DNA of 64,000 nucleotides from Bacteroidota bacterium (GTDB lineage: Bacteria; Bacteroidota; Bacteroidia; NS11-12g; UBA955). Position numbers and translations under genes: made by a program. The notes under the pieces were generated by a model that was not told the DNA's origin, ran no database searches, and saw only the letters and a program-made list of their open reading frames with translations. Below are positions 1-64,000 of this stretch, piece after piece; within the stretch, counting starts at the first letter, position 1; each line of letters begins with the position of its first letter. The stretch spans positions 1 through 64,000 of the forward strand of contig CANMBF010000003.1 in the NCBI GenBank assembly GCA_947496065.1. The letters run 5' to 3'.

Positions 1-430
1 AAACATGTAAACCTGCTAACCATTAGCCACCAAATAATTTGTGTACATTCACGTATAATCCCTACGGGATAAAAAACCCTTGTTTGCTCTTTTTCTATTA
101 GATATTATATCCCTACGGGATAATGAAGACCTTCGCATGATTAGAGGCTATTAAGGGAAACGCTACTATACGCCTACTGACCATTTTTAGTTATTAGTTA
201 ATTGTTAATGGTTATTAAGGGAAAACCTTGACTCCTTATAACCCAACAAGCCAATAACCAGCGACCCTGAAGGCGGTTGAATATGGTTTGCAACCTAACG
301 TTAAAACATGTAAACCTGCTAACCATTAGCCACCAAATAATTTGTGTACATTCACGTATAATCCCTACGGGATAAAAAACCCTTGTTTGCTCTTTTTCTA
401 TTAGATATTATATCCCTACGGGATAATGAA
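1..430. repeat. 127-bp direct duplication (1-127 and 304-430) with small hairpins
   Basis: Positions 1-127 recur without a visible mismatch at 304-430 (offset 303 bp). Each copy holds two ATCCC-TAC-GGGAT mini-hairpins (around 59-71 and 110-122, and the same +303). The sequence after copy one (about 178-262) reappears in diverged form at about 590-668, so the duplicated unit is longer and the second copy is interrupted by the palindromic element at 437-542. The left edge may extend beyond the window. No ORF fits, and this accounts for the gene-free stretch before 672. A REP/RAYT-type or other non-autonomous intergenic repeat is possible; no transposase is nearby. Confidence 0.8.
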
Positions 431-436
431 TGCCAT

Positions 437-542
437 CGCTTAATTTAAGAATTAAAATTCCATCTGTGAAATTGTTGCATCCCAATTGAATCTGCGAATC
501 TGTGGCGAATGGCGGAATTTTTTCAATTTTTTAATTTAAGCG
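437..542. repeat. MITE-like imperfect palindrome inside the intergenic repeat
   Basis: The left arm (437-461, starting CGCTTAATTT) is an imperfect inverted copy of the right arm (514-542, ending AATTTAAGCG), with about 52 bp between them. The element lies exactly in the part of the second repeat unit that has no counterpart in the first, so it looks inserted. Its centre carries a 19-mer (488-506) that recurs at 6362-6380. A MITE-like origin is inference. Confidence 0.5.
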
Positions 543-671
543 CATAGCTAATTGTTATGACGGAAAATTCATATCCCCCAATAACTCAAGAACCATTTTA
601 AGTTAATCTTTAATAGTTATTAAGGAAACAGCCACAACACTCCCTAATAACCCAATAACTTAATAACCGAC

Positions 672-1235
672 TCACAAACTCAATAAACCCCTAAAACCTC
701 TCACAGCATAATAAGAAGAAGCGCCATTATGGTATACAAATACTTGCCCATAACGGTAGTCGGCAAACAAGGCGCCATCTAGTTTTCTGATGTCATCGGG
801 TGTTTTAATCCAGCTCGAACTTTTGGTGTCAAATGGACCAAAGGTTTGTAAGAAGCGATATGCTACTTCATCTAAAATTTCAATGCCCATGTCTTTGGCC
901 ATGTCTAATGCCGTGTTCTCTGGTTTGTGTTCTTTGCGCGCTTCCCAGGCTGCACGGTCGTAACAAATACTTCTTCTTCCTTTTGGCGTTTCTGGTGAAC
1001 AATCGTAAAAAGTTATGCGCGCTTGGTCATCCTTGCTTACAACCACATCAGGCTCTCCACCAGTTTGCTCCATTTCATGCAGCGACCAAAGTTTTTCAGA
1101 GGCCGCATGCAATTGTTTGGCCACCGTTTCCCATTGTAAATTGGGATGGCGTTGCATGTTTTTTTTAAATCGCTTTTTTAAAATAGCGAGCAAAGTAGCG
1201 CTTGCTTCTGAGTCTAAAGTACGAAGATTTTTCAT
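672..1235 (-). CDS. DUF4256 family protein
   Basis: A 187-residue soluble protein recognised as DUF4256 by its N-terminal block (a KKRFKKNMQRHPNLQW run, then KLWSLHEMEQTGGEPDVV) and its aromatic C-terminus (YRYGQVFVYHNGA, YYAVRGFRG). Length is normal for the family, whose function is unknown. No signal peptide or membrane segment is visible. It is separated from the next minus-strand gene by only about 20 bp, so co-transcription with 1257-2113 is possible. The family call rests on remembered conserved blocks. Confidence 0.8.
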   Translation of the reverse strand: MKNLRTLDSEASATLLAILKKRFKKNMQRHPNLQWETVAKQLHAASEKLWSLHEMEQTGGEPDVVVSKDDQARITFYDCSPETPKGRRSICYDRAAWEARKEHKPENTALDMAKDMGIEILDEVAYRFLQTFGPFDTKSSSWIKTPDDIRKLDGALFADYRYGQVFVYHNGASSYYAVRGFRGLLSL

Positions 1236-1256
1236 GGCAGGTAAGCAATTACAATA

Positions 1257-1550
1257 TTACTTTGGATAGGTAAAAATAACAACAACTAAAATCCTAATAA
1301 GAATTTCTATTAACCATATTTTAAGATAACCTTTGGTAATAACAGCCTTTAAAATATAATCAACAATCATGGTTCCAAATGCTATTGGGCAGGTAATACC
1401 AATTATTAAAAGACTCCACCCATTGGTTTCATTGGCGCGGATAAAGCCGCTAATAATACCTAATATACATAAAAAAAACACCCAAACAAAGGGTGTTAAG
1501 CGTCTTAATATGCGGTATATTTTTTTTCGTAAATCAGTTTCAGCAGGCAT
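1257..1550 (-). CDS. small three-helix membrane protein, unknown
   Basis: A 97-residue protein starting MPAETDLRKK. A longer in-frame reading exists, but its N-terminus lies inside the upstream gene and reads as non-natural sequence, so the ATG at 1550, 23 bp after the upstream stop at 1574, is preferred. A basic N-terminus is followed by three hydrophobic stretches (roughly residues 20-37, 47-66 and 76-93), so it should be an inner-membrane protein. No family is recognised. It probably shares a transcript with the gene at 1574-2113. Confidence 0.6.
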   Translation of the reverse strand: MPAETDLRKKIYRILRRLTPFVWVFFLCILGIISGFIRANETNGWSLLIIGITCPIAFGTMIVDYILKAVITKGYLKIWLIEILIRILVVVIFTYPK

Positions 1551-1573
1551 CAATAAAAAAGGTAATGGCTTGT

Positions 1574-2113
1574 TTAATGCCAAGGCTGAACGAGTTGTTC
1601 CATGTTTTTCACAAGTGCAGCAATGTCTTTGGTTGATTGGTGTTTCTCTGCAATGAGTTTGCCATTGCTCATTCTTAAACACGTCAATTCCATGGCTTGT
1701 ATTTGGTGTGCGAAATTTTTCATTTCTTGAACACTAGGCGCGTAATTGGTGCTCATATAATAAGGCTTCGGTAAATGGAGTTGCCATTGTTTATTAGAGA
1801 ACCAACGTTTTAAGGCAGAAGGGCCCAATTGCATTTTGTAATCCTTTTTAAGTCCGCGAATTTTAACAATGGTATCCACCGTCACATGCGCGCTTACTGG
1901 CATCACAACACCATTTTGAGTGGTTTGTAGTTTTTTGCATTCAACGGTAAAAGTAAGGTCGTCATGTTGCCAAGTGGCGTTAATATTAAAACCATAGCTA
2001 TTGCAAAATCCTTGGCAGGTCGCTTTAAATTGCTCTAACTGCTCGGCAATCGAATTGCAATAAGCTTGATTAACGGCATAAAGCGGTGAACTGTTGTCTT
2101 CGAATTGTATCAT
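1574..2113 (-). CDS. hypothetical protein
   Basis: A 179-residue soluble protein with no recognised domain and no signal peptide. The middle alternates hydrophobic and polar residues (TWQHDDLTFTVECKK, MPVSAHVTVDTIVKI), suggesting a beta-rich fold, and the ends look helical. It is probably co-transcribed with the small membrane protein downstream. Nothing in the sequence or context gives a function. Confidence 0.65.
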   Translation of the reverse strand: MIQFEDNSSPLYAVNQAYCNSIAEQLEQFKATCQGFCNSYGFNINATWQHDDLTFTVECKKLQTTQNGVVMPVSAHVTVDTIVKIRGLKKDYKMQLGPSALKRWFSNKQWQLHLPKPYYMSTNYAPSVQEMKNFAHQIQAMELTCLRMSNGKLIAEKHQSTKDIAALVKNMEQLVQPWH

Positions 2114-2363
2114 AATCGGTCTGATTTTTTATAATTCTGCCTATCACAATCCTAGTTTTATAACGAATATAGGGTATAAAATGGTAATTTCCAAATAATT
2201 GCGATAAAATCCATAAAAATACAATTTTGCATAAATACGATTAAGTAATTAGCCTGAATGCCTTCTTAGGATCCATGCTGTTTTTCTATGGTCTCCGAAA
2301 ATACTTGTCCAACTACCCAAAATATTATCTTAGAATTTTGATAGCGATAACATTGCTATCCGC

Positions 2364-2663
2364 CTATGAATTCTGTGCTATAATTTGCTCCAACTGTTGG
2401 GCCGAAACAACACCCGATTGGCGCCATTTAATTTGTCCGTCTTTAAATAAAATTAAAGTAGGCACGCCCTGTATTTTATAGGCACTGGCGGCTTGCGGAC
2501 TCTTGTCTACATCAATTTTAATGATGGTAGCTTTATCGCCAATACTGCTTTTTAATTGTTCGAGTATGGGCTTCATGGTTTTACATGGACCACACCACTC
2601 AGCAAAAAAATCGACGAGGGTGGGCTTGCTGCCTTGAATGAGTTCAGAAAATTTTGAGGCCAT
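2364..2663 (-). CDS. trxA: thioredoxin
   Basis: A 99-residue single-domain thioredoxin with the WCGPC active site (Cys24 and Cys27) and the cis-proline loop GVPT (Pro68). It lacks a signal peptide, so it is cytoplasmic. It is the last gene of the Crp/Fnr-box-led unit starting at 4449 and begins one base after the OsmC gene ends, so the two should be translationally linked. In this context it may reduce persulfides or disulfides made by the rhodanese and OsmC partners (inference). A 6-bp-arm hairpin at 2340-2360 follows the stop but lacks a clear T-tract. Confidence 0.9.
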
Positions 2664-2664
2664 A

Positions 2665-3105
2665 TTAGTTGAGAATAATGGTGGTGCTTAGAATAATTTT
2701 CGATTTAATTGAATTCGAAATTAAGCAAGCCGCTTCAGATTTTTGCAAGATGCGCTCAGCTTTTTCACGGTCTTCCTCGTTTTTTATTACTAAGATGGGT
2801 TCTAATATCATTTCTGTCATTAAAAATTTACCTTCTACTTGTTCTAACTTGCCCTGGGCATTGCAATCGAAAGCACAATAATCTAATCGCGAATTTTCTG
2901 CAATAGCCAAGAAGGTCGTCATGTAACAACTGTTCACAGCGGCAGTCAGTAAGTGTTCCGGCGACCAAATATTTTCGATGCCTTTGGTAAATTGGGGAGG
3001 TGTCGCCACTGCAATGGTTTGATCGAGTTCGGGCGAACTGATTTCACCTTTGCGGTCTTCCAACCATTTAAGGTTGACATTGTAAAAATGGGGGTCGAAT
3101 GACAT
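2665..3105 (-). CDS. OsmC/Ohr-family thiol peroxidase-like protein
   Basis: A 146-residue OsmC-like protein. The conserved N-terminal Cys region reads [21 protein letters not shown], and the second conserved Cys lies in [11 protein letters not shown] near the C-terminus, the two-Cys arrangement used by the family to reduce organic hydroperoxides. Cytoplasmic. It lies between the small Cys-rich membrane protein and thioredoxin in the same unit, consistent with thiol or persulfide handling. A second, different OsmC is encoded at 23523-23996. The substrate cannot be told from sequence. Confidence 0.85.
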
Positions 3106-3116
3106 TTTATTAGGGG

Positions 3117-3365
3117 TTAACGCTGCGTTTTTATTTCTTCGAATTCAACATCTTCTATAGTGCCTTGCTTATTGTTCTTCGGCGTTACGCATCCTGCGGG
3201 TCCGCAACAGCCCAAATTGGTAGCCACTTGAAACAATAATACAAGGGCTAAGAAACCCAAGAAATAATCGTAGGCTTTTAGGGCTTGCATACCAATCATT
3301 AGACTTAGAAACAATCTAAGAAAACGCATAAAATGCCACCCAGTTAATATTGATTTTAATGTCAT
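3117..3365 (-). CDS. small membrane protein with Cys-rich tail (DUF2892-like)
   Basis: An 82-residue protein. The ATG at 3365 overlaps the stop of the upstream rhodanese gene in an ATGA arrangement, which decides the start over a longer reading. It has a GWHFMRFLRL amphipathic start, two membrane segments (about 15-30 and 34-50) and a CCGPAGC motif (Cys53, Cys54, Cys59) right after the second segment. Similar small proteins accompany rhodaneses in Bacteroidota. The Cys motif suggests persulfide or metal relay at the membrane (inference). Confidence 0.75.
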   Translation of the reverse strand: MTLKSILTGWHFMRFLRLFLSLMIGMQALKAYDYFLGFLALVLLFQVATNLGCCGPAGCVTPKNNKQGTIEDVEFEEIKTQR

Positions 3366-3676
3366 CTTAATTTGTTTTGTAAACTGCTCCAACCGCCACC
3401 GTTATATACATGGTCAAATCCATTGGCTTTTAAAATTGCTTTGGCCTGGGCACTGCGAATGCCCGAAGCACAGCAAGTAATAATGGCTTGGTCTTTTTTT
3501 AATTTCGAATAATGGTTCGATAAATTGTTTAAAGGCACATTGATTGAATTTTTAACGTGACCTTGTTGGTATTCCGCTTTGGTGCGCACATCTAAAATAA
3601 CGGCACCATCTTTTACCAATTGTTTGTAATCAGCTTGTGGAACTAAACCTAATAATTTTTTAATCGCTTGTATCAT
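3362..3676 (-). CDS. rhodanese-like sulfurtransferase 1
   Basis: A 104-residue single rhodanese domain starting MIQAIKKLLG. The ATG at 3676 sits one base past the stop of the upstream rhodanese gene; a longer frame reads into that gene and is rejected. The conserved VILDVRTKAEYQQGHV block is present, and the active-site loop is CASGIR with catalytic Cys69, a six-residue loop as in sulfur-transferring members. Its 3' end overlaps the next gene by ATGA. With its neighbour it forms a tandem pair that is clearly not a recent duplicate. Confidence 0.9.
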   Translation of the reverse strand: MIQAIKKLLGLVPQADYKQLVKDGAVILDVRTKAEYQQGHVKNSINVPLNNLSNHYSKLKKDQAIITCCASGIRSAQAKAILKANGFDHVYNGGGWSSLQNKLR

Positions 3677-3677
3677 G

Positions 3678-3962
3678 TTATGCCTGTAATGATTTGTAGT
3701 AATTAACATCCATCCAAGATCCGCCATTTAAACAGTTAATGCCTTGCTGACTTAAAAAGCCTTGTGCCATACCACTTCTACCACCAGAGGCGCAACACAA
3801 AATCAAAGGTGATTCTAATGCTTTTAATTCTTCTAAATGTTGGGTTATAGACTGCACTGGGATATTAATCGATCCTGCGACATGACCTCCTCTAAATTCA
3901 TCTGCTGTGCGCACATCTACAATGGTGCCTTTGTTCTGTGAAATTAATTCTGCTACGTTCAT
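3678..3962 (-). CDS. rhodanese-like sulfurtransferase 2
   Basis: A 94-residue single rhodanese domain: TIVDVRTADEFRGGHVAGSINIP block, then the active-site loop CASGGR with catalytic Cys57. No signal peptide, so cytoplasmic. It sits between the HMA protein and the second rhodanese in a tightly packed unit. Such proteins carry sulfane sulfur as a Cys persulfide; the donor and acceptor are unknown here, though the thioredoxin encoded downstream is a plausible reductant (inference). Confidence 0.9.
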   Translation of the reverse strand: MNVAELISQNKGTIVDVRTADEFRGGHVAGSINIPVQSITQHLEELKALESPLILCCASGGRSGMAQGFLSQQGINCLNGGSWMDVNYYKSLQA

Positions 3963-3974
3963 TTTTTTTGTTTT

Positions 3975-4247
3975 TTATAAATTGTTAATACGGCCAATCA
4001 TACAACTGCCATAACTTTTGAGTTGTAATAATAAACCGTTTTTTTCTGTTGCTTCTGGATAGCCCAATTGTAATAATCGATCAATAATCACTTGGCGATC
4101 GATGGTGTCATAATCAATTATTATGGTGTCATTATCGATATCGACTTTTGTTTTTGAAACACCATCAATGGCGCTCAATTCTTTTTTGATAGTGCTCGCA
4201 CAACCATTGCATTTAAGGTTGGCAACTTTAATTGATTCAGTTTGCAT
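3975..4247 (-). CDS. heavy-metal-associated (HMA) domain protein
   Basis: A 90-residue protein starting MQTESIKV. It overlaps the upstream DUF6132 gene by 11 bp; a longer frame would start deep inside that gene. The HMA fold is indicated by the LKCNGCAST metal-binding loop (Cys13, Cys16) and the GVSKTKVDIDNDTIIIDYD strand pair. The protein continues about 20 residues past a normal HMA domain and holds a third Cys (SYGSC). It may chaperone copper or another soft metal, or carry sulfur in this operon; the role is inferred from context only. Confidence 0.85.
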   Translation of the reverse strand: MQTESIKVANLKCNGCASTIKKELSAIDGVSKTKVDIDNDTIIIDYDTIDRQVIIDRLLQLGYPEATEKNGLLLQLKSYGSCMIGRINNL

Positions 4248-4449
4248 TGTGATTGTTTGTTGTTTTAGGTTCGAATAAATTGAATAGTAAACCACCCATC
4301 AATGCGCCATAAATACTGCTGTTGAATGGTTTTGAAGTAATGGCACAAGTACCACTCGCACACCCCATATAGAAATAGTACAAGTATCCTCCAATACTGC
4401 CAACAATAATACCGATGAGCGTTATTTTATATTTCAAGAGGTGTGACAT
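4237..4449 (-). CDS. DUF6132 family small membrane protein
   Basis: A 70-residue protein with two membrane segments (about 9-28 and 46-60) separated by MGCASGTCAITSKP, with Cys30 and Cys35 at the membrane face. This pattern is that of DUF6132 (function unknown), common beside Crp/Fnr and rhodanese genes in Bacteroidota. It is the first gene of the unit running to 2364, with a promoter and Crp/Fnr-type box directly upstream (4468-4512). Confidence 0.8.
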   Translation of the reverse strand: MSHLLKYKITLIGIIVGSIGGYLYYFYMGCASGTCAITSKPFNSSIYGALMGGLLFNLFEPKTTNNHNAN

Positions 4450-4467
4450 TTCTTTTATTTAGTTCCA

Positions 4468-4512
4468 CAAAATTACAAAGGCTATTTCGTCCATACAGTG
4501 ACATATGTTACA
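4468..4512 (-). promoter_or_regulatory. Crp/Fnr-type box plus -7 element for the rhodanese/thioredoxin unit
   Basis: Read on plus, 4497-4512 is AGTGAC-ATAT-GTTACA: one perfect and one 4-of-6 half of the TGTAAC-N4-GTTACA palindrome found complete at 5510-5525. A perfect minus-strand TAATTTTG (TAnnTTTG) lies at 4468-4475, 19 bp upstream of the DUF6132 ATG. The box centre is 36.5 bp from the final G of the -7 element, exactly as at the other site, which would put the box near -41.5 for a start about 5 nt past that G. No good -33 TTG is needed for an activated promoter. Confidence 0.65.
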
Positions 4513-4529
4513 CAGAATCGTATTTATTT

Positions 4530-5171
4530 TTACGATTCAGCGGAATGGTAGGGAAGCACAACAAATGGTTTAGATTTCAAGATCGCAAATAGTTCGGATC
4601 CTTGTCTTTTGGGATGTGAGTTGTAACATGGTTGAAATGCTTTGGATTCAAAGTAAGGATAAAATAAATGGGCGTAATAGTCGGTTGAACCGCCATACGG
4701 GGGCCCTGATTTTGGAAACTCTACCGTGAAATATAAACCCACTAATTGGCCGTTTTTTGTCAATAAGTTTTTCATTTTTTGCGGATAAAGCGTTCTGTTT
4801 TTTGGGTCAAGTGCGCAAAAAAAAGTTTGTTCTAAAATTAAATCGTATTGCCCTTGGTGCTCAAAAAAATTGGTATTCAAAATTTTAATGGCAGTTTGGT
4901 TTTTGAATTTTTCTTCAAGAGTTTTACAAGCTTCTGAAGAAACATCCATTAAAGTGATATTTAGAAAACCCAATTGCAAAAGATAGTCGGCTTCGTGGGC
5001 ATACCCGCAGCCTGGAATTAAAATATGAATTGACTTATCTTTCAATTGATCGATGTATGCTTTGAGGGGAGGGGATACTGAACCCATGTCCCAGCCGGTG
5101 AGTTGTTGTTGGTATTGCAGATTCCAATAGGTTACATCTAATTTAGGAGATTCGTTATTAGTAGTTTCCAT
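4530..5171 (-). CDS. TPMT-family SAM-dependent methyltransferase
   Basis: A 213-residue class I methyltransferase. The N-terminus (VTYWNLQYQQQLTGWDMG) is characteristic of the thiopurine S-methyltransferase family, and the SAM site shows IHILIPGCGYAHEADYL followed by ITLMDVS. C-terminal PKSGPPYGGS is also typical. Family members methylate thiols or other small soft nucleophiles. It lies between the two Crp/Fnr-box promoters, after a probable terminator, so it may be read by leakage or from an unseen promoter. The natural substrate (thiol, sulfide, selenium or tellurium species) is unknown. Confidence 0.85.
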   Translation of the reverse strand: METTNNESPKLDVTYWNLQYQQQLTGWDMGSVSPPLKAYIDQLKDKSIHILIPGCGYAHEADYLLQLGFLNITLMDVSSEACKTLEEKFKNQTAIKILNTNFFEHQGQYDLILEQTFFCALDPKNRTLYPQKMKNLLTKNGQLVGLYFTVEFPKSGPPYGGSTDYYAHLFYPYFESKAFQPCYNSHPKRQGSELFAILKSKPFVVLPYHSAES

Positions 5172-5190
5172 TAAGTATGTGATTATGAAA

Positions 5191-5220
5191 TAAAAAAATG
5201 GGCCGTTTTTAAACTGCCCT
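5191..5220 (-). terminator. intrinsic terminator after the DUF2892 gene
   Basis: On the minus strand a GGGC stem with inner GTT/AAC pairing closes against GCCC and is followed by A then seven T. It lies just downstream of the gene ending at 5248 and just before the methyltransferase start at 5171, so it should limit read-through from the promoter at 5481-5525. Confidence 0.55.
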
Positions 5221-5247
5221 TGGTTAAGTGTATAATAAGTAAATGGA

Positions 5248-5442
5248 TTAGTTGTCCTTCTTTAGGGTTGAAATGCCAAAAGGTGCATACAATGGACAGA
5301 AACTCACAAAGCTTGTTAAGATAAAAATGACGGCTACTACTAAAAGTATAATGGCTGTTGTGCCAGCAATACTGCCCGTAAAATATAAAATTGCAATTAT
5401 TACAGCCGCAAGTATCCTCGCAGCCTTGTCAATGTTACCCAT
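5248..5442 (-). CDS. DUF2892 (YgaP-type) small inner-membrane protein
   Basis: A 64-residue protein matching the stand-alone DUF2892 pattern: MGNIDKAARILAAV, then two membrane segments, then SFCPLYAPFGISTLKK. The CPLY motif with its single Cys is the family hallmark. In E. coli YgaP this domain is fused to a rhodanese; here it is separate but under the same kind of Crp/Fnr-box promoter as the rhodanese unit. It is followed by a terminator and so may form a one-gene unit. Confidence 0.85.
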   Translation of the reverse strand: MGNIDKAARILAAVIIAILYFTGSIAGTTAIILLVVAVIFILTSFVSFCPLYAPFGISTLKKDN

Positions 5443-5480
5443 GTTTTTTTTTCATTATTTGTGATTGTTAATTATGACAA

Positions 5481-5525
5481 CAAAATTGAGGGTATTCGCA
5501 ATGATTCTATGTAACCAAAGTTACA
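5481..5525 (-). promoter_or_regulatory. Crp/Fnr-type box plus -7 element upstream of the DUF2892 gene
   Basis: Positions 5510-5525 read TGTAAC-CAAA-GTTACA, a perfect 6-4-6 inverted repeat. A minus-strand CAATTTTG (7 of 8 to TAnnTTTG) lies at 5481-5488. The box centre is 36.5 bp from the last G of that element, identical to the second site at 4468-4512. The regulator gene lies immediately upstream on the same strand. Activator placement near -41.5 is inferred. Confidence 0.7.
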
Positions 5526-5579
5526 CAAAGAAAATTTCTTAAATGATAAAGATTTTAAATTAGGGTGATCAAAGTCATT

Positions 5580-6218
5580 TTATTTTACAATGGTTGTTTG
5601 TATTAAAGTAATTTTATTACGGCCTAATTTCACTAGGCCTTCATCTTCCATTTGTTTGAGTAAACGCGATACCACCACGCGCGCTGTGCCTAATTCTAAA
5701 GAGAGGGTTTCGTGGGTAATCGAGATGGTTTTTGACTGGGCCATCTCGCATTTTTTTTGAATAAAATTCAGAATACGTTCGTCCATTTTTTTGAAGGCCA
5801 CCGCATTAATAACTTCCAATAATTCTTCAAACCTTTTATGATACAATCTGAAAATATATTCCAACCATTGCGGATATTCTTTAATTAAATAGAGCACTTT
5901 TTCAATTGGGATAAATAGTATTTCTGTAGCCTCTTCAGCTACTGCTTTTACCTTGCTAGTATCTTGGTGCATACCGCCTAAAAACGACATGATGCAACTT
6001 TCGCCTTTGTTAATGTAGTACAATAAAATTTCACGCCCATCCTCGTCCGAACGCATCACCCTAATGCTGCCATTGGTAACAATTGGTATGGCATTGGTAT
6101 AGGCATTCTCATTCACAATCACATCGCCTTCCTTAAATGATTTGGCAGTGCCAAAGGCCATCAACTGTTCATTGATTTCTGGTGTCGCTTTGAATTCATT
6201 TAATTGTCCTAGTTCCAT
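5580..6218 (-). CDS. Crp/Fnr-family transcriptional regulator
   Basis: A 212-residue regulator: cyclic-nucleotide-binding-like beta roll (about 15-125), dimerisation helix, then a winged HTH (ITHETLSLELGTARVVVSRLLKQMEDEG at about 165-195). The N-terminus has no Cys cluster, so it is not an oxygen-sensing 4Fe-4S Fnr; the signal is unknown. The two TGTAAC-N4-GTTACA boxes downstream on the same strand make it the likely activator of the thiol/sulfur genes. Its own start has TAGCTTTG at 6223-6230 only four bases before the ATG, with no -33 TTG; a GATTTT-AAG-AAAATC palindrome lies at 6252-6266. Confidence 0.9.
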   Translation of the reverse strand: MELGQLNEFKATPEINEQLMAFGTAKSFKEGDVIVNENAYTNAIPIVTNGSIRVMRSDEDGREILLYYINKGESCIMSFLGGMHQDTSKVKAVAEEATEILFIPIEKVLYLIKEYPQWLEYIFRLYHKRFEELLEVINAVAFKKMDERILNFIQKKCEMAQSKTISITHETLSLELGTARVVVSRLLKQMEDEGLVKLGRNKITLIQTTIVK

Positions 6219-6361
6219 TTAACAAAGCTAAACAAAATTTTATAATGAATGGATTTTAAGAAAATCAGTCTGCGCATTTAGCTGTATTTAAATGGGTTAA
6301 TCTAGTTTTTCACTTGATATCATATCTGTGCATTCAATTAAAGAATATTTATTTGCAATGG

Positions 6362-6380
6362 GAATCTGCGAATCTGTGGC
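6362..6380. repeat. second copy of a dispersed 19-mer
   Basis: This 19-base string is identical to 488-506 inside the MITE-like element, and the preceding bases also share an ATCTGTG motif. It lies in the 281-bp space between the Crp/Fnr gene and the symporter gene. It looks like a remnant of the same non-coding repeat family. Confidence 0.55.
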
Positions 6381-6499
6381 TTTATTTTTACTAGCTCGCA
6401 GCATGGCTGTGAGTAAATGACTTAACAACAAGTGTATACAATTTGTTCAAGGTTCAAAAATAGAAAGCCTTACTTTTACACTTTCCAAAAGTTAGTTGA

Positions 6500-7831
6500 A
6501 TGAATCTGCAGGAAACACCATTGAATATTGTCATGAAAGTAAGCGTCAAACCGTTTTATAAACGCTTATTGACCAATCTTACGTTTTGGGTATTGGTAGC
6601 TATTTTATTGGGCATAGGTTTAGGTCATTTTTTTCCTGATCTTACCAAAATTGAAGTCTTAAAAGAAGCTTATAAAACCAAGTTCATCGGTTTAGAAATG
6701 AAATTTGGCAATACCATCAGCGATTTCATTGCCGATTGTTTTATTAACTTAATTAAGCTCTTTATTCTGCCCATTATTTTTCTTACCATCGTGCTCGGCA
6801 TCAGCGGTATGGGCGATTTAAAAAAGGTAGGTCGCATTGGCTTAAAGGCCCTCATCTACTTCGAAATTGTGACCACCTTTGCTTTGGCCATAGGTGTTAT
6901 TATTGCCTTAATTATTCAACCTGGTAAGATCAACAAAGAGGGCTTACACATTCAAGATCCTGCAAAATACACCAATGCCAAGGCGTTCGATTGGGTGCAA
7001 TTTTTTATGACCAATACCACTTTGCAAGTTCTGTTTTTGGCCTTACTGGTAGGCGTTATTTTAAATTTTTCGAAACAACGCGCAGCCATTGTAAATGTCT
7101 TACATGGGTTTTCTGCCATTGTTTTCAAGGGACTAAAATACATTATGTACTTAGCGCCACTGGGTGCCTTTGGCGGCATGGCTTATACCATCGGAAAATT
7201 TGGTTTGCACACCTTGGTGCCCTTGGCCAAACTCATGACCACCATGTACCTCACCATGTTTGTGTTCATCTTTTTTGTTTTAGGAAGTATACTGCGCTAT
7301 TATAAAATTAGCATTGTAAAATTTTTAAAATACATTAAACAAGAGTTGTTGTTGGTGCTAGGAACATCATCTTCAGAAACTGCTTTGCCAACCCTCATGA
7401 TTAAACTAGAGCAAATGGGTTGCAGTAAATCTGTTGTTGGATTGGTCGTTCCTACAGGTTATTCCTTCAATCTCGATGGTACCTCTATTTACTTGTCCAT
7501 GGCCATTATTTTTCTAGCGCAATTGTACGGCATCGACTTAAGTGTATGGGAATTGTTAAGCATCATCAGTATATTAATGATCACATCTAAAGGAGCAGCA
7601 GGTGTAACGGGCAGTGGATTTATTGTGCTAGCCTCAACCCTTACCGCCATTCATAAAATACCTGTAGAAGGTTTGGCCTTTTTATTAGGGGTCGATAAAT
7701 TTATGAGCGAAGCACGCGCCATCACCAACTTAATAGGCAATGGAGTGGCCAGCATAGTTATATCCAAAAGCGAAAACGAATACCTGCAAGGAGCCGAAGG
7801 CGACTTTGGAACCGATAGCAGTCGGCAGTGA
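6500..7831 (+). CDS. dicarboxylate/amino acid:cation symporter (DAACS family)
   Basis: A 443-residue polytopic membrane protein of the GltP/DctA/GltT family. Hallmarks: the serine-rich LGTSSSETALPTLM hairpin, VVPTGYSFNLDGTSIYL (substrate/cation site) and ITSKGAAGVTGSGFIVLAST (second hairpin). Length is normal. It imports glutamate/aspartate or C4-dicarboxylates with H+ or Na+; which cannot be decided. The first ATG is at 6500, but an in-frame ATG at 6533 (MKVSVKPFYKR) is an equally plausible start. It is monocistronic, with no regulator beside it except the divergent Crp/Fnr gene. Confidence 0.92.
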   Translation: MNLQETPLNIVMKVSVKPFYKRLLTNLTFWVLVAILLGIGLGHFFPDLTKIEVLKEAYKTKFIGLEMKFGNTISDFIADCFINLIKLFILPIIFLTIVLGISGMGDLKKVGRIGLKALIYFEIVTTFALAIGVIIALIIQPGKINKEGLHIQDPAKYTNAKAFDWVQFFMTNTTLQVLFLALLVGVILNFSKQRAAIVNVLHGFSAIVFKGLKYIMYLAPLGAFGGMAYTIGKFGLHTLVPLAKLMTTMYLTMFVFIFFVLGSILRYYKISIVKFLKYIKQELLLVLGTSSSETALPTLMIKLEQMGCSKSVVGLVVPTGYSFNLDGTSIYLSMAIIFLAQLYGIDLSVWELLSIISILMITSKGAAGVTGSGFIVLASTLTAIHKIPVEGLAFLLGVDKFMSEARAITNLIGNGVASIVISKSENEYLQGAEGDFGTDSSRQ

Positions 7832-7923
7832 AAAACCGACCGATTGGTATGTTTTTTATTTTAGTATTTTTAGACTTTTAAATTTTTAGATTGATTTTTT
7901 TTGCAAACTTCCTTGTCATCCTG

Positions 7924-7941
7924 TCCCGATAGATATCGGGA
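7924..7941. repeat. REP-like palindrome TCCCGAT-AGAT-ATCGGGA
   Basis: A perfect 7-bp-arm hairpin with a 4-base loop in the 555-bp space between the symporter gene and the next minus-strand gene. It resembles the CCCGATAG..TATCGGG intergenic palindromes seen in many Bacteroidota genomes. A short ORF across it (7901-8089) has no protein-like character. Apart from this and the candidate small ORF at 8200 I see nothing in 7832-8386. Confidence 0.6.
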
Positions 7942-8199
7942 GACGAAGGATGCCAACAGCCAACTAAAAGTTCCACCGAAGCAACAAACCCTCACACATG
8001 CACAACCATTTCGAAGCAACACTGCTTACTGCCGACTTTTCTTATTCTCATTTTGCAAAATAAACGGTCATTTGGCAAGATGCATATAACCTGTTATTAA
8101 CGTATAAACTTGTTTTGTAAGTGTTTATATTATTATGGCTTTTGAATGTTAATTTGGCACAATTGATGCCCTAGTAATTCTATAAAATAATTTTAGTCT

Positions 8200-8310
8200 A
8201 TGAACAGTCAAGCAAGATTTCAGAACAACCAACACATTAAACCAACTGTCATTATTGTGCAAGCCTTGATTGTTATTTCAATGGTATGTATTGCTTTTTT
8301 CATGGGTTAA
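8200..8310 (+). CDS. possible 36-residue single-pass membrane peptide
   Basis: ATG at 8200, TAA at 8308. The reading gives a polar N-terminus (MNSQARFQNNQHIKPT) and a hydrophobic stretch of about 20 residues (VIIVQALIVISMVCIAFFMG), i.e. a tail-anchored or single-pass peptide. It is isolated in a gene-poor interval, with no family recognised and no clear promoter. It is kept because the polar/hydrophobic split is unlike random AT-rich sequence; chance remains possible. Confidence 0.35.
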   Translation: MNSQARFQNNQHIKPTVIIVQALIVISMVCIAFFMG

Positions 8311-8386
8311 GCACATGCAATAGGCATTAAAATAAGCGTTTAGTTTAAGTTTAAAAACGGGACATTTCAGAAGCGTGTTTCGTTTT

Positions 8387-11300
8387 CTATTTCAACAATG
8401 TCAAGGCACCTCTGTAGATTTTTAGTCGCCCGTTTGCATCTACCAATTTTAAGACATACACATAAACACCATCCATGCATGGGCTATTTTGATAGGTGCC
8501 ATCCCAGGCTTTGGTTACAGCATCAGATTCAAAAACCTTTTCGCCCCAACGGTTGTAAATGCTAAAGTTGTACGACTGATAAGCTAACACGCCACCCGGT
8601 GCAAAGGTTTCATTCAAGCCATTGTCATTAGGGGTAAAGGCTGTTGGGAAAAATACACGCAATGGTCCATAAGCCAATACCAATTGTTGAATTGTATCCG
8701 CACAACCATTGTTGTCTTTTACGATTAATTGAACAGATATGCTGGCCGTATCAATAATAGAAATACTGGTGTCCATTCGTGCAGTGCCAAATTTACCAAA
8801 GTTCCATCTTGAATTTAAACCACTCGGTGAACTGTTGTTTTTAAATTGAAACAAATGATCATCCTTTTCGCCTTCCGCCACTGCGTAACTAAATTTCGCA
8901 ATCGGCAGAGCAAATACGGTAACATGGTTGGCAAATACATTGGCACTCGTACATCCCTTATCACTCGTCGCTTTCAAGCCGATGTTATAAATATCTGCAT
9001 TGGCATAGGTATGACTTGGATTTATAACAGTCGAATTATTCAGGTCGCCAAAGTCCCAATCGTAAGCCACTATACTGCCACTGCTAATACTGCTTTTATT
9101 TTTGAAAACGGATGGGTTATTCAAACACACCGCTTGCACCAAATCAATATCGACTATAGGGTTGGGGTTGATGGTGATCGACTGTGCAAGCGTATCCACA
9201 CAGGCGCTGTCCGAACGGATGGCCAATTGAATTTGATAGGTGGTAGCTGCATTGTAAGTTTTAGTGGCAGGATTCAATCCTAAATAGTTTGTATTGTCGC
9301 CCAACAACCATTGGTGAGCAATAATACTGCCCGATGAAATGCTAGAGGTGTTTGTGAAATCAAATGCATGCCCATCGAAACATTGCACTGCTGCGTTAAT
9401 TGTAAAGTTAGCTTTTGGTTTTGGATTAACAACCACATGTTTTGTCGTCAGACCAGGGCAACCTTCTGTTGTCTTTAAAATTAAATCAATAGCTGTTTTG
9501 CCCAAGGGTAAATTGGTTAGATTCACATTGGCTTGATTAAGATAGGTGTTACCATTGATTGTCCATTGCAGTTCAATAATGCTATCGTTGCCCACTTTCG
9601 GCACATAGGTAAATTGGAAGTTCTGTAAATTTTCGCATTGCGAAGTGTTGTTGATTCTGAAATCAGAGATGGGTCCGTTTTGCACCAACACTGTCTTTGA
9701 AACACTGTCTTTACAACCCCTTGCATCGCTTACCATATGGGTAATCGTAAATGTTTGGGCGCTTGCATAGACTTTATTCGCAGGGCTTCTACCAGTATCC
9801 GAGGTGTTATCACCAAAGCGCCAATTTAGTAAACTAAGTTGACTACTGTCGGCCGATGCAGTTGATTTAAATTGAAACTGATTGCTCACCAAACATTGGA
9901 TGGAATCGTTTATGGTGAAGTTGGCAGTAGGTGGATTGTAAACATTAACTATTTTAGAAGCACTGTCCGAACAACCTTGTGGCGAAATACTTTTTAAGCT
10001 GACCTTGTAATACCCTTTTTTATTGTAAATATGCTGGGGAGCCGAGTCGCTTGCTGTACCTAAATCGCCAAATTGCCACTGGTATTTTAAAGGGCGATAG
10101 TCGGCACTGCTACTATCAAAAAATTGGGCAGCACTGCCTTTACAAAAAGGGCCATTAAAAATAAAATTAGATTTAGGATGCGTGTAAATGGTTAAATCTT
10201 TTCTGAAGGTGTCAATGCATTTATTGGCATACGCATAAATTAAATCGATGTAGTATTTGCCTGTATCAACATAGCTGCGCCGGGCCTTTGGATTGCTATT
10301 GCTCAACACATACCCTTCGCTGAAATACCATTTGAAACGTGGCATTTCTAGGGAGTCGACCACGCTGGTATTTTTAAGTGTAATGCTATTGTTGTTAAAA
10401 CAAGAATCTAAAATATTCAATGTGAAATTTGGATGCGGTGCTGGTTTAATATACACCACATCAATGGTGTCGCTACGACAGCCATGTTTGGTGTATACAG
10501 AGAGAAACACAGGAATGGCATCAGCATTTTTGAATTTATAATACTGCACGCTGTCAGAACTTACCACCACTTTTTCTGTAAAGTCCCACACCACTTTGGC
10601 AATGCTATCTGAGCTTGTTGAGAGGTTGGTAAATTTAATGCCGCCTTTGTCGTTTTGACACATGGTGTACTTATCGGCTTTGAATAAAGCTTTTGGCAAG
10701 GGGTGTTGTGTGACTCTAAAAGTGTCGTAATAATAACAACCGTGTTCGTCTGTAATTTTAAGACTATGCGCACCACCAAATGCAATGTACTTGCTAAAAT
10801 TGGTTTCGCCACTGTTCCACTCATAACTGTATTCATCGTCATAAAAAGTGGGGGTTTTTAAATAAAATAATTTGCCGCATACGGTTGTGTCTTGGCCAAG
10901 GATTCTTTTGACAACTGGCTTGTGTATAGTTATTATCCGAATAACAGTATCATATCGCATGGTGCGTTTTTGCTGTGCAACTAGTCTAACGGCATAAGTG
11001 CCCACAGTATCGAATTTATGTTTAACCTTTGTGCCATAAGCTGCAGCACCATTGTCTCCAAAATCCCAGGTTTGGTTGTTGAAGCTATCGTTTTTATAGG
11101 CCTTAAAAATAATGGAATCATAAACGCACAATGAATTCGCCATGTTAAAGAAATTGCCTTCAAATGAATTGAGTTCGCAAAGGTTCAAGGGTGCAATGGT
11201 AGGATCGATTTTAGTAAAATAGTCGCGTGCAGAATCTTTGAGGTTCATGTAAATGGAGCCACCTAAACTTTGACCTGTGGCCCATAAGGTGCCATCATCC

Positions 11301-12328
11301 TTCATTAAGTATGAGAAAGTTTCGCCAGCCATAATTTCAGAAACATCGGTTGAAATTAAAGCTGGAGTAGGACTAGCAGTCACGATTCCAATGCCCATAT
11401 TGCCCCAAATATTCCGACCCCATGTATAACAGTTATGATTTTCATCTATTGCCATAAAATGGTAACCATCAGCAGAGCCAGATATAGCAACAATTTTTTT
11501 TAAGCCATTAATTTTTGCAGGATAAAATTGCGTTCCGCTATTGCCGTTGCCACAGAAATCACTATTGCCCCAAGCATACACATCGCCCAAACTGTCGAGT
11601 GCAATGGTGGCATAAGTTACAGATTTTATATCGACAATGCCTTTTAAACCAGGCACTGCTTGCGGTAGTTTTGAAACAGCAGAGACATTGCTGGTATTCC
11701 CTAAACAACCATTTGAATTATTTCCAGTTGTCATCACTGTTTTATCTGACAATAGGATGGTAATAGTATGAAATGTTAAAGCGACTCTTACGGCCTTGTT
11801 AACCTTCTTCATTTTGACTGGTTTTCTTATAGTTGCATTCTTAATGCTATCATTCCCAAAGGCACCCGAACCATTGTTGCCCACGGTCCATACAGTGCCA
11901 TCGTATTTAACAAAAGAAACCATATTGATGGCAGCATCTAAAAATTTAACGCTGTCCAATACTTTAGTAGGTGTCGAACCCAAAGGATTACCCCATACCC
12001 AAGCAGTACTATCCCATTTAATGGCACCCATGTTGTAACCCGTAGAATAAAATTTAACATTGGTCATGCCCAGCGCTTTTACCGGGCTAGTCGTACTATT
12101 GTTTGTGCCATCGCCTAACTGGCCACTGTGATTGGCTCCCCAACCATACAGTTGATGTGAATCGCCACAAACCGTATAAGCAGAATAAGAACCTACCGTG
12201 TAGTTTTGAGGCTTATACCACAAGCGCCCACCAAAGCCATCGCCCACCATGCTGTTCTGAGCAGAAGCAGTAAATGAAAACACTGTAAATAAAATAAGTC
12301 CATAATACTTTAGTGATTGGCTGTGCAA
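8387..12328 (-). CDS. giant secreted protein: RCC1-type repeats, PKD domains, T9SS type B domain
   Basis: A 1313-residue secreted protein. Signal peptide (YYGLILFTVFSFTASAQ), then RCC1/alpha-tubulin-suppressor-like propeller repeats over about 40-370 (YGWGANHSGQLGDGTNN, YTWGRNIWGNMGIG), then about eight PKD-like domains (WDFGD, WQFGD, WRFGDNTSD cores) and a C-terminal CHU_C/type B sorting domain (FFPTAFTPNDNGLNETF, FSIYNRWGEKVFES, GVYVYVLKL). The start is TTG at 12328; no in-frame ATG lies near. Such proteins are exported by T9SS and anchored or released at the surface. Function is unknown; adhesion or glycan binding is a guess. Confidence 0.88.
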   Translation of the reverse strand: MHSQSLKYYGLILFTVFSFTASAQNSMVGDGFGGRLWYKPQNYTVGSYSAYTVCGDSHQLYGWGANHSGQLGDGTNNSTTSPVKALGMTNVKFYSTGYNMGAIKWDSTAWVWGNPLGSTPTKVLDSVKFLDAAINMVSFVKYDGTVWTVGNNGSGAFGNDSIKNATIRKPVKMKKVNKAVRVALTFHTITILLSDKTVMTTGNNSNGCLGNTSNVSAVSKLPQAVPGLKGIVDIKSVTYATIALDSLGDVYAWGNSDFCGNGNSGTQFYPAKINGLKKIVAISGSADGYHFMAIDENHNCYTWGRNIWGNMGIGIVTASPTPALISTDVSEIMAGETFSYLMKDDGTLWATGQSLGGSIYMNLKDSARDYFTKIDPTIAPLNLCELNSFEGNFFNMANSLCVYDSIIFKAYKNDSFNNQTWDFGDNGAAAYGTKVKHKFDTVGTYAVRLVAQQKRTMRYDTVIRIITIHKPVVKRILGQDTTVCGKLFYLKTPTFYDDEYSYEWNSGETNFSKYIAFGGAHSLKITDEHGCYYYDTFRVTQHPLPKALFKADKYTMCQNDKGGIKFTNLSTSSDSIAKVVWDFTEKVVVSSDSVQYYKFKNADAIPVFLSVYTKHGCRSDTIDVVYIKPAPHPNFTLNILDSCFNNNSITLKNTSVVDSLEMPRFKWYFSEGYVLSNSNPKARRSYVDTGKYYIDLIYAYANKCIDTFRKDLTIYTHPKSNFIFNGPFCKGSAAQFFDSSSADYRPLKYQWQFGDLGTASDSAPQHIYNKKGYYKVSLKSISPQGCSDSASKIVNVYNPPTANFTINDSIQCLVSNQFQFKSTASADSSQLSLLNWRFGDNTSDTGRSPANKVYASAQTFTITHMVSDARGCKDSVSKTVLVQNGPISDFRINNTSQCENLQNFQFTYVPKVGNDSIIELQWTINGNTYLNQANVNLTNLPLGKTAIDLILKTTEGCPGLTTKHVVVNPKPKANFTINAAVQCFDGHAFDFTNTSSISSGSIIAHQWLLGDNTNYLGLNPATKTYNAATTYQIQLAIRSDSACVDTLAQSITINPNPIVDIDLVQAVCLNNPSVFKNKSSISSGSIVAYDWDFGDLNNSTVINPSHTYANADIYNIGLKATSDKGCTSANVFANHVTVFALPIAKFSYAVAEGEKDDHLFQFKNNSSPSGLNSRWNFGKFGTARMDTSISIIDTASISVQLIVKDNNGCADTIQQLVLAYGPLRVFFPTAFTPNDNGLNETFAPGGVLAYQSYNFSIYNRWGEKVFESDAVTKAWDGTYQNSPCMDGVYVYVLKLVDANGRLKIYRGALTLLK

Positions 12329-12673
12329 GCCCTTAAGCGTTATGAATGAATAGATTTTTATGTCCTTGATTAAGGATGATGAACAAATATAGGTATTTAC
12401 TAATTATAAGCCACTGATAGATTATAAATTTTACAATTGGATGGAAAGATTTTGTTCCGTTATGATTTTAAACCTACCGAACCGTCAGTTTTTTATTCAC
12501 ATTTTAAATTTTTTTACCCATAAATAAATTGGTTGTTTTAAACCAAAATAATTTCAATACCATCTACTTACGAATTAAACCTTTTTTCAAATGGTCAAGC
12601 GTAATTTTCTTTAATCATCAAATTACCAAATCACTAAATTATCAAATTGGTTTTTCTATTATCTTGCACCCCT

Positions 12674-14035
12674 ATGACGCAAACAAAAAAATTAAGTTTA
12701 CTCGATTGCACCATGTTAATTGTGGGCAGTATGATTGGTTCTGGTATTTTTATTGTACCGGCCGCTATGAGTCGCGACCTTGGTTCTCCCTTCATGCTTT
12801 TATTGGCTTGGGTGGTGACCGCTATTCTTACTTTTTTAGCAGCATTGTGTTATGGTGAGTTAGCTGCCATGATGCCTAAAGCAGGCGGACAATATGTATA
12901 CCTGCGCGAAGCCTACGGTAAATTATTTGGCTTTTTATATGGATGGACTTTGTTCTCCGTTATTCAAACGGGTACAATTGCCGCTGTAGCTGTTGCATTT
13001 GCAAAATTTTCAGGTGTCTTTTTTCCAAGTATATCGGCCGATAACCATTTGCTAGAAATTGGCGGTTTAAGCATGTCTTCTCAACAATTACTAGCCATTG
13101 CTATCGTGTGGTTGTTAAGTGCATCGAATTTTAGAAATGTTAAAAGCGGTGCATTTTTACAAAATATATTTACGTTTACAAAAATTGGTGCCATCGTTTT
13201 TATGATTGTTGCTGGTTTGTATTTTGCTTTTTCAAATACACCCCAAACACCCGATTTTTCAATTCCAGATGCCGTTGGTGATTATAATTATTGGGGCATT
13301 TTCTGTGTGGCCTTGGTAGGCTCTATTTTCTCTTCAGATGCATGGAACAATGTCACCTTTACTGGTGGCGAAATAGATAAACCTGAACGCAATTTGCCAT
13401 TGTCATTATTAATCGGAACAGGGTTGGTGATGTTAGTTTATTTTACTATCAATTATGTTTACTTAAAAGTGATACCGTTCGAAGGTATTAAAAATGCGCC
13501 TTTCGATAGGGTAGGAACTTTGCTTTCTTCAACAGTATTTGGTGAGATCGGTTTGTTTCTAATGGCTGCACTTGTCATGGTGTCGACGTTTGGTTGCATC
13601 AATGGTTTAACACTTTCTGGTTCACGTGTATACTATGCCATGGCCGAAGATGGCCTGTTCTTTAAGAAAGCAGCTACCTTGAATAAAAATAAGTCACCTC
13701 AGTTTGCTTTGATTATACAAGCCATCTGGACCAGTATACTAACCCTCTCTGGATCTTATGGCGACTTGTTAGATTACGTGGTGTTCGCAGTTTTAATATT
13801 CTACATTTTAACAGTAGCCGGTATCTTTATATTAAGAAAAAAACAACCCGATGCTCCACGTCCTTACAAGGTGTTTGCCTATCCGTATCTGCCAATACTA
13901 TACATTGCCATGGCCACATTCATTAGCATCAATTTATTGATTTATAAACCTGCTTTTACGTTCCCAGGTTTAATCATCGTGCTAATCGGTGTCCCAATTT
14001 ATTACTTGATTCGCAAAAAGGACAAAGCCAGCTAA
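12674..14035 (+). CDS. APC-family amino acid permease
   Basis: A 453-residue membrane protein with 12 predicted segments, starting MTQTKKLSLLD at 12674 (an upstream in-frame ATG at 12647 gives an unlikely N-terminus). The APC signature is in helix 1, VGSMIGSGIFIVPAAM, with FTGGEIDKPERNLP in the helix 6-7 region. It most resembles the LAT-type subgroup; substrate unknown. Its 3' end overlaps the convergent gene at 14032. Upstream, 12329-12673 holds no recognised gene or clear promoter. Confidence 0.9.
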   Translation: MTQTKKLSLLDCTMLIVGSMIGSGIFIVPAAMSRDLGSPFMLLLAWVVTAILTFLAALCYGELAAMMPKAGGQYVYLREAYGKLFGFLYGWTLFSVIQTGTIAAVAVAFAKFSGVFFPSISADNHLLEIGGLSMSSQQLLAIAIVWLLSASNFRNVKSGAFLQNIFTFTKIGAIVFMIVAGLYFAFSNTPQTPDFSIPDAVGDYNYWGIFCVALVGSIFSSDAWNNVTFTGGEIDKPERNLPLSLLIGTGLVMLVYFTINYVYLKVIPFEGIKNAPFDRVGTLLSSTVFGEIGLFLMAALVMVSTFGCINGLTLSGSRVYYAMAEDGLFFKKAATLNKNKSPQFALIIQAIWTSILTLSGSYGDLLDYVVFAVLIFYILTVAGIFILRKKQPDAPRPYKVFAYPYLPILYIAMATFISINLLIYKPAFTFPGLIIVLIGVPIYYLIRKKDKAS

Positions 14036-15321
14036 GGATTCAACTTGATAATTTTTTGAGTGGTGCTACAGCCTTGGCTTTTAAATTGCAAAAAGTAAAT
14101 ACCACATGGCAAATCGCTCAAATCTAAGCCCTTTGACAAGCTTGATAAAGTTGCGTTGTAAATTATTTTGCCTTCAGAATTTAGTAAACTAAGTTGACCA
14201 TCTTCTGTTGCGTCCATATAAATCTTATCATTGGTTGGATTCGGATAAAAATGAAATTGTTGGGTCTCATTGCGCTTCAACGTTCCAGTTTTTGTTGGCG
14301 TTAATTGAATTTTATAGAGTGCCGCTTCAAATCCTACGCCTGTTGAACCACCGAGCCAAGCAATGGTATCGTTGCTTAAGTGTAGGGTGCCCGAACTAGA
14401 AACAGTTGCAGGTAAGGTGGTCTTTTTCCAACTTATGCCAGCATCATTCGACGTCATAATGGCATTATAACCGCCTAGCATAAAAAACTGTTTGCGCTCC
14501 GGAATAGCGGTAAGCGTTTGCATGCCCGCTGCCAATGGCAATGAATCGGTCATATTGGTCCAGGTAGCACCGTAATTAACGCTGCGACTTAATCCCCCTT
14601 TGCCATTTAAATAACGCTTCAATGCTAAAAAAGTGCCGCCTTGATTGGCAATGCTACTAGCAGCACTTAAAGAATCTAAAGTGGTTCGAAAAGCTTTCCA
14701 TTTTTTACCTTGGTTTTGGGTGCGCACCAAACTGCCTTTGCTATAACCAAAGTAAATACCTGAATCGCATATAAACTGCGATTGTGTGCCGGATAATTGA
14801 TTAAAACCAAAAGGCGTGTAAGAAGGTGGACCGCCTTGTTGCCAAGGTACATTGGTGTTGGTATTAAAGCTATCTGATGAATACCATGCATTGGCTGCAC
14901 CTACTACGATGACATTAGAAGGGGTGTAGGCGTGCACAAAAACACCATAGGAAAAGCTTGTATTTTTCCAAGTGGCCCCACCATCAGATGTGCGATAATT
15001 AAAAGAACTACCAAATTGATCTTCGAGAATAACATAGGCCACTTTTGAATTTGCAACATACAAGTCGAGCGCATAGCCTTTGATGCTTGAATCGGGTGTT
15101 GAAACTTGCCAATTATTGCCATTGTCCATGCTTTTTAAAACCTTGCTTGCCTTAGTGCCATCATTAGAAGAGGCAATGGCCCATACTTCAGTTGGATTGG
15201 GTGTGAAAATATTATTAATGATGTAACCTGAAGGAATGATTCCAACCGCCTTTGGCGTAAATGAATTTTGCGCAATGATCAACAAAGGCACAAAAAACAG
15301 ACTCGTAAACAATGATTTCAT
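14032..15321 (-). CDS. secreted beta-propeller (BNR/Ycf48-like) protein with T9SS type A domain
   Basis: A 429-residue protein: signal peptide (MKSLFTSLFFVPLLIIAQ), then sialidase/photosystem-assembly-like propeller blades with repeated Asp-box-like motifs (SMDNGNNWQVS, TSDGGATWKNT, SNDAGISWKKT), then a type A sorting domain (FHFYPNPTNDKIYM, SEGKIIYNATL, LPCGIYFLQFKSQG, ending KIIKLNP). Secreted by T9SS. It has its own promoter (15326-15356), downstream of the terminator that ends the MbnP/MauG/YHYH unit, so it is likely independent of it. No catalytic residues of a true sialidase were identified. Confidence 0.87.
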   Translation of the reverse strand: MKSLFTSLFFVPLLIIAQNSFTPKAVGIIPSGYIINNIFTPNPTEVWAIASSNDGTKASKVLKSMDNGNNWQVSTPDSSIKGYALDLYVANSKVAYVILEDQFGSSFNYRTSDGGATWKNTSFSYGVFVHAYTPSNVIVVGAANAWYSSDSFNTNTNVPWQQGGPPSYTPFGFNQLSGTQSQFICDSGIYFGYSKGSLVRTQNQGKKWKAFRTTLDSLSAASSIANQGGTFLALKRYLNGKGGLSRSVNYGATWTNMTDSLPLAAGMQTLTAIPERKQFFMLGGYNAIMTSNDAGISWKKTTLPATVSSSGTLHLSNDTIAWLGGSTGVGFEAALYKIQLTPTKTGTLKRNETQQFHFYPNPTNDKIYMDATEDGQLSLLNSEGKIIYNATLSSLSKGLDLSDLPCGIYFLQFKSQGCSTTQKIIKLNP

Positions 15322-15325
15322 TTAA

Positions 15326-15356
15326 CAAAGATAGATGAGAATCAAAATTTTTGCAA
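15326..15356 (-). promoter_or_regulatory. Bacteroidota-type promoter, near-leaderless
   Basis: Minus-strand TTG (15354-15356), 20 bp spacer, TATCTTTG (15326-15333), then only TTAA before the ATG at 15321. This fits the TTG/TAnnTTTG pattern and implies an almost leaderless mRNA. Confidence 0.6.
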
Positions 15357-15390
15357 ACAAAATCAATTGAGCCACTAGCTATTAAATCAC

Positions 15391-15427
15391 AAAAAAAACG
15401 CGTCAAAAAATTAATTCTAACGCGTTT
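15391..15427 (-). terminator. intrinsic terminator ending the YHYH-protein unit
   Basis: On the minus strand AAACGCGT (15420-15427) pairs with ACGCGTTT (15396-15403) and runs into a T-tract. It lies 21 bp after the YHYH gene stop and separates it from the next gene's promoter. Confidence 0.65.
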
Positions 15428-15447
15428 CGCTTTAGGTGATTACTATC

Positions 15448-16806
15448 CTATTTCATAATCACAATTTTTTTATTAATCAAACTAATGCCATTTGATAGCG
15501 TAATTAAATACTCGCCTGCATATAATTTTTGGGTATCAAAATAGGCAATGGTACTGCCTTGGAAAAGCACAGTAGTATCCACAAGTTTGCCATTCATATC
15601 GTATAAATTTATTTTTAAATTGTCTTTGTTTAAATCGTTCACTTGTATGGCGATTAAATCACTATCGGGATTCGGGTAAATATCAATTTTAAAATCTGCA
15701 CCCAATGGTTTAATTCCAGATGAAGATGGTGAGTAAGTGGTAACTGGCTCAGCAATGCTAAACACTCTGATGGCATTTTTAATGCCATAAAAATAGGGAC
15801 CTACAGCATATGGATAAGCTGAATTCCAATTGGCATCAACCGTGGCAAAATAACAATAGATACCATCTGGATATTCAGGGGTTTTACAAATGCGTCCATT
15901 GTGTTCATCTAAATAATCGGGTGTTGCAGCTGAGGTGGTATCATAATAATAATCCTCTCTAAAATAGCCTAATGGGTAGGTGGCACTAACAGGCGGTCCA
16001 GCCGTTACACTGCTGCCATTGTAATAAGTATTTCTTACCGTTATATTTCTTAAGCGAAAGCTCGATTTCATTCTGGTGATACCGCCAGTGCGGTCGGTAT
16101 TTTTATAAGCATAGGCCCCATAAATCGGAAAGCCATCATACGCAAACCCTATGAGCGGAGAATGTTTGATACTGTCAATGGTATACAATCCATCGGCATC
16201 ATATAAATTACAGATGGTTGAAATCACTTTTTTATCAAGTTTAAATGCACTCGGATTTTGATGGAGATGGTAATTGCCTCTGGCTGGGTGCCCTTTTGCG
16301 CAATCAAACCCATCCTTTTCACCAACTACAGCATCGCGGTTCCAAATTCCATCGCCCATGCCCATCAATGGGCCGCCTTTAAGCGCTTGTGCTGCATTGC
16401 TCCAAGACACAGCATCTCTGTAATCAAATAATGCTACACCATTAATAAATAAACCAATGTTACCTAATGTAGTTGCACTTAGTGGACCAGTATTGGCCTT
16501 AGGCGTTAAACTTACTTTAAAGATAGCATTTTGTGGTTGTGCTGTATCTCTGTTGCCATCTAAAAAAGGACCGGTCAAATAAGCCGGTATACCTTGTGTT
16601 TTAATATAGGCCCAATCGCTTGAATATTGAACTTTCAAAACATTGGCAGATGCACTGTCTTTAAAAGGGGTAGGGTTGTTCTTGACATAATGGCGACCTT
16701 TAATGCCATTGGTGTTTTGAAGCCAGTTTAAAATGGCTGGATTCGTTTGTGCGTTCGCTGTAACAAGGAACATTGTTATCGCAATCGTAAGTTGTATTTT
16801 TTTCAT
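15448..16806 (-). CDS. YHYH-domain secreted protein with T9SS type A domain
   Basis: A 452-residue protein: signal peptide ending TANAQ, a YHYH domain (SVKFLN-type core here NAIFKVSLTPK, GLFINGVALFDYRDA, GFDCAKGHPARGNYHLHQNP, IGFAYDGFPIYGAYAYK) and a type A sorting domain (DIYPNPDSDLIAI, DMNGKLVD, AGEYLITLSNG, ending KIVIMK). The motif is NYHLH, a variant of the family's YHYH. Function of the family is unknown; the His-rich motif suggests metal binding. It is the last gene of the ECF/MbnP/MauG unit, 74 bp after the MauG-like gene, and its sorting domain places it at the cell surface. Confidence 0.85.
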   Translation of the reverse strand: MKKIQLTIAITMFLVTANAQTNPAILNWLQNTNGIKGRHYVKNNPTPFKDSASANVLKVQYSSDWAYIKTQGIPAYLTGPFLDGNRDTAQPQNAIFKVSLTPKANTGPLSATTLGNIGLFINGVALFDYRDAVSWSNAAQALKGGPLMGMGDGIWNRDAVVGEKDGFDCAKGHPARGNYHLHQNPSAFKLDKKVISTICNLYDADGLYTIDSIKHSPLIGFAYDGFPIYGAYAYKNTDRTGGITRMKSSFRLRNITVRNTYYNGSSVTAGPPVSATYPLGYFREDYYYDTTSAATPDYLDEHNGRICKTPEYPDGIYCYFATVDANWNSAYPYAVGPYFYGIKNAIRVFSIAEPVTTYSPSSSGIKPLGADFKIDIYPNPDSDLIAIQVNDLNKDNLKINLYDMNGKLVDTTVLFQGSTIAYFDTQKLYAGEYLITLSNGISLINKKIVIMK

Positions 16807-16880
16807 TATTTTATTAGTTGCAGTTGGTTTGAATATTTTAGACGATGAATTATTTAAAAACCCGCGTTTTTTTCTTTTTT

Positions 16881-17900
16881 TTATTTAGGATAACCGAAGG
16901 CTGGATTGAACAAAAAACGTTTATCTGTAAGGGTCATTAAAAAGGCAATCAAATCGACTTTTTCATTGGAGGAAAGTACAATAGGTTTTTCTAATTGCGG
17001 AGCCAGGGTGGCAGAGCGTTGAATGCCTTGGGTATAATGGTTGATTACCTCTGATAATTTTTTAAACCGACCATCATGCATGTAAGGATAAGAAAACTCA
17101 ACATTGCGCAGCGATGGGATTTTAAATTTGAATGCGTCATTCGCATTCTGCGTAATGCGCAAGCGCAAGCGACCAGAATCATTTAATGTTTTTGAAATGG
17201 GTAATCCAATATTGGCAAATTCGTAAGTGCTAAAAAGGGGTTCGTTATGACACTTGTTGCAGAAGGTTTTAAAAAGTTGATAGCCTCTTTTTTCTTGCGA
17301 AGTAAATTTGGATTGTTGCCTTTTAACGCTGTCGTATTTTGAATTTGAACTCACCAAGGTGAGCATGAATTGTGAGATGGCTTTTAAGGTTTGCTCGCCT
17401 GTGATACTGGAATCGTGATACGCTTTAAAAAACAAGGTTCTGTATTTTTGTTTGGTCCTTAATTTCTGAAGCACATTGCCGAGAGTTTCGCCCATTTCGC
17501 TTGCGTGACTGATAGGTGCAAGTGCTTGCACATCCAAATGGTTGATGGCACCATCCCACATAAAGTTAGATTGCCATGCAAGGTTCATCAAGGCAGGTGC
17601 GTTGCGGGTGCCAATGCTATCGTTAATGCCATGGCTCAAAGCATGGTCGACATGCGTAAAAGCGGTGTATTGCAAATGGCAATTGGCACAAGAAATGGTA
17701 TTGTCTTTTGAAAGGAGAGGGTCGTAAAACAATTGTCGGCCCAATGCAATACAAGAAGCGTTCAAAGGATTGTTCTTGAAATTATAAGCAGGTACTGGCC
17801 AATTTTTAGGCACCGTAAATTCTTCTGTTTTTATAAATGCCAAGACACTTATTAATAGACAGAACAGAAATACGAAGCTTAGTTTTTGTAGGCGTCCCAT
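16881..17900 (-). CDS. di-haem cytochrome c peroxidase/MauG-family protein (MbnH/CorB-like)
   Basis: A 339-residue periplasmic protein with an N-terminal hydrophobic signal/anchor (about 7-23), two c-type haem sites (CANCH 71-75 and CNKCH 214-218) and the family block YMHDGRFKKLSEVINHY. The first frame ATG at 17900 overlaps the upstream MbnP gene by 22 bp, so the two are coupled. In methanotrophs the MauG-like partner of MbnP/CorA oxidises a Trp of its partner to kynurenine to make a copper site; the adjacency here suggests the same. Plain peroxidase activity cannot be excluded. Confidence 0.88.
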   Translation of the reverse strand: MGRLQKLSFVFLFCLLISVLAFIKTEEFTVPKNWPVPAYNFKNNPLNASCIALGRQLFYDPLLSKDNTISCANCHLQYTAFTHVDHALSHGINDSIGTRNAPALMNLAWQSNFMWDGAINHLDVQALAPISHASEMGETLGNVLQKLRTKQKYRTLFFKAYHDSSITGEQTLKAISQFMLTLVSSNSKYDSVKRQQSKFTSQEKRGYQLFKTFCNKCHNEPLFSTYEFANIGLPISKTLNDSGRLRLRITQNANDAFKFKIPSLRNVEFSYPYMHDGRFKKLSEVINHYTQGIQRSATLAPQLEKPIVLSSNEKVDLIAFLMTLTDKRFLFNPAFGYPK

Positions 17901-18589
17901 ACTTTAAAAGCCTTTGCAGCAGCGATAGAAATTTGAACAGCATTTTTACTAGGCGACATGATATGTTGTTGCACATTGAAGGGTAATTGTAACAACCACT
18001 GTTCTAAATCAAATGCAATGTTTAGTTCAGAACCTAATTTTCGATTGGTTTTTAAACGGATGTTTTGAATCGCCAAATTGGGATACAAATAACCGCCCAA
18101 ATGGTATTGGAATTGATGACCGAATTGAGGACTCACATTGCTTTTTCCTTCGAGTTTTAAATTGATGTAGCCGCTTTGCCACGACCAATACATGCCCTTG
18201 CTAGGATCGAGTGCACCACCCAAGGCACCAGCGGTGTTGGTGGCACTGTCAATGCCAAGATTAAAACTGATTTCGTCATAGTGAATACCTTTTATCAATT
18301 TAAGTTCAATATATAAACTCGAAGGATCGCTTAGATCAATCAAATGGTAACCATTAATTTCACTATATACTTCTAAATTGTTTTGAAATAATTTGATGTC
18401 AGATATATAATAGCGCAAGGAATGAATCACCATACTATCCTTTTGATTGAATACAAAACCCGAATCGAGTTGAAGCATTTGATAGTCTCCTACAGGGTGA
18501 ACGAAATGAATTTTTAAACCGCCTTTATTTTGAGCGTCGAGAGTTAAGACAGAAAACAACAAACAAAGTGAGAGGCTAAACCTTGCCAT
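17879..18589 (-). CDS. MbnP-family protein (putative copper-binding)
   Basis: A 236-residue secreted/periplasmic protein: signal peptide (LSLCLLFSVLTLDAQ), then MbnP family blocks HSLRYYISDIKLF, the central DPSKGMYWSWQSGYINLKLEG with two Trp residues, and HQFQYHLGGY. MbnP proteins bind copper, in some cases through a kynurenine made from a conserved Trp. Its start overlaps the upstream stop as TAATG, and its end overlaps the MauG-like gene, so the three genes are tightly coupled. The copper role is family knowledge; no measurement supports it here. Confidence 0.82.
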   Translation of the reverse strand: MARFSLSLCLLFSVLTLDAQNKGGLKIHFVHPVGDYQMLQLDSGFVFNQKDSMVIHSLRYYISDIKLFQNNLEVYSEINGYHLIDLSDPSSLYIELKLIKGIHYDEISFNLGIDSATNTAGALGGALDPSKGMYWSWQSGYINLKLEGKSNVSPQFGHQFQYHLGGYLYPNLAIQNIRLKTNRKLGSELNIAFDLEQWLLQLPFNVQQHIMSPSKNAVQISIAAAKAFKVWDAYKN

Positions 18590-19092
18590 TATTGGGGTCC
18601 GTTTGGCTTTGGCATGGGTTTAAAATAATCGCGAATTTCGATCATCAGCGATTCGAATTTTTTAAGTTGTGCAGGGGTGCATATTTTTTTCAATTCGGCT
18701 GCTTGCTCAATTCGCAACAATTCCATCTGATGCTCATTCTGAGAAACACGCAAGGCAACAGTCTTCAATAAGCTATCGTTGGTGTTGCTGTTAAACATCA
18801 TCTCATTCATCGAGTCGCGCTGACTGCGAATAAGTTCATGCACTGCTCTTTCTTTTTTGAAATAGGTGTTGCGCAAATCGTTAAATTGCATGACTTGGGT
18901 TTCACTCAGTTTTAATTCTTTTTCAATAATGCCCGATACTTCCCTAAAGTTTTCTCTTTCGCGATGGGGTGGCGGACCAGGTGGGCCATGTTTAATATTT
19001 TTAAATACCAATACGCCTATAACGACAACGTTCAATAGCGCTAAAATAATGACCAATCGAATCAATAATTTTTTTTGTGCAAATAAGTCCAT
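18589..19092 (-). CDS. Spy/CpxP/CnrX-like periplasmic metal-sensor protein
   Basis: A 167-residue protein with one N-terminal membrane anchor (about 9-30), a Pro/His-rich linker (HGPPGPPPHRER) and a four-helix LTxxQ-like periplasmic part (LKLSETQVMQFNDLRN, CTPAQLKKFESLMIEIRDYF). This is the layout of the heavy-metal-resistance family that includes CnrX and ZraP. It sits between a small membrane protein and MbnP in an ECF-sigma unit, as CnrX does in CnrYXH systems. It may sense a metal and release the sigma factor (inference). Confidence 0.8.
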   Translation of the reverse strand: MDLFAQKKLLIRLVIILALLNVVVIGVLVFKNIKHGPPGPPPHRERENFREVSGIIEKELKLSETQVMQFNDLRNTYFKKERAVHELIRSQRDSMNEMMFNSNTNDSLLKTVALRVSQNEHQMELLRIEQAAELKKICTPAQLKKFESLMIEIRDYFKPMPKPNGPQ

Positions 19093-19095
19093 TGT

Positions 19096-19404
19096 TTAAT
19101 TTATACTAGTGGTAGTTTGAATGAGTAATTCGTTTGAAATGGTCGTTAATTCAGTACTTCTACTGCTATCGTTGGTGTTGCGATTGGTAAAAGTTTTGAC
19201 ACAGAATGCAATGTTAATTACAATGAATAAAAGTGCAATTAAGCCTATTTTAGTTGAAGTTATTCCAGCAATGTTCCTTTGAGGTGTTTCAGAAATTCTT
19301 TGCATGAGTTGATCATTCCATGTTGAACTCGGATTTTTGCCAATGCTCTGTTCAAATTGGCTTAAGAATTGGTCTGCTTTTAAATTAAAATCAGCGTCTT
19401 TCAT
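19096..19404 (-). CDS. small single-pass membrane protein, candidate anti-sigma factor
   Basis: A 102-residue protein with an acidic/amphipathic cytoplasmic N-terminus (MKDADFNLKADQFLSQFEQSIG), one membrane segment (about 50-70, TKIGLIALLFIVINIAFCV) and a short Thr/Ser-rich outer tail. It lies directly after the ECF sigma gene and 3 bp before the CnrX-like gene. Topology and position fit a CnrY-like anti-sigma, but no zinc-binding HxxxCxxC motif is present and no family is recognised, so this is contextual. Confidence 0.6.
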   Translation of the reverse strand: MKDADFNLKADQFLSQFEQSIGKNPSSTWNDQLMQRISETPQRNIAGITSTKIGLIALLFIVINIAFCVKTFTNRNTNDSSRSTELTTISNELLIQTTTSIN

Positions 19405-19449
19405 TTTTGTAATGTATTATTTAGAAGATAATTAATTGTTATTCTGGCG

Positions 19450-20028
19450 CTATTCATTGTTTTTTTTCAAAATTCTTTTTATCACCTCGCCTGTCTGTTT
19501 CTTACCACGGTAAATAAGTGACTCCACAGCAACCGTCGTTGTATTCATTATTTCGGCAATTTCACTATTCGTATAGCTTTCAATCTTGCTTAAAGTAAAG
19601 GCAATTCTTTGATTGTCTGGCAGGGTATTTAAAGCCTCTAACACCAATTGAAGCGTTTCGTTTTCTTCCATCGCCTTGTCAGGCCTTGTGCCGCCGCCAA
19701 GCCAATTGGCAATATCTTCTAAATGCAATAATTTACCAACGGAACTTATTCTTTTTTGACGGTTGCGTTTTTTTATTTCGTCAAGGCATTTCGTAACGGC
19801 TATGCGATAAATCCAAGTAGATAATTTTGATTGCCCTTTAAAAGCCTTGATGGATTGATAAACTTCAATAAACACCTCTTGTGAAACATCCTCAGCATCG
19901 GCTTGATCGAGCAAAAACCGAAAGCATGTTTGGACAACTTGTGTCCTGTGCGTTGCCACGAGTTGTTCGAATGCAATCTTATTACCTTGTTTTAGTAATG
20001 CTAATAAGTTCGACTCGTTAGTAGACAT
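19450..20028 (-). CDS. ECF-type RNA polymerase sigma factor
   Basis: A 192-residue sigma-70-family protein. Region 2: DAEDVSQEVFIEVYQSIKAF and STWIYRIAVTKCLDEIKKR; region 4: LPDNQRIAFTLSKIESYTNSEIAEIMNTTTVAVESLIYRGKKQ. First gene of a six-gene minus-strand unit that ends at the terminator near 15391. It probably directs transcription of this unit in response to the membrane sensor pair encoded next. No autoregulatory promoter motif was pinned down. Confidence 0.92.
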   Translation of the reverse strand: MSTNESNLLALLKQGNKIAFEQLVATHRTQVVQTCFRFLLDQADAEDVSQEVFIEVYQSIKAFKGQSKLSTWIYRIAVTKCLDEIKKRNRQKRISSVGKLLHLEDIANWLGGGTRPDKAMEENETLQLVLEALNTLPDNQRIAFTLSKIESYTNSEIAEIMNTTTVAVESLIYRGKKQTGEVIKRILKKNNE

Positions 20029-20217
20029 TTAATTGGAATTGAAATTTAATTCTAAAGTTAAATTAAGATCACAAACATACAAAAACTTATAGTATATGTG
20101 CCTCGCAATTGATTTCAAATAGGAAATAGTATGATACAGGTCATTATTTATTTTGACTGTTGTCATAACGGACACTTTAATAGATACAATAAATTTGTTG
20201 CGTTATACATTAATAAA

Positions 20218-21027
20218 ATGAATGCAACTATTCAATCTTTATTCGACCTCACTGGTAAAACTGCCATCGTCACTGGTGGTGCCATGGGTATTGGCAGCGG
20301 CATAGCCATCCGTTTGGCCGAAGCTGGTGCTAATATTCTCATTGTTGATATTGTTGAAAAGGGAGAAGCCCTAGAGACGATGAACGAAATCTTCAAGACG
20401 GGCGGAAGGGTGGAATATTTGCAGTTAGATATTGCCGAAACTGCCAGCATTGATGCCATCATAGAAAAAGCAATAATGGTTTTTGGTGACATCCATATTC
20501 TCGTTAATAATGCGGGTATTTTTAAATATTTACCGGTCACCCATTTGACAGAAGAATTTTGGGATCGCACCATGAATATTAATTTAAAGGCAGCGGCTTT
20601 TCTTTCGAAAGCGGTGGTCAATTTTATGATTGCCAAACAACATGGCGGTAGAATTATTAATGTCTCATCAATTGATAGTTTAAAACCAAGTGGCAACTTG
20701 GCTACTTACGATGCATCGAAAGGTGGTGTAAGAATGCTTACCAGGTCTTTTGCAAAGGAAGTGGGAAAATATGGCATTACGGTGAATGACATTGCGCCTG
20801 GAGGTGTCAATACACCAGGTGCTTCAAAAATCATGGGAGATCAAGTAAGCATTGAACAATTGGAGGCGATGAAGGCGGGTATGGAACAATTTGTAAAAAC
20901 CTTGCCTTTACAAAGAATGGGTGAACCTGATGACATCGCTAATGCAACCTTGTTTTTAGCAAGCAAAGCTTCAGCTTATATCACTGGCACTACACTTGTC
21001 GTAGATGGCGGTCTATTATTAATATAG
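20218..21027 (+). CDS. short-chain dehydrogenase/reductase (SDR)
   Basis: A 269-residue SDR starting MNATIQSLFD at 20218; the frame is open upstream to an ATG at 20131, but the extension has no protein-like character. Cofactor motif TGGAMGIGSG (residues 19-28), NNAG, catalytic Ser in INVSSID and YDASK (Tyr164, Lys168), and the C-terminal YITGTTLVVDGG. It uses NAD(P)H on an unknown alcohol/ketone; glucose dehydrogenase- or ketoacyl reductase-like. Transcribed alone and closed by a strong terminator. Confidence 0.9.
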   Translation: MNATIQSLFDLTGKTAIVTGGAMGIGSGIAIRLAEAGANILIVDIVEKGEALETMNEIFKTGGRVEYLQLDIAETASIDAIIEKAIMVFGDIHILVNNAGIFKYLPVTHLTEEFWDRTMNINLKAAAFLSKAVVNFMIAKQHGGRIINVSSIDSLKPSGNLATYDASKGGVRMLTRSFAKEVGKYGITVNDIAPGGVNTPGASKIMGDQVSIEQLEAMKAGMEQFVKTLPLQRMGEPDDIANATLFLASKASAYITGTTLVVDGGLLLI

Positions 21028-21047
21028 CGGCTGTTTTAATTTATACT

Positions 21048-21083
21048 AAAAAGCACCCAACCAAAGGAAGGGTGCTTTTTTTT
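21048..21083. terminator. bidirectional intrinsic terminator
   Basis: AAAGCACCC (from about 21050) pairs with GGGTGCTTT (21070-21078), flanked by A-rich sequence left and a T-run right. It lies between the convergent SDR and DUF6069-like genes and should serve both. Confidence 0.85.
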
Positions 21084-21103
21084 GGATTTTATTTGAATCG
21101 TTA

Positions 21104-21514
21104 TTAAACGTTTTTAGTAATTGCTTTTTTTAAGAAATAAAGCAAATAAAATACGACTGTTAAATGCATCACATTTAAACCTAATGCAAAACCAATGGTT
21201 ATGCTTGGAATGGTAAATGGTGGGTACAAGGAGAATATAACGATTGCCGCCGAAAGGATGCTAAAGTTTCTGTAGCCTTTACTCGAAAATTTTTCGAAAA
21301 GAAAAAATACCAACGAAGCAATTAAGGTGGGTACAATACTCGCAATAAGAACGAGCACTGCGGTTAATGGACTTTTGCCATCCATTAAAATAGTGTCGGT
21401 AAAAATGCCTGCCGACTTAAAAATGAAGAAAATAATAACATTGGTGATAGCCGCAGCTGCAGCAGTTAATAGGCCTGCCTTTAAGGTTTGGCCAATTGAT
21501 AATTTGTTGTTCAT
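21104..21514 (-). CDS. four-helix membrane protein, DUF6069-like
   Basis: A 136-residue integral membrane protein with four hydrophobic segments (about 12-34, 48-72, 84-104 and 108-130). The pattern (N-terminal AGLLTAAAAAITNVIIFFIF, central SIVPTLIASLVFFLFEKF, C-terminal LNVMHLTVVFYLLYF) recalls DUF6069; the call is tentative. It follows a MarR gene on the same strand and has a match to the MarR operator core upstream (21556-21567), so it is probably repressed by that regulator. Confidence 0.7.
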   Translation of the reverse strand: MNNKLSIGQTLKAGLLTAAAAAITNVIIFFIFKSAGIFTDTILMDGKSPLTAVLVLIASIVPTLIASLVFFLFEKFSSKGYRNFSILSAAIVIFSLYPPFTIPSITIGFALGLNVMHLTVVFYLLYFLKKAITKNV

Positions 21515-21555
21515 GTTGTATTGGGGTTAAATTATATTATTTGTAGGTAACTTGT

Positions 21556-21567
21556 TTGTAGGTACAA
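21556..21567. promoter_or_regulatory. candidate second MarR operator TTGTA-GG-TACAA
   Basis: A 12-bp palindrome that repeats the core TTGTAGRTACAA of the perfect operator at 22055-22084. It lies between the MarR stop (21586) and the DUF6069-like start (21514). A further half-site TTGTAGGTAA begins at 21541. Confidence 0.5.
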
Positions 21568-21585
21568 TGTTTTGGTTAAAAAAAA

Positions 21586-22038
21586 TCAACTTCTCATTTG
21601 ATCGAGCCAATCATTCATGGTTTTGGCTTGTGTTTCTGAAAGAGTGGTAAATATTTGTTTGAAACTATCTGACTTTAAATTGATCGATTCTATTAACGTT
21701 AGTCCTTTTTCGGTAATTTTAATATTTACCAACCGGCGATCGGCTTGGTCTTCTTTTCGGCTTACTAATTTTTTTTCAAGTAATTTGTCAACGATTCGTG
21801 TTGCATTCGATGACTTGTCAATCATGCGTTTTGTTATTTCGTTGTTGCAATAACATTCTGGATAACGTCCTTTTAAAATGCGAAGCACATTGTATTGGTG
21901 TGGACTAATATTAAATGGTTTTAATTTTTCAGATAGCAAAGTATTCAAATAACTACTCGTGAAATTAATATTCAAGATCAGCTTCTGAAATTCATCCTTA
22001 AAAGGTTTGGTTTGCTTTATCTCCTCTTCTAAACCCAT
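21586..22038 (-). CDS. MarR-family transcriptional regulator
   Basis: A 150-residue MarR protein: N-terminal dimerisation helix, winged HTH (SPHQYNVLRILKG, NNEITKRMIDKSSNATRIVDKLLEKKLVSRKEDQADRRLVNIKITEKG). The DxRxxxxxxT wing signature (DRRLVNIKIT) is present. A perfect 14-bp-arm palindrome overlaps its promoter, so autorepression is likely. It probably also controls the membrane protein gene downstream. The ligand is unknown. Confidence 0.92.
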   Translation of the reverse strand: MGLEEEIKQTKPFKDEFQKLILNINFTSSYLNTLLSEKLKPFNISPHQYNVLRILKGRYPECYCNNEITKRMIDKSSNATRIVDKLLEKKLVSRKEDQADRRLVNIKITEKGLTLIESINLKSDSFKQIFTTLSETQAKTMNDWLDQMRS

Positions 22039-22045
22039 TGTTAAA

Positions 22046-22084
22046 CAAAGGTAGCTAAATTAGTTGTAGATACAACTAATTTAG
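22046..22084 (-). promoter_or_regulatory. MarR promoter overlapped by a perfect operator palindrome
   Basis: Arms 22055-22068 and 22071-22084 are perfect 14-bp inverted copies with a 2-bp centre. On the minus strand the operator holds a -33 TTG (22073-22075), 19 bp from TACCTTTG (22046-22053), which lies seven bases before the MarR ATG. Operator and promoter therefore coincide. The core matches the site at 21556-21567. Confidence 0.8.
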
Positions 22085-22123
22085 AAAAAATGTAGTTAAT
22101 TAATTGAAAAACAGTGGTTTATT

Positions 22124-23263
22124 TTAGTATTGCGCTTTTAGTTTCACAATTCTATCATAAGATTCTTCAATGCGTTGTGGCGAAATACGGCCTACTAAAA
22201 CTAATTTTTTAATGATCTGATGAATCTGTGTTGCAGTGGCAGGTGCTTCATCAGTATGCACATTGTTGCCAAAGATTAAAATATCAACGCCTGCATTAAT
22301 GGCCATCTCAATGGCGTTCTCAAAACCATATTCTTTACTAATGGCATTCATCTGCATATCGTCCGAAAATACAACTCCCTTGTACCCTAAATCAGAACGC
22401 AGCATTTGTCCAATTACTTTTTGTGAAAGTGTAGCTGGCAAAAAAGCGGTGTCCCAATTGCGATTGATGATATGTGCCGTCATGATGGCATCGCAATAGC
22501 CTTTTTTTAAGATCGTATGGTAAGGAAGTAACTCCTCTTTTTGCCATGTATTACTTACATCAACAATGCCTAAATGCGAATCGGAGGTTGAACTGCCATG
22601 CCCAGGAAAATGTTTAAGTATGGTTTGTACCCCATTGTTGTGATGGGCTTTGATACAAGCGATGGCGTGTTTTGAAACTGCCGAAGGACTGACCGAAAAA
22701 CTTCTATCGAATTTAAAAATTACCTTGTTTTCAATGTTGATGGCCAAATCAACCACTGGTGCAAAATTAAAATTAATACCCAAGTCTTTTAATTCTGCCG
22801 CTAATCTGTTGTAATAAAAATATGTAGAATCAAGGTTGTTTAGTCGACCCATATATGCAGCCGAAGGCATGCGAACAAAGCCATATTTTTCTTTTAAACG
22901 GTGTACTTTTCCACCTTCTTCATCTATGCTAATGATTAAGGGCATGCTGGCATGGCTTTTCAAATCGCTGATCAATTTTTTTAATTGAACGTAGGATTCA
23001 GTTTTCGCGATGTTTTTCTCGAATAAAATAAGACCACCTAAATAACCATTTGCAATTTCATACTTTAACTGAATTTGATTGCTATCTAATGTTTTGCAAT
23101 CATTAATACCCATTAATATCATCTGGCCGATTTTTAAATCCAAACTATCAAGAGTGCCGCCATTAACAATAGACTTCGGTGGATCTAATGGCCTATTCGA
23201 TAATAGTAATAATGCGACAAGGGGTAGACTAAAATGTAGAAAATATTTTTTTAAAATGGTCAT
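22124..23263 (-). CDS. nagZ: glycoside hydrolase family 3 beta-N-acetylhexosaminidase
   Basis: A 379-residue GH3 enzyme with an N-terminal hydrophobic signal (YFLHFSLPLVALLLLSNRP). Motifs of the NagZ type: ISIDEEGGKVHRL, NFAPVVDLA, the catalytic KHFPGHGSSTSDSHLG loop (His general acid/base dyad) and nucleophile Asp in VVFSDDMQMNAI. It removes N-acetylglucosamine from peptidoglycan fragments or other glycans, here probably in the periplasm. The start codon immediately follows the stop of an acetyltransferase remnant (TAAATG). Confidence 0.88.
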   Translation of the reverse strand: MTILKKYFLHFSLPLVALLLLSNRPLDPPKSIVNGGTLDSLDLKIGQMILMGINDCKTLDSNQIQLKYEIANGYLGGLILFEKNIAKTESYVQLKKLISDLKSHASMPLIISIDEEGGKVHRLKEKYGFVRMPSAAYMGRLNNLDSTYFYYNRLAAELKDLGINFNFAPVVDLAINIENKVIFKFDRSFSVSPSAVSKHAIACIKAHHNNGVQTILKHFPGHGSSTSDSHLGIVDVSNTWQKEELLPYHTILKKGYCDAIMTAHIINRNWDTAFLPATLSQKVIGQMLRSDLGYKGVVFSDDMQMNAISKEYGFENAIEMAINAGVDILIFGNNVHTDEAPATATQIHQIIKKLVLVGRISPQRIEESYDRIVKLKAQY

Positions 23264-23482
23264 TTATGATAATGGATTCCGTTCTATTTTAATGTCAGAT
23301 ATTTTATCTGTTTCAAAACGAAAGTTTTCGCAAATAACAAAGTTATTTTTGATATAAAAGGGCAGGGGTGTTAAATAGTTTTCACCATTCTTTAAATAAT
23401 GATGTTCCTTGTCAATGACCCATCCATTCAGTTTTATGTTGTTTAATTTTAAAACGCTTAATAATTGGCTTCCAATGCCTTT
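23264..23482 (-). pseudogene. 5'-truncated GNAT acetyltransferase remnant
   Basis: The minus strand reads 72 residues without interruption: KGIGSQLLSVLK, LNGWVIDKE, NGENYLTPLPFYIKNNF, ETDKISDIKIE. This matches the C-terminal half of a GNAT N-acetyltransferase (acetyl-CoA loop remnant KGIGSQLL, then the SPL-FY-KNGF end). A stop codon immediately precedes it and there is no start; the missing 5' half would fall where the OsmC gene now ends. The 3' end is intact and abuts the nagZ start. A deletion that removed the N-terminal half is the simplest reading. Confidence 0.7.
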
Positions 23483-23522
23483 TTAAAATTTATTTTAGTG
23501 TTCTGTAATTGTAATTTCCAGC

Positions 23523-23996
23523 CTAACCGGCGCTACAAATTGGGAGGTGCTGAACAGGGAAGTTGCAAGAGTTGGCAATGAAACATTTTTCGCGGGCCTT
23601 CTCGTGTAAATTGTTGGCCAATTCAATTTGACTAGCATCGGTAATGCTAACTTTGGGATGTAAAATAACGGCCTTAAAGTGGCCACCTCCACCTTCTTTC
23701 TCCACCATGATTCCTTCAGCTGCATCTGTATACGCTTTAACAACAATGCCTTTGTCCGCACAAAAATGCAAGAACCACAACATGTGACATGAACTCAGTG
23801 CATATAACAACATGTCTTCTGGATTGTGTTTGCTGCCATCACCTCTAAATGGGGTATCGGCAGAACATAAAAGATCCATTTTGTTTTCAATAGAAAGGGT
23901 GTGGTTCCTGTTGTATGAAGTATAGGTGCTAGTGCCTTCGCCTTGGTAACCTGTCCAAACGACTTTGGTGTGATAATGATGTTCTTTTTGTGCCAT
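23523..23996 (-). CDS. OsmC-family protein
   Basis: A 157-residue OsmC-like protein with VVWTGYQGEGTSTYTSY at the N-terminus, the first conserved Cys region NPEDMLLYALSSCHMLWFLHF and the second KCFIANSCNFPV. It is the typical longer OsmC subfamily and differs from the one at 2665-3105. Cytoplasmic hydroperoxide reductase-like; substrate unknown. A minus-strand TACATTTG at 24019-24026 is a possible -7 element, with a TTG 22 bp further upstream. Its 3' side borders the GNAT remnant. Confidence 0.87.
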   Translation of the reverse strand: MAQKEHHYHTKVVWTGYQGEGTSTYTSYNRNHTLSIENKMDLLCSADTPFRGDGSKHNPEDMLLYALSSCHMLWFLHFCADKGIVVKAYTDAAEGIMVEKEGGGGHFKAVILHPKVSITDASQIELANNLHEKAREKCFIANSCNFPVQHLPICSAG

Positions 23997-24146
23997 AATG
24001 CAATTGAAATACGTTGTTCAAATGTATTATTTTTTAGGTTTTATTTGTCAAATCCATGTCATATTTACCCACATTTTTTTTTAAACATTAAATTACGATG
24101 GCTTTTTAAAAAAGGTATAATATCTTCGGTGCCTATTTGATCCTAG

Positions 24147-27100
24147 ATGGCTAGAAACAAACTATTTGCATTCCTGTTTTTAATTTTTTCACACTATTCT
24201 TTTGGACAGGGAATAGCTGGAAAAGATTTTTGGGTCACCTTTATAGAACCCGATCTCTTATGCGAACCCGTTTTTGCAATACCACCTATTACCCTTTGGG
24301 GCGATGATACTTTAGAACTTTATATCACCTCGGCCTATGCAACAAAAGTAACAATAGAGGCCAAAGAAAATGTGCCCATTGGGTCTGGTATTAATTATAA
24401 TTATTCGAAAACTATTACACTTATGCCCAATAAGGTTACCTATGTAAGATTACCGCCCTACTTGGCTTGTCATGCCTTGTATTCCGACATCATCACAAAA
24501 AACGGGGTACATGTATTGGCAGATAGTGCGATAAAAGTGAATGCCGTAACACGCCATAAATTGTTGAAAGGTTCAACCTCGGTAATGCCTTCGGAGTCGA
24601 TACCTTTCAGTCCCGAATATTTTGTAACCACCAATAAAAGCGATGAAAATTGGTCTTGCTACTCTAATATTAAGCACAAAGATGCCAAGTCGCCAGAGTT
24701 TGGTATTGTTGGTATTGCCGATCAATCGGTTATTGAGATTGTGCCTGTGGGCGTAAGCACCACGCGCAAAAATGAGGCCAATAAACCCTTTGTAATCATT
24801 CTTAAAAAGGGGGAAACCTATGGTTATATGACCAATGATAGCGACTTAACAGGCACCGTTATCCGTTCGCGCGATGCCGTTTCAAAATTTGCTGTGTTTG
24901 CCGCCAATCGCATTACCCGAACATTGACACCTAGGGCCAATGGTACCATGTGTAAAAGCAATACAGACTATACCTTTGAGCAAATGTTCCCAACCATCAC
25001 ATGGGGTCAATCCTACACAGCCTTGCCTTTTAAGTACAATTCTGGTTACATGTTAAAAGTAGTGGCTGCCGAAAATTTCACCAAAGTGAATATTAATGGC
25101 AATTATTTCCAATCGTTGCAGCAAGGGGACTATTTTACTTACAGTACACTTATCGATACTAGCATTTATATAAGTGCCGACAAACCGATATCTGTCACCC
25201 AATTTACAAAAGGTGCTGGGTGCAATGGACATCCTTTTCCAAAACCAACCTTAGGTGGTGTCTCACAATTGCAAGTCATACCCGATGCGCAATGGAGTAC
25301 CGATGCCAATGTGAACAGTACCATGCGCGATTGGAAATGGACGAAACTTTCAGAAAATTTCCTCAATGTAATGGTGAATTTAGCGGATACCTCTGCACTA
25401 AAAATCAATGGAAAATCGGTGCCAGTTGCTGCTTGGAAAACCAACCCCACCATGAATGGAAAAGCCTATGCACAACTTGCAATCGATAGCACTAACTACC
25501 GATTGCAAAGTAACAAAGGTTTTATCGCTTACGTTTACGGTTATGGCCCATTCGAAGGGCATGCCTATGCAGCTTCTGCAAACTTTAAACCCATTCAAAA
25601 TAATTTTTATTGGAATGCGCAATGCAAAGGCGAGCTCATCACTTTTACCGCACTCGCATTAGATAGTTTTGCCAATTTTAAATGGAATTTTGGCGACAAG
25701 ACCCCGTTGCAAAATGGTAAAGTGACGCAGAAGAAATTTAAAGATACCGGTTGGGTGAACATTACCATGTATGGCCAACATCAGCGCACGGGATTTGTAG
25801 ATTCAGTCTCTAAAAAAATATTTATAGGTGGCTCAGTCCTTGGCCCTGTATTAATCAAAGATACCGCCATCTGCGGCTTGGTGCAATTCGCAGTGTTTGC
25901 CAAAGACTTTAATTACGACAATACCTATGAATGGAACGATGGGCACCCCAACTATTACAAAGGCATAAAAGGGGCTGGACAATATTGGTTAAAAATTACA
26001 GAACGCTCGGGCTGTATGTATGTCGATACGCTCAATGTGGTTGGTTATCCCTTGCCGTTTGCCAATTATACAGTCAGCGATTCTATCCTTTGCTTCAACC
26101 AAAACAAGTCAATACAGTTTACTAATTTATCAACTTCTATCGATTCTGTTGTAACTTATAAATGGAATTTTGGAGATGTTAAATTAATCGATACAAGTAG
26201 GGTAATAAATCATCTTTACAATCAAACAGGTACTTACAATACCCACTTAACAGTGCGCACTTACCGTGGTTGCGAACATGATACCACCTTGCGCATGCGA
26301 ATCTTGAAAGCGCCTAAAGCCGATTTTACAGTAAGCGATACTGTTGCTTGTTTAAATGCGAATCAATTCGATTTAGTAAATACCTCCACCACCGATACTG
26401 GTAAAATTATTTCAACAAAATGGTTGTTTTCAGATAATTTATCTGTTCAAAATAAGGATACCGTTTATAAAAAATTTGCGACTGCAGGTAAGCATTTTAT
26501 TTCATTAAAGGTTACCAATATTTTAGGATGTGCTGATAGCTTAATAAGAAAAGTAGAAGTGAAGAAGACGCCTTTGGTTGATTTTACTACAACGGCATTT
26601 TCAAATTGCTTCTTGACGCAAAATTTTGGATTCAAATATTGGCCGAATGCCAGCAACGATTCGATCGTTAAAAAAACATGGTACTATGGTACCGATAGTG
26701 CAAAACAAACCAACCAATTGTTGGGAATTAAATTTCCAGCCATAGGGGCCTATCCAATTCAATTAAAACTCGAGAGCAAAGCAGGCTGTGTCGCATCACT
26801 AAAGAAAACAGTAGTTGTCAATCCAAACCCAAAGGCACTAATTGCAGTCGATGATAGCATACAATGTCAATCCACCAATGTTTTTAATTTTACTTCCAAT
26901 TCAACGATAAGTGCAGGAAAAATTAATTTGTACGATTGGAATTTTGGGGATGGCGCGCGCACCAATTTGCAGCAACCTTTTCCTAAAACCTACATAGCCC
27001 CTCAAAGTTATACAGTGGTTTTAAAAACCGTGTCTGATTCAGGTTGTACCGACAGCGCCCAACTAAAAATACAAGTGTTGGCCAATCCTAAACTAAACAC

Positions 27101-27857
27101 ACCCATAGCAAAAGCAGCGTGTTTAAACGACAGTGTTCTTTTTTCTGTGAGTCTTGCCTTAGGCAGTGGCAGCATTGCCAATTATACCTGGTGTTTTGGG
27201 GATGGTAACACTGGTCAAAATCAAAACGCCAAACACTTGTATGCCTTGGCTGGCAGCTACAAAGCAAAAGTGTTGGCCAGTAATTCCCTTAGTTGCACAG
27301 ATAGCGCTTTTATCAATTTTAAAATTGTAGAAAATCCTAAAGCTGATTATGTGTTTGTGCACTATAAGCGCGACCCATCAGGCATACGCTTTTTGTTTTT
27401 AGACCGCTCAACCAAAGCTACTAATTGGCAATGGCAATTTGGTAATACGGGCAGTTCTATTTTACAAGATCCCGATTACTATTTTTCAGATACAGGCGTT
27501 GTCAAAATTAAATTGATTGTATCGAATCAAAATATTTGTTACGATACCATTGAAAGATTGCTGCCAATATTAGAGCAAATCGATTTCTTTTTTCCAAATG
27601 CTTTTACGCCCAACAATAACGGCACAAACGAAGGTTTTGGTTTGTCGTCAACCCAATATAATTTAGTAAAGGATTACCGCTTGCAAATGTTTAATCGCTG
27701 GGGCGAAAAGTTGTTTGAATCGAATGATAAAACAGTAGAATGGCTCGTAGCCGACGATAAAAATATTTTACAAAGTGTGTATATTTATAAAGCCGCCATT
27801 CGCGATATTTACAATGTCTACCACGATATAAAAGGCGTTGTTGAAGTTATTCGTTAG
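24147..27857 (+). CDS. giant secreted protein, IgGFc-binding-like N-terminus, PKD repeats, T9SS type B domain (paralogue 1)
   Basis: A 1236-residue protein: signal peptide (MARNKLFAFLFLIFSHYSFGQ), an IgGFc-binding-protein-like N-terminal region of about 470 residues opening GIAGKDFWVTFIE, then PKD-type domains (FKWNFGDKT, YKWNFGD, YDWNFGDGA, WQFGNTG) and a type B sorting domain (FFPNAFTPNNNGTNEGFG, LQMFNRWGEKLFES, YIYKAAIRDIYN). Surface-exposed through T9SS. The next gene has the same architecture in the same order, so they arose by tandem duplication. Role unknown; adhesion is plausible. Confidence 0.87.
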   Translation: MARNKLFAFLFLIFSHYSFGQGIAGKDFWVTFIEPDLLCEPVFAIPPITLWGDDTLELYITSAYATKVTIEAKENVPIGSGINYNYSKTITLMPNKVTYVRLPPYLACHALYSDIITKNGVHVLADSAIKVNAVTRHKLLKGSTSVMPSESIPFSPEYFVTTNKSDENWSCYSNIKHKDAKSPEFGIVGIADQSVIEIVPVGVSTTRKNEANKPFVIILKKGETYGYMTNDSDLTGTVIRSRDAVSKFAVFAANRITRTLTPRANGTMCKSNTDYTFEQMFPTITWGQSYTALPFKYNSGYMLKVVAAENFTKVNINGNYFQSLQQGDYFTYSTLIDTSIYISADKPISVTQFTKGAGCNGHPFPKPTLGGVSQLQVIPDAQWSTDANVNSTMRDWKWTKLSENFLNVMVNLADTSALKINGKSVPVAAWKTNPTMNGKAYAQLAIDSTNYRLQSNKGFIAYVYGYGPFEGHAYAASANFKPIQNNFYWNAQCKGELITFTALALDSFANFKWNFGDKTPLQNGKVTQKKFKDTGWVNITMYGQHQRTGFVDSVSKKIFIGGSVLGPVLIKDTAICGLVQFAVFAKDFNYDNTYEWNDGHPNYYKGIKGAGQYWLKITERSGCMYVDTLNVVGYPLPFANYTVSDSILCFNQNKSIQFTNLSTSIDSVVTYKWNFGDVKLIDTSRVINHLYNQTGTYNTHLTVRTYRGCEHDTTLRMRILKAPKADFTVSDTVACLNANQFDLVNTSTTDTGKIISTKWLFSDNLSVQNKDTVYKKFATAGKHFISLKVTNILGCADSLIRKVEVKKTPLVDFTTTAFSNCFLTQNFGFKYWPNASNDSIVKKTWYYGTDSAKQTNQLLGIKFPAIGAYPIQLKLESKAGCVASLKKTVVVNPNPKALIAVDDSIQCQSTNVFNFTSNSTISAGKINLYDWNFGDGARTNLQQPFPKTYIAPQSYTVVLKTVSDSGCTDSAQLKIQVLANPKLNTPIAKAACLNDSVLFSVSLALGSGSIANYTWCFGDGNTGQNQNAKHLYALAGSYKAKVLASNSLSCTDSAFINFKIVENPKADYVFVHYKRDPSGIRFLFLDRSTKATNWQWQFGNTGSSILQDPDYYFSDTGVVKIKLIVSNQNICYDTIERLLPILEQIDFFFPNAFTPNNNGTNEGFGLSSTQYNLVKDYRLQMFNRWGEKLFESNDKTVEWLVADDKNILQSVYIYKAAIRDIYNVYHDIKGVVEVIR

Positions 27858-27946
27858 TGAATTAATTCAGTTAGGCTATTGCCTTGAAAACACTTTTTCT
27901 ATTCATTCGTTAAATTGTTTTATATTCGTTAGTGCCTAAGCAATCA

Positions 27947-30900
27947 ATGGGGAAAAAATTACTCATACTCTTAACCTTTTCGTTTGTATGTAATGTATCA
28001 ATTGCACAGTCAACTGCAGGGAGAGATTTTTGGGTTGCTTTTTTAGATGCGCAACTCTATTGCTTCTCGCGCGACACTCTGCCACGCACACCGCCTCCGC
28101 CTTTTGTACCTGGTCCTTGGGATGAAGATACACTCGAACTTTACATTACGTCTCAATACCCTGCAAAAGTAAAAGTAACGGCCAACAACAAAGACAATGT
28201 CAATTTCAGTACTTCTATCACCTTAGTGCCGAATGTAACAAGCTATGTAAAAATTCCACCGCACATGTCATGTCGAAATTTCTTGTCCGATCAAGTCACC
28301 AATTTTGGCGTTCATATAACCTCTGATTCTCTTATCAATGTGCAGGCGGTGAACCGATTTTGGTCGACCAAAGGCGCCACCGTGGTGCTGCCCACCGAGG
28401 CCATACCAGATGCACCTGAATATTTTATTACTACCAATGCCAGCCCAAATCAATGGACTTGTAATTTTGTCGATTTTAAAGGCGGTAAAATCAACAAGTC
28501 GCCAGAGTTTGTGGTCGTTGGTATTGCCGATACCTCTTATGTTGAAATTCAACCATCGGGTATTTCTTCATGGTACGATAATAAACGCACTGTGCCCTTT
28601 AGTGTCATCTTGCTGAAAGGCCAAACGTTTCATTACATGACCACCGATGATGACTTAACCGGTTCTGTTGTTCGCTCGCGAACCTTGCGCTCGAAGTTTG
28701 CTGTCTTTGCTGGCAATAGGCAAACCTATAGTGATATCAAAGACAGTGTGAACTTGCCTTGTTCAAGTGGTTTCCCTTACTCGGTTTATGGCAAAAACAA
28801 ATTGGATGACTTAGCCTTTGTCGATCATACCTACGAAGAAATGTTTCCGACCGTTACACTTGGCACCTCTTATTTGGCCGCGCCTTTGTATGATAATTTT
28901 GGCGGCTATTATTTAAAAATAGTAGCAGTAGAAGAAGATACAAAAATTTCTATCAACGGTAAGCTATACAAGACACTCAACCAATCTCAGTTTTTTACTT
29001 ATAACATGGGCTTTGATTCCATGACCGTGGTAACAGCAAATAAGAAAATTTCTGTCACGCAATTTGCAAAAGGACCTGTTTGTAACAAACATTCATCACC
29101 TAAAGTTACCATGGGCGATTTGTCGCAAACACAATTAGTGCCCGATCAACAAATGGGTTTTGAAACCAACACAAACAACGTCACCCGTGTACCAAATAAT
29201 GCTTGGGTAAATTCTAGTCCTAATTTTGCACCCGAAAATTATCTTAAACTTGTCACCCAAATAAAGGATACAGGTTTTATAAAAGTAAATGGAAAACCAG
29301 TGCCACAATACGTTTGGAGACGGTCATTGGTATTTAAAAATTATGCCTATGCCAATTTGCCACCAATAGGGGGTTTAAACTATCATATTAAAAGTGCTAA
29401 GGGATTTATTGCTTACGTCTATGGCTATGGAAATTTCGAAGGTTATGGTTATGTAGGAGGCGCAAACTTTAAAAAACGGTATAATAATTTCGTCGTTAAT
29501 TCACTTTGTAAAAAAGACACCTTGGCCTTTACAAGAGTGCCTGCCGATAGCTTCACCAATTTTTCTTGGGACTTTGGTGATGGATCATCTGTAAAAACAG
29601 GAACGAATGTAAAAAAGATTTATAAAGACAGTGGCTGGTATTTGGTTAAAATGTATAGCCAACACATTAAAACAGGTGCGCTCGATTCTGTGATCAAGCG
29701 CATGTATGTTGGTTCGGCCGACGAAACGCCAGTGCTCATTAAAGACACTGTAGTATGTGGTTTACTCGATTTTACTTTGTTCTCCAAAAAATTCAGTTTT
29801 CAAAAGCAATATGTATGGCAAGATCAATCGACACTCTATTACCGCAATTTTAAAAAGCCAGGTTTGTTTTGGGAGAAAATAACAGAACGCAATGGTTGTT
29901 CCTTTATTGATACCCTCATTATAAAAAATTATCCATTCCCAGTCGCAAAGTTTTCTGCTACCGATTCTGTTTTCTGTTCAAATGGTACCAAAGAAATAGT
30001 CTTTACCAATCAATCTTCTTCAAAGGATACCATTAAAAATATCAATTGGGATTTTGGCGATAAAAACATAGATGATACCAGTAAATATGTTAAACATTTG
30101 TACAAGAAAGCCAATCTGTATTTGGTTGTCTTAAGGGTAACTACCATTCATGGTTGCGATGATGTGGCTGCTCAATTGGTTGATATTCTGCCTGCGCCTT
30201 TGGCACAATTCACGCTTACCTATGTCGATACGTGTTACCGAACCAATCATTTAATGTTTAACAACACCACCGTGATTGATTCTGCGTATTATCTTAAATA
30301 CAAATGGGATTTTGGGCAAGGTCCAATCATCAGTGGGCGCACACCACGCTCACCTAGGGTGTATGTGAATCCGGGCAATTATACCGTTAAACTGATGTAT
30401 GAATACAACAATGGTTGTGCCGATACACTCTTAAAATCATTCACCATTTACAACCATCCTACAGCCTTATTTACTCCTGTTGCCAAAGGTAATTGTCTGC
30501 AAGATTCTGTGAAGTTTACCAACCAATCTACGGGTCCGAATACACCACTCACTTGGCGCTGGTCCTTTGGCGATGCAAGTTTCGATACCCTACAAAAGCA
30601 ACCAACCCATCAATTTAAAAAGAAGGGTGATTATGAGGTGCAGCTCGTAGCAGTGTCGCCTCAAGGTTGCACCGATACAAGTATTCAAACGTATAAAATC
30701 AATGGGGCTCCAACGGCTCTGTTTACAATTAATGATTCGGCACAATGCGCAGGGAGCAATAATTTTAAAGTAAAGAGCATTTCTGTCAGCGATACCGGTG
30801 TATTAAAAAATATGCAATGGCATTTTAGCGATGGGGTAAAAGTGTTGAACAGCGATTCTACCAATAAAACTTTCGCCAATGTTGGTACTTATACCATCAC

Positions 30901-32254
30901 ACTAAAAGTGGCCAATGCCCTTGGTTGTATAGATAGTTTGAATAGAACAGTGCTTGTAAAAAAATTGCCGTTGGTACAATTCAATGCCTTGCCTTCTGCT
31001 AGTTGTTTTAATGCGCAAGATTTTAAATTTACCTACGTGCCAAACAAGGGGAATGATAGCATTGTAAAACGCAGTTGGTATTGTAATAAGGATAGTTTAT
31101 TCAATGTGAATCAAATCCAAAATTATCAATTTGCCACTGCGGGTGCTTATCCCATTCAATTGAAATTAACTTCCATTGATGGATGTGAAAATACAATAAC
31201 AAAAAAGGTATTCGTTCATCTTGAACCCCAAGCCATTCTTAGTTTAAATGACAGCATCCAATGTTTCACGGGCCATGCCTTTAACATTCTTAATTTATCG
31301 AGCATTGCTGGTGGTCAGCTAAAAACGCATACTTGGAATTATGGCGATGCTACGACTTCGAACTTGCAACAACCAGCTGCTAAAAAATACACTGCTGCTG
31401 GCAATTATTTAATTCAATACAAAGTGGTTTCCGATTCTGGCTGCATGGATACTGCTTCGCACTATGTGCGTTTGTCTACTAGTCCAAAGGTGAGTCCACC
31501 AAGCATTACAGGTGCTTGTATGGGCGATACCGTAACTTGTAAAGCGAATGCATCAATAGCCACAGGTACAATAGCGGGCTACCGTTGGCAATTTGGCGAT
31601 GGGCAAACTGGTATCAATGCCACCACACAACACATCTACCAAGCTGCTGGTAATTATAAAGTACTGGTGAGTGCCTACACAGCGGCCAATTGCAGCGACA
31701 GTGCTTTTGTTTTCTTCAAAGTCATACAAAAGCCAAAAGCAGATTTTGTGTTTGTGCATTTCAATAAGGACAATGCAGGCATTCGCTTTTTGTTCCTCGA
31801 CCGTTCTGAAAATGCCACCAATTGGAATTGGAAATTTGGTAATCTAGGGACTTCAATCTTACAAGATCCTGAATATATTTTTAACGATACTGGAAAAGTA
31901 AAAGTGCGACTCATTGCTTCCAATCAAAACAGTTGTTTTGATACCACTGAGCAAGTCTTTCCTGTACTCGATAAAATCAATATTTTCTTTCCAAATGCCT
32001 TTACACCGAATGGCAATGGCATTAACGATGGCTTTGGATTGAATGCCAATCAATTTGATTTTGTAAAAGGCTACCGCTTGCAAGTGTTCAACCGTTGGGG
32101 CGAAAAATTATTTGATTCTGAAAACAAAGAAGAACGTTGGCTATCGCCCGATGATCCGAATATTTTACTAGGGGTTTACATTTGGGTGGCCAAAATCAAA
32201 GATATCTACAATGTGGTGCACGATATGAGCGGCAGGGTAGAGGTAATCCGTTAA
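27947..32254 (+). CDS. giant secreted protein, IgGFc-binding-like N-terminus, PKD repeats, T9SS type B domain (paralogue 2)
   Basis: A 1435-residue paralogue of the preceding protein, starting MGKKLLILLTFSFVCNVSIAQ at the ATG 27947 (an upstream GTG at 27932 is less likely). It opens TAGRDFWVAFLDAQ, shares the GKPV, GFIAYVYGYG and MYSQH landmarks with paralogue 1, carries more PKD-like repeats (about 200 residues extra) and ends with the same type B domain (FFPNAFTPNGNGINDGFG, LQVFNRWGEKLFDS). It is 89 bp downstream of paralogue 1 and probably co-transcribed. A bidirectional terminator follows. Confidence 0.87.
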   Translation: MGKKLLILLTFSFVCNVSIAQSTAGRDFWVAFLDAQLYCFSRDTLPRTPPPPFVPGPWDEDTLELYITSQYPAKVKVTANNKDNVNFSTSITLVPNVTSYVKIPPHMSCRNFLSDQVTNFGVHITSDSLINVQAVNRFWSTKGATVVLPTEAIPDAPEYFITTNASPNQWTCNFVDFKGGKINKSPEFVVVGIADTSYVEIQPSGISSWYDNKRTVPFSVILLKGQTFHYMTTDDDLTGSVVRSRTLRSKFAVFAGNRQTYSDIKDSVNLPCSSGFPYSVYGKNKLDDLAFVDHTYEEMFPTVTLGTSYLAAPLYDNFGGYYLKIVAVEEDTKISINGKLYKTLNQSQFFTYNMGFDSMTVVTANKKISVTQFAKGPVCNKHSSPKVTMGDLSQTQLVPDQQMGFETNTNNVTRVPNNAWVNSSPNFAPENYLKLVTQIKDTGFIKVNGKPVPQYVWRRSLVFKNYAYANLPPIGGLNYHIKSAKGFIAYVYGYGNFEGYGYVGGANFKKRYNNFVVNSLCKKDTLAFTRVPADSFTNFSWDFGDGSSVKTGTNVKKIYKDSGWYLVKMYSQHIKTGALDSVIKRMYVGSADETPVLIKDTVVCGLLDFTLFSKKFSFQKQYVWQDQSTLYYRNFKKPGLFWEKITERNGCSFIDTLIIKNYPFPVAKFSATDSVFCSNGTKEIVFTNQSSSKDTIKNINWDFGDKNIDDTSKYVKHLYKKANLYLVVLRVTTIHGCDDVAAQLVDILPAPLAQFTLTYVDTCYRTNHLMFNNTTVIDSAYYLKYKWDFGQGPIISGRTPRSPRVYVNPGNYTVKLMYEYNNGCADTLLKSFTIYNHPTALFTPVAKGNCLQDSVKFTNQSTGPNTPLTWRWSFGDASFDTLQKQPTHQFKKKGDYEVQLVAVSPQGCTDTSIQTYKINGAPTALFTINDSAQCAGSNNFKVKSISVSDTGVLKNMQWHFSDGVKVLNSDSTNKTFANVGTYTITLKVANALGCIDSLNRTVLVKKLPLVQFNALPSASCFNAQDFKFTYVPNKGNDSIVKRSWYCNKDSLFNVNQIQNYQFATAGAYPIQLKLTSIDGCENTITKKVFVHLEPQAILSLNDSIQCFTGHAFNILNLSSIAGGQLKTHTWNYGDATTSNLQQPAAKKYTAAGNYLIQYKVVSDSGCMDTASHYVRLSTSPKVSPPSITGACMGDTVTCKANASIATGTIAGYRWQFGDGQTGINATTQHIYQAAGNYKVLVSAYTAANCSDSAFVFFKVIQKPKADFVFVHFNKDNAGIRFLFLDRSENATNWNWKFGNLGTSILQDPEYIFNDTGKVKVRLIASNQNSCFDTTEQVFPVLDKINIFFPNAFTPNGNGINDGFGLNANQFDFVKGYRLQVFNRWGEKLFDSENKEERWLSPDDPNILLGVYIWVAKIKDIYNVVHDMSGRVEVIR

Positions 32255-32303
32255 ACGCTTTTGGATTCAAAACAACAAATTTAATTTAGAAATGGCAATG
32301 CAT

Positions 32304-32339
32304 AAAAAAAGCTGACCCTTTTTGTGGATCAGCTTTTTT
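32304..32339. terminator. bidirectional intrinsic terminator
   Basis: A-run, then GCTGACC (32311-32317) pairing with GGATCAGC (32326-32333) and a T-run. It sits between convergent genes ending at 32254 and 32371. Confidence 0.85.
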
Positions 32340-32370
32340 GTAAGAATACTATTAAATTAATTAAATACGA

Positions 32371-34266
32371 TTAATGGTTGATGCTTAATTTTTGAGACAC
32401 AGTGCCAGCAGCGCTAGTGATACTTACTTGGTAAATACCAGCTGAAAGTTCTGAGGTAGGGATGTTTGCATTCACCATACCGCTTGCATTTTCGCTAATG
32501 ATTTGTTCGAATACCACTTGACCCATGGTGTTTAATAATTGAATGGTAATTGGGGTGCTCATGTCCATATTGTTTACTGATAAGTTAACATTGGCATTGG
32601 CAGGATTAGGATAAACGCTGACATTAGCTGAAACAGTTTCAGTAAATTTAACCAATTTGATACTAGAGTATGAAACCTCACCGTTAAGGGCTACAATTTT
32701 TAATTTGTATTGGTTAACAGTGCCTGGGTTAATGTCGGTGTATGAATACAAGTTCATGTCGTTGCCATTGCCTTTGCTATATACAGTAACGATGCTAGTC
32801 CAATGAACAAAATCTGTAGAATGCATGATTTCGAAGTGGCTGTTGTTTTCTTCAGATGCGGTAGCCCATCTTACGTCAACAGTTTTATTGGTTTTGTTAG
32901 CCACTGCATCGAAGTTGATTAAAGTTACAGGTAAAGCTACGAAGAAACCAGTACCAGTTGTGTTAGAGCCGATCGTCCAATCAGAAGTTGGATTAACAGA
33001 TGAAGAAGTGGTTGTAGTTGTAATATTTGAATTAGCATTGGTACCTGCAGCAATACCAAACCATTTCGAAGAACCCACATTGTATTGCGCAAGTATTAAT
33101 TTAGTCGCATCGCTTCCACTGCTTAACACGGTCTTACCTGTTTTGGTATCACTATTATCGAATCTTAGAGCAACTTTTCCGGTTAATGTTGAAGCAGAAG
33201 ACTCAACCGTCCAATACTCATAACCACTTGCACCACCTTTTAGAGTTGAACCATCTAAGGTTTTTTGAGAAGCCTCAGCGCCAGTGTAGGTTACCTCTAC
33301 CCATTGACCAAAACTATCAGTACCAGTAACGCTAGTTGGTGCGAAAATATAGGGAGAGTATACTGAACCATCGCCAATTGGAAAATTGAAGGTATTAGTT
33401 CTTCCATTTCTAGTATACAATCTCACTTTAGCGTTTACATGGGCGTCGTTTGTTGCGAACCCAGGGCTGTTGTTATTGATATCGTGATCAGTTTGATTGT
33501 CAAATGATAAGAACCCACCATTACTAGCTACAATATCGTGTGAAGTTGAAAATTTTAAGTGTTGAATTACTACTTCAACGTTATTTAGTGTAAGTGTTCC
33601 ACCATCAATGTCTAAAGTTCCATTCCATGCATTAAGTTTTTGTAATGAAGTACCAGTAATTGTTGCATTCCCTCTTACATCAATGTTCTCACTTAATAAA
33701 TCAACATATTTACCATTAAGGTTTAAATTAGCCCCAGAATTTAATCTCAAAGTTCCAGTTATTAATGTACTATTTGTAACAGTTTGACTACTTGCTATGG
33801 TTAAATTATCATATTCTACCCAACCTGCGGTTAAACTTATTAAAGAATTTGTAAAGGTAGATGTTGATATATCCAAATAGCTATTTGCATTTGTAGAAGT
33901 GATTGAACCACTATTTGTTAAAGTTGGTGCAGTAGTTGTCAGTGTATGGCCGTTCAAATTTAAAATACTACTAGAACCATTTACTGTTAAAGTACCTGTC
34001 ACTGTTAAATCGCCGGTTAATGCTAGCGTGTTTGAATTGATGGTTAAATTTAAGTAGCTTCCGGAGATGTTTGTAGAAGGATAATTAGAAAGACCTGTTG
34101 GAATAACAACTTCATCGCCTGTTACTGGTTTTTTGCTTGAGCTCCAATTAGCATCATTGGTCCAATTTCCATCTGATGATCCGTCCCATGTTCTTTTTGA
34201 TGAATAGCCATTTGTAAAAATTAGACTTACTAAGGCAATCGTGAGAATCTGTAATTTGTTTTTCAT
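32371..34266 (-). CDS. secreted adhesin-like protein with T9SS type A domain
   Basis: A 631-residue protein starting MKNKLQILTIALVS at 34266; an upstream start at 34347 would add a non-signal-like leader. Signal peptide, then a Thr/Asn/Ser-rich beta-helix-like region with repeated NLNGHT, NLNLNGKYVDL and TLTVNGSS motifs (about 50-300), a globular part, and a type A sorting domain (VSVYPNPANANVNLSV, LNTMGQVVFEQ, LSAGIYQVSITS, ending KLSINH). No catalytic motif is recognised. It is likely a surface adhesin or matrix protein. Upstream, 34267-34740 is AT-rich with nothing recognised. Confidence 0.85.
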   Translation of the reverse strand: MKNKLQILTIALVSLIFTNGYSSKRTWDGSSDGNWTNDANWSSSKKPVTGDEVVIPTGLSNYPSTNISGSYLNLTINSNTLALTGDLTVTGTLTVNGSSSILNLNGHTLTTTAPTLTNSGSITSTNANSYLDISTSTFTNSLISLTAGWVEYDNLTIASSQTVTNSTLITGTLRLNSGANLNLNGKYVDLLSENIDVRGNATITGTSLQKLNAWNGTLDIDGGTLTLNNVEVVIQHLKFSTSHDIVASNGGFLSFDNQTDHDINNNSPGFATNDAHVNAKVRLYTRNGRTNTFNFPIGDGSVYSPYIFAPTSVTGTDSFGQWVEVTYTGAEASQKTLDGSTLKGGASGYEYWTVESSASTLTGKVALRFDNSDTKTGKTVLSSGSDATKLILAQYNVGSSKWFGIAAGTNANSNITTTTTSSSVNPTSDWTIGSNTTGTGFFVALPVTLINFDAVANKTNKTVDVRWATASEENNSHFEIMHSTDFVHWTSIVTVYSKGNGNDMNLYSYTDINPGTVNQYKLKIVALNGEVSYSSIKLVKFTETVSANVSVYPNPANANVNLSVNNMDMSTPITIQLLNTMGQVVFEQIISENASGMVNANIPTSELSAGIYQVSITSAAGTVSQKLSINH

Positions 34267-34742
34267 TGTATTGTTTTTTTTTGTTTTGTTTGAGTGTATA
34301 GCTATTATAAACGCTTTTAATAATTGGGTTACTTTAATCAGGCTCAAAAAAATTAGGGCAAAAAATTTCTAACAGGTGATAAATACCACGCAGCGAAACA
34401 ATCTGAATCGTTAATTTTTTTGTTGGTTAAGGGAGTTTGTGATTAAAAAATTTAAACCGAGAATGGTTAAATTTTTGTAAACCCTTTCATAGTTTTGTTC
34501 ATAATAATTTGTGTTTTAGTTGGTTCAAATATATAGGCCTTTAGTATATTGATACTAGTTTCTCAGAAGCAGTAAATAACCAATTTTAAATATATATAAA
34601 GCACTAAAAATCAATGAATTGAAAAAATAAAAATAAAAAAAACTTTTTACAACAATCTAAAAATTGTGTTATAAAACAATTAATTTTAGGTATAAATACT
34701 GCTTTTAGGATTTTATGTAAAAATACTCAATCCAATTTAATA

Positions 34743-34775
34743 AAAAATGCCGCCCTTTTGGGGCAGCATCTTTCA
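34743..34775 (-). terminator. intrinsic terminator of the truncated T9SS gene
   Basis: On the minus strand ATGCTGCCC pairs with GGGCGGCAT (one T-G wobble) around a short A-rich loop, followed by TTTTTTATT. It lies about 35 bp after the stop at 34806, showing that the 3' end of the broken minus-strand gene is original. Confidence 0.75.
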
Positions 34776-34805
34776 ACTATACAATTCAAAACGCACGAAT
34801 GTCTT

Positions 34806-34931
34806 TTAATGGCTCACCATTAATTTCTTTTTAAGATTAATAGCACCACTGAAAATATTGATTTGATAAACCCTCGTTGCCAAGGCTTCAATATTAAAGG
34901 TTTGTTGCAAGGTACTTGAACTCTCGGCTGC
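34806..34931 (-). pseudogene. C-terminal remnant of a T9SS type A sorting domain
   Basis: Forty-one in-frame residues on the minus strand (AAESSSTLQQTFNIEALATR, then VYQINIFSGAINLKKKLMVS, ending H) are the last part of a type A sorting domain: the LATGVYxxxI strand and basic tail are clear. A stop codon stands immediately before it and the rest of the gene is absent. At the same point the plus strand begins another broken gene. The fragment keeps its stop and terminator, so only the 5' side was lost. Confidence 0.7.
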
Positions 34932-34944
34932 TTATTCTCTTTGC

Positions 34945-35808
34945 ATGAACACTGGATCAAATTACACTTACCATGTTGTAGATGCTTACAATGGTTCAGA
35001 TGATATTTTTGATGGTGGCAATAAAATCTTCAATTCACCTTCAAGTTGGGGATGGAAAACAGGAAGCGCCTTGTCAAAAAACGACTTGAACAATATCAAC
35101 GTGCATTTTTCACGTTCAAAATCTGTAGGTGATTATTGGGCCATTTTAACGGCCGATAGACAAACCACCAATGGCACCTCTTATTTGGATTTTGAATTAA
35201 GTCAAGCAGGTATAACAAAGACATTCACTGCTGGCAAAACCGATGAAGGCTCTTTTTCAAGTGCTGGTCCAGCCTGCGGAAGAACCATGGGTGACATGTT
35301 AATCACTGTTGAATACTCTAGTGGAGGCAGCATCGATAGCATCTACTTCTATCATTGGAATATTGTAACTGGCAATAACAGTTGCTCTTCAAATGGTAAC
35401 GCTTATGGATGGAAACAATTTTGGCCAACATGGGACCATGATGCAAATTCAAACACTCCAAAGGTTGCAGCCGGTTTCGGCGTCTCAAACAGTGGAACTA
35501 CCGGTGTTCCATATGGAGCGTATGGCAATTATACCTATACCTCTTCAACCAATCAATTTGTTGAAATCGCGGTCAATTTATCTGAAGTAATTAATACCAT
35601 TTTAAGTTTAAATTCTTCAAGCCCTTGTATGGATATCAACTTTGAATCATTGTTGATTAAAACAAAAGCATCAGATGCATTCACTGCAGATATCAAAGAT
35701 TTGGTTGATCCAATTGCCATCAATTTAAATTTCGGACGCGCTAAAATTAGTGGTACAGAATATTGCACAGGTACAAATGACGGTGATAAATTGATGTATG
35801 GTCTTTAA
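34945..35808 (+). pseudogene. 5'-truncated secreted-protein gene
   Basis: A 287-residue reading from the ATG at 34945. The frame is open back to 34870, but upstream residues are the antisense of the T9SS remnant, so coding similarity ends near 34932. There is no signal peptide, although the sequence (NYTYHVVDAYNGSDDIFDGG, GWKTGSALSKNDLNNINVHF, DYWAILTADRQTTNGTSYLDFEL) looks like the N-terminal portion of large Bacteroidota surface proteins, which normally begin with a signal and continue into repeats. The end (DGDKLMYGL) also looks abrupt. Probably a broken gene, though a short expressed product is possible. Confidence 0.6.
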
Positions 35809-35809
35809 A

Positions 35810-35840
35810 AGAAAAATGCAACCCATAAGGCTGCATTTTC
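35810..35840 (+). terminator. probable intrinsic terminator
   Basis: GAAAAATGCA (35811-35820) with CC/GG inner pairs faces TGCATTTTC (35832-35840) directly after the stop at 35808. The outer arms are A/T-rich and could act in both directions. Confidence 0.6.
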
Positions 35841-35957
35841 TTAACTAATAAATATACCTAGTAAAAAATTTAATGAACATTCATTTATAGGAGAATGAAG
35901 GTTCGTTTCTTACTTGATACAAAATTCCCTTAAATTCGCAAAATAGAACTTAAGTGC

Positions 35958-36093
35958 AAATCTGACTGTGCAAATCAGATTTACGGTTTAACATACACAT
36001 AAATGATTGCTATGAATATGCCAATTTATAATCAATTGATTTACAGATAAATAGAGATTTTTAAAAATCGATTGATTTCCATAAAAATCGATT
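35958..36093. promoter_or_regulatory. cluster of palindromes upstream of the sigma-54 regulator gene
   Basis: Within a 565-bp gap there is an 8-bp-arm inverted repeat (AAATCTGA at 35958-35965 and TCAGATTT at 35975-35982), the palindrome AATCAATTGATT (36030-36041), and TAAAAATCGATT twice (36062-36073 and 36082-36093), 20 bp apart, so on the same DNA face. A TATATTTG (36319-36326) lies 47 bp before the regulator ATG. A binding region for a regulator is possible; AT-rich chance matches are not excluded. No other feature is seen in 35841-36373. Confidence 0.35.
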
Positions 36094-36373
36094 TTATTCC
36101 ATTTATTGGAATCTACTTTTGTTATAACAGGAATAAAAATGGCGTTGGATATAATCTAACCAATCAAAGCTAGTCTGATTTTAAAATAATTCAAAAATAT
36201 TTTTTTGACTTGTAGCATAGAAATAAAATAAAAGTTTTGGACAAAGGCTATTCGGATGATGTAGAGCGCCATTTTTCCTAAAATTGGAAACCTATTCCAA
36301 CTATCGCTTGATATTTTATATATTTGCCAACAGAAATGCATTTTGTTGTTGAATGGTGCTTTTGTAAAATTGA

Positions 36374-37727
36374 ATGGGAAACTTTAAAATATTCATAGTC
36401 GAAGATGATCCTTGGTATGGCGAATTATTGAAATACCACTTATCGCTTAATGCCGATTTTGAGGTGGTGTTATTTACAAGTCCGATATTGTTTTTAGATC
36501 AACTATATAGAAAACCAGATTTAATCACCATCGATTATAACATGCCCGAGATGAATGGTGACAAACTATTCGATCATATTAAATCTTTTAATAATACCAT
36601 TCCAGTGATTGTTATTAGTGGGCAAAATGATATTGGCATTGCACTTAATATTATAAAGCAAGGGGCTGTAGAGTACATCATTAAAGATGATCATACAAAA
36701 GATGTGCTTTGGAACAGTGTCAACAGAATATTGGAAAATGCTGTCCTCAAGCAAACGGTTGAAGATTTAAAAGTACAATTAGAAACCAAATTTGATTTCG
36801 AAAAATCTATTATTGGCAGCAGCGCAAGTCTAAAGAAATCATTTCAATTGATTGAAAAGGCCATTAAATCAAACATCAATGTTTCCATTACAGGAGAAAC
36901 CGGAACTGGTAAAGAGGTGGTGGCAAAAGCCATTCACTATAATAGTGCACGCAGTAAAAGACCTTTTATAGCGGTTAATATGGCTGCCATACCTAGAGAA
37001 TTGGTGGAAAGTGAATTGTGGTTATGAAAAAGGGGCCTTCACTGGCGCCAATACACAAAAGAAAGGTAAATTCGAAGAAGCCAATGGCGGCACTATTTTT
37101 TTAGATGAAATAGCCGAAGCCGATCTTAATTTTCAGTCTAAATTATTGCGTGTTTTGCAAGAACGCGAAATATCAAGGGTGGGTGGCAACGATACCATTA
37201 AATTGGATGTAAGAATTATCACCGCTACACACAAAAATATTGCTGAAGAAGTTCGCGCAGGCAGATTCAGAGAGGATCTGTATTATCGACTTATGGGTTT
37301 GCCAATTGAATTGCCTACGCTAAAGCAAAGGGGGAATGATATTCTCATTTTGGCCAAATATTTTGCCGATATGTATGCTTTAGAAAACAAATGCCCAATA
37401 TTTACTTTTTCGCAAGAGGCAAAAGATAAGTTAATGAAACACCATTACCCAGGCAATGTCAGAGAGCTAAAAGCCATCGTCGATTTGGCCTGTGTGATGT
37501 CCGATAGCAACGTGATTTCAGAACCTGATATTACTTTGCCAACCAATCCAATTCCAGTTGAGCAGCTGTTTTCTGCCCAAGAAAAATCACTGAAAGATTA
37601 CAATACAGATATCATCACATTTTATTTAAACAAATACAATCAAAATGTTTTAGAGGTTGCCAAAAAATTAAACATTGGTAAATCTACTATTTACAATTTA
37701 ATCAATACGGGTGACATTAAAAAATAA
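36374..37727 (+). pseudogene. sigma-54-dependent response regulator, frameshifted
   Basis: Two overlapping frames make one NtrC-type regulator. Frame one (36374-37027): receiver with phosphorylated Asp54 (LITIDYNMPEMNG) and AAA+ Walker A GETGTGKE, ending ELVESELW then stop. Frame two (from about 37020 to 37727): [10 protein letters not shown] (sigma-54 contact), Walker [14 protein letters not shown]-finger region, Fis-type HTH ([20 protein letters not shown]). The intact family reads [14 protein letters not shown], so two bases are missing near 37019. Restored length about 451 residues, normal for the family. True mutation or sequencing error cannot be told apart. FIST and kinase genes follow in the same direction. 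Confidence 0.88.
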
Positions 37728-37747
37728 TAAACTAAAAATACAATAAT

Positions 37748-38887
37748 ATGAAAGTTCAATTATACCATTACATTAACTCAGAATTTGTAGCTTTAAAGAG
37801 TAAACGACCAATGGAAGAGGAATTAAATCCAAATTTGGTTTTAGTATTCGGTCAAACATCGGCGCTTTTAAATGATAATTTAATGACAGGTTTAAACCAA
37901 CAATTTCCCAATGTCATTACTGCGATATGTTCTACTGCCGGCGAAATAGTGCAAACCAAAGTGGATGATGCCGTTTCCATAACGGCCATTGAATTTGAAA
38001 AAACACCCGTAATAGCAAATGAAGTAAATATCAAAAATTTTCAAACAAGTCGCGAGGCAGGCAAAACATTAGCTGCTCAATTTGAAAGTAAGGATTTGAA
38101 TTATGTTTTAATTTTATCTGATGGTATGCTAGTGAATGGGAGCGACCTCGTGTTAGGATTGAATGATGTATTTGGCAACAAAGTGAAAATAACGGGCGGT
38201 TTGGCCGGTGATGCGGATAAGTTTTTAAATACAAAGGTGGGCTTAAATAAGGCACCAACCGATGGCAATATTATTGCTATTGGATTTTATGGAACAGCTT
38301 TAACCGTTGGACATGGCTCTGATGGAGGTTGGGATGTATTTGGACCCGCCAAAATAATTACAAAATCAAACGGCAATATTTTACACGAAATAAACCACAA
38401 AAATGCCTATGATTTGTATGTAGAATATTTAGGTAAATACGCTGATGACTTGCCAGGATCCGCTTTACTTTTTCCATTGGCATTGAAAGTAGAAAATAGT
38501 GATGTGCCATTGGTAAGAACCATTTTATCTGTCGATAAAGTAAACAAAACAATGACTTTTGCTGGCGATATGCCAGAGAATACTTCGGTTCGGTTTATGA
38601 CAGCGAATTTTGATAATCTAATTGATGCCGCTGGGAATGCGGCTAAGTTTGCACAACTTTCTTTGGTAAAGCCAGTCGAATTCGCACTTTTAATTAGCTG
38701 TGTTGGGAGGAGAATAGTGTTAGAAAAAAGGATTGAAGAAGAAATTGAAGAAGTGGCATCAATACTTAAAGAGGATGTTTCCATTTCTGGATTTTATTCA
38801 TACGGGGAATTGTCGCCATTGCCAGGAGAGCAAGAATGTAGATTGCACAATCAAACCATGACCATAACCACTTTTTCGGAATTGTAA
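37748..38887 (+). CDS. FIST-domain sensory protein
   Basis: A 379-residue cytoplasmic protein with FIST_N (about 30-220: NLVLVFGQTSALLNDNL, AICSTAGEIV, VLILSDGMLVNGSDLVLGL, ITGGLAGDADKF) and FIST_C (about 225-365, YLGKYADDLPGSALLFPLAL, ENTSVRFM, ALLISCVGRR). FIST proteins are predicted small-ligand (amino acid) input modules for signalling. It lies 21 bp after the sigma-54 regulator and 12 bp before a hybrid kinase, so the three form one sensory unit. The ligand is unknown. Confidence 0.9.
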   Translation: MKVQLYHYINSEFVALKSKRPMEEELNPNLVLVFGQTSALLNDNLMTGLNQQFPNVITAICSTAGEIVQTKVDDAVSITAIEFEKTPVIANEVNIKNFQTSREAGKTLAAQFESKDLNYVLILSDGMLVNGSDLVLGLNDVFGNKVKITGGLAGDADKFLNTKVGLNKAPTDGNIIAIGFYGTALTVGHGSDGGWDVFGPAKIITKSNGNILHEINHKNAYDLYVEYLGKYADDLPGSALLFPLALKVENSDVPLVRTILSVDKVNKTMTFAGDMPENTSVRFMTANFDNLIDAAGNAAKFAQLSLVKPVEFALLISCVGRRIVLEKRIEEEIEEVASILKEDVSISGFYSYGELSPLPGEQECRLHNQTMTITTFSEL

Positions 38888-38898
38888 AGTATAAAGGC

Positions 38899-41800
38899 AT
38901 GCACAAACTACTAAAACGACAAATTGAGAAGTATTTGCCGAAAGTTGCTGTTGATGACGAAGGATTTAATATTTTTTTATCAGCAATAAGTGAATCATAT
39001 GATTCTTTTGAGCGCGATAAAGTACTTTCGAGTCATGCATTTGCGCTGAGTGAAAATGATTACAATGAAATTAATCACAAGTTAGTTGAAGAGATAGATT
39101 CGAGAAAAATATCGATTGCGAAATTGAAGGAAACAATTACACAAATTGATAGCGAAACGGATTTTGAAGATACCAAAGATGATATTGTCAGCATTGCAGA
39201 ATATGTAAGAAATACAGTTGAACAACAGCGGGAGTTTGAAACACAATTGTTGCAATACAGCAAGCGCATGACTTCTTTAATTTCAAGTTTGCATTCTGGT
39301 ATACTTTTAGAAAATGAAAATAGAGAAATTGTATTAACCAATGAAATTTTTATTTCGATGTTTGGCATACCTGCACGACCAGCAGAATTGGTCGGCTTAG
39401 ATTGCACAAAAATGGCTGATCAAAACAAGTCAATGTTTAAGCATGGCGATAGATTTGTAGAAAGGGTTGAGCAATTAATCAATAAAAAAGAATTAGTAAC
39501 AGGTGATAGTATTGAACTGAATGATGGGAGATGGTTTGAAAGAGATTTTATTCCAATTTTTGTTGATTCGGATTTTAAAGGTCATTTGTGGATTTATACA
39601 GATATAACGGAAAAGAATAGAATTCTGAATTCTATTGCTGAGAGTGAGGCTAAAAGTAAATTGATCATGAATTCTGCGCTCGATGCCATTATCACGATCG
39701 ATGAAATGGGCCACATATTATTGTGGAATCCACAGGCCGAAAAAATCTTTGGATGGAAGGAGGAAGATGTAGTCGGTAAAGTGCTTTCAGAGACCATTAT
39801 TCCAGAGCGTTTAAGGGCCTCACACGAGCAGGGGATGGCGCGTTTTCGCAGAACTTCGCAGGGAACGGTGTTGCAAAAAATAATTGAGTTGCCAGCCATC
39901 AATAAAGATGGCAATGAATTTCCAGTTGAACTTTCGATAGCACCTATTTACCACGATAATAAAATTTTCTTTTGCTCTTTTATAAGAGATATATCCGAAC
40001 GCAAACGATCTGAATTGGCATTGGCTACCAGTGAACAAAAATACAGGAGTATTATTGCCAACATGAATTTGGGTTTGCTCGAGGTCGACCAAGAAGATAG
40101 GATTCAATTTTGCAACCAAAGTTTTACAGATATTTCGGGTTATACCATTGAAAATATCAGAGGAAAAAGTGCGTCCTCTTTGTTTACAAATGAGAAAGGC
40201 AAGCAAGTTATTAATGAGAAAAATGATCAAAGAAAAAAAGGCAATTCGGATAGTTTTGAATTAGAAATCATCAATAAAATAGGGGATAAAAGGTGGTGGT
40301 TAATCAGTGGTGCGCCCAATTATAATGATAGTGGTGAAATTATTGGTTCGATTGGAATTCACTTGGATATTACCAAACAAAAAAAATTAGAACAGCAATT
40401 AGGTGCGGCACTTATCAAGGCACAAATTGCTTCAGAGGCTAAACAAAACTTTATCGCCAATATGAGTCATGAAATACGCACGCCATTAAATGCAATTATT
40501 GGAATGGTGCGCGAATTGGGCAGAGAAAAATTAAATAAAACACAGCATGTTTATGTTGAAAACAGCGAAATAGCGGCGAAACATTTGCTAAGCATGGTGA
40601 ATAATATTCTCGATATTTCTAAAATAGAAGCGGGAGAAATAATTTTCGAAAATAGTGAATTTAGTTTAGAATCGTTGGTCGAAATGGTGAAAAATATTTT
40701 GGAAATTCAAGCCCAGGAAAAAGGTTTAAAATGTATTTGTCAATTATCGCGTCATATAAAACCAGTGTTGATTGGCGATAGTAGTAGGATTCGGCAGGTA
40801 TTAATTAATTTAATTGGCAATGCAATTAAGTTTACTGACCGGGGTAGCGTGAAATTAGAGGTGAATGTGATAAGTACATCCGACAAGTTGCAAAAGCTTC
40901 AGTTTGCAATCGAAGACACTGGCAGGGGCATGAGTCCAGAATTTTTGAAAACCATTTTTGATAAATTTTCGAGAGAACAGCTTTTAAATTCCAAAAAGAT
41001 TGAAGGCACAGGCTTGGGCATGCCGATAACCAAAGAATTGATTAATTTAATGGGAGGTACTTTAAATGTCAAAAGTACCCAAGGCGAGGGCACCACCGTT
41101 GAATTTGAAATAGAATTAGCAGTTGGCGATGCTTCCAACATTTTAAGTCAAACCGATACCATTACGCAGAACAATTTGAGTGGCCTTAATTGTTTATTGG
41201 TGGAGGACAATGAAATGAACAGACTAATTGCTGGAAAAAGTTTGAAGTTTTTTGGATGCAATGTTACAGAAGCAAGCAATGGCGTTGAAGCCATTGAATT
41301 ATTGAAAAAGAATGTTTATCATTTTATTCTAATGGATATTCAAATGCCAGTGATGGATGGTTTGGAAGCAACAAAATATATTCGCAATCAGTTAAAACTT
41401 AAACTACCAATCATTGCATTAACCGCGAATGCGTTTAAAAGTGATATTGATGCATATTTAGCAATAGGCATGAATTCGTATGTTAATAAGCCATACGAGG
41501 AACAAGCGCTCTACCATGTGATAACAGAGGTATTGGGGCCGCAAATAATAGAGCATTTAAAAATACAAGGCAAGGAAACGACTTTGGGCTACGATTTGTC
41601 TAAAATTAACGAAATAAGCAGAGGGGATCAAGCCTTTGTCTCAAAAATGATTAGTTTATTTGTAACCCAACTCGTTGCTTTTTTGCCTGAGTTAAAGCAA
41701 GCACAATTGAATTCCGAGTTCATGAAAATAGGAAAAATTGCACACCAGCTAAAGCCAGGGATAGAAACCTTGCAAATAAAGCAGTTAATTCCACTTGTAG

Positions 41801-41922
41801 TGTTGATGGAGCGCGAAGGTTTAGCAGAACAGCCAAATGTTAAACTCCTTTTTCAGACCATGAATGAATTTGAAGTCATTTCGAGAAAAAATATTCAATC
41901 ACTTAATTTAGAGATTGAATAA
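38899..41922 (+). CDS. PAS-containing hybrid histidine kinase with receiver and Hpt domains
   Basis: A 1007-residue soluble kinase without membrane segments: N-terminal helical region (1-120), three PAS domains (about 125-245, 250-370, 375-500), HisKA with His524 (NMSHEIRTPLNAIIGM), ATPase (IGNAIKFTD, EDTGRGMS, GTGLGMPI), receiver with Asp813 (MDIQMPVMDGLEAT) and an Hpt domain with His949 (IAHQLKPGIETL). It can thus run a full His-Asp-His relay and pass phosphate on, the natural acceptor being the sigma-54 regulator upstream. Input probably comes from the FIST protein or cytosolic PAS ligands (inference). Confidence 0.93.
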   Translation: MHKLLKRQIEKYLPKVAVDDEGFNIFLSAISESYDSFERDKVLSSHAFALSENDYNEINHKLVEEIDSRKISIAKLKETITQIDSETDFEDTKDDIVSIAEYVRNTVEQQREFETQLLQYSKRMTSLISSLHSGILLENENREIVLTNEIFISMFGIPARPAELVGLDCTKMADQNKSMFKHGDRFVERVEQLINKKELVTGDSIELNDGRWFERDFIPIFVDSDFKGHLWIYTDITEKNRILNSIAESEAKSKLIMNSALDAIITIDEMGHILLWNPQAEKIFGWKEEDVVGKVLSETIIPERLRASHEQGMARFRRTSQGTVLQKIIELPAINKDGNEFPVELSIAPIYHDNKIFFCSFIRDISERKRSELALATSEQKYRSIIANMNLGLLEVDQEDRIQFCNQSFTDISGYTIENIRGKSASSLFTNEKGKQVINEKNDQRKKGNSDSFELEIINKIGDKRWWLISGAPNYNDSGEIIGSIGIHLDITKQKKLEQQLGAALIKAQIASEAKQNFIANMSHEIRTPLNAIIGMVRELGREKLNKTQHVYVENSEIAAKHLLSMVNNILDISKIEAGEIIFENSEFSLESLVEMVKNILEIQAQEKGLKCICQLSRHIKPVLIGDSSRIRQVLINLIGNAIKFTDRGSVKLEVNVISTSDKLQKLQFAIEDTGRGMSPEFLKTIFDKFSREQLLNSKKIEGTGLGMPITKELINLMGGTLNVKSTQGEGTTVEFEIELAVGDASNILSQTDTITQNNLSGLNCLLVEDNEMNRLIAGKSLKFFGCNVTEASNGVEAIELLKKNVYHFILMDIQMPVMDGLEATKYIRNQLKLKLPIIALTANAFKSDIDAYLAIGMNSYVNKPYEEQALYHVITEVLGPQIIEHLKIQGKETTLGYDLSKINEISRGDQAFVSKMISLFVTQLVAFLPELKQAQLNSEFMKIGKIAHQLKPGIETLQIKQLIPLVVLMEREGLAEQPNVKLLFQTMNEFEVISRKNIQSLNLEIE

Positions 41923-42033
41923 TTTGTAATTTTTATTCCACAGCTGTTCCATTTCGTAGACAAATTCCATAATTTGGACAAATTCTATCTTATTGTAATT
42001 TTATATACACTTGATTAACAAGTAGTTGTATAT

Positions 42034-42050
42034 TGGCACAGTGTTGGTAA
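42034..42050 (+). promoter_or_regulatory. weak sigma-54-like element
   Basis: TGGCAC (42034-42039) is a perfect -24 half of the TGGCAC-N5-TTGC consensus, but the -12 half at correct spacing reads TGGT. It lies 19 bp before the small ORF at 42069, downstream of a sigma-54-regulator module, hence its mention. Confidence 0.25.
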
Positions 42051-42068
42051 TTTGTCAACAAACAAATT

Positions 42069-42224
42069 ATGGAATACATTAAGAACCAAACAATGCAAAC
42101 AAGGGGTTTTCTGCTCATGTTAGCCCTTATCGTTATAATTTTTAAAATTTCGGGCAGTGTTATTGCGGCCAAATGGAGTTGGGTTGGAATACTATCAGTA
42201 TTTATTCTACTGCTTACTACATGA
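42069..42224 (+). CDS. possible 51-residue two-helix membrane protein
   Basis: ATG 42069 to TGA 42222-42224. Reads MEYIKNQTMQTRG, then two hydrophobic segments (FLLMLALIVIIFKISGSVIA and WVGILSVFILLLTT) around a short KWS turn, a good small-membrane-protein pattern. Located after the hybrid kinase in the same direction, preceded by the weak sigma-54-like element. No family recognised. Confidence 0.5.
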   Translation: MEYIKNQTMQTRGFLLMLALIVIIFKISGSVIAAKWSWVGILSVFILLLTT

Positions 42225-42328
42225 GAAATTTATTTTTTTAAATTTAAAAGAAAAGCAAATAACCGGATGACTCTCAAAGGGAAATTCGGACTTTAAAGAT
42301 ATATAGTGTGATTGTAATTATTTATCGG

Positions 42329-42368
42329 TTATTTAAAAGCTGTTTTGTGATTAACAGCTTTTAAATAA
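42329..42368. other. perfect 16-bp-arm hairpin
   Basis: Arms 42329-42344 and 42353-42368 are exact inverted copies with an 8-base loop; the centre is AGCTGTT/AACAGCT and the outside A/T-only. It ends 24 bp before the ATG of the small ORF at 42393. It could be a terminator for the preceding ORF or an operator. There is no T-run beyond the stem. Confidence 0.6.
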
Positions 42369-42392
42369 TTGAAAATTTAAAAAAAAGACAAA

Positions 42393-42572
42393 ATGGAATT
42401 ATTAGCATTTCTTACAATTTATTCAATGTTGCTTTTAAGCGTGTTGATTGTATTAATTGCGTTTTATCATTTTTCTAATTGGCGCAATGAAATCAAGGAG
42501 ACTGTAGACAAAGAATTTTCCTTATTTGACACGACAGATGCAAACAACAAGGTTTACATGTTAAAAAACTGA
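42393..42572 (+). CDS. possible 59-residue single-pass membrane protein
   Basis: ATG 42393 to TGA 42570-42572. Reads MELLAFLTIYSMLLLSVLIVLIAFYHF (one membrane helix) and then a charged tail (SNWRNEIKETVDKEFSLFDT). It starts right after the 16-bp-arm hairpin and ends 11 bp before the next ORF. No family recognised; the amphipathic tail and genome position support it as a real small protein. Confidence 0.5.
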   Translation: MELLAFLTIYSMLLLSVLIVLIAFYHFSNWRNEIKETVDKEFSLFDTTDANNKVYMLKN

Positions 42573-42583
42573 ACTAACTCACT

Positions 42584-42820
42584 ATGAAAAATCATAATTT
42601 ATATTATGCTTATTACTCTAAATTTCGAGGTTTAAAAAAAATAAAACTTTTTTTAATGAATCTATTTTTACCACGTTACACCAACTGGGAATTATACCAA
42701 ATGAAAAACATTGGAGGGCGTGTTTACAATATATACGCAAAAACCAATGAACTAACTGGTAAAATGCGTTATAAAAAATCTAGAGCAAAGGTTAAGAATA
42801 AGCTTTTTCGCCACCAATAA
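42584..42820 (+). CDS. small basic hypothetical protein
   Basis: A 78-residue, strongly basic protein (MKNHNLYYAYYSKFRGLKKI, tail YKKSRAKVKNKLFRHQ) starting 11 bp after the preceding small membrane protein gene. One short hydrophobic run (KLFLMNLFLP) is too short for a membrane span. No family recognised. With the two ORFs before it, it forms a small-gene cluster behind the FIST/kinase module. Confidence 0.5.
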   Translation: MKNHNLYYAYYSKFRGLKKIKLFLMNLFLPRYTNWELYQMKNIGGRVYNIYAKTNELTGKMRYKKSRAKVKNKLFRHQ

Positions 42821-42966
42821 CCAAAGCAAAATCAATTTTACCACTGCAATATTTTAGATACCTATGAATAGGTGTCTCTTTACGATGCCTATTAGCCATT
42901 ACTATTGCTAAGCCTTCTATTGAATGCATCGGCCTTGCCAACAGTTTTATAATCGCTATCTTTTAA

Positions 42967-43623
42967 TTAAAAATTTGGGCTGCAATTAATTAGCATTTTT
43001 TCTTGCTTGATAGGATGTATGAATTCTATTTGATAGGCATGTAAGCAAATAGATTTGTTTTTTAAAACTTGAGGCGCACCATATTTTAAATCGCCTACAA
43101 TGGGTGTTTTGTTATAGGCCAACTGCGCTCTGATTTGATGAAATCTGCCAGTAATCGGATGGACCAATAACAGGCATTGATTCTTTTCTCTCAATTCAAT
43201 AATTTTATAATCCAATACCGATTCTTTGCTATTCTCCACAGCTTTGTTAAAAACGTCAGCCCTTTTTGTTTGACTGTTTTTTCTTAAAAAATTTCGCAAT
43301 TCTTTTTCTGGTTCAGCCGGTATACCATTTACCAAGGCTATATAAGTTTTGGTAATCTTATCCTCCCTAAAGAGTTCATTCATCTTCGATAAGCCTTTAC
43401 TCGTTTTTGCTAATATTACCACACCACTTACCGGACGGTCAATGCGATGAATAACCCCACAAAAAACATTGCCTGGTTTTTGATCTCTTTTTTTAATAAA
43501 TTCCTTTACCAATTCGGACAATGGAATATCACCCGTTTCATCACCTTGTACCAAAATGCCGCTTGGTTTATGAACGGCGATTAAGTGATTATCCTCGTAA
43601 AGAATGCTGGCTTGAATGTCCAT
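42967..43623 (-). CDS. RluA-family pseudouridine synthase
   Basis: A 218-residue RNA pseudouridine synthase without an S4 domain. It shows HRIDRPVSGVVILAKTSKG (catalytic Asp in HRIDR), YIALVNG and the C-terminal VHPITGRFHQIRAQLAY and GDLKYG motifs. It isomerises uridine in rRNA or tRNA; the target cannot be assigned. It shares one base with the upstream murB stop/start region, so the two are probably co-transcribed. Confidence 0.88.
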   Translation of the reverse strand: MDIQASILYEDNHLIAVHKPSGILVQGDETGDIPLSELVKEFIKKRDQKPGNVFCGVIHRIDRPVSGVVILAKTSKGLSKMNELFREDKITKTYIALVNGIPAEPEKELRNFLRKNSQTKRADVFNKAVENSKESVLDYKIIELREKNQCLLLVHPITGRFHQIRAQLAYNKTPIVGDLKYGAPQVLKNKSICLHAYQIEFIHPIKQEKMLINCSPNF

Positions 43624-44636
43624 TAGATAATATTCACTTCTGCTTCTAGGATGATGCCATAGGTTGCTTTAACACTATTGATGATGTCCAAAGCTAGCTG
43701 ATAAACTTCATTCCCATTGGCTTCTCCATAGTTTACCAATACCAAGGCTTGTTGTGCATGACTGCCTGTATTGCCAACGCGCCTGCCTTTCCAGCCACAT
43801 TGCTCGATTAACCACCCTGCAGGCACTTTTACACCTCCGTTGTTAGGATAGCCCTTAATACTTGGAAATTTTATTTTTAAAGTTTCAAATTGCTCAGTAG
43901 AAATGGTTGGATTTTTAAAGAAACTGCCACTGTTACCCAATACTTTTGGGTCGGGGAGTTTGCTCTGACGAATGGCAATAACAGCATTGCTCACATCCTT
44001 TATGCTGGCCAATTCTGGTGCAATGTTCTGTTGCTCTAAAATGGCTTTAATGTCGCCATAATCAATATTTATTTTGTGTTTTTTAGTTAAACGAAAAGTA
44101 ACGGAATAGATAAAATACTGTCCCTTCTTTTTTCTTTTAAAAACACTCTCGCGGTAGCCAAACTCACAGTCAGCTTTACTGAAATTTTCGATTGCTAAAG
44201 TTTCTAAATTAATAGCTTGAAGCGTTTCGAAAACTTGTTCTATTTCCATGCCGTAAGCACCAATGTTTTGCATAGGCGCTGCACCAATGGTGCCCGGTAT
44301 CAGTGATAAATTCTCTATGCCGCCCCAATGATGGTCGACACAATGCATCACAAATTCATGCCAATTCTCGCCACTGTAGGCTTTAATATAAACATGTTCG
44401 TCCGTTTCTTTTTCAATCTGAATGCCTTTGATCTTATTTAAAATAATAGTGCCATCATAATCCTTAGTCAATAACAAATTACTGCCACCACCAATCAATA
44501 AATGCGGTTCGTTTTCACTTTCAATTAGCGCCTGTTTGAATTCTGCAAGCGAGTGCACTTCTGCAAAATGCCGAGCATTTACATTCAGTCCGAATGTATT
44601 GTAGGGTTTAAGAGAAATATTGTTTAATAGCACCAT
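43623..44636 (-). CDS. murB: UDP-N-acetylmuramate dehydrogenase
   Basis: A 337-residue type I MurB starting MVLLNNISLKPYNTFGL at the ATG 44636; a TTG four codons upstream is less likely. FAD-binding LIGGGSNLLL and IPGTIGAAPMQNIGAYGMEI, catalytic Ser in GNSGSFFKNP and the C-terminal AGWLIEQCGWKG and HAQQALVLVN motifs. It reduces UDP-GlcNAc-enolpyruvate to UDP-MurNAc in peptidoglycan synthesis. Here it is away from a mur cluster, paired with a pseudouridine synthase. Confidence 0.95.
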   Translation of the reverse strand: MVLLNNISLKPYNTFGLNVNARHFAEVHSLAEFKQALIESENEPHLLIGGGSNLLLTKDYDGTIILNKIKGIQIEKETDEHVYIKAYSGENWHEFVMHCVDHHWGGIENLSLIPGTIGAAPMQNIGAYGMEIEQVFETLQAINLETLAIENFSKADCEFGYRESVFKRKKKGQYFIYSVTFRLTKKHKINIDYGDIKAILEQQNIAPELASIKDVSNAVIAIRQSKLPDPKVLGNSGSFFKNPTISTEQFETLKIKFPSIKGYPNNGGVKVPAGWLIEQCGWKGRRVGNTGSHAQQALVLVNYGEANGNEVYQLALDIINSVKATYGIILEAEVNII

Positions 44637-44725
44637 GTATCGATTCAAAATTAATTATAAATAATGGAATCAATCTATGAAATTATAAATTCTTTGAGAA
44701 AGTTGATTTTTGAATCTCAATGAGC

Positions 44726-46402
44726 TTACTTATCAGCCAATCTTTCTTTAAGATCTAAACGGTGTTTGCGAGCCGTATCTTTTGCAATATCGTATCCTGC
44801 ATCTGCATGTCTAATGACACCCATTGCTGGATCGTTGTGCAATACACGTTTTAAGCGAACGGCTGCATCATTCGTGCCATCGGCTACGATTACCATACCA
44901 GCATGTATACTGTAACCGATACCAACACCACCACCATGGTGTAAGCTTACCCAACTGGCGCCACCAGCAGTGTTAATCAAAGCGTTTAGAACAGGCCAAT
45001 CGGCAATGGCATCACTGCCGTCTAGCATGGCTTCTGTTTCTCTGTTAGGCGAAGCGACAGAGCCTGTATCAAGGTGGTCGCGACCAATCACAATCGGTGC
45101 ACTTACCTCTCCATTCTTCACCATTTCGTTAAAGGCTAGTCCGGCCAACTCTCTTTCGCCCTGACCCAACCAACAAATGCGTGCGGGTAATCCTTGGAAT
45201 TCAATGCGGTCTTGGGCCATAGTGATCCAACGCTTTAAGCCCTCATCATTTGGAAACAATTCTAATATTTTTCTATCCGTAGCATAAATATCTTCAGGGT
45301 CGCCACTCAAGGCCACCCAACGGAAAGGGCCACGGCCTAAACAAAATTGAGGACGAATAAACGCAGGTACAAAGCCTGGAAAATCAAAGGCATTGGTTAA
45401 GCCTTTCTCTAAAGCACGGCCTCTCAAGTTATTGCCGTAATCAAAAACAATACTGCCTTTGGTTTGGAATTCTATCATTAATTTAACATGGTGCACCATG
45501 GTTTGATAACTCTCATCGATATAGCGTTCAGGATTTATTTTTCTTAATTTATCGGCACTTTCTACATCGTAGTGCTCAGGAAAATAACCTACCAAAGGAT
45601 CGTGTGCGCTGGTTTGGTCGGTAAGGGTATCGGGCACGATACCTCTGCTTTTTAAACGTTCCAATAAATCAACCGCATTGCAAGCAACACCAATAGAAAC
45701 GGCATCGCCATTTTCTTTTGCTTTCAAGGCCATGTCTATACCTTGGTCAATATCCTTGGTCATATAATCGAGGTAACGTGTATCTAAACGTTTTTTAATA
45801 CGCCATTCTTCCATTTCGGCAGCTAAACAAACACCTTCATTCATGGTAATGGCGAGTGGCTGAGCGCCACCCATACCGCCTAAACCTGCCGTCACATTTA
45901 AGGTGCCTTTTAAAGTGCCACCAAAATGTTGACGTGCGCATTCTGCGTAGGTTTCGTATGTGCCTTGCACAATGCCTTGTGAGCCAATATAAATCCAACT
46001 GCCTGCAGTCATTTGACCATACATGGTTAAACCTTTTGCTTCTAACGCTCTGAAATTTTCCCAATTGGCCCAATGCGGCACCAATTGTGAATTAGAAATT
46101 ATCACACGGGGAGCATCTTTGTGGGTTGGCAAAATACCCACTGGTTTACCCGATTGAACCAATAGAGTTTCATCCTCATTTAAATCTTCAAGTGCTTTCA
46201 CAATTAAATGATAGCTTTCCCAATTGCGAGCCGCTTTACCTGTGCCACCATACACAACCAATTTTTCGGGCTTTTCGGCAACATCAGGATCGAGGTTGTT
46301 CATCAACATTCTGTAGGCGCCTTCGGTTACCCAATTTTTGCAATGCAAAGTGTTGCCGGTTGGTGCTTTTATAATTCTTTCAGTAGAGGATTCAATTGAC
46401 AT
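44726..46402 (-). CDS. hutU: urocanate hydratase
   Basis: A 558-residue HutU starting [10 protein letters not shown] at the ATG 46402. Motifs include [47 protein letters not shown], the NAD-binding [14 protein letters not shown] and the Cys region [17 protein letters not shown]. It converts urocanate to imidazolone propionate with bound NAD+ in histidine breakdown. No other hut gene is present in the window. A clean promoter lies six bases before the start. Confidence 0.96.
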
Positions 46403-46408
46403 AGGGTG

Positions 46409-46439
46409 CAAATTTATTATTTAAACTGATGAAAGGCAA
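46409..46439 (-). promoter_or_regulatory. hutU promoter, near-leaderless
   Basis: Minus-strand TTG (46437-46439), 20 bp spacer, TAAATTTG (46409-46416), then CACCCT and the ATG at 46402. The expected start lies within a few bases of the ATG. Confidence 0.65.
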
Positions 46440-46586
46440 AGATTGTTTTGTCGATGTATGGAATTATCCCAAGTGTTTTTTATCTAGACGTATAATTTTT
46501 TGAAGAATAGGGTGGTCGTACTAAATTTCCAAACAGTTATATTCGCAGCTACTTTTAAATGCGATAATCACAACTCAATTTTTTCA

Positions 46587-47561
46587 ATGAACATTAATCG
46601 ATTTATAGCAATGGTTTTTCTATTGGTCATCTTAATTCTAATAGATACTTTTTGTATCCCATCGTTTATCAACCCGTTCAATGATACCGTTTTTTCAGAA
46701 ACCATTTTAGCATCCATTCGCTTCCCAAAAGTATTCACGGCACTTGCGGCTGGGACAGCTTTATCGGCATCGGGTTTAATGTTGCAACAATTGTTTAAGA
46801 ATCCATTGGCAGGTCCTTATGTCCTCGGTGTTAGCTCAGGTGCTTCTTTGGCAGTGGGTATGGTTATTGTTGGGGGTGCATCCATCTCTTTTTTAAATTC
46901 AATTTACATACAATCGATCGGTATTGCCCTTGCTGGTTTTATAGGTGCTTTTGGAATCTTGTTATTGGCATTATTAGTTTCTTATCGGTTCGGATATTCC
47001 TATCTATTACTTTTATTTGGTGTTGTCGTTGGTCAAATCTTAGGGGCCTTTCAAACATTGATTGACTATATTGCCAATCCAACCGATTTAAAACAATTGG
47101 CATTGTGGAATATGGGTTCATTTAACAATACCATCGATTGGTCGTTATACACTTTGATCTTATTTGTAGTCATAGGTATCGTTTGGAGTTTTACATTAAT
47201 GAAACCGCTCTCCATTATGATTTTAGGGAATGATGTTGCCTATACTTTAGGCGTAAAAACGAAACAAGTTTCATTGCAAATTTTAATGTGCACAGGCTTG
47301 TTAGCGGGTGTTGTGACAGCCTTCTGCGGCCCCATAGCCTTCATTGGCATGGCGGTACCGAACGTCGCGAGAATGCTCTATAGAACGGCCAATTTTAAAA
47401 AATTATTATTGCTGAATATTCTCATTGGCGCAAGCATGGCCTTGGTGTGCGATATACTTGGAAATTTGCCAATTTTTAATTTTCATTTACCTATCAATGT
47501 TTCTGCGGCCTTAATTGGTGGACCGATTGTGTTGTTAATTTTATTAAAACGAAAATATTAA
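46587..47561 (+). CDS. FecCD-family ABC transporter permease
   Basis: A 324-residue permease starting MNINRFIAMVFLL; the longer TTG frame from 46500 has a non-membrane leader and is rejected. FecCD features: SIRFPKVFTALAAGTALSASGLMLQQLFKNPLAGPYVLGVSSGASLAVG, and GLLAGVVTAFCGPIAFIGMAVPNVARML. It imports an iron-siderophore, haem, cobalamin or similar chelate with the ATPase encoded 4 bp downstream. No substrate-binding protein lies in the window. Confidence 0.92.
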   Translation: MNINRFIAMVFLLVILILIDTFCIPSFINPFNDTVFSETILASIRFPKVFTALAAGTALSASGLMLQQLFKNPLAGPYVLGVSSGASLAVGMVIVGGASISFLNSIYIQSIGIALAGFIGAFGILLLALLVSYRFGYSYLLLLFGVVVGQILGAFQTLIDYIANPTDLKQLALWNMGSFNNTIDWSLYTLILFVVIGIVWSFTLMKPLSIMILGNDVAYTLGVKTKQVSLQILMCTGLLAGVVTAFCGPIAFIGMAVPNVARMLYRTANFKKLLLLNILIGASMALVCDILGNLPIFNFHLPINVSAALIGGPIVLLILLKRKY

Positions 47562-47564
47562 GCC

Positions 47565-48248
47565 ATGTTAAAATTTATCGAACTAGAGATTAAACGCAAG
47601 GATGCCTTGCTCATTCAAAATTTTAATAGAGAATTAAACGAAGGTGAATTGGTTATTTTAACGGGTGTTAATGGTTCGGGTAAATCAACCTTGCTAAAAA
47701 CCATGGTTGGTTTGTTGCCTACCCAAACTGGTGACATTCAAATTAAGCAACGTTCCTTAAAAGCATATTCGGCAACTGAACGTTCGCACACAATAGCCTA
47801 TGTTAATTCAAAAAAAATAGAAGAGTCGCACATTCGTATTATTGATTTAGTAAGATTAGGCAGGTATCCATATTTAAAAGTACACCGAGAGACTGTCAAC
47901 ATAGAATTTGATATTTCAAGTATTTTACAAGCTTTAGGAATTGAAGCCATCCAAAATAAATTTTTGAATGAAGTAAGCGATGGTGAAATGCAAAAAGCAA
48001 CCATCGCAAGGGCACTGGTGCAGGATACGCCCATATTGGTAATGGATGAACCTACTGCTTTTTTAGATTACCCATCAAAAAAAATATTATTTCAATTGTT
48101 AAAAACAATGGCCATCGAAAAAAATAAAATTATTATATGCGCGACACATGATGTTGAGTTGGCCAGTCGATATGGAACGCAATTTTGGCATTTGGAAAAC
48201 CGAGTGATAAGCCTATCAGATAAATCTATGGCTTGGACATCTTTTTAA
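47565..48248 (+). CDS. FecE-type ABC transporter ATP-binding protein
   Basis: A 227-residue ATPase: Walker A GVNGSGKST, signature EVSDGEMQKATIARAL (variant of LSGGQ), Walker B ILVMDEPTAFLD, H-loop CATHDVELA. It partners the permease directly upstream; together they form an iron-chelate/cobalamin-type importer. The SDGE signature is a small deviation also seen in this subfamily. Confidence 0.92.
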   Translation: MLKFIELEIKRKDALLIQNFNRELNEGELVILTGVNGSGKSTLLKTMVGLLPTQTGDIQIKQRSLKAYSATERSHTIAYVNSKKIEESHIRIIDLVRLGRYPYLKVHRETVNIEFDISSILQALGIEAIQNKFLNEVSDGEMQKATIARALVQDTPILVMDEPTAFLDYPSKKILFQLLKTMAIEKNKIIICATHDVELASRYGTQFWHLENRVISLSDKSMAWTSF

Positions 48249-48284
48249 GCTGATTATTCTTAAATTTGCATTTTTAAAAAGCAA

Positions 48285-49493
48285 ATGTCAAAAGAATTTC
48301 AACTCAACACCATTGAGGAGGCGATAGCCGATATAAAAGCAGGAAAATTAATTATAGTTGTGGATGATGAAGATCGCGAAAATGAAGGCGATTTTTTAAC
48401 AGCTGCTAGTAATGTTACGCCTGAAATGATTAATTTTATGGCCAAGGAAGGCAGAGGTTTAATTTGTGTTCCCTTGTTGCCCGAACGCTGCAATGAACTC
48501 AATCTCGGCATGATGGTAAGTTCGAATGACTCGGTACATGAAACACCATTTACAATTTCAGTTGATTTAAAAGGGCATGGCACCACCACTGGCATTTCTG
48601 CAAGCGATAGAAGTAAAACCGTTCAAGCTTTAATTCATGCGGATACAGTGCCGTTTGATTTGGCTCGCCCGGGTCATATATTTCCTTTAAAAGCACAAAT
48701 GGAAGGGGTTTTAAAACGTGCGGGTCATACTGAAGCTGCCATCGATTTTGCACGATTAGCGGGCTTCCCACCGGCGGGTTGTATTGTCGAAATACTAAAA
48801 GAAGATGGTGAAATGGCGCGTTTGCCAGAGCTCATGTTGATAGCCCAAAAACACAATTTAAAAATAGTTTCTATAGAGGAATTAATAAAATATAGAATTG
48901 CAAACGAAAGTTTAATTAAACGCGAGATTGATGTTAAAATGCCAACGCGATTCGGCGATTTTGAATTGTCTTGCTATTCTCAAATTAGCGATGGTATGCA
49001 ACACCTAGTAATAAAAAAAGGCGAGTGGCAAAAGGATGAACCAATTTTGGTGCGTGTGCACAGCAGCTGTATGACGGGTGATATTTTTGGTAGTTGTCGT
49101 TGCGATTGTGGCGACCAATTGCACCAAGCCATGAACATGATTCAAAAAGAAGGCAAAGGTGTGATACTCTATATGAACCAAGAGGGGAGAGGTATTGGCT
49201 TACTAAATAAATTGAAAGCCTATAAATTGCAAGAGCAAGGCATGGATACTGTAGATGCGAACATCGAACTTGGTTTTAAAATGGATGAACGCGATTACGG
49301 CATAGGTGCACAAATTTTAAGAGATTTAGGTATTAGTAAAATGAAGTTAATGAGCAATAATCCAAAAAAACGAAGAGGCTTAATTGGCTATGGTTTAGAG
49401 ATTATTGAAAACATTTCTATTATTACCAAACCAAACGCCCACAATCAAGGTTACCTTGATACCAAAAAAGAAAAAATGGGTCATGAGCTCTAA
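48285..49493 (+). CDS. ribBA: bifunctional DHBP synthase / GTP cyclohydrolase II
   Basis: A 402-residue fusion. The N-terminal half is 3,4-dihydroxy-2-butanone-4-phosphate synthase ([27 protein letters not shown]); the C-terminal half is GTP cyclohydrolase II with the zinc Cys cluster ([20 protein letters not shown]) and [17 protein letters not shown]. It makes both precursors of riboflavin. A TAAATTTG (48261-48268) lies upstream. It ends by overlapping the convergent LptF/G gene by four bases. Confidence 0.96.
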
Positions 49494-50920
49494 ACACTTT
49501 TTTTTCTAAATCTTTCTTTCACCGTTTCTATCCATTTCTCAAATTTATCTTTTTGAAATAAGGAAGATTCAATGGATGCTTTCTTGAGAATAAACAAGCC
49601 AATTGGCAATAAAACCATACTCGCAACCCAAGCGCCTAGCCATTCTGGCAAGATGCCTTCGCGCCCCATTTTTATGCCTATCATGTTGATGATATAATAG
49701 ACGATAAACATGAGGATGGAAACCACCAAAGGCATTCCCAATCCACCTTTCCGAATAATGGTGCCAAGCGGTGCCGCAATTAAAAACAAAATGATGAGGA
49801 CCGTAGACAATGTAAATTTCTCATGCCATTTAATATTGAACATTCTATCATCGGTTCTAATTTCTTCCATTTGATTGGCTGCCGAACCTACAAGATCTTT
49901 TAAATTTCGGGAGGTGCTCAATGCCAATTCCAAGATATTATACCTGTTCTCAGGATTGAAATTATGAATTAAAGTATCTGAATGCAATTTTGGACTATCT
50001 TTCACATTGTTTTGAATCAAAATTTTCGGGTCGGGATAGTAGGGTCTTAAAAAATCTCTTGCCGTGTTTTCGTGTTTTTTAATTTCGATTCTAGAGGAAT
50101 CTATGGCCTTTTGCAGTTCATTAATGTTCATCATAACAGCACTGCCTTTGAATAAATCTTTGTCTGTTTGTTTTAATTCAAGATCGCCTAAATCAAACGT
50201 TATTTTTTGAGATTCAAATTTTGTAACCGTGGCAGGATATGTTCTGTTGTATCCCGCATTTTCAACCAATTCTTCGTATCTGGTTCCTTTTGAAAGTGTG
50301 AAATACAGTAAACGTTTATCATCGCTAAGTTTCATTTTACCACTTTCTGCTCTTACAATGATCAATTGACTATAGCCAGGCTTTACCTCATAAATGAGAA
50401 TGTCTTTGATGGTTTCATTGTCAGCTTCTTTCTTGCCAATTTTTATTTTATACCCTTCAATGCCATCATAAAAAACACCTTCTTTAATGCTAAAAGCAGG
50501 TTTTTTATTTCTTACATCCCACAACAAACTTTTTGCTTCTAAATTGGCTTTCGGAATCACAATATTTGAAACATAAAATGTAATAACGGCTAATAACATT
50601 ATAATAATAAAGGCTGGCATTAAGGCACGGTAAATACTCACGCCACAGGCTTTAAGGGCTACCATCTCGTAGCTTTCAGATAAATTTCCAAAAGTCATTA
50701 AGCTCGAAATGAGCACAGCCAAAGGCAAGGCCATTGGAATTAAATCTGCGGTAGAGAAAAATAACAAACGCGCAACAACATGCCATTCTAAACCTTTACC
50801 CACTAAATCATCAATCCATTTCCATAAGAATAGCATTAAAAATAAGAACATGGAGATAAAGAATGTAGCGATAAAAGGTCCTACAAAAGCTTTAACAACC
50901 AATAAATTTATTTTTTTCAT
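49490..50920 (-). CDS. LptF/LptG-family permease (YjgP/YjgQ)
   Basis: A 476-residue membrane protein of the lipopolysaccharide exporter permease family: three N-terminal helices ([60 protein letters not shown]), a beta-jellyroll periplasmic part, and three C-terminal helices ([32 protein letters not shown]-like). It is longer than the usual 360-390 residues because of a charged insert before the last helices (about 260-350), as in other Bacteroidota. It pulls LPS from the inner membrane with LptB. Which of F or G is not decided. Confidence 0.9.
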
Positions 50921-50976
50921 GAATGAAATAAACCGAACACGGTTACATTGGCAAAGTCTATACCAAAACCCGAAAC

Positions 50977-51372
50977 TTATCCGCCGGTGGCGTTTTTGAG
51001 AATATCAATTTCGCTATTCCAAAGTTCATGAATGCCTCTTTTTTCCTCTTCATAACAAAATTCAGTTACTTTTAAGGCAACATCTTCGGTTAATTCATCA
51101 ACAATGATATCCAATTCTAAATATTCATCCGTTTCTGAACCCTCAAATTTAAATCGAATGGATTTATTAGCAACACTTTTTATGACCGTCGCATGCTGCA
51201 CTTCGCCATCTTCGTATGTAAAGACAAATTCATTTCTACTTCTGTTATTCACATCGTGTGCAAACCATTCAGACAAGCCAGAAGCACTGCTGATATAATT
51301 ATATAATAGGGAAGGGGAGCATTTGATAGGGAACTCAATCTCAACTTTTATTCTTTCTCTCTTTTTAACCAT
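50977..51372 (-). CDS. START-like domain protein
   Basis: A 131-residue protein of the Bacteroidota START-like (AHSA1-type) group: IKVEIEFPIKCSPSLLYNYISSASGLSEWFAHDVN, then paired strands FVFTYEDGEVQHATVI and a C-terminal helix (HELWNSEIDILKNA). Single hot-dog/START-type domain with a probable ligand cavity; function unknown. It is upstream of the LptF/G gene on the same strand, 56 bp away, so may be co-transcribed. Confidence 0.8.
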   Translation of the reverse strand: MVKKRERIKVEIEFPIKCSPSLLYNYISSASGLSEWFAHDVNNRSRNEFVFTYEDGEVQHATVIKSVANKSIRFKFEGSETDEYLELDIIVDELTEDVALKVTEFCYEEEKRGIHELWNSEIDILKNATGG

Positions 51373-51468
51373 TTTTACAACTTTTAATATCGTATCGCAA
51401 TTAAATCTTTTTTTATTATCTTTTAAATAAAATTTTTGTCAATCTTTGTAAAATTATTTTAAACCCAT

Positions 51469-52113
51469 TTGGAGCAAAAATATTCAAATAAAACCGTTAG
51501 CATTATTTGCCATTCTTTATTGGCACTGTTGGTTTTACCTTTGCTTATTTTCTATAAAAAAGAGGAAACTTTACTGATTATCAATGGGCATTACAGCAAT
51601 TGGTTGGACACCTTCATGTACCATATTACGCGTTTGCCCGAGCTGGCTTACGTGTTATTTTTATTGGCATTGGGACTTTTTACTCAGAAAAGATTTTTTT
51701 TAGCAGTGGTTATTGCAATGGCCATTTGTGGACTTACAATCATACTTAATAAGTATTTAATATTTGCAGATGCACCGCGTCCTTTGCGTTATTTAAATGA
51801 TCACCATATTCCATTTCACCACGTGCCAGGTATACAGCACCACAGTAATGGGAGTTTTCCTTCGGGGCATACCATGTCGGCTTTTTGCGCACTTGCTTTA
51901 GCTGCTTTTATAAGCAAAAATAAAGGGATGCAATTCTTTTTTTTCTTATTGGCTTTTGTTTCGGGTTACTCACGTGTATATGTAGCCCAACATTATTTGA
52001 TTGATGTATATGCTGGTTCAATTATAGGATTTGCCATTGCAATTATTACATTTGTGATTTTTGAGAGTAAATTTATAACACCCTATTGGCAGCAACCAGT
52101 CTTTAAAATATAG
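51469..52113 (+). CDS. PAP2-family lipid phosphatase
   Basis: A 214-residue membrane protein with six hydrophobic segments. The three phosphatase motifs are clear: KYLIFADAPRP, PSGHT and SRVYVAQHYLIDVYAG. The start is TTG at 51469, since a stop precedes it and the next in-frame ATG (residue about 51) would remove the first helix. It dephosphorylates undecaprenyl-PP, lipid A or another lipid phosphate. The ArnT-like gene starts 2 bp after it, suggesting lipid A or lipid-linked glycan metabolism. Confidence 0.9.
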   Translation: MEQKYSNKTVSIICHSLLALLVLPLLIFYKKEETLLIINGHYSNWLDTFMYHITRLPELAYVLFLLALGLFTQKRFFLAVVIAMAICGLTIILNKYLIFADAPRPLRYLNDHHIPFHHVPGIQHHSNGSFPSGHTMSAFCALALAAFISKNKGMQFFFFLLAFVSGYSRVYVAQHYLIDVYAGSIIGFAIAIITFVIFESKFITPYWQQPVFKI

Positions 52114-52115
52114 CA

Positions 52116-53864
52116 ATGCACTTTAAAGTTAATCCGTTTCATTTTTTAATTATAACATTCATTGGCATCTTATTATTTATGCCATTCTTAGGTGCAGTGC
52201 ATTTGTTCGATTGGGATGAAATAAATTTCGCTGAGTCTGCCAGAGAAATGATGGTATCGGGCAATTATTCAAAGGTTCAAATTAATTTTACGCCTTTTTG
52301 GGAAAAGCCTCCCCTTTTTATTTGGACGCAAGTGGTATCAATGAAAATATTTGGGGTTAATGAATTTGCTGCAAGATTTCCAAACACTGTATTTGGTATC
52401 ATTACCCTTTGTTATATCTACAATGTCAGTCGCAAAATATTTAAAGGCCATATTGCCCACTGGTGGGTGCTTTGTTATATTGGCGCTATCACCCCTCATT
52501 TTTATTTTAAAACAGGATTGATCGATCCAGTTTTCAATTTTTTCATCTTCGCTAGTATTATCCAATTTTATTTAGCTGCCAAAAATTACCATGTGACTTA
52601 TAACTGCAATCGCAATTTTATGTGGGCAGGTATTTTAACAGGCATCGCTATTTTGGCAAAAGGTCCAGTTGCCTTTTTAATAGGCCTATTGGTTCTGTTT
52701 ACTTTAGTTGTTGCTAAAAGAATGGTGTGGTTCTTTAAATTCAAGCACCTGTTTATTTACGGAATTTTTGCATTATTGGTGACCTCCATTTGGTTCTTAC
52801 CCGAAACCTTGTTAAATGGGCCATGGTTCATTATTGAATTTATTAACTATCAAATCGGTTTGTTTTCTCAAAATATTGCGGGCCATCAGCAACCGTTTTA
52901 TTACCATTTTTTGGTCTTAGCCTTTGGTTGTTTTCCAATTTCTATCATCGCAATTGCAGGTTGGAAAAAGAATGAATATTATATCTATCCTGAGAATTTA
53001 TTTCGATTGGTGATGATGTGTTTGTTCTGGGTTGTGCTGATTTTATTCTCTATTGTAAAAACAAAAATCGTTCACTATTCCTCACTCTGTTGGTTGCCAC
53101 TCACCTTTATGGCAGCCTATGCCATCGAGAGTTTCAATAACCGAATATTTCGATTTAAATGGTATGCGATATTCAGTATCTTGGTTTTCGGTTTGGTAAT
53201 TGGTAGCGCCTTTATTGCGTTGCCTGTGATCATGGTTACACCGAATTTAAAAATGAACTTTATTGCTGCCATCCATGATAATTTTTCTAAACAAAATATG
53301 ATGGTCGACGGCGGTTGGCAATACACAGATGTTTTGCCAGGTATTTTATTAATTGTTTCGCTTATTGTTTTTACTTTCTTGGCATTTAAAAAACGAACCG
53401 TTCAGGCTTTTGGTTTGCTTTTAGCTGGTAATGTTATGTTTGTTTCTATGGCCGCTATCCTATTAGTTCCGAAAATTGAAAGGCATACCCAAGGCACAGC
53501 CATACAATATTTGGAATCCTTTAAGGGCAAAGATGTTTATGTATTCCATGTGGGTTATAAGAGTTATGCACCTTATTTCTACGGGCAAACACAACCTTTG
53601 AAGGCCAGTGATGGACTCAATTTATTGAATCATCGTTTTTTGAAAATTAAACATAAAAGCGCTATCTATAATTTAACAGAGTCCGAACGGGCCGAGTTAG
53701 ATGATTATCAAAAATTTTGGTTGTTGAACGGAGCTACCGACAAGCCAGTGTATTTTATTGCTAAAATAAATGATCAAGAAGAGTTGCCCGAAGCAAAATT
53801 GCTAATAAAGACGGATGAAAAAGGGGGCTTTATTATGTATCGCAGAGATTTATCCAAGCATTGA
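52116..53864 (+). CDS. ArnT/PMT-like membrane glycosyltransferase (GT83-type)
   Basis: A 582-residue polytopic protein with the catalytic first-loop motif FDWDEINFAESAREM and WEKPPLFIW, typical of ArnT-like lipid-linked sugar transferases. About 11-12 membrane segments, then a C-terminal periplasmic domain (about 450-580). It transfers a sugar from a polyprenyl carrier to lipid A or protein outside the membrane. It follows the PAP2 gene by two bases, and its 3' end overlaps the convergent GT4 gene by 15 bp. Confidence 0.88.
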   Translation: MHFKVNPFHFLIITFIGILLFMPFLGAVHLFDWDEINFAESAREMMVSGNYSKVQINFTPFWEKPPLFIWTQVVSMKIFGVNEFAARFPNTVFGIITLCYIYNVSRKIFKGHIAHWWVLCYIGAITPHFYFKTGLIDPVFNFFIFASIIQFYLAAKNYHVTYNCNRNFMWAGILTGIAILAKGPVAFLIGLLVLFTLVVAKRMVWFFKFKHLFIYGIFALLVTSIWFLPETLLNGPWFIIEFINYQIGLFSQNIAGHQQPFYYHFLVLAFGCFPISIIAIAGWKKNEYYIYPENLFRLVMMCLFWVVLILFSIVKTKIVHYSSLCWLPLTFMAAYAIESFNNRIFRFKWYAIFSILVFGLVIGSAFIALPVIMVTPNLKMNFIAAIHDNFSKQNMMVDGGWQYTDVLPGILLIVSLIVFTFLAFKKRTVQAFGLLLAGNVMFVSMAAILLVPKIERHTQGTAIQYLESFKGKDVYVFHVGYKSYAPYFYGQTQPLKASDGLNLLNHRFLKIKHKSAIYNLTESERAELDDYQKFWLLNGATDKPVYFIAKINDQEELPEAKLLIKTDEKGGFIMYRRDLSKH

Positions 53865-55049
53865 TTGGTAACATCTGTGCCACAATTCACTTACTTTTCT
53901 ATTGTCATAAAAACGAAGCATTAGGTCTTGCGCGGCCTTGCCTAATTGGAGTGTTTTTTGTCGGTGATTTAACAAGTCAATAATAGCCTTGGCAAAATCC
54001 TCTGCAGTATCTGCCATCAGACAGTGTTCTTGATTGACTATCGGCAAGCCTTGGGCGCCAATGGTTGTGGTAACCACAGCCTTGCCTTGCAGCATGGCCT
54101 CAATGGTTTTCATACGGATACCGCTGCCACTTTGCAGTGGAACGATCAAGATGGATTTATCAGCCGCAAATGCATGTGCATCTATTACTTCTCCCATCAC
54201 CTTGAAATTGGAAGTGGTCCATGATTGATAGGACTCAGGCATGTTTTTACCTGCCATAAAAAATTGGGCGCTTGGCAATTGTTGAATGACTTTCGGCCAC
54301 ACAAAATGATGAAACCATTCCATGGCTTGTTGATTGGGCAACCATTCCATTGATCCAATGTGATAAATAGCATTGGCATTAGATGATTGAGGTTTTAAAT
54401 CGTCTACCTTAATAGTAAATCCACCTGGAATTGTTTCAATTTTGTTTTGATCGATCCATTGTTCCAATAACATTTCGTCTGTTTCGGCAATGCAAACCAG
54501 TCGGTCGAATTTTTGGATGACCATTAATTCATAACGTTTCATTCTTTTCGCCAAAAGCTTTAAATACCATTTTTTAAGTGGTTGCTTTTCATTGCCTGCC
54601 AATCGCTCCCATATTTGGTATTCAATGTTGTGCTGTCTAAGCAGGGTAGGGGAATTGGTGTGGCGTATTATAGTATCGATGTAGGTTGAAGCAAATAACC
54701 CTTCGAAATGTATAATGTCGTAGGTGTTTTGTTGAACATGCTGAATGAGCAGTGCTTCAAAGCCAGGGTCATAAAAACGTTCGATATTGTAAGAGGTATT
54801 ACCAAATAGATTGGCAAGGGCTTTCAATGGTCTTATTTTGGTGTCAATTTTATAGGGAATAATTGACTTTAAAAATCCAAATTCGTTTTGAATGGTTGTT
54901 TGATCGGCAAAATGTTTAAGGGTGTTGAGCGAAATATAGGTGGTTTCTATCCCAATATCTGTTAAGCCTTTCAAAAGATTAAAAGTCGCGATTGCCCCGC
55001 CGTCATGGAGTGGAAAAGGAATACGGCTGCCGATAATCAATACTTTCAC
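53850..55049 (-). CDS. GT4-family glycosyltransferase
   Basis: A 399-residue GT-B fold enzyme. N-terminal VLIIGSRIPFPLHDGGAIATFNLLKGL (sugar acceptor loop) and C-terminal NAIYHIGSMEWLPNQQAMEWF, ILIVPLQSGSGIRMKTIEAMLQGKAVVTTTIGAQGLP (EX7E-like donor site). It adds a sugar to a lipid- or glycan-linked acceptor; donor unknown. Transcribed away from the S20 gene and into the 3' end of the ArnT-like gene. Confidence 0.9.
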   Translation of the reverse strand: MKVLIIGSRIPFPLHDGGAIATFNLLKGLTDIGIETTYISLNTLKHFADQTTIQNEFGFLKSIIPYKIDTKIRPLKALANLFGNTSYNIERFYDPGFEALLIQHVQQNTYDIIHFEGLFASTYIDTIIRHTNSPTLLRQHNIEYQIWERLAGNEKQPLKKWYLKLLAKRMKRYELMVIQKFDRLVCIAETDEMLLEQWIDQNKIETIPGGFTIKVDDLKPQSSNANAIYHIGSMEWLPNQQAMEWFHHFVWPKVIQQLPSAQFFMAGKNMPESYQSWTTSNFKVMGEVIDAHAFAADKSILIVPLQSGSGIRMKTIEAMLQGKAVVTTTIGAQGLPIVNQEHCLMADTAEDFAKAIIDLLNHRQKTLQLGKAAQDLMLRFYDNRKVSELWHRCYQSMLG

Positions 55050-55103
55050 GAGAGGTCAAAATTAAACTTTCTATCTTTCATTACGAAAAAATACAAATTT
55101 ATT

Positions 55104-55132
55104 TTGAAAATTAAATATTTTCGCTAATTTTG
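55104..55132 (+). promoter_or_regulatory. rpsT promoter
   Basis: TTG (55104-55106), 18 bp spacer and TAATTTTG (55125-55132), 20 bp before the S20 ATG. Fits the Bacteroidota housekeeping pattern. Confidence 0.7.
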
Positions 55133-55151
55133 CAGTCCTTTAAAAAGAAGT

Positions 55152-55406
55152 ATGGCTAACCATAAATCATCAATCAAGAGAATCAGACAAACGGAAGTTA
55201 AAAACGAAAGAAACCGTTACCAACATAAAACTGCAAGAAATGTTGTAAAAAAATTACGTGAAAGCACTGAAAAAGCAGCTGCTTCAGTTTTATTTATCGA
55301 AGCATCTAGTATGTTGGATAAATTGGCGAAAAGAAATATCATTCACAAAAACAAAGCATCAAACTTAAAATCTAGTTTGGCTTTGCACGTTAATAGCCTT
55401 CAATAG
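55152..55406 (+). CDS. rpsT: 30S ribosomal protein S20
   Basis: An 84-residue, basic, all-helical protein with the S20 opening [20 protein letters not shown] and the C-terminal region [20 protein letters not shown]. It binds 16S rRNA in the small subunit. Single-gene unit with its own promoter and a strong terminator. Confidence 0.97.
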
Positions 55407-55428
55407 TTTATTAACTTAACCATAGTTG

Positions 55429-55453
55429 AGCCTCCGGAAACGGGGGCTTTTTT
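55429..55453 (+). terminator. rpsT terminator
   Basis: AGCCTCCG-GAAA-CGGGGGCT (one T-G wobble, GAAA tetraloop) followed by a T-run, 22 bp after the S20 stop. Confidence 0.92.
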
Positions 55454-55526
55454 ATTTTCTACTTTTATTTTACAATACAACTATTTTGGTATTACCTTCG
55501 TGGGATGTGCACTTTCCACTTTTTAA

Positions 55527-58517
55527 ATGAGAGTTAATCCCAAAGAACCTTTTGATTTAGTTTTTAGCTTAAATAAACATCCTAATTTAGGCTATGTCAT
55601 TGAATTGCATGCAGTTCAATTGATGAAGAATGGAAAGCACAGTTTGCTTTCTCAAAAACTCCATAGCAGTGCTGCAGATGGCTTTAAAGTTGCCGATGAA
55701 GATTTGGCGATACTGAAAATTCTCGATGAAACAGAACCAGAGGTAGTAATGAAGAAATTTTTTGTTTCTAAAAAAAATATCCGACCATCTGATTTTTTTG
55801 AAAAACACTACAAAGAAGAACTGCATAAAAAAATAAGACCTTACATTGAAAAGCGATTGCTAAAAGTAATCGAAGGTCTTGGTAAACGTAAGCTTTACTT
55901 AACAAAAGATAAAAATGTAGTTCACCAATTGGTTAACATTGATTCTGAAAAAGCCTCTATTCTTTTTCACTTTAGAAGAAACGAAGAGGGTACCAACTAT
56001 TTTGCAACCGTTAAACTAAACGATAAAAAAATTAATTTTAGTGAGAACGGCAGCGAATTAATTATTCACGAGCCTGCATGGCTGCTTACCAATAATCAAT
56101 TAATTACCTTCAAAAAAAATACAGATGGCAATAAAATTACACCGTTCTTAAACAAACGTTTTATCTCTATTGCACCCCGCAATGAGGAATTGTATTTCGA
56201 AAAATTTGTTAAAAATTTAGTAGAACAATATGATGTGTATGCAGAAGGTTTTGAAATAAAAACAGAACAATACCGTGCTTTTCCAGTGCTTAAACTCACG
56301 GCCTTTGGCGATCAAATGTTATGTGCAAGTTTGTATTTCACCTATGGACCCTATCAATTTCCTTATCACTCGATAAAAATGGTGTCTGTATCTGTCGAGA
56401 AAAAAAACAATGATTTTACCTTCCATAGGGTTCGCAGATCGCGCCAATGGGAGGATATAAAAAAACAAATTCTCGAAAGAATAGGTCTCAGTATTCATGA
56501 AGGTTCACTTTTTATAAGCAAAGAAGGACCATTAAAGCTTTTAGATATTATTGGTAACAACCAAGAATTATTGAAGGAACAAGGTTTTGTGGTCGATCAA
56601 TCACTGATTAAGCAAACCTATTTTATCGGTAAATCTTCTGTTACTTTCGATGTTAAAAAGCAAGGCGATTGGTTCGATTTACAAGCCATCGTTCAGTTTG
56701 GTGAATTCGAAGTGCCCTTCATTAAACTTAAAAATAACATCATTAAAGGTATTAGAGAATTTCTATTACCCAATGGCGAAATAGCCATCATTCCTGAAGA
56801 ATGGTTCACACGCTACTCAAGTTTGTTTGATTTTGTAGTCGTCGATAAGAATAAACTGCGTTTAAAGAAACACCATATAGGACTCTTAGATGGCTTATTA
56901 GAGAATGGCGAACATGCCATTAGTAAAGATGTGCAGTTCGATGAAAATAATAATTATCCAATACCGGCTAATTTAAACGCCACCTTACGTCCATACCAAG
57001 TGGTAGGATATAATTGGTTGCGTTATATGAGCGAGAAAGGTTATGGCGTTTGCTTGGCAGATGATATGGGCTTGGGTAAAACCTTGCAAATACTAGCTTT
57101 TTTACAATATAAAAAGGAATCGCAGGTACCCAGTGACAAGACATCTGAAGCACCTGCTCAAATAAGCGAACAGCCACAGTTTGGTTTGTTTGAAAACACT
57201 GAACTTAAACCCGAGGCAGCCAACGAAATTGATTCCGTTATTACTGAAACAAAAACGATTGTAATGACAGAGGCGCCCAATACTTCATTGGTTGTGGTAC
57301 CTACGTCGCTTATTTACAATTGGCAAAATGAGACCAACAAGTTTACCAATCTCAAAGTATATGTACACATTGGCATAGGCAGACGAAAGAACTTGAAAGA
57401 TATCATGGCCTATTACGATATCATCATTACAAGCTATGGCACCTTGCGAAATGATATTAATTTATTTGGCAGTTTTAACTTTAGTACCATTGTTTTGGAT
57501 GAATCGCAGGTAATAAAAAACCCTGGATCGTTAACCGCCCAATGTGTCATGAAATTGAGCGCAAAACAACGCTTTGTGATTACAGGTACGCCAGTTGAAA
57601 ATAGCATCACCGACCTTTGGAGTCAAATTAATTTTTTGAATCCAGGCTTGTTAGGAAACTATAATTTTTTCTCTAAAAAATATGTGGTTTCAATTGAGAA
57701 GGAGAAAGATGAAAATACTACGAAGACGCTTAGAAACATTGTAAAACCTTTCATTTTAAGAAGAACTAAAAAACAAGTAGCCACCGATTTGCCATTAAAA
57801 ACCGAGCAAATACGCTTGTGCAATATGACCGAAGAGCAAAGCGAACGCTATGAGAGTGTGAAGTCGCTTTTCCGCAACGAGTTGATGGCCTCTATCAGTA
57901 ATGTTGGGATGAATAATTCTAAGTTAATGATATTGCAAGGGCTCACAAAGTTGAGACAAATTGCAAACCACCCCATCTTGGCACAAGAGGATTATTTAGA
58001 TGGTTCAGGAAAATTTAATGAAGTCATTGAAATGGTGCAAAAAGCCATTGAGAATAAACACAAAATATTATTGTTTTCGCAGTTCGTTCAGCATTTAAAT
58101 TTATACAAGGAGTATTTTAAAATGCAAAACCAGCCTTTTCTGTATTTGGATGGCAGCACGCCTTCGGCCGAAAGAGCTAAGCTGGTTAATGAGTTTCAAA
58201 AAGATAAAGACATTCCATTGTTCTTGATATCGTTAAAGGCAGGTGGCGTAGGACTTAATTTAACAGCAGCAGATTATGTGTTTTTGTTAGATCCATGGTG
58301 GAATCCTGCGGTCGAAAAACAAGCCATGGATCGCACCCATCGCATTGGACAAACCAAGCCTGTATTCGTTTACAAGTTTATTAGTAAAAACACAATAGAG
58401 GAGAAAATCATAAAGCTTCAAGAAAAAAAGCAAAGGGTATCAGACGATTTAATTGAACAGAATGACGCCATTGTTAAGAACATTGTTCAAAACGATTTAG
58501 AGGAGTTGTTAAATTGA
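55527..58517 (+). CDS. SNF2-family DEAD/DEAH-type helicase
   Basis: A 996-residue protein: a long N-terminal region of unknown fold (about 1-470), then the SNF2 ATPase: LRPYQVVGYNWLRYM, Walker A DDMGLGKTLQ, SLVVVPTSLIYNW, Walker B variant LDESQVIKNP, GTPVENSITDLWSQINFLNPGLLG, and the C-terminal helicase half (LFSQFVQHLNLY, YLDGSTPSAERA, SLKAGGVGLNLTAADYVFLLDPWWNPAVEKQAMDRTHRIGQ). Residues about 525-585 are a low-complexity insert. Bacterial members act in DNA/RNA remodelling, often on RNA polymerase; the exact role is unknown. Confidence 0.93.
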   Translation: MRVNPKEPFDLVFSLNKHPNLGYVIELHAVQLMKNGKHSLLSQKLHSSAADGFKVADEDLAILKILDETEPEVVMKKFFVSKKNIRPSDFFEKHYKEELHKKIRPYIEKRLLKVIEGLGKRKLYLTKDKNVVHQLVNIDSEKASILFHFRRNEEGTNYFATVKLNDKKINFSENGSELIIHEPAWLLTNNQLITFKKNTDGNKITPFLNKRFISIAPRNEELYFEKFVKNLVEQYDVYAEGFEIKTEQYRAFPVLKLTAFGDQMLCASLYFTYGPYQFPYHSIKMVSVSVEKKNNDFTFHRVRRSRQWEDIKKQILERIGLSIHEGSLFISKEGPLKLLDIIGNNQELLKEQGFVVDQSLIKQTYFIGKSSVTFDVKKQGDWFDLQAIVQFGEFEVPFIKLKNNIIKGIREFLLPNGEIAIIPEEWFTRYSSLFDFVVVDKNKLRLKKHHIGLLDGLLENGEHAISKDVQFDENNNYPIPANLNATLRPYQVVGYNWLRYMSEKGYGVCLADDMGLGKTLQILAFLQYKKESQVPSDKTSEAPAQISEQPQFGLFENTELKPEAANEIDSVITETKTIVMTEAPNTSLVVVPTSLIYNWQNETNKFTNLKVYVHIGIGRRKNLKDIMAYYDIIITSYGTLRNDINLFGSFNFSTIVLDESQVIKNPGSLTAQCVMKLSAKQRFVITGTPVENSITDLWSQINFLNPGLLGNYNFFSKKYVVSIEKEKDENTTKTLRNIVKPFILRRTKKQVATDLPLKTEQIRLCNMTEEQSERYESVKSLFRNELMASISNVGMNNSKLMILQGLTKLRQIANHPILAQEDYLDGSGKFNEVIEMVQKAIENKHKILLFSQFVQHLNLYKEYFKMQNQPFLYLDGSTPSAERAKLVNEFQKDKDIPLFLISLKAGGVGLNLTAADYVFLLDPWWNPAVEKQAMDRTHRIGQTKPVFVYKFISKNTIEEKIIKLQEKKQRVSDDLIEQNDAIVKNIVQNDLEELLN

Positions 58518-58558
58518 CTTTTGTAAAGGCTTAATTTTGTTGCATATAATTTTATAAA

Positions 58559-59281
58559 ATGAAAAAATCATTACTATTCTCAGTTTTGTTGCTAATGGCA
58601 ACCATCGTTTATTCTCAAAGAGTTGTTGACATTGGCATTAGCATGACCTCGCCAAACACTTCTTCAACCATCAGAACAGGAAAGCCATTTAATGTTAACA
58701 TTACAGTTACCAACAATGGCCCTGGCGTCATTAAAACTACAGATACCTTTGTTTACTTTATGGGTGTTGGTACAACCATCTATACGCAAACAGCTACCCG
58801 GGTGCCTATCACTGCAAACATTGCAAGCGGTGGAACTGCCAATTATACGGTTAGTAATTTGAGTTTAACGGGTGCCAGTGGTGGTCCTGTGACCTTATGT
58901 TCTTATTTAATCCTTTATAATGGAACAACGCCCGATTCAGTTTATGATATGAATATTGATGGCAACAATAGAAGTTGCGCTAACATGAATTTCAGTGGAG
59001 CAGGCATTGGTGCTATTAGTGCAAGTAAATTTAGTTCTGATGCATATCCTAATCCAGTGAGTGATGTATTAAATATTGAATTTGTTGCTTCAAAAAGCAC
59101 AAGTAGCAGTATTGAAATTTTTGATATGCAAGGTCGCACTGTTCAAACCATCAACAATGGTATTGTTGAAGCGGGTCTTCAAACTGTAGCCATCGATGTA
59201 GCGAACCTTTCAAAAGGCGTCTATTTTTATAAAGTAATCAATGGTGCTGAAATCTCAATGAATAAGTTCATTGTAGAATAG
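58559..59281 (+). CDS. small secreted protein with T9SS type A domain
   Basis: A 240-residue protein: signal peptide (MKKSLLFSVLLLMATIVYSQ), one CARDB/DUF11-like beta domain (ISMTSPNTSSTIRTGKPFNV, ITVTNNGPGVIKTTDTFVY), and a type A sorting domain (DAYPNPVSDVLNIEF, IFDMQGRTVQTI, LSKGVYFYKV). T9SS-exported; function unknown. A TAATTTTG (58532-58539) lies 20 bp before the ATG, and a terminator follows. Confidence 0.88.
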   Translation: MKKSLLFSVLLLMATIVYSQRVVDIGISMTSPNTSSTIRTGKPFNVNITVTNNGPGVIKTTDTFVYFMGVGTTIYTQTATRVPITANIASGGTANYTVSNLSLTGASGGPVTLCSYLILYNGTTPDSVYDMNIDGNNRSCANMNFSGAGIGAISASKFSSDAYPNPVSDVLNIEFVASKSTSSSIEIFDMQGRTVQTINNGIVEAGLQTVAIDVANLSKGVYFYKVINGAEISMNKFIVE

Positions 59282-59303
59282 ATAAAACCAACCAACTAAT
59301 TTG

Positions 59304-59338
59304 AAAAGTCATCTCAAGTCGAGGTGACTTTTTTTTAT
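59304..59338 (+). terminator. intrinsic terminator
   Basis: AAAAGTCA-CTC arm pairs with GAG-TGACTTTT, followed by a T-run, 25 bp after the stop at 59281. Confidence 0.85.
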
Positions 59339-59393
59339 TAAATTTGACCATTGTCCTATACGAGTTATGTTTTAAATTCAAATTTCATGCTTA

Positions 59394-59423
59394 TTGATTT
59401 AATCATTTTATTCCTTAAATTTG
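59394..59423 (+). promoter_or_regulatory. promoter of the T9SS gene at 59446
   Basis: TTG (59394-59396), exactly 19 bp spacer, TAAATTTG (59416-59423), 22 bp before the ATG. A textbook Bacteroidota housekeeping promoter. Confidence 0.75.
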
Positions 59424-59445
59424 TTGTACTCTAATATATATTAAG

Positions 59446-60309
59446 ATGAAAAAAATATTACTTTCTTGCGCTATTGCGGTTGCAACGATTTTTACAACCC
59501 AAGCCCAACTATTGCCGAATGGTGACTTTGAAACACCAATTGCAAATGGACAATTACCAAAATGGTCTGCTCTATCTGGCGTTGTGCAACAATTAACGAC
59601 AATTACAGTTAACAATCAGCCTTACGTTTCTCCAAGTGGACCTAAATTTGTGTTACTTCAAAACAATGCAAATATTGCTATTCTACGAAGCGCTAAATTT
59701 CCTTTATCAACTCGTCCAGTTTCTTTAAAATTTTTAGCTACTTATTTGCCAGTAACTCCTGCAACCGAATCTTTTGGTTTTTTGATTTTAATGACCAAGA
59801 AAAATGGTACTAAAATCGATACTGTGATGAATACTTTATTCGCCTCATCTCCTGGTGCAAAATATCCTTGGGTTAACTTTACTGCTGATTTAGCAACCTA
59901 CTACAAAAGTGCTACTACGCCAGATAGTGCTGTCGTTATGTTTGTAACCAGTGTTACCACCCCAACCAATGGTTCTTCTTTGTTGTTAGATGATGTTAAA
60001 TTTAGTACCAACGCTTCAGGCGTTAAAGGTTTACAAAGCTATTTCTCTACCGATGTACAAGTAACGCCTAATCCAGTTTCATCAACTTCTGAAATCAATA
60101 TCAGCTACCAATTGAATTCAAATTCAGCGGTAATGGTTGATTTATTTGATATGCAAGGCAGATTGGTAAGATCATTACCTCAAGAAAATGTAACGTATGG
60201 TACTTACAACAAAACCATGAGTGTTGAAGGATTACCTTCAGGCATGTACGTTTGTAAAGTAACTGCAAATGATCAAGTGCAAACAACTAAAATTGTGATT
60301 GCACAATAA
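59446..60309 (+). CDS. secreted carbohydrate-binding-like protein with T9SS type A domain
   Basis: A 287-residue protein: signal peptide ([18 protein letters not shown]), a jelly-roll-like domain with [20 protein letters not shown] at its start, as in many secreted lectin or carbohydrate-binding modules, and a type A sorting domain ([45 protein letters not shown], ending KIVIAQ). Exported by T9SS; ligand unknown. It has its own promoter and terminator. Confidence 0.87.
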
Positions 60310-60329
60310 TTAGTATTAAAATAATATTT

Positions 60330-60364
60330 AAAAAGCCATCTCAAAAAAAGAGATGGCTTTTTTG
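60330..60364 (+). terminator. intrinsic terminator
   Basis: AAAAGCCATCTC pairs with GAGATGGCTTTT with an A-rich loop and a T-run, about 20 bp after the stop at 60309. Confidence 0.9.
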
Positions 60365-60413
60365 TTTCTCCGCAATCATTCGCTTAATTTGCACCATTAA
60401 ACACTATGCAATC

Positions 60414-61976
60414 ATGAGTGCACAAACGCAACCCAAAATGGACAAAAGAGAATTACTCAATAATAAAAGACAAGAAGCCTTGTTAGGCGGCGGAGAAGAC
60501 CGTATAAAATCACAACACGCCAAAGGAAAATTAACCGCCAGAGAGCGCATTCATTTTCTAATGGATGAAGGTACTTTCAATGAAATTGGCGCCTTTGTAA
60601 CCCATAGAAGCAAAGATTTTGGAATGGAAAACCAACAGTTTCTAGGCGATGGTGTAGTAACAGGTTTTGGAAAAATAAATGGTCGCCTAACCTATGTATT
60701 CTCACAAGACTTTACAGTCTTTGGGGGCTCATTGAGTGAAACCCACGCTGAAAAAATTTGCAAAGTCATGGACTTAGCCCTTCAAAATGGTGCACCCATT
60801 ATTGGACTAAACGATAGCGGTGGCGCTAGAATTCAAGAGGGCGTGGTATCATTGGGCGGTTATGCAGATATATTTTACAGAAATACAATTGCCAGTGGTG
60901 TCATCCCTCAGTTATCTGCCATCATGTGCCCATCTGCTGGTGGGGCAGTGTATTCACCAGCCATTACCGATTTTATTGGCATGGTAGAGAATACCAGTTA
61001 TATGTTTGTAACGGGTCCGAACGTCGTAAAAACCGTTACCAATGAAGAAGTAAGCAGCGAACAATTAGGCGGTGCGTCAGTGCATTCAGCCAAATCGGGG
61101 GTTGCACATTTTTCGTTTGCCAACGAGGTTGAATGTTTAAATGGCTATAAAAAATTATTGAGCTACATGCCTCAGAATTGTGAGGAAAAAGCGCCAACCC
61201 TTGCATATGCAAAAAGCAGCGAGACAAGAGATGTCTTGAAAAATATTATCCCAGACAATGCCAATCAACCTTACGATATGCGCGAGATCATTGAAGGTAT
61301 TGTGGACGAAGAAACATTCTTCGAAGTGCATAAGAATTTTGCAGAAAATATTGTAGTAGGTTTTGCAAGGTTAGCTGGTAAAAGCATAGGCGTTGTTGCG
61401 AATAATCCAGCATTTTTAGCGGGTGTGCTCGATGTGCATTCATCTACAAAAGCGGCAAGATTTGTGCGCTTTTGCGATGCTTTCAATATTCCTCTTTTGG
61501 TATTAGAAGATGTACCGGGTTTCTTACCAGGTACCGATCAAGAATGGAACGCTATCATCACCAATGGAGCCAAATTACTATATGCATTTAGTGAGGCCAC
61601 TGTTCCAAGAATTACAGTAATCACCCGCAAAGCATATGGTGGCGCCTATGATGTAATGAACAGCAAACACATTGGAGCCGATATGAATTACGCATGGCCC
61701 AATGCAGAAATCGCAGTGATGGGGGCAAAAGGTGCAGCCGAAATTATTTTCAAAAAAGAAATCAGCACTGCTGCAAATCCTGAAAATGCATGGAAAGAAA
61801 AAGAAGCAGAATACGCAGAAATTTTTGCAAATCCTTATCGCGCAGCAGAACGCGGATTCATTGATGAAGTAATTTATCCAGAAGAAACCCGTTCGAAATT
61901 AATTACAGCCTTTAGCATGTTAGAAAACAAGGTAAAAAGCTTGCCGCGTAAGAAACATGGTAATATACCTTTGTAA
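60414..61976 (+). CDS. acyl-CoA carboxylase carboxyltransferase (beta) subunit
   Basis: A 520-residue carboxyltransferase of the propionyl/acetyl-CoA carboxylase beta family: [30 protein letters not shown], the biotin/CoA oxyanion region [15 protein letters not shown], and [47 protein letters not shown]. It moves CO2 from carboxybiotin to propionyl- or acetyl-CoA. The alpha/biotin subunit is not in the window. Its start is ATG at 60414. Confidence 0.94.
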
Positions 61977-62001
61977 AAAAACATATTAAGAAAAGCGTTT
62001 A

Positions 62002-62940
62002 ATGAAAAAACTGATTTCAATTGTAGTCCCTTGTTTTAATGAACAAGAAGTGTTTGCCGAAACCTATAAAAGGTTGACCGATAAGCTCAATTTGTTAGAC
62101 AAGGATCAATATGATTATGAAATAATCTTTGTGAACGATGGTAGTAAAGATACCACCTTGCAAATGATAAACGAAAAGGTAAGCCTAGATTCACATATTA
62201 AAGGTATTAATTTTTCAAGAAATTTTGGCCATCAAATTGCCATTACAGCTGGGTTAGATAATTGCAAAGGCGATGCTGCAGTAGTAATTGATGCTGACCT
62301 TCAAGATCCTCCCCACATCATTTTAGAGATGATTAAAAAATGGGAAGAAGGCTATGATGTAATCTTTGGTAAACGCGTTGAACGTGCAGGTGAGAGTGCT
62401 TTTAAATTACTAACCGCCAAATGGTTTTACCGTTTCATTAACCGCTTAAGCGATGTTGATATTCCTTTGGATACGGGCGACTTTAGGTTAATGGACCGCA
62501 ATGCACTGGATCAGTTTTTAAGCATGCGCGAGTCGTACCGATTTGTGCGTGGCATGGTGGCATGGATTGGTTTTAATCAAACCTTTGTTGAGTATGATAG
62601 AGAAAGCAGATTCGCTGGTACCACAAAATATCCATTAAAGAAAATGTTGAGATTGGCCAGTGATGCCATCTTATCGTTCTCGAATACCCCTTTGAAAGTA
62701 GCCACCTTTGTGGGTTTTATAACGTCATTTGCCGCTTTTATAGGCATTGTCTACGCTTTAATCATGAGAATATTTGTTAAAGATTATGTAGAAGGTTGGA
62801 CCTTGTTAATGATATCCATTCTATTAATAGGCGGTATTATACTCCTTGTGCTTGGTATTATTGGCGAATATGTTGGTAGGATTTATGGCGAAATAAAACG
62901 CAGACCTTTGTATATCATCAAGGATAAAAAGGGTTTTTAA
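62002..62940 (+). CDS. GT2-family polyprenol-phosphate glycosyltransferase
   Basis: A 312-residue enzyme of the dolichol/undecaprenyl-phosphate-sugar synthase type (like DPM1/GtrB): VVPCFNEQEVFAETYKRL, FVNDGSKD, VIDADLQDPP (DXD), and RESRFAGTTKYPLKKM, followed by two C-terminal membrane helices (VATFVGFITSFAAFIGIVYAL, LMISILLIGGIILLVLGIIGEY). It makes an undecaprenyl-phosphate-sugar donor. The FAD oxidoreductase gene starts 12 bp after it, and a matching donor-using transferase would be expected beyond the window. Confidence 0.93.
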   Translation: MKKLISIVVPCFNEQEVFAETYKRLTDKLNLLDKDQYDYEIIFVNDGSKDTTLQMINEKVSLDSHIKGINFSRNFGHQIAITAGLDNCKGDAAVVIDADLQDPPHIILEMIKKWEEGYDVIFGKRVERAGESAFKLLTAKWFYRFINRLSDVDIPLDTGDFRLMDRNALDQFLSMRESYRFVRGMVAWIGFNQTFVEYDRESRFAGTTKYPLKKMLRLASDAILSFSNTPLKVATFVGFITSFAAFIGIVYALIMRIFVKDYVEGWTLLMISILLIGGIILLVLGIIGEYVGRIYGEIKRRPLYIIKDKKGF

Positions 62941-62952
62941 AAATTAGACATT

Positions 62953-64000
62953 TTGAAAAAAACAATCAACATTGTAGGTGGTGGTTTTACAGGGCTTACC
63001 ATGGGCTATTACCTTGCCAAAGCAGGATGGGCTGTAAATATATTTGAAAAAGATGCCGAAGTAGGTGGCCTTGCCGGCTCTTTTAAAGTGGAAGGCGAGA
63101 ACCTCGAAAAATTCTATCACCATTGGTTTACAAACGATTTGCACATCATGGACCTTATTAAGGAACTGAATTGCGAAGACCATATTATCATTCGGCCTAC
63201 CCGCACAGGGATGTACTATTCCAATAATTTTTTTAAGTTGAGTTCTCCTTTGGATTTGTTGAAATTCAAACCCTTGAATTTGATTAACCGCATACGCTTA
63301 GGCTTTGTTGTTTTAGCAGTGCGCACTGTGCAAGACTGGATGAAATTAGAGAGCATCACTGCCAAAGACTGGTTAACTAAAATATGCGGTAAGCAAGGTT
63401 ATACCGTTGTATGGGAGCCGTTGTTAAAAGGTAAGTTTGGAAGATATGCCGAAAGTGTATCGGCTGTTTGGTTTTGGAACAAACTAAAATTAAGAGGCGG
63501 CAGCAGGGGAGAGAAAGGCAAAGAAAATTTAGCATATTATCAAGGAGGCTTTGCTTCATTGGCCGATTCAATGATGAAAGAAATTCACAACATGGGTGGC
63601 ATGGTGCATGTGAATCGCACGGTTGTTTCTGTAACTAATGATGAAATTAAAACAGCCGATGGGGAAGTGTTTAAAGCTGATAAAACAGTTTTAACCATTC
63701 CTTTGCCATTGATTTCAAATTTATTAAAAGAGGCAGTTGACGCAAGTTATATTGAGCATCTCAATATAATCCAATACATCGGAAATGTGTGTTTAACATT
63801 AGAATTAAAACAAAGCTTAAGCGAAATTTATTGGTTAAATGTCAATGATCCAGGGTTCCCTTTTGTAGGGGTTATTGAGCACACCAATTTCGAATCGAAA
63901 GAAACGTATAAAGGTCGCCACATTGTTTACCTTTCTAAATATTTACCAACCGACGAGGCTTTGTACAACATGACCGAGAAGGAATTCTTCGATTATGCCA
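62953..64000 (+). CDS. FAD/NAD(P)-dependent amine-oxidase-like oxidoreductase, 3'-truncated by window edge
   Basis: TTG start at 62953, 12 bp after the GT2 gene; 349 residues are visible with no stop, and the gene continues past 64000. Opens with a dinucleotide-binding motif INIVGGGFTGLTMGYYLAKAG, then NIFEKDAEVGGLAGSF, and has YYQGGFASLADSMM and VTLTIPLPLI-type FAD-domain landmarks (here TVLTIPLPLIS). This group (protoporphyrinogen oxidase/amine oxidase fold) is often paired with GT2 enzymes in surface-glycan or lipid loci. The substrate is unknown. Confidence 0.85.
   Translation, partial: MKKTINIVGGGFTGLTMGYYLAKAGWAVNIFEKDAEVGGLAGSFKVEGENLEKFYHHWFTNDLHIMDLIKELNCEDHIIIRPTRTGMYYSNNFFKLSSPLDLLKFKPLNLINRIRLGFVVLAVRTVQDWMKLESITAKDWLTKICGKQGYTVVWEPLLKGKFGRYAESVSAVWFWNKLKLRGGSRGEKGKENLAYYQGGFASLADSMMKEIHNMGGMVHVNRTVVSVTNDEIKTADGEVFKADKTVLTIPLPLISNLLKEAVDASYIEHLNIIQYIGNVCLTLELKQSLSEIYWLNVNDPGFPFVGVIEHTNFESKETYKGRHIVYLSKYLPTDEALYNMTEKEFFDYA

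Follow-up and report, generated by a model that had tools for sequence, protein, structure and literature searches.

The six-gene unit and its conservation

The window, i.e. the whole 64,000-nt stretch of DNA analysed here, contains six consecutive genes on the minus strand. All six open reading frames were found at the positions claimed in an earlier sequence-only reading, with Pfam scores far above the cut-offs. The features of the locus, in the direction of transcription, are as follows.

20072..20085, minus strand: TTTTTGTATGTTTG, candidate sigma-gene promoter with a -7 type element TAnnTTTG (conserved 14-mer)
19450..20028, minus strand: ECF sigma factor, 192 aa (Pfam, PDB relatives)
19421..19449, minus strand: P1, a promoter-like site of the sigma type, CGCCAGAA-N13-TCTTCTAA, within the 45 nt between the sigma and anti-sigma genes
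19096..19404, minus strand: 102-aa candidate anti-sigma factor with a single TM helix and its N-terminus predicted to lie inside (topology, slot)
18589..19092, minus strand: Metal_resist/Spy-family sensor candidate, 167 aa, membrane-anchored, periplasmic (PF13801)
17879..18589, minus strand: 236-aa member of the MbnP family carrying W135-x-W137 and H163 (PF20243, fold)
16881..17900, minus strand: CCP_MauG/MbnH-like di-haem protein, 339 aa, with C71xxC74H75, C214xxC217H218 and Tyr289 (PF03150)
16838..16866, minus strand: P2, a promoter-like site of the sigma type, CGCGGGTT-N13-TCGTCTAA, between the MbnH and YHYH genes
15448..16806, minus strand: YHYH-domain protein of 452 aa whose T9SS sorting tail is of type A (PF14240, PF18962)
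15395..15428, minus strand: intrinsic-terminator-like hairpin at the end of the unit (14-pair stem and T-run)

The tight junctions and the final terminator described earlier were measured in the sequence: the one-TM and sensor genes are 3 nt apart, the sensor and MbnP genes have 1 nt in common (TAATG), and the MbnP and MbnH genes overlap by 22 nt. The two long gaps, 45 nt between the sigma and one-TM genes and 74 nt between the MbnH and YHYH genes, contain one promoter-like site each.

Conservation was counted over 80 named loci carrying this type of MbnP, all from MAGs. The MbnH-like gene directly follows mbnP in 78 of the 80, a YHYH gene lies shortly downstream in 60, and the module of sigma factor, one-TM protein and Metal_resist protein is immediately upstream of mbnP in 35; 24 loci are strict six-gene units. 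The module is also frequent at MbnP loci within the family of the window organism (many loci). Synteny in related genomes had been set beforehand as a check that could refute the reading; the unit recurs, and the claim of a unit stands. Chance adjacency was ruled out because gene order, strand and tight spacing repeat in dozens of Bacteroidota genomes. The six genes might still be functionally unrelated neighbours, a generic Bacteroidota sigma module merely preceding the MbnP/MbnH pair, and the module is indeed missing at about half of the 80 MbnP loci. The tight overlaps, the dozens of recurrences across the phylum, the promoter sites common to the interior of the unit and to dispersed partners (see below) and the presence of a single Metal_resist gene, that of the unit, in the genome of the window make this highly improbable.

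The proteins of the unit

The sigma protein matches PF04542 (63.9 bits) and PF08281 (54.6 bits). Its relatives in the PDB include SigW (1e-21) and CnrH (4cxf, 6e-12), SigW and RpoE being nearer than CnrH. Four related genomes carry the identical 14-mer TTTTTGTATGTTTG 5' of their sigma gene despite diverged flanks; it contains TAnnTTTG, the Bacteroidota -7 type promoter consensus. As a regulon motif it was dropped, being unique in the 2.9-Mb genome and matching a housekeeping element. No signal that clearly exceeded shuffled sequences came out of a de novo two-box search 5' of the sigma genes.

The slot after the sigma gene is occupied across the modules by a one-TM protein of 83-125 aa. In most relatives it keeps an N-terminal FLxTRI-type segment, an Asn in the TM helix (Asn64) and a C-terminal NxLY tail. 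The 102-aa protein of the window had no family match in Pfam or NCBIfam, and its profile retrieved no anti-sigma factor from the PDB; its size and topology are as in the CnrY class, and it is a putative anti-sigma factor. In Bacteroidota, a class I anti-sigma neighbour was reported for only about 6% of ECFs (PMC7406223).

The third gene encodes a candidate sensor with a Metal_resist domain (PF13801, 47.3 bits). In a profile search of the PDB its closest matches were 5ihf, a VirG-like protein, and Spy (3oeo), and CnrX was not retrieved. The His77/His130 pair is kept in 42 of 47 sensors and is missing in exactly the five from the clade of the window, where the window sensor has Y/Q at these positions; Cys138, kept by nearly all 47, is retained. 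Direct metal sensing by the window sensor is doubtful because the His pair of the family is missing. The label 'CnrX-like metal sensor' was therefore not upheld beyond family-level resemblance at most, while the earlier reading was supported as to one conserved unit, its protein families and its sigma control.

These observations bear on another interpretation, in which the same sigma switch and regulon would answer envelope folding or redox stress instead of metal. The sensor would then be Spy/CpxP-like, as its nearest PDB relatives and the lost His pair allow, and the di-haem enzyme would work together with the multicopper oxidase (MCO), redoxin and sulfatase described below in oxidation or matrix modification outside the cell. 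None of redoxin, sulfatase, Lcl_C, M10 and CotH is a copper gene. However, the His pair and Cys138 of the wider sensor family fit metal binding, MbnP and MCO are copper-linked families, and the Trp135, Trp137 and His163 of MbnP are invariant (50 sequences). We regard this interpretation as rather unlikely.

The MbnP protein scores 145 bits with PF20243 (cut-off 27) and 34.3 bits with the NCBIfam equivalog TIGR04052, below the cut-off of 140; it is thus a family member and not the methanobactin equivalog. Sequence searches of the PDB gave nothing convincing. Its AlphaFold model (pLDDT 89.1) was compared with the PDB by Foldseek, and the top six matches were all chains of MbnP 7l6g (E 7.5e-8, TM 0.58), the next match having an E-value of 0.12. 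This sole significant fold match in the PDB supports the MbnP identity proposed earlier. Chains of CorA/MopE were not among the sequence or fold matches.

The MbnH-like protein scores 173 bits with PF03150, 203.9 bits with TIGR04039, below the equivalog cut-off of 362.85, and 5.9e-38 against MbnH (6e1c). Both CxxCH sites (C71-H75, C214-H218) are 100% kept in 114 homologues. Tyr289 is invariant in the same homologues and aligned to a Tyr of 6e1c and a Met of 3o5c; its equivalence to Tyr294 of MauG comes solely from the alignment offset. The replacement of Met by Tyr289 indicates a haem site of the MauG/MbnH type and not of the classical CCP, in agreement with the predicted di-haem MauG-like protein. 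By analogy with methanotrophs, MbnH probably oxidises a Trp in the WxW motif of MbnP.

The YHYH protein (PF14240, 180 bits) has a C-terminal sorting tail above cut-off (PF18962, 47.5 bits; TIGR04183, 41.2 against 23), consistent with its predicted T9SS sorting to the surface. H173, Y179, H180, H182 and H215 are invariant in 50 sequences. Its model has a pLDDT of 83, and the T9SS tail apart, the YHYH domain has no relative in the PDB by sequence or fold. No paper on the function of YHYH was found in the literature.

A promoter class and a probable dispersed regulon

The unit is associated with a promoter class CGAAGGAT-N13-TCGTCTAA, which the sequence-only reading had overlooked together with the dispersed operons below; it had left the long gaps undiscussed. 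A matrix built from the YHYH sites and applied at at least 9 bits found a site in the sigma/anti-sigma gap of 44 of 47 modules, against 0.4% of shuffles, and in only 2/47 before sigma and 0/47 before MbnP. With a matrix from 19 other loci, the clade of the window left out, P2 was the best match on both strands of the 64-kb window (23.8 bits; runner-up 12.4). P1, which has TCTTCTAA in place of TCGTCTAA, ranked third in the whole window with the leave-clade-out matrix, its score being only 10.3. The motif TTCGCCAGAT alone, spotted by eye between two operons, was rejected as unspecific (7 genome matches); only the two-box form is specific.

Among loci that have the module, 25/32 show the -10 element before YHYH, compared with 5/31 among those that lack it and a background of 2/748; five loci without an adjacent module nevertheless have P2. 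After control for kinship the association of P2 with the module was not significant (2.4 pairs for and 0.1 against, of 5; low power). In pattern searches of genomes, exact sites occurred in 12/18 genomes with the module and 0/16 without it (Fisher p 4e-5). Among 21 exact sites, 8 lie before anti-sigma genes and 9 before YHYH genes; the others precede genes for a CotH protein, a TonB-receptor-type N-terminus, an exported 494-aa protein and one unrelated-looking product. These sites support the proposed sigma control of the unit. The pairing of this sigma with these promoters is putative, and their recognition by a different ECF sigma is conceivable.

In the genome of the window the two-box pattern occurs only before YHYH, an MCO operon and a second YHYH operon, and with the leave-clade-out matrix each of these sites ranks first within its own stretch. 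The MCO site precedes a pair of a T9SS multicopper oxidase and a redoxin on another contig. The second YHYH operon (YHYH / Lcl_C / sulfatase / HupE / M10), with the same promoter class upstream, lies on another contig as well and encodes a HupE/UreJ permease. HupE, sulfatase, Lcl_C and M10 give no pointer to copper on their own. Sulfatase is claimed only at L044 and C42, where Pfam confirms it, because the sulfatase HMM drifted and also matched YHYH. From the promoter class before these operons, the sigma therefore probably commands a dispersed surface regulon, parts of which other genomes hold in one operon (L107, L143, L155, L042, L044).

In 13 loci a multicopper oxidase gene lies within or next to the unit, the usual number of such genes in genomes of the family being 0-1. 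The link to copper is drawn because of this and of the MbnP fold; copper handling by the regulon proteins is likely as judged from sequence.

A possible copper-related sigma switch

Taken together, the computed gene order, protein families, MbnP fold, conserved residues and promoter class with its distribution suggest an envelope-signal sigma switch joined to the core of its regulon, whose exported and surface proteins would most likely serve copper handling. We consider this reading reasonably probable; the roles of anti-sigma and sensor, the match of sigma to promoters, copper as signal and substrate, the Trp oxidation and the direction of the response are what we infer. The sigma gene would be transcribed from its own promoter, and the one-TM anti-sigma would hold the sigma via its N-terminal cytoplasmic segment. 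The putative Metal_resist/Spy-family sensor would read the periplasm and touch the short periplasmic tail of the anti-sigma. A signal, most likely copper-related, would release the sigma for transcription from CGAAGGAT-N13-TCGTCTAA-type promoters. P1 would then give more anti-sigma and sensor (negative feedback) as well as MbnP and MbnH, P2 would give YHYH, and in trans the sigma would start the T9SS multicopper oxidase with its redoxin and the second YHYH / Lcl_C / sulfatase / HupE / M10 operon. The MbnH-oxidised Trp of the WxW motif and His163 of MbnP may form a copper site, and the T9SS proteins may act on the cell surface.

A sub-case with a fixed direction is a copper-starvation system, induced by lack of copper like methanotroph mbnP/corA, in which MbnP and YHYH would scavenge and HupE would import. 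CorA is copper-repressible, surface-exposed and Cu(I)-binding (PMC3912023). The HupE/UreJ permease of the second operon would suit this, as would the TonB-receptor-type genes that adjoin L046 and C42 or follow one promoter site. On the other hand, Metal_resist sensors are usually linked to metal excess, CueO-type oxidases mostly detoxify Cu(I), and a classical copper importer is absent inside the unit. We regard this sub-case as a tentative, less likely possibility. More speculative, and improbable in our view, is a surface copper relay. Kynurenine-modified MbnP would gather periplasmic Cu(I); outside the cell it would be held and oxidised by the multicopper oxidase and by T9SS-displayed YHYH, with its apparently unsolved fold and invariant His cluster; the sensor of the window clade, having lost its metal ligands, would read a protein or redox state and not free metal.

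The favoured copper-handling switch can be compared with known systems. The MbnP/MbnH of the methanobactin operon (Methylosinus trichosporium; TIGR04052/TIGR04039) are likewise an adjacent pair, with the same MbnP fold (7l6g), homology to MbnH 6e1c and invariant Trp and His positions. The present pair is a distant subfamily, under both NCBIfam equivalog cut-offs; it lies under an ECF/anti-sigma/Metal_resist module and has YHYH and T9SS partners, with methanobactin genes not in view. The CnrYXH nickel/cobalt switch of Cupriavidus metallidurans also combines an ECF sigma, a small one-TM anti-sigma (a candidate here) and a membrane-anchored Metal_resist-family sensor. However, the order here is sigma-antisigma-sensor, sequence kinship to CnrY and CnrX is undetectable, the His pair is lost in the window clade, and the candidate targets are MbnP/MbnH/YHYH/MCO instead of an RND efflux pump. 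The methanotroph systems CorA/CorB and MopE/SACCP, in which a surface copper(I) protein has a kynurenine site and a di-haem protein as its partner, may by analogy have a counterpart here, although MbnP has no sequence or fold match to CorA/MopE, the partners are T9SS-exported and the proposed control is by a sigma. MCO domains (Cu-oxidase 1-3) are shared with CueO/CotA-type systems, but the MCO here is T9SS-tailed, redoxin-paired and preceded by a sigma-type promoter common with YHYH genes.

MbnP/MbnH pairs are widespread far outside methanotrophs, where their role was termed mysterious (PMC3621798). The switch, its promoter signals and its protein set recur across Bacteroidota and appear to be undescribed as a system. 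The YHYH family gains a genomic context, and an anti-sigma family is proposed for Bacteroidota. Moreover, with a defined sigma switch, promoters of a class that can be read and a set of partner genes now linked to the MbnP/MbnH pair, the function of this pair in Bacteroidota becomes directly testable.

Gene order and conservation of the unit

The window encodes six ORFs on its minus strand (15448-20028), namely an ECF sigma factor, a protein with one transmembrane segment (the one-TM protein), a Metal_resist sensor candidate, MbnP, an MbnH/MauG-like di-haem protein and a YHYH protein. The sequence-only reading had proposed this layout, and its family names agree with Pfam; the one-TM protein (102 aa) matched no family in the family search. 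Junctions are spaced, in gene order, by +45, +3, -1, -22 and +74 nt, and the unit ends in a terminator-like hairpin. Past this hairpin lie a T9SS-tailed BNR/sortilin-like protein (14032-15321), with a similar counterpart in locus L039, and a 1313-aa surface-type protein (8387-12328).

Across 70 genomes of the window's family and the neighbourhoods compared, the same gene order recurs in many genomes. Alignment of the window-type MbnP gave >550 relatives in named genomes, and the best 80 of these were used for locus counts. Among these 80 loci, MbnH was the next gene in 78, YHYH lay at most five genes away on the same strand in 60, the sigma module (sigma factor, one-TM protein and Metal_resist) stood immediately 5' of MbnP in 35, and 24 were strict six-gene units. 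Their source MAGs are labelled, for example, Chitinophagales, Saprospiraceae, Flavobacterium, Sphingobacteriales, Ignavibacteria and Kapaibacterium. The units of an Ignavibacteria MAG (L104) and a Phycisphaerales MAG (L136) closely resemble Bacteroidota ones despite their other-phylum labels, reflecting either gene transfer or wrong binning.

The MbnP/MbnH-like pair and the YHYH protein

W135, W137 and H163 of MbnP are invariant in 50 relatives, and distant paralogues also keep W135 and H163. In a fold search of the PDB, its AlphaFold model (pLDDT 89.1) matched only Methylosinus trichosporium MbnP 7l6g (E 7.5e-8 for the best of six chains, 0.12 for the hit that follows). The MbnH-like protein matches MbnH 6e1c (5.9e-38) and has two CxxCH sites; its Tyr289 is invariant in 114 homologues, while CCPs such as 3o5c have Met at the aligned position. 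At the Pfam and fold level, the pair belongs to the MbnP/MbnH families, and since neither protein reaches its NCBIfam equivalog cut-off, they form a distinct subfamily. An MbnH-type di-haem partner is expected, also from the CorA/MopE work (PMC3912023), to convert Trp to kynurenine at a copper site. By analogy, the MbnH-like protein may do so at a putative copper site of the window's MbnP.

In L034 (G000 C46, 82-2649), a second MbnP is a lipoprotein and lacks an adjacent MbnH; its neighbours are a Cys-rich protein of 64 aa, a Cys-containing protein of 133 aa and a CDF (cation-efflux) transporter. L035 (G000 C6, 5087-7035) holds a third, distant MbnP-MbnH pair; several genomes (L035, also L067, L068 and L070) have a conserved gene of ~640 aa ahead of this pair.

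The YHYH protein combines PF14240 with a T9SS type A tail (Pfam), and its mean column identity (59%) exceeds that of MbnP (45%). Its relatives share invariant H173, Y179, H180, H182 and H215. In the fold search, the model of the protein (pLDDT 83) had no PDB match for its YHYH domain.

The proposed sigma switch

The sequence-only reading had also suggested a CnrYXH-type metal-sensing switch with a CnrX-like sensor. The layout indeed resembles CnrYXH, but the window's sensor fails the sequence and ligand tests and its candidate anti-sigma shows no sequence kinship in the PDB search, and the switch is therefore not classed as CnrYXH. The sensor candidate is a Metal_resist protein by Pfam, closest in the PDB to 5ihf and Spy. 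His77 and His130 are present in 42 of 47 sensors, the other five being the window's clade (the window's own locus, L036, L038, L039 and L104). Because of this distribution, and as Cys138 is retained in almost all sensors, metal sensing is plausible in the family as a whole and doubtful in the window's member; direct metal binding by the latter is likewise doubtful.

The one-TM proteins (83-125 aa) have in common an N-terminal segment and a membrane-helix Asn, and most end in a C-terminal NxLY tail. These traits fit a small anti-sigma whose N-terminus is cytoplasmic, like CnrY, a class II anti-sigma (PMC7406223), although a profile search of the PDB found no sequence kinship to anti-sigmas.

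A promoter class and a probable dispersed regulon

In the window's genome, two operons outside the unit proved to share a two-box motif in their upstream regions. The proposed regulon includes, on other contigs:

Contig C29 (L162): T9SS multicopper oxidase (MCO) and redoxin
Contig C42 (L159): second YHYH protein, Lcl_C, sulfatase, HupE/UreJ and M10-type protease; divergent CarboxypepD_reg/TonB-plug-type gene

The sequence CGAAGGAT-N13-TCGTCTAA is present in MbnH/YHYH gaps of many loci. Its -10 element stands 5' of YHYH in 25 of the 32 module-bearing loci and in 5 of the 31 others, against a background of 2/748 other genes. With a matrix from the YHYH-gap sites, 44 of 47 modules had a match in the sigma/anti-sigma gap (against 0.4% of shuffles), compared with 2/47 matches 5' of sigma and 0/47 5' of MbnP. 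Across 34 whole genomes, exact sites occurred in 12 of the 18 that carry the module and in none of the 16 that lack it (p 4e-5), and 17 of the 21 exact genome sites precede an anti-sigma or YHYH gene. The two-box pattern matches nothing in the window's genome beyond its own three sites, a specificity that is not independent because the pattern was fitted to those sites. An independent check used a matrix from which the window's clade had been left out. With this matrix, the site in the MbnH/YHYH gap (P2) was the best of the window (23.8 bits, against 12.4 for the runner-up), and the sites 5' of the MCO and the second YHYH gene were likewise the best of the 15- and 12-kb stretches around them; the window's sigma/anti-sigma gap site (P1) scored lower (10.3 bits, third in rank). 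A tree-based test of the association between P2 and the module, of low power, agreed with it in direction.

In one genome (L208), a sigma-type site stands 5' of a gene for an exported protein of the CotH-kinase type; the 756-aa gene 5' of MbnP in L105 starts with a similar N-terminus.

Some of the C29 and C42 parts are joined to the MbnP unit in L042, L044, L045, L054, L056, L100, L107, L143 and L155. MCO genes are scarce in the family, with 31 of 70 genomes having any and as a rule a single one, so that their position within the unit carries information. Genomes of the family that have YHYH tend to have the second YHYH protein as well (20/23 vs 16/47, p 3e-5, kinship ignored).

Related large CarboxypepD_reg/TonB-receptor-type proteins, a possible outer-membrane partner, adjoin the second YHYH operon (L159, 1180-3534) and an MbnP-MbnH-YHYH unit without sigma (L046, 3403-5850).

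A literature search, with subscription papers outside its reach, found no paper on this gene combination. Taken as a whole, the data argue strongly for a dispersed regulon for surface proteins, probably commanded by the sigma factor. A role of copper is likely, and the response could run in either direction.
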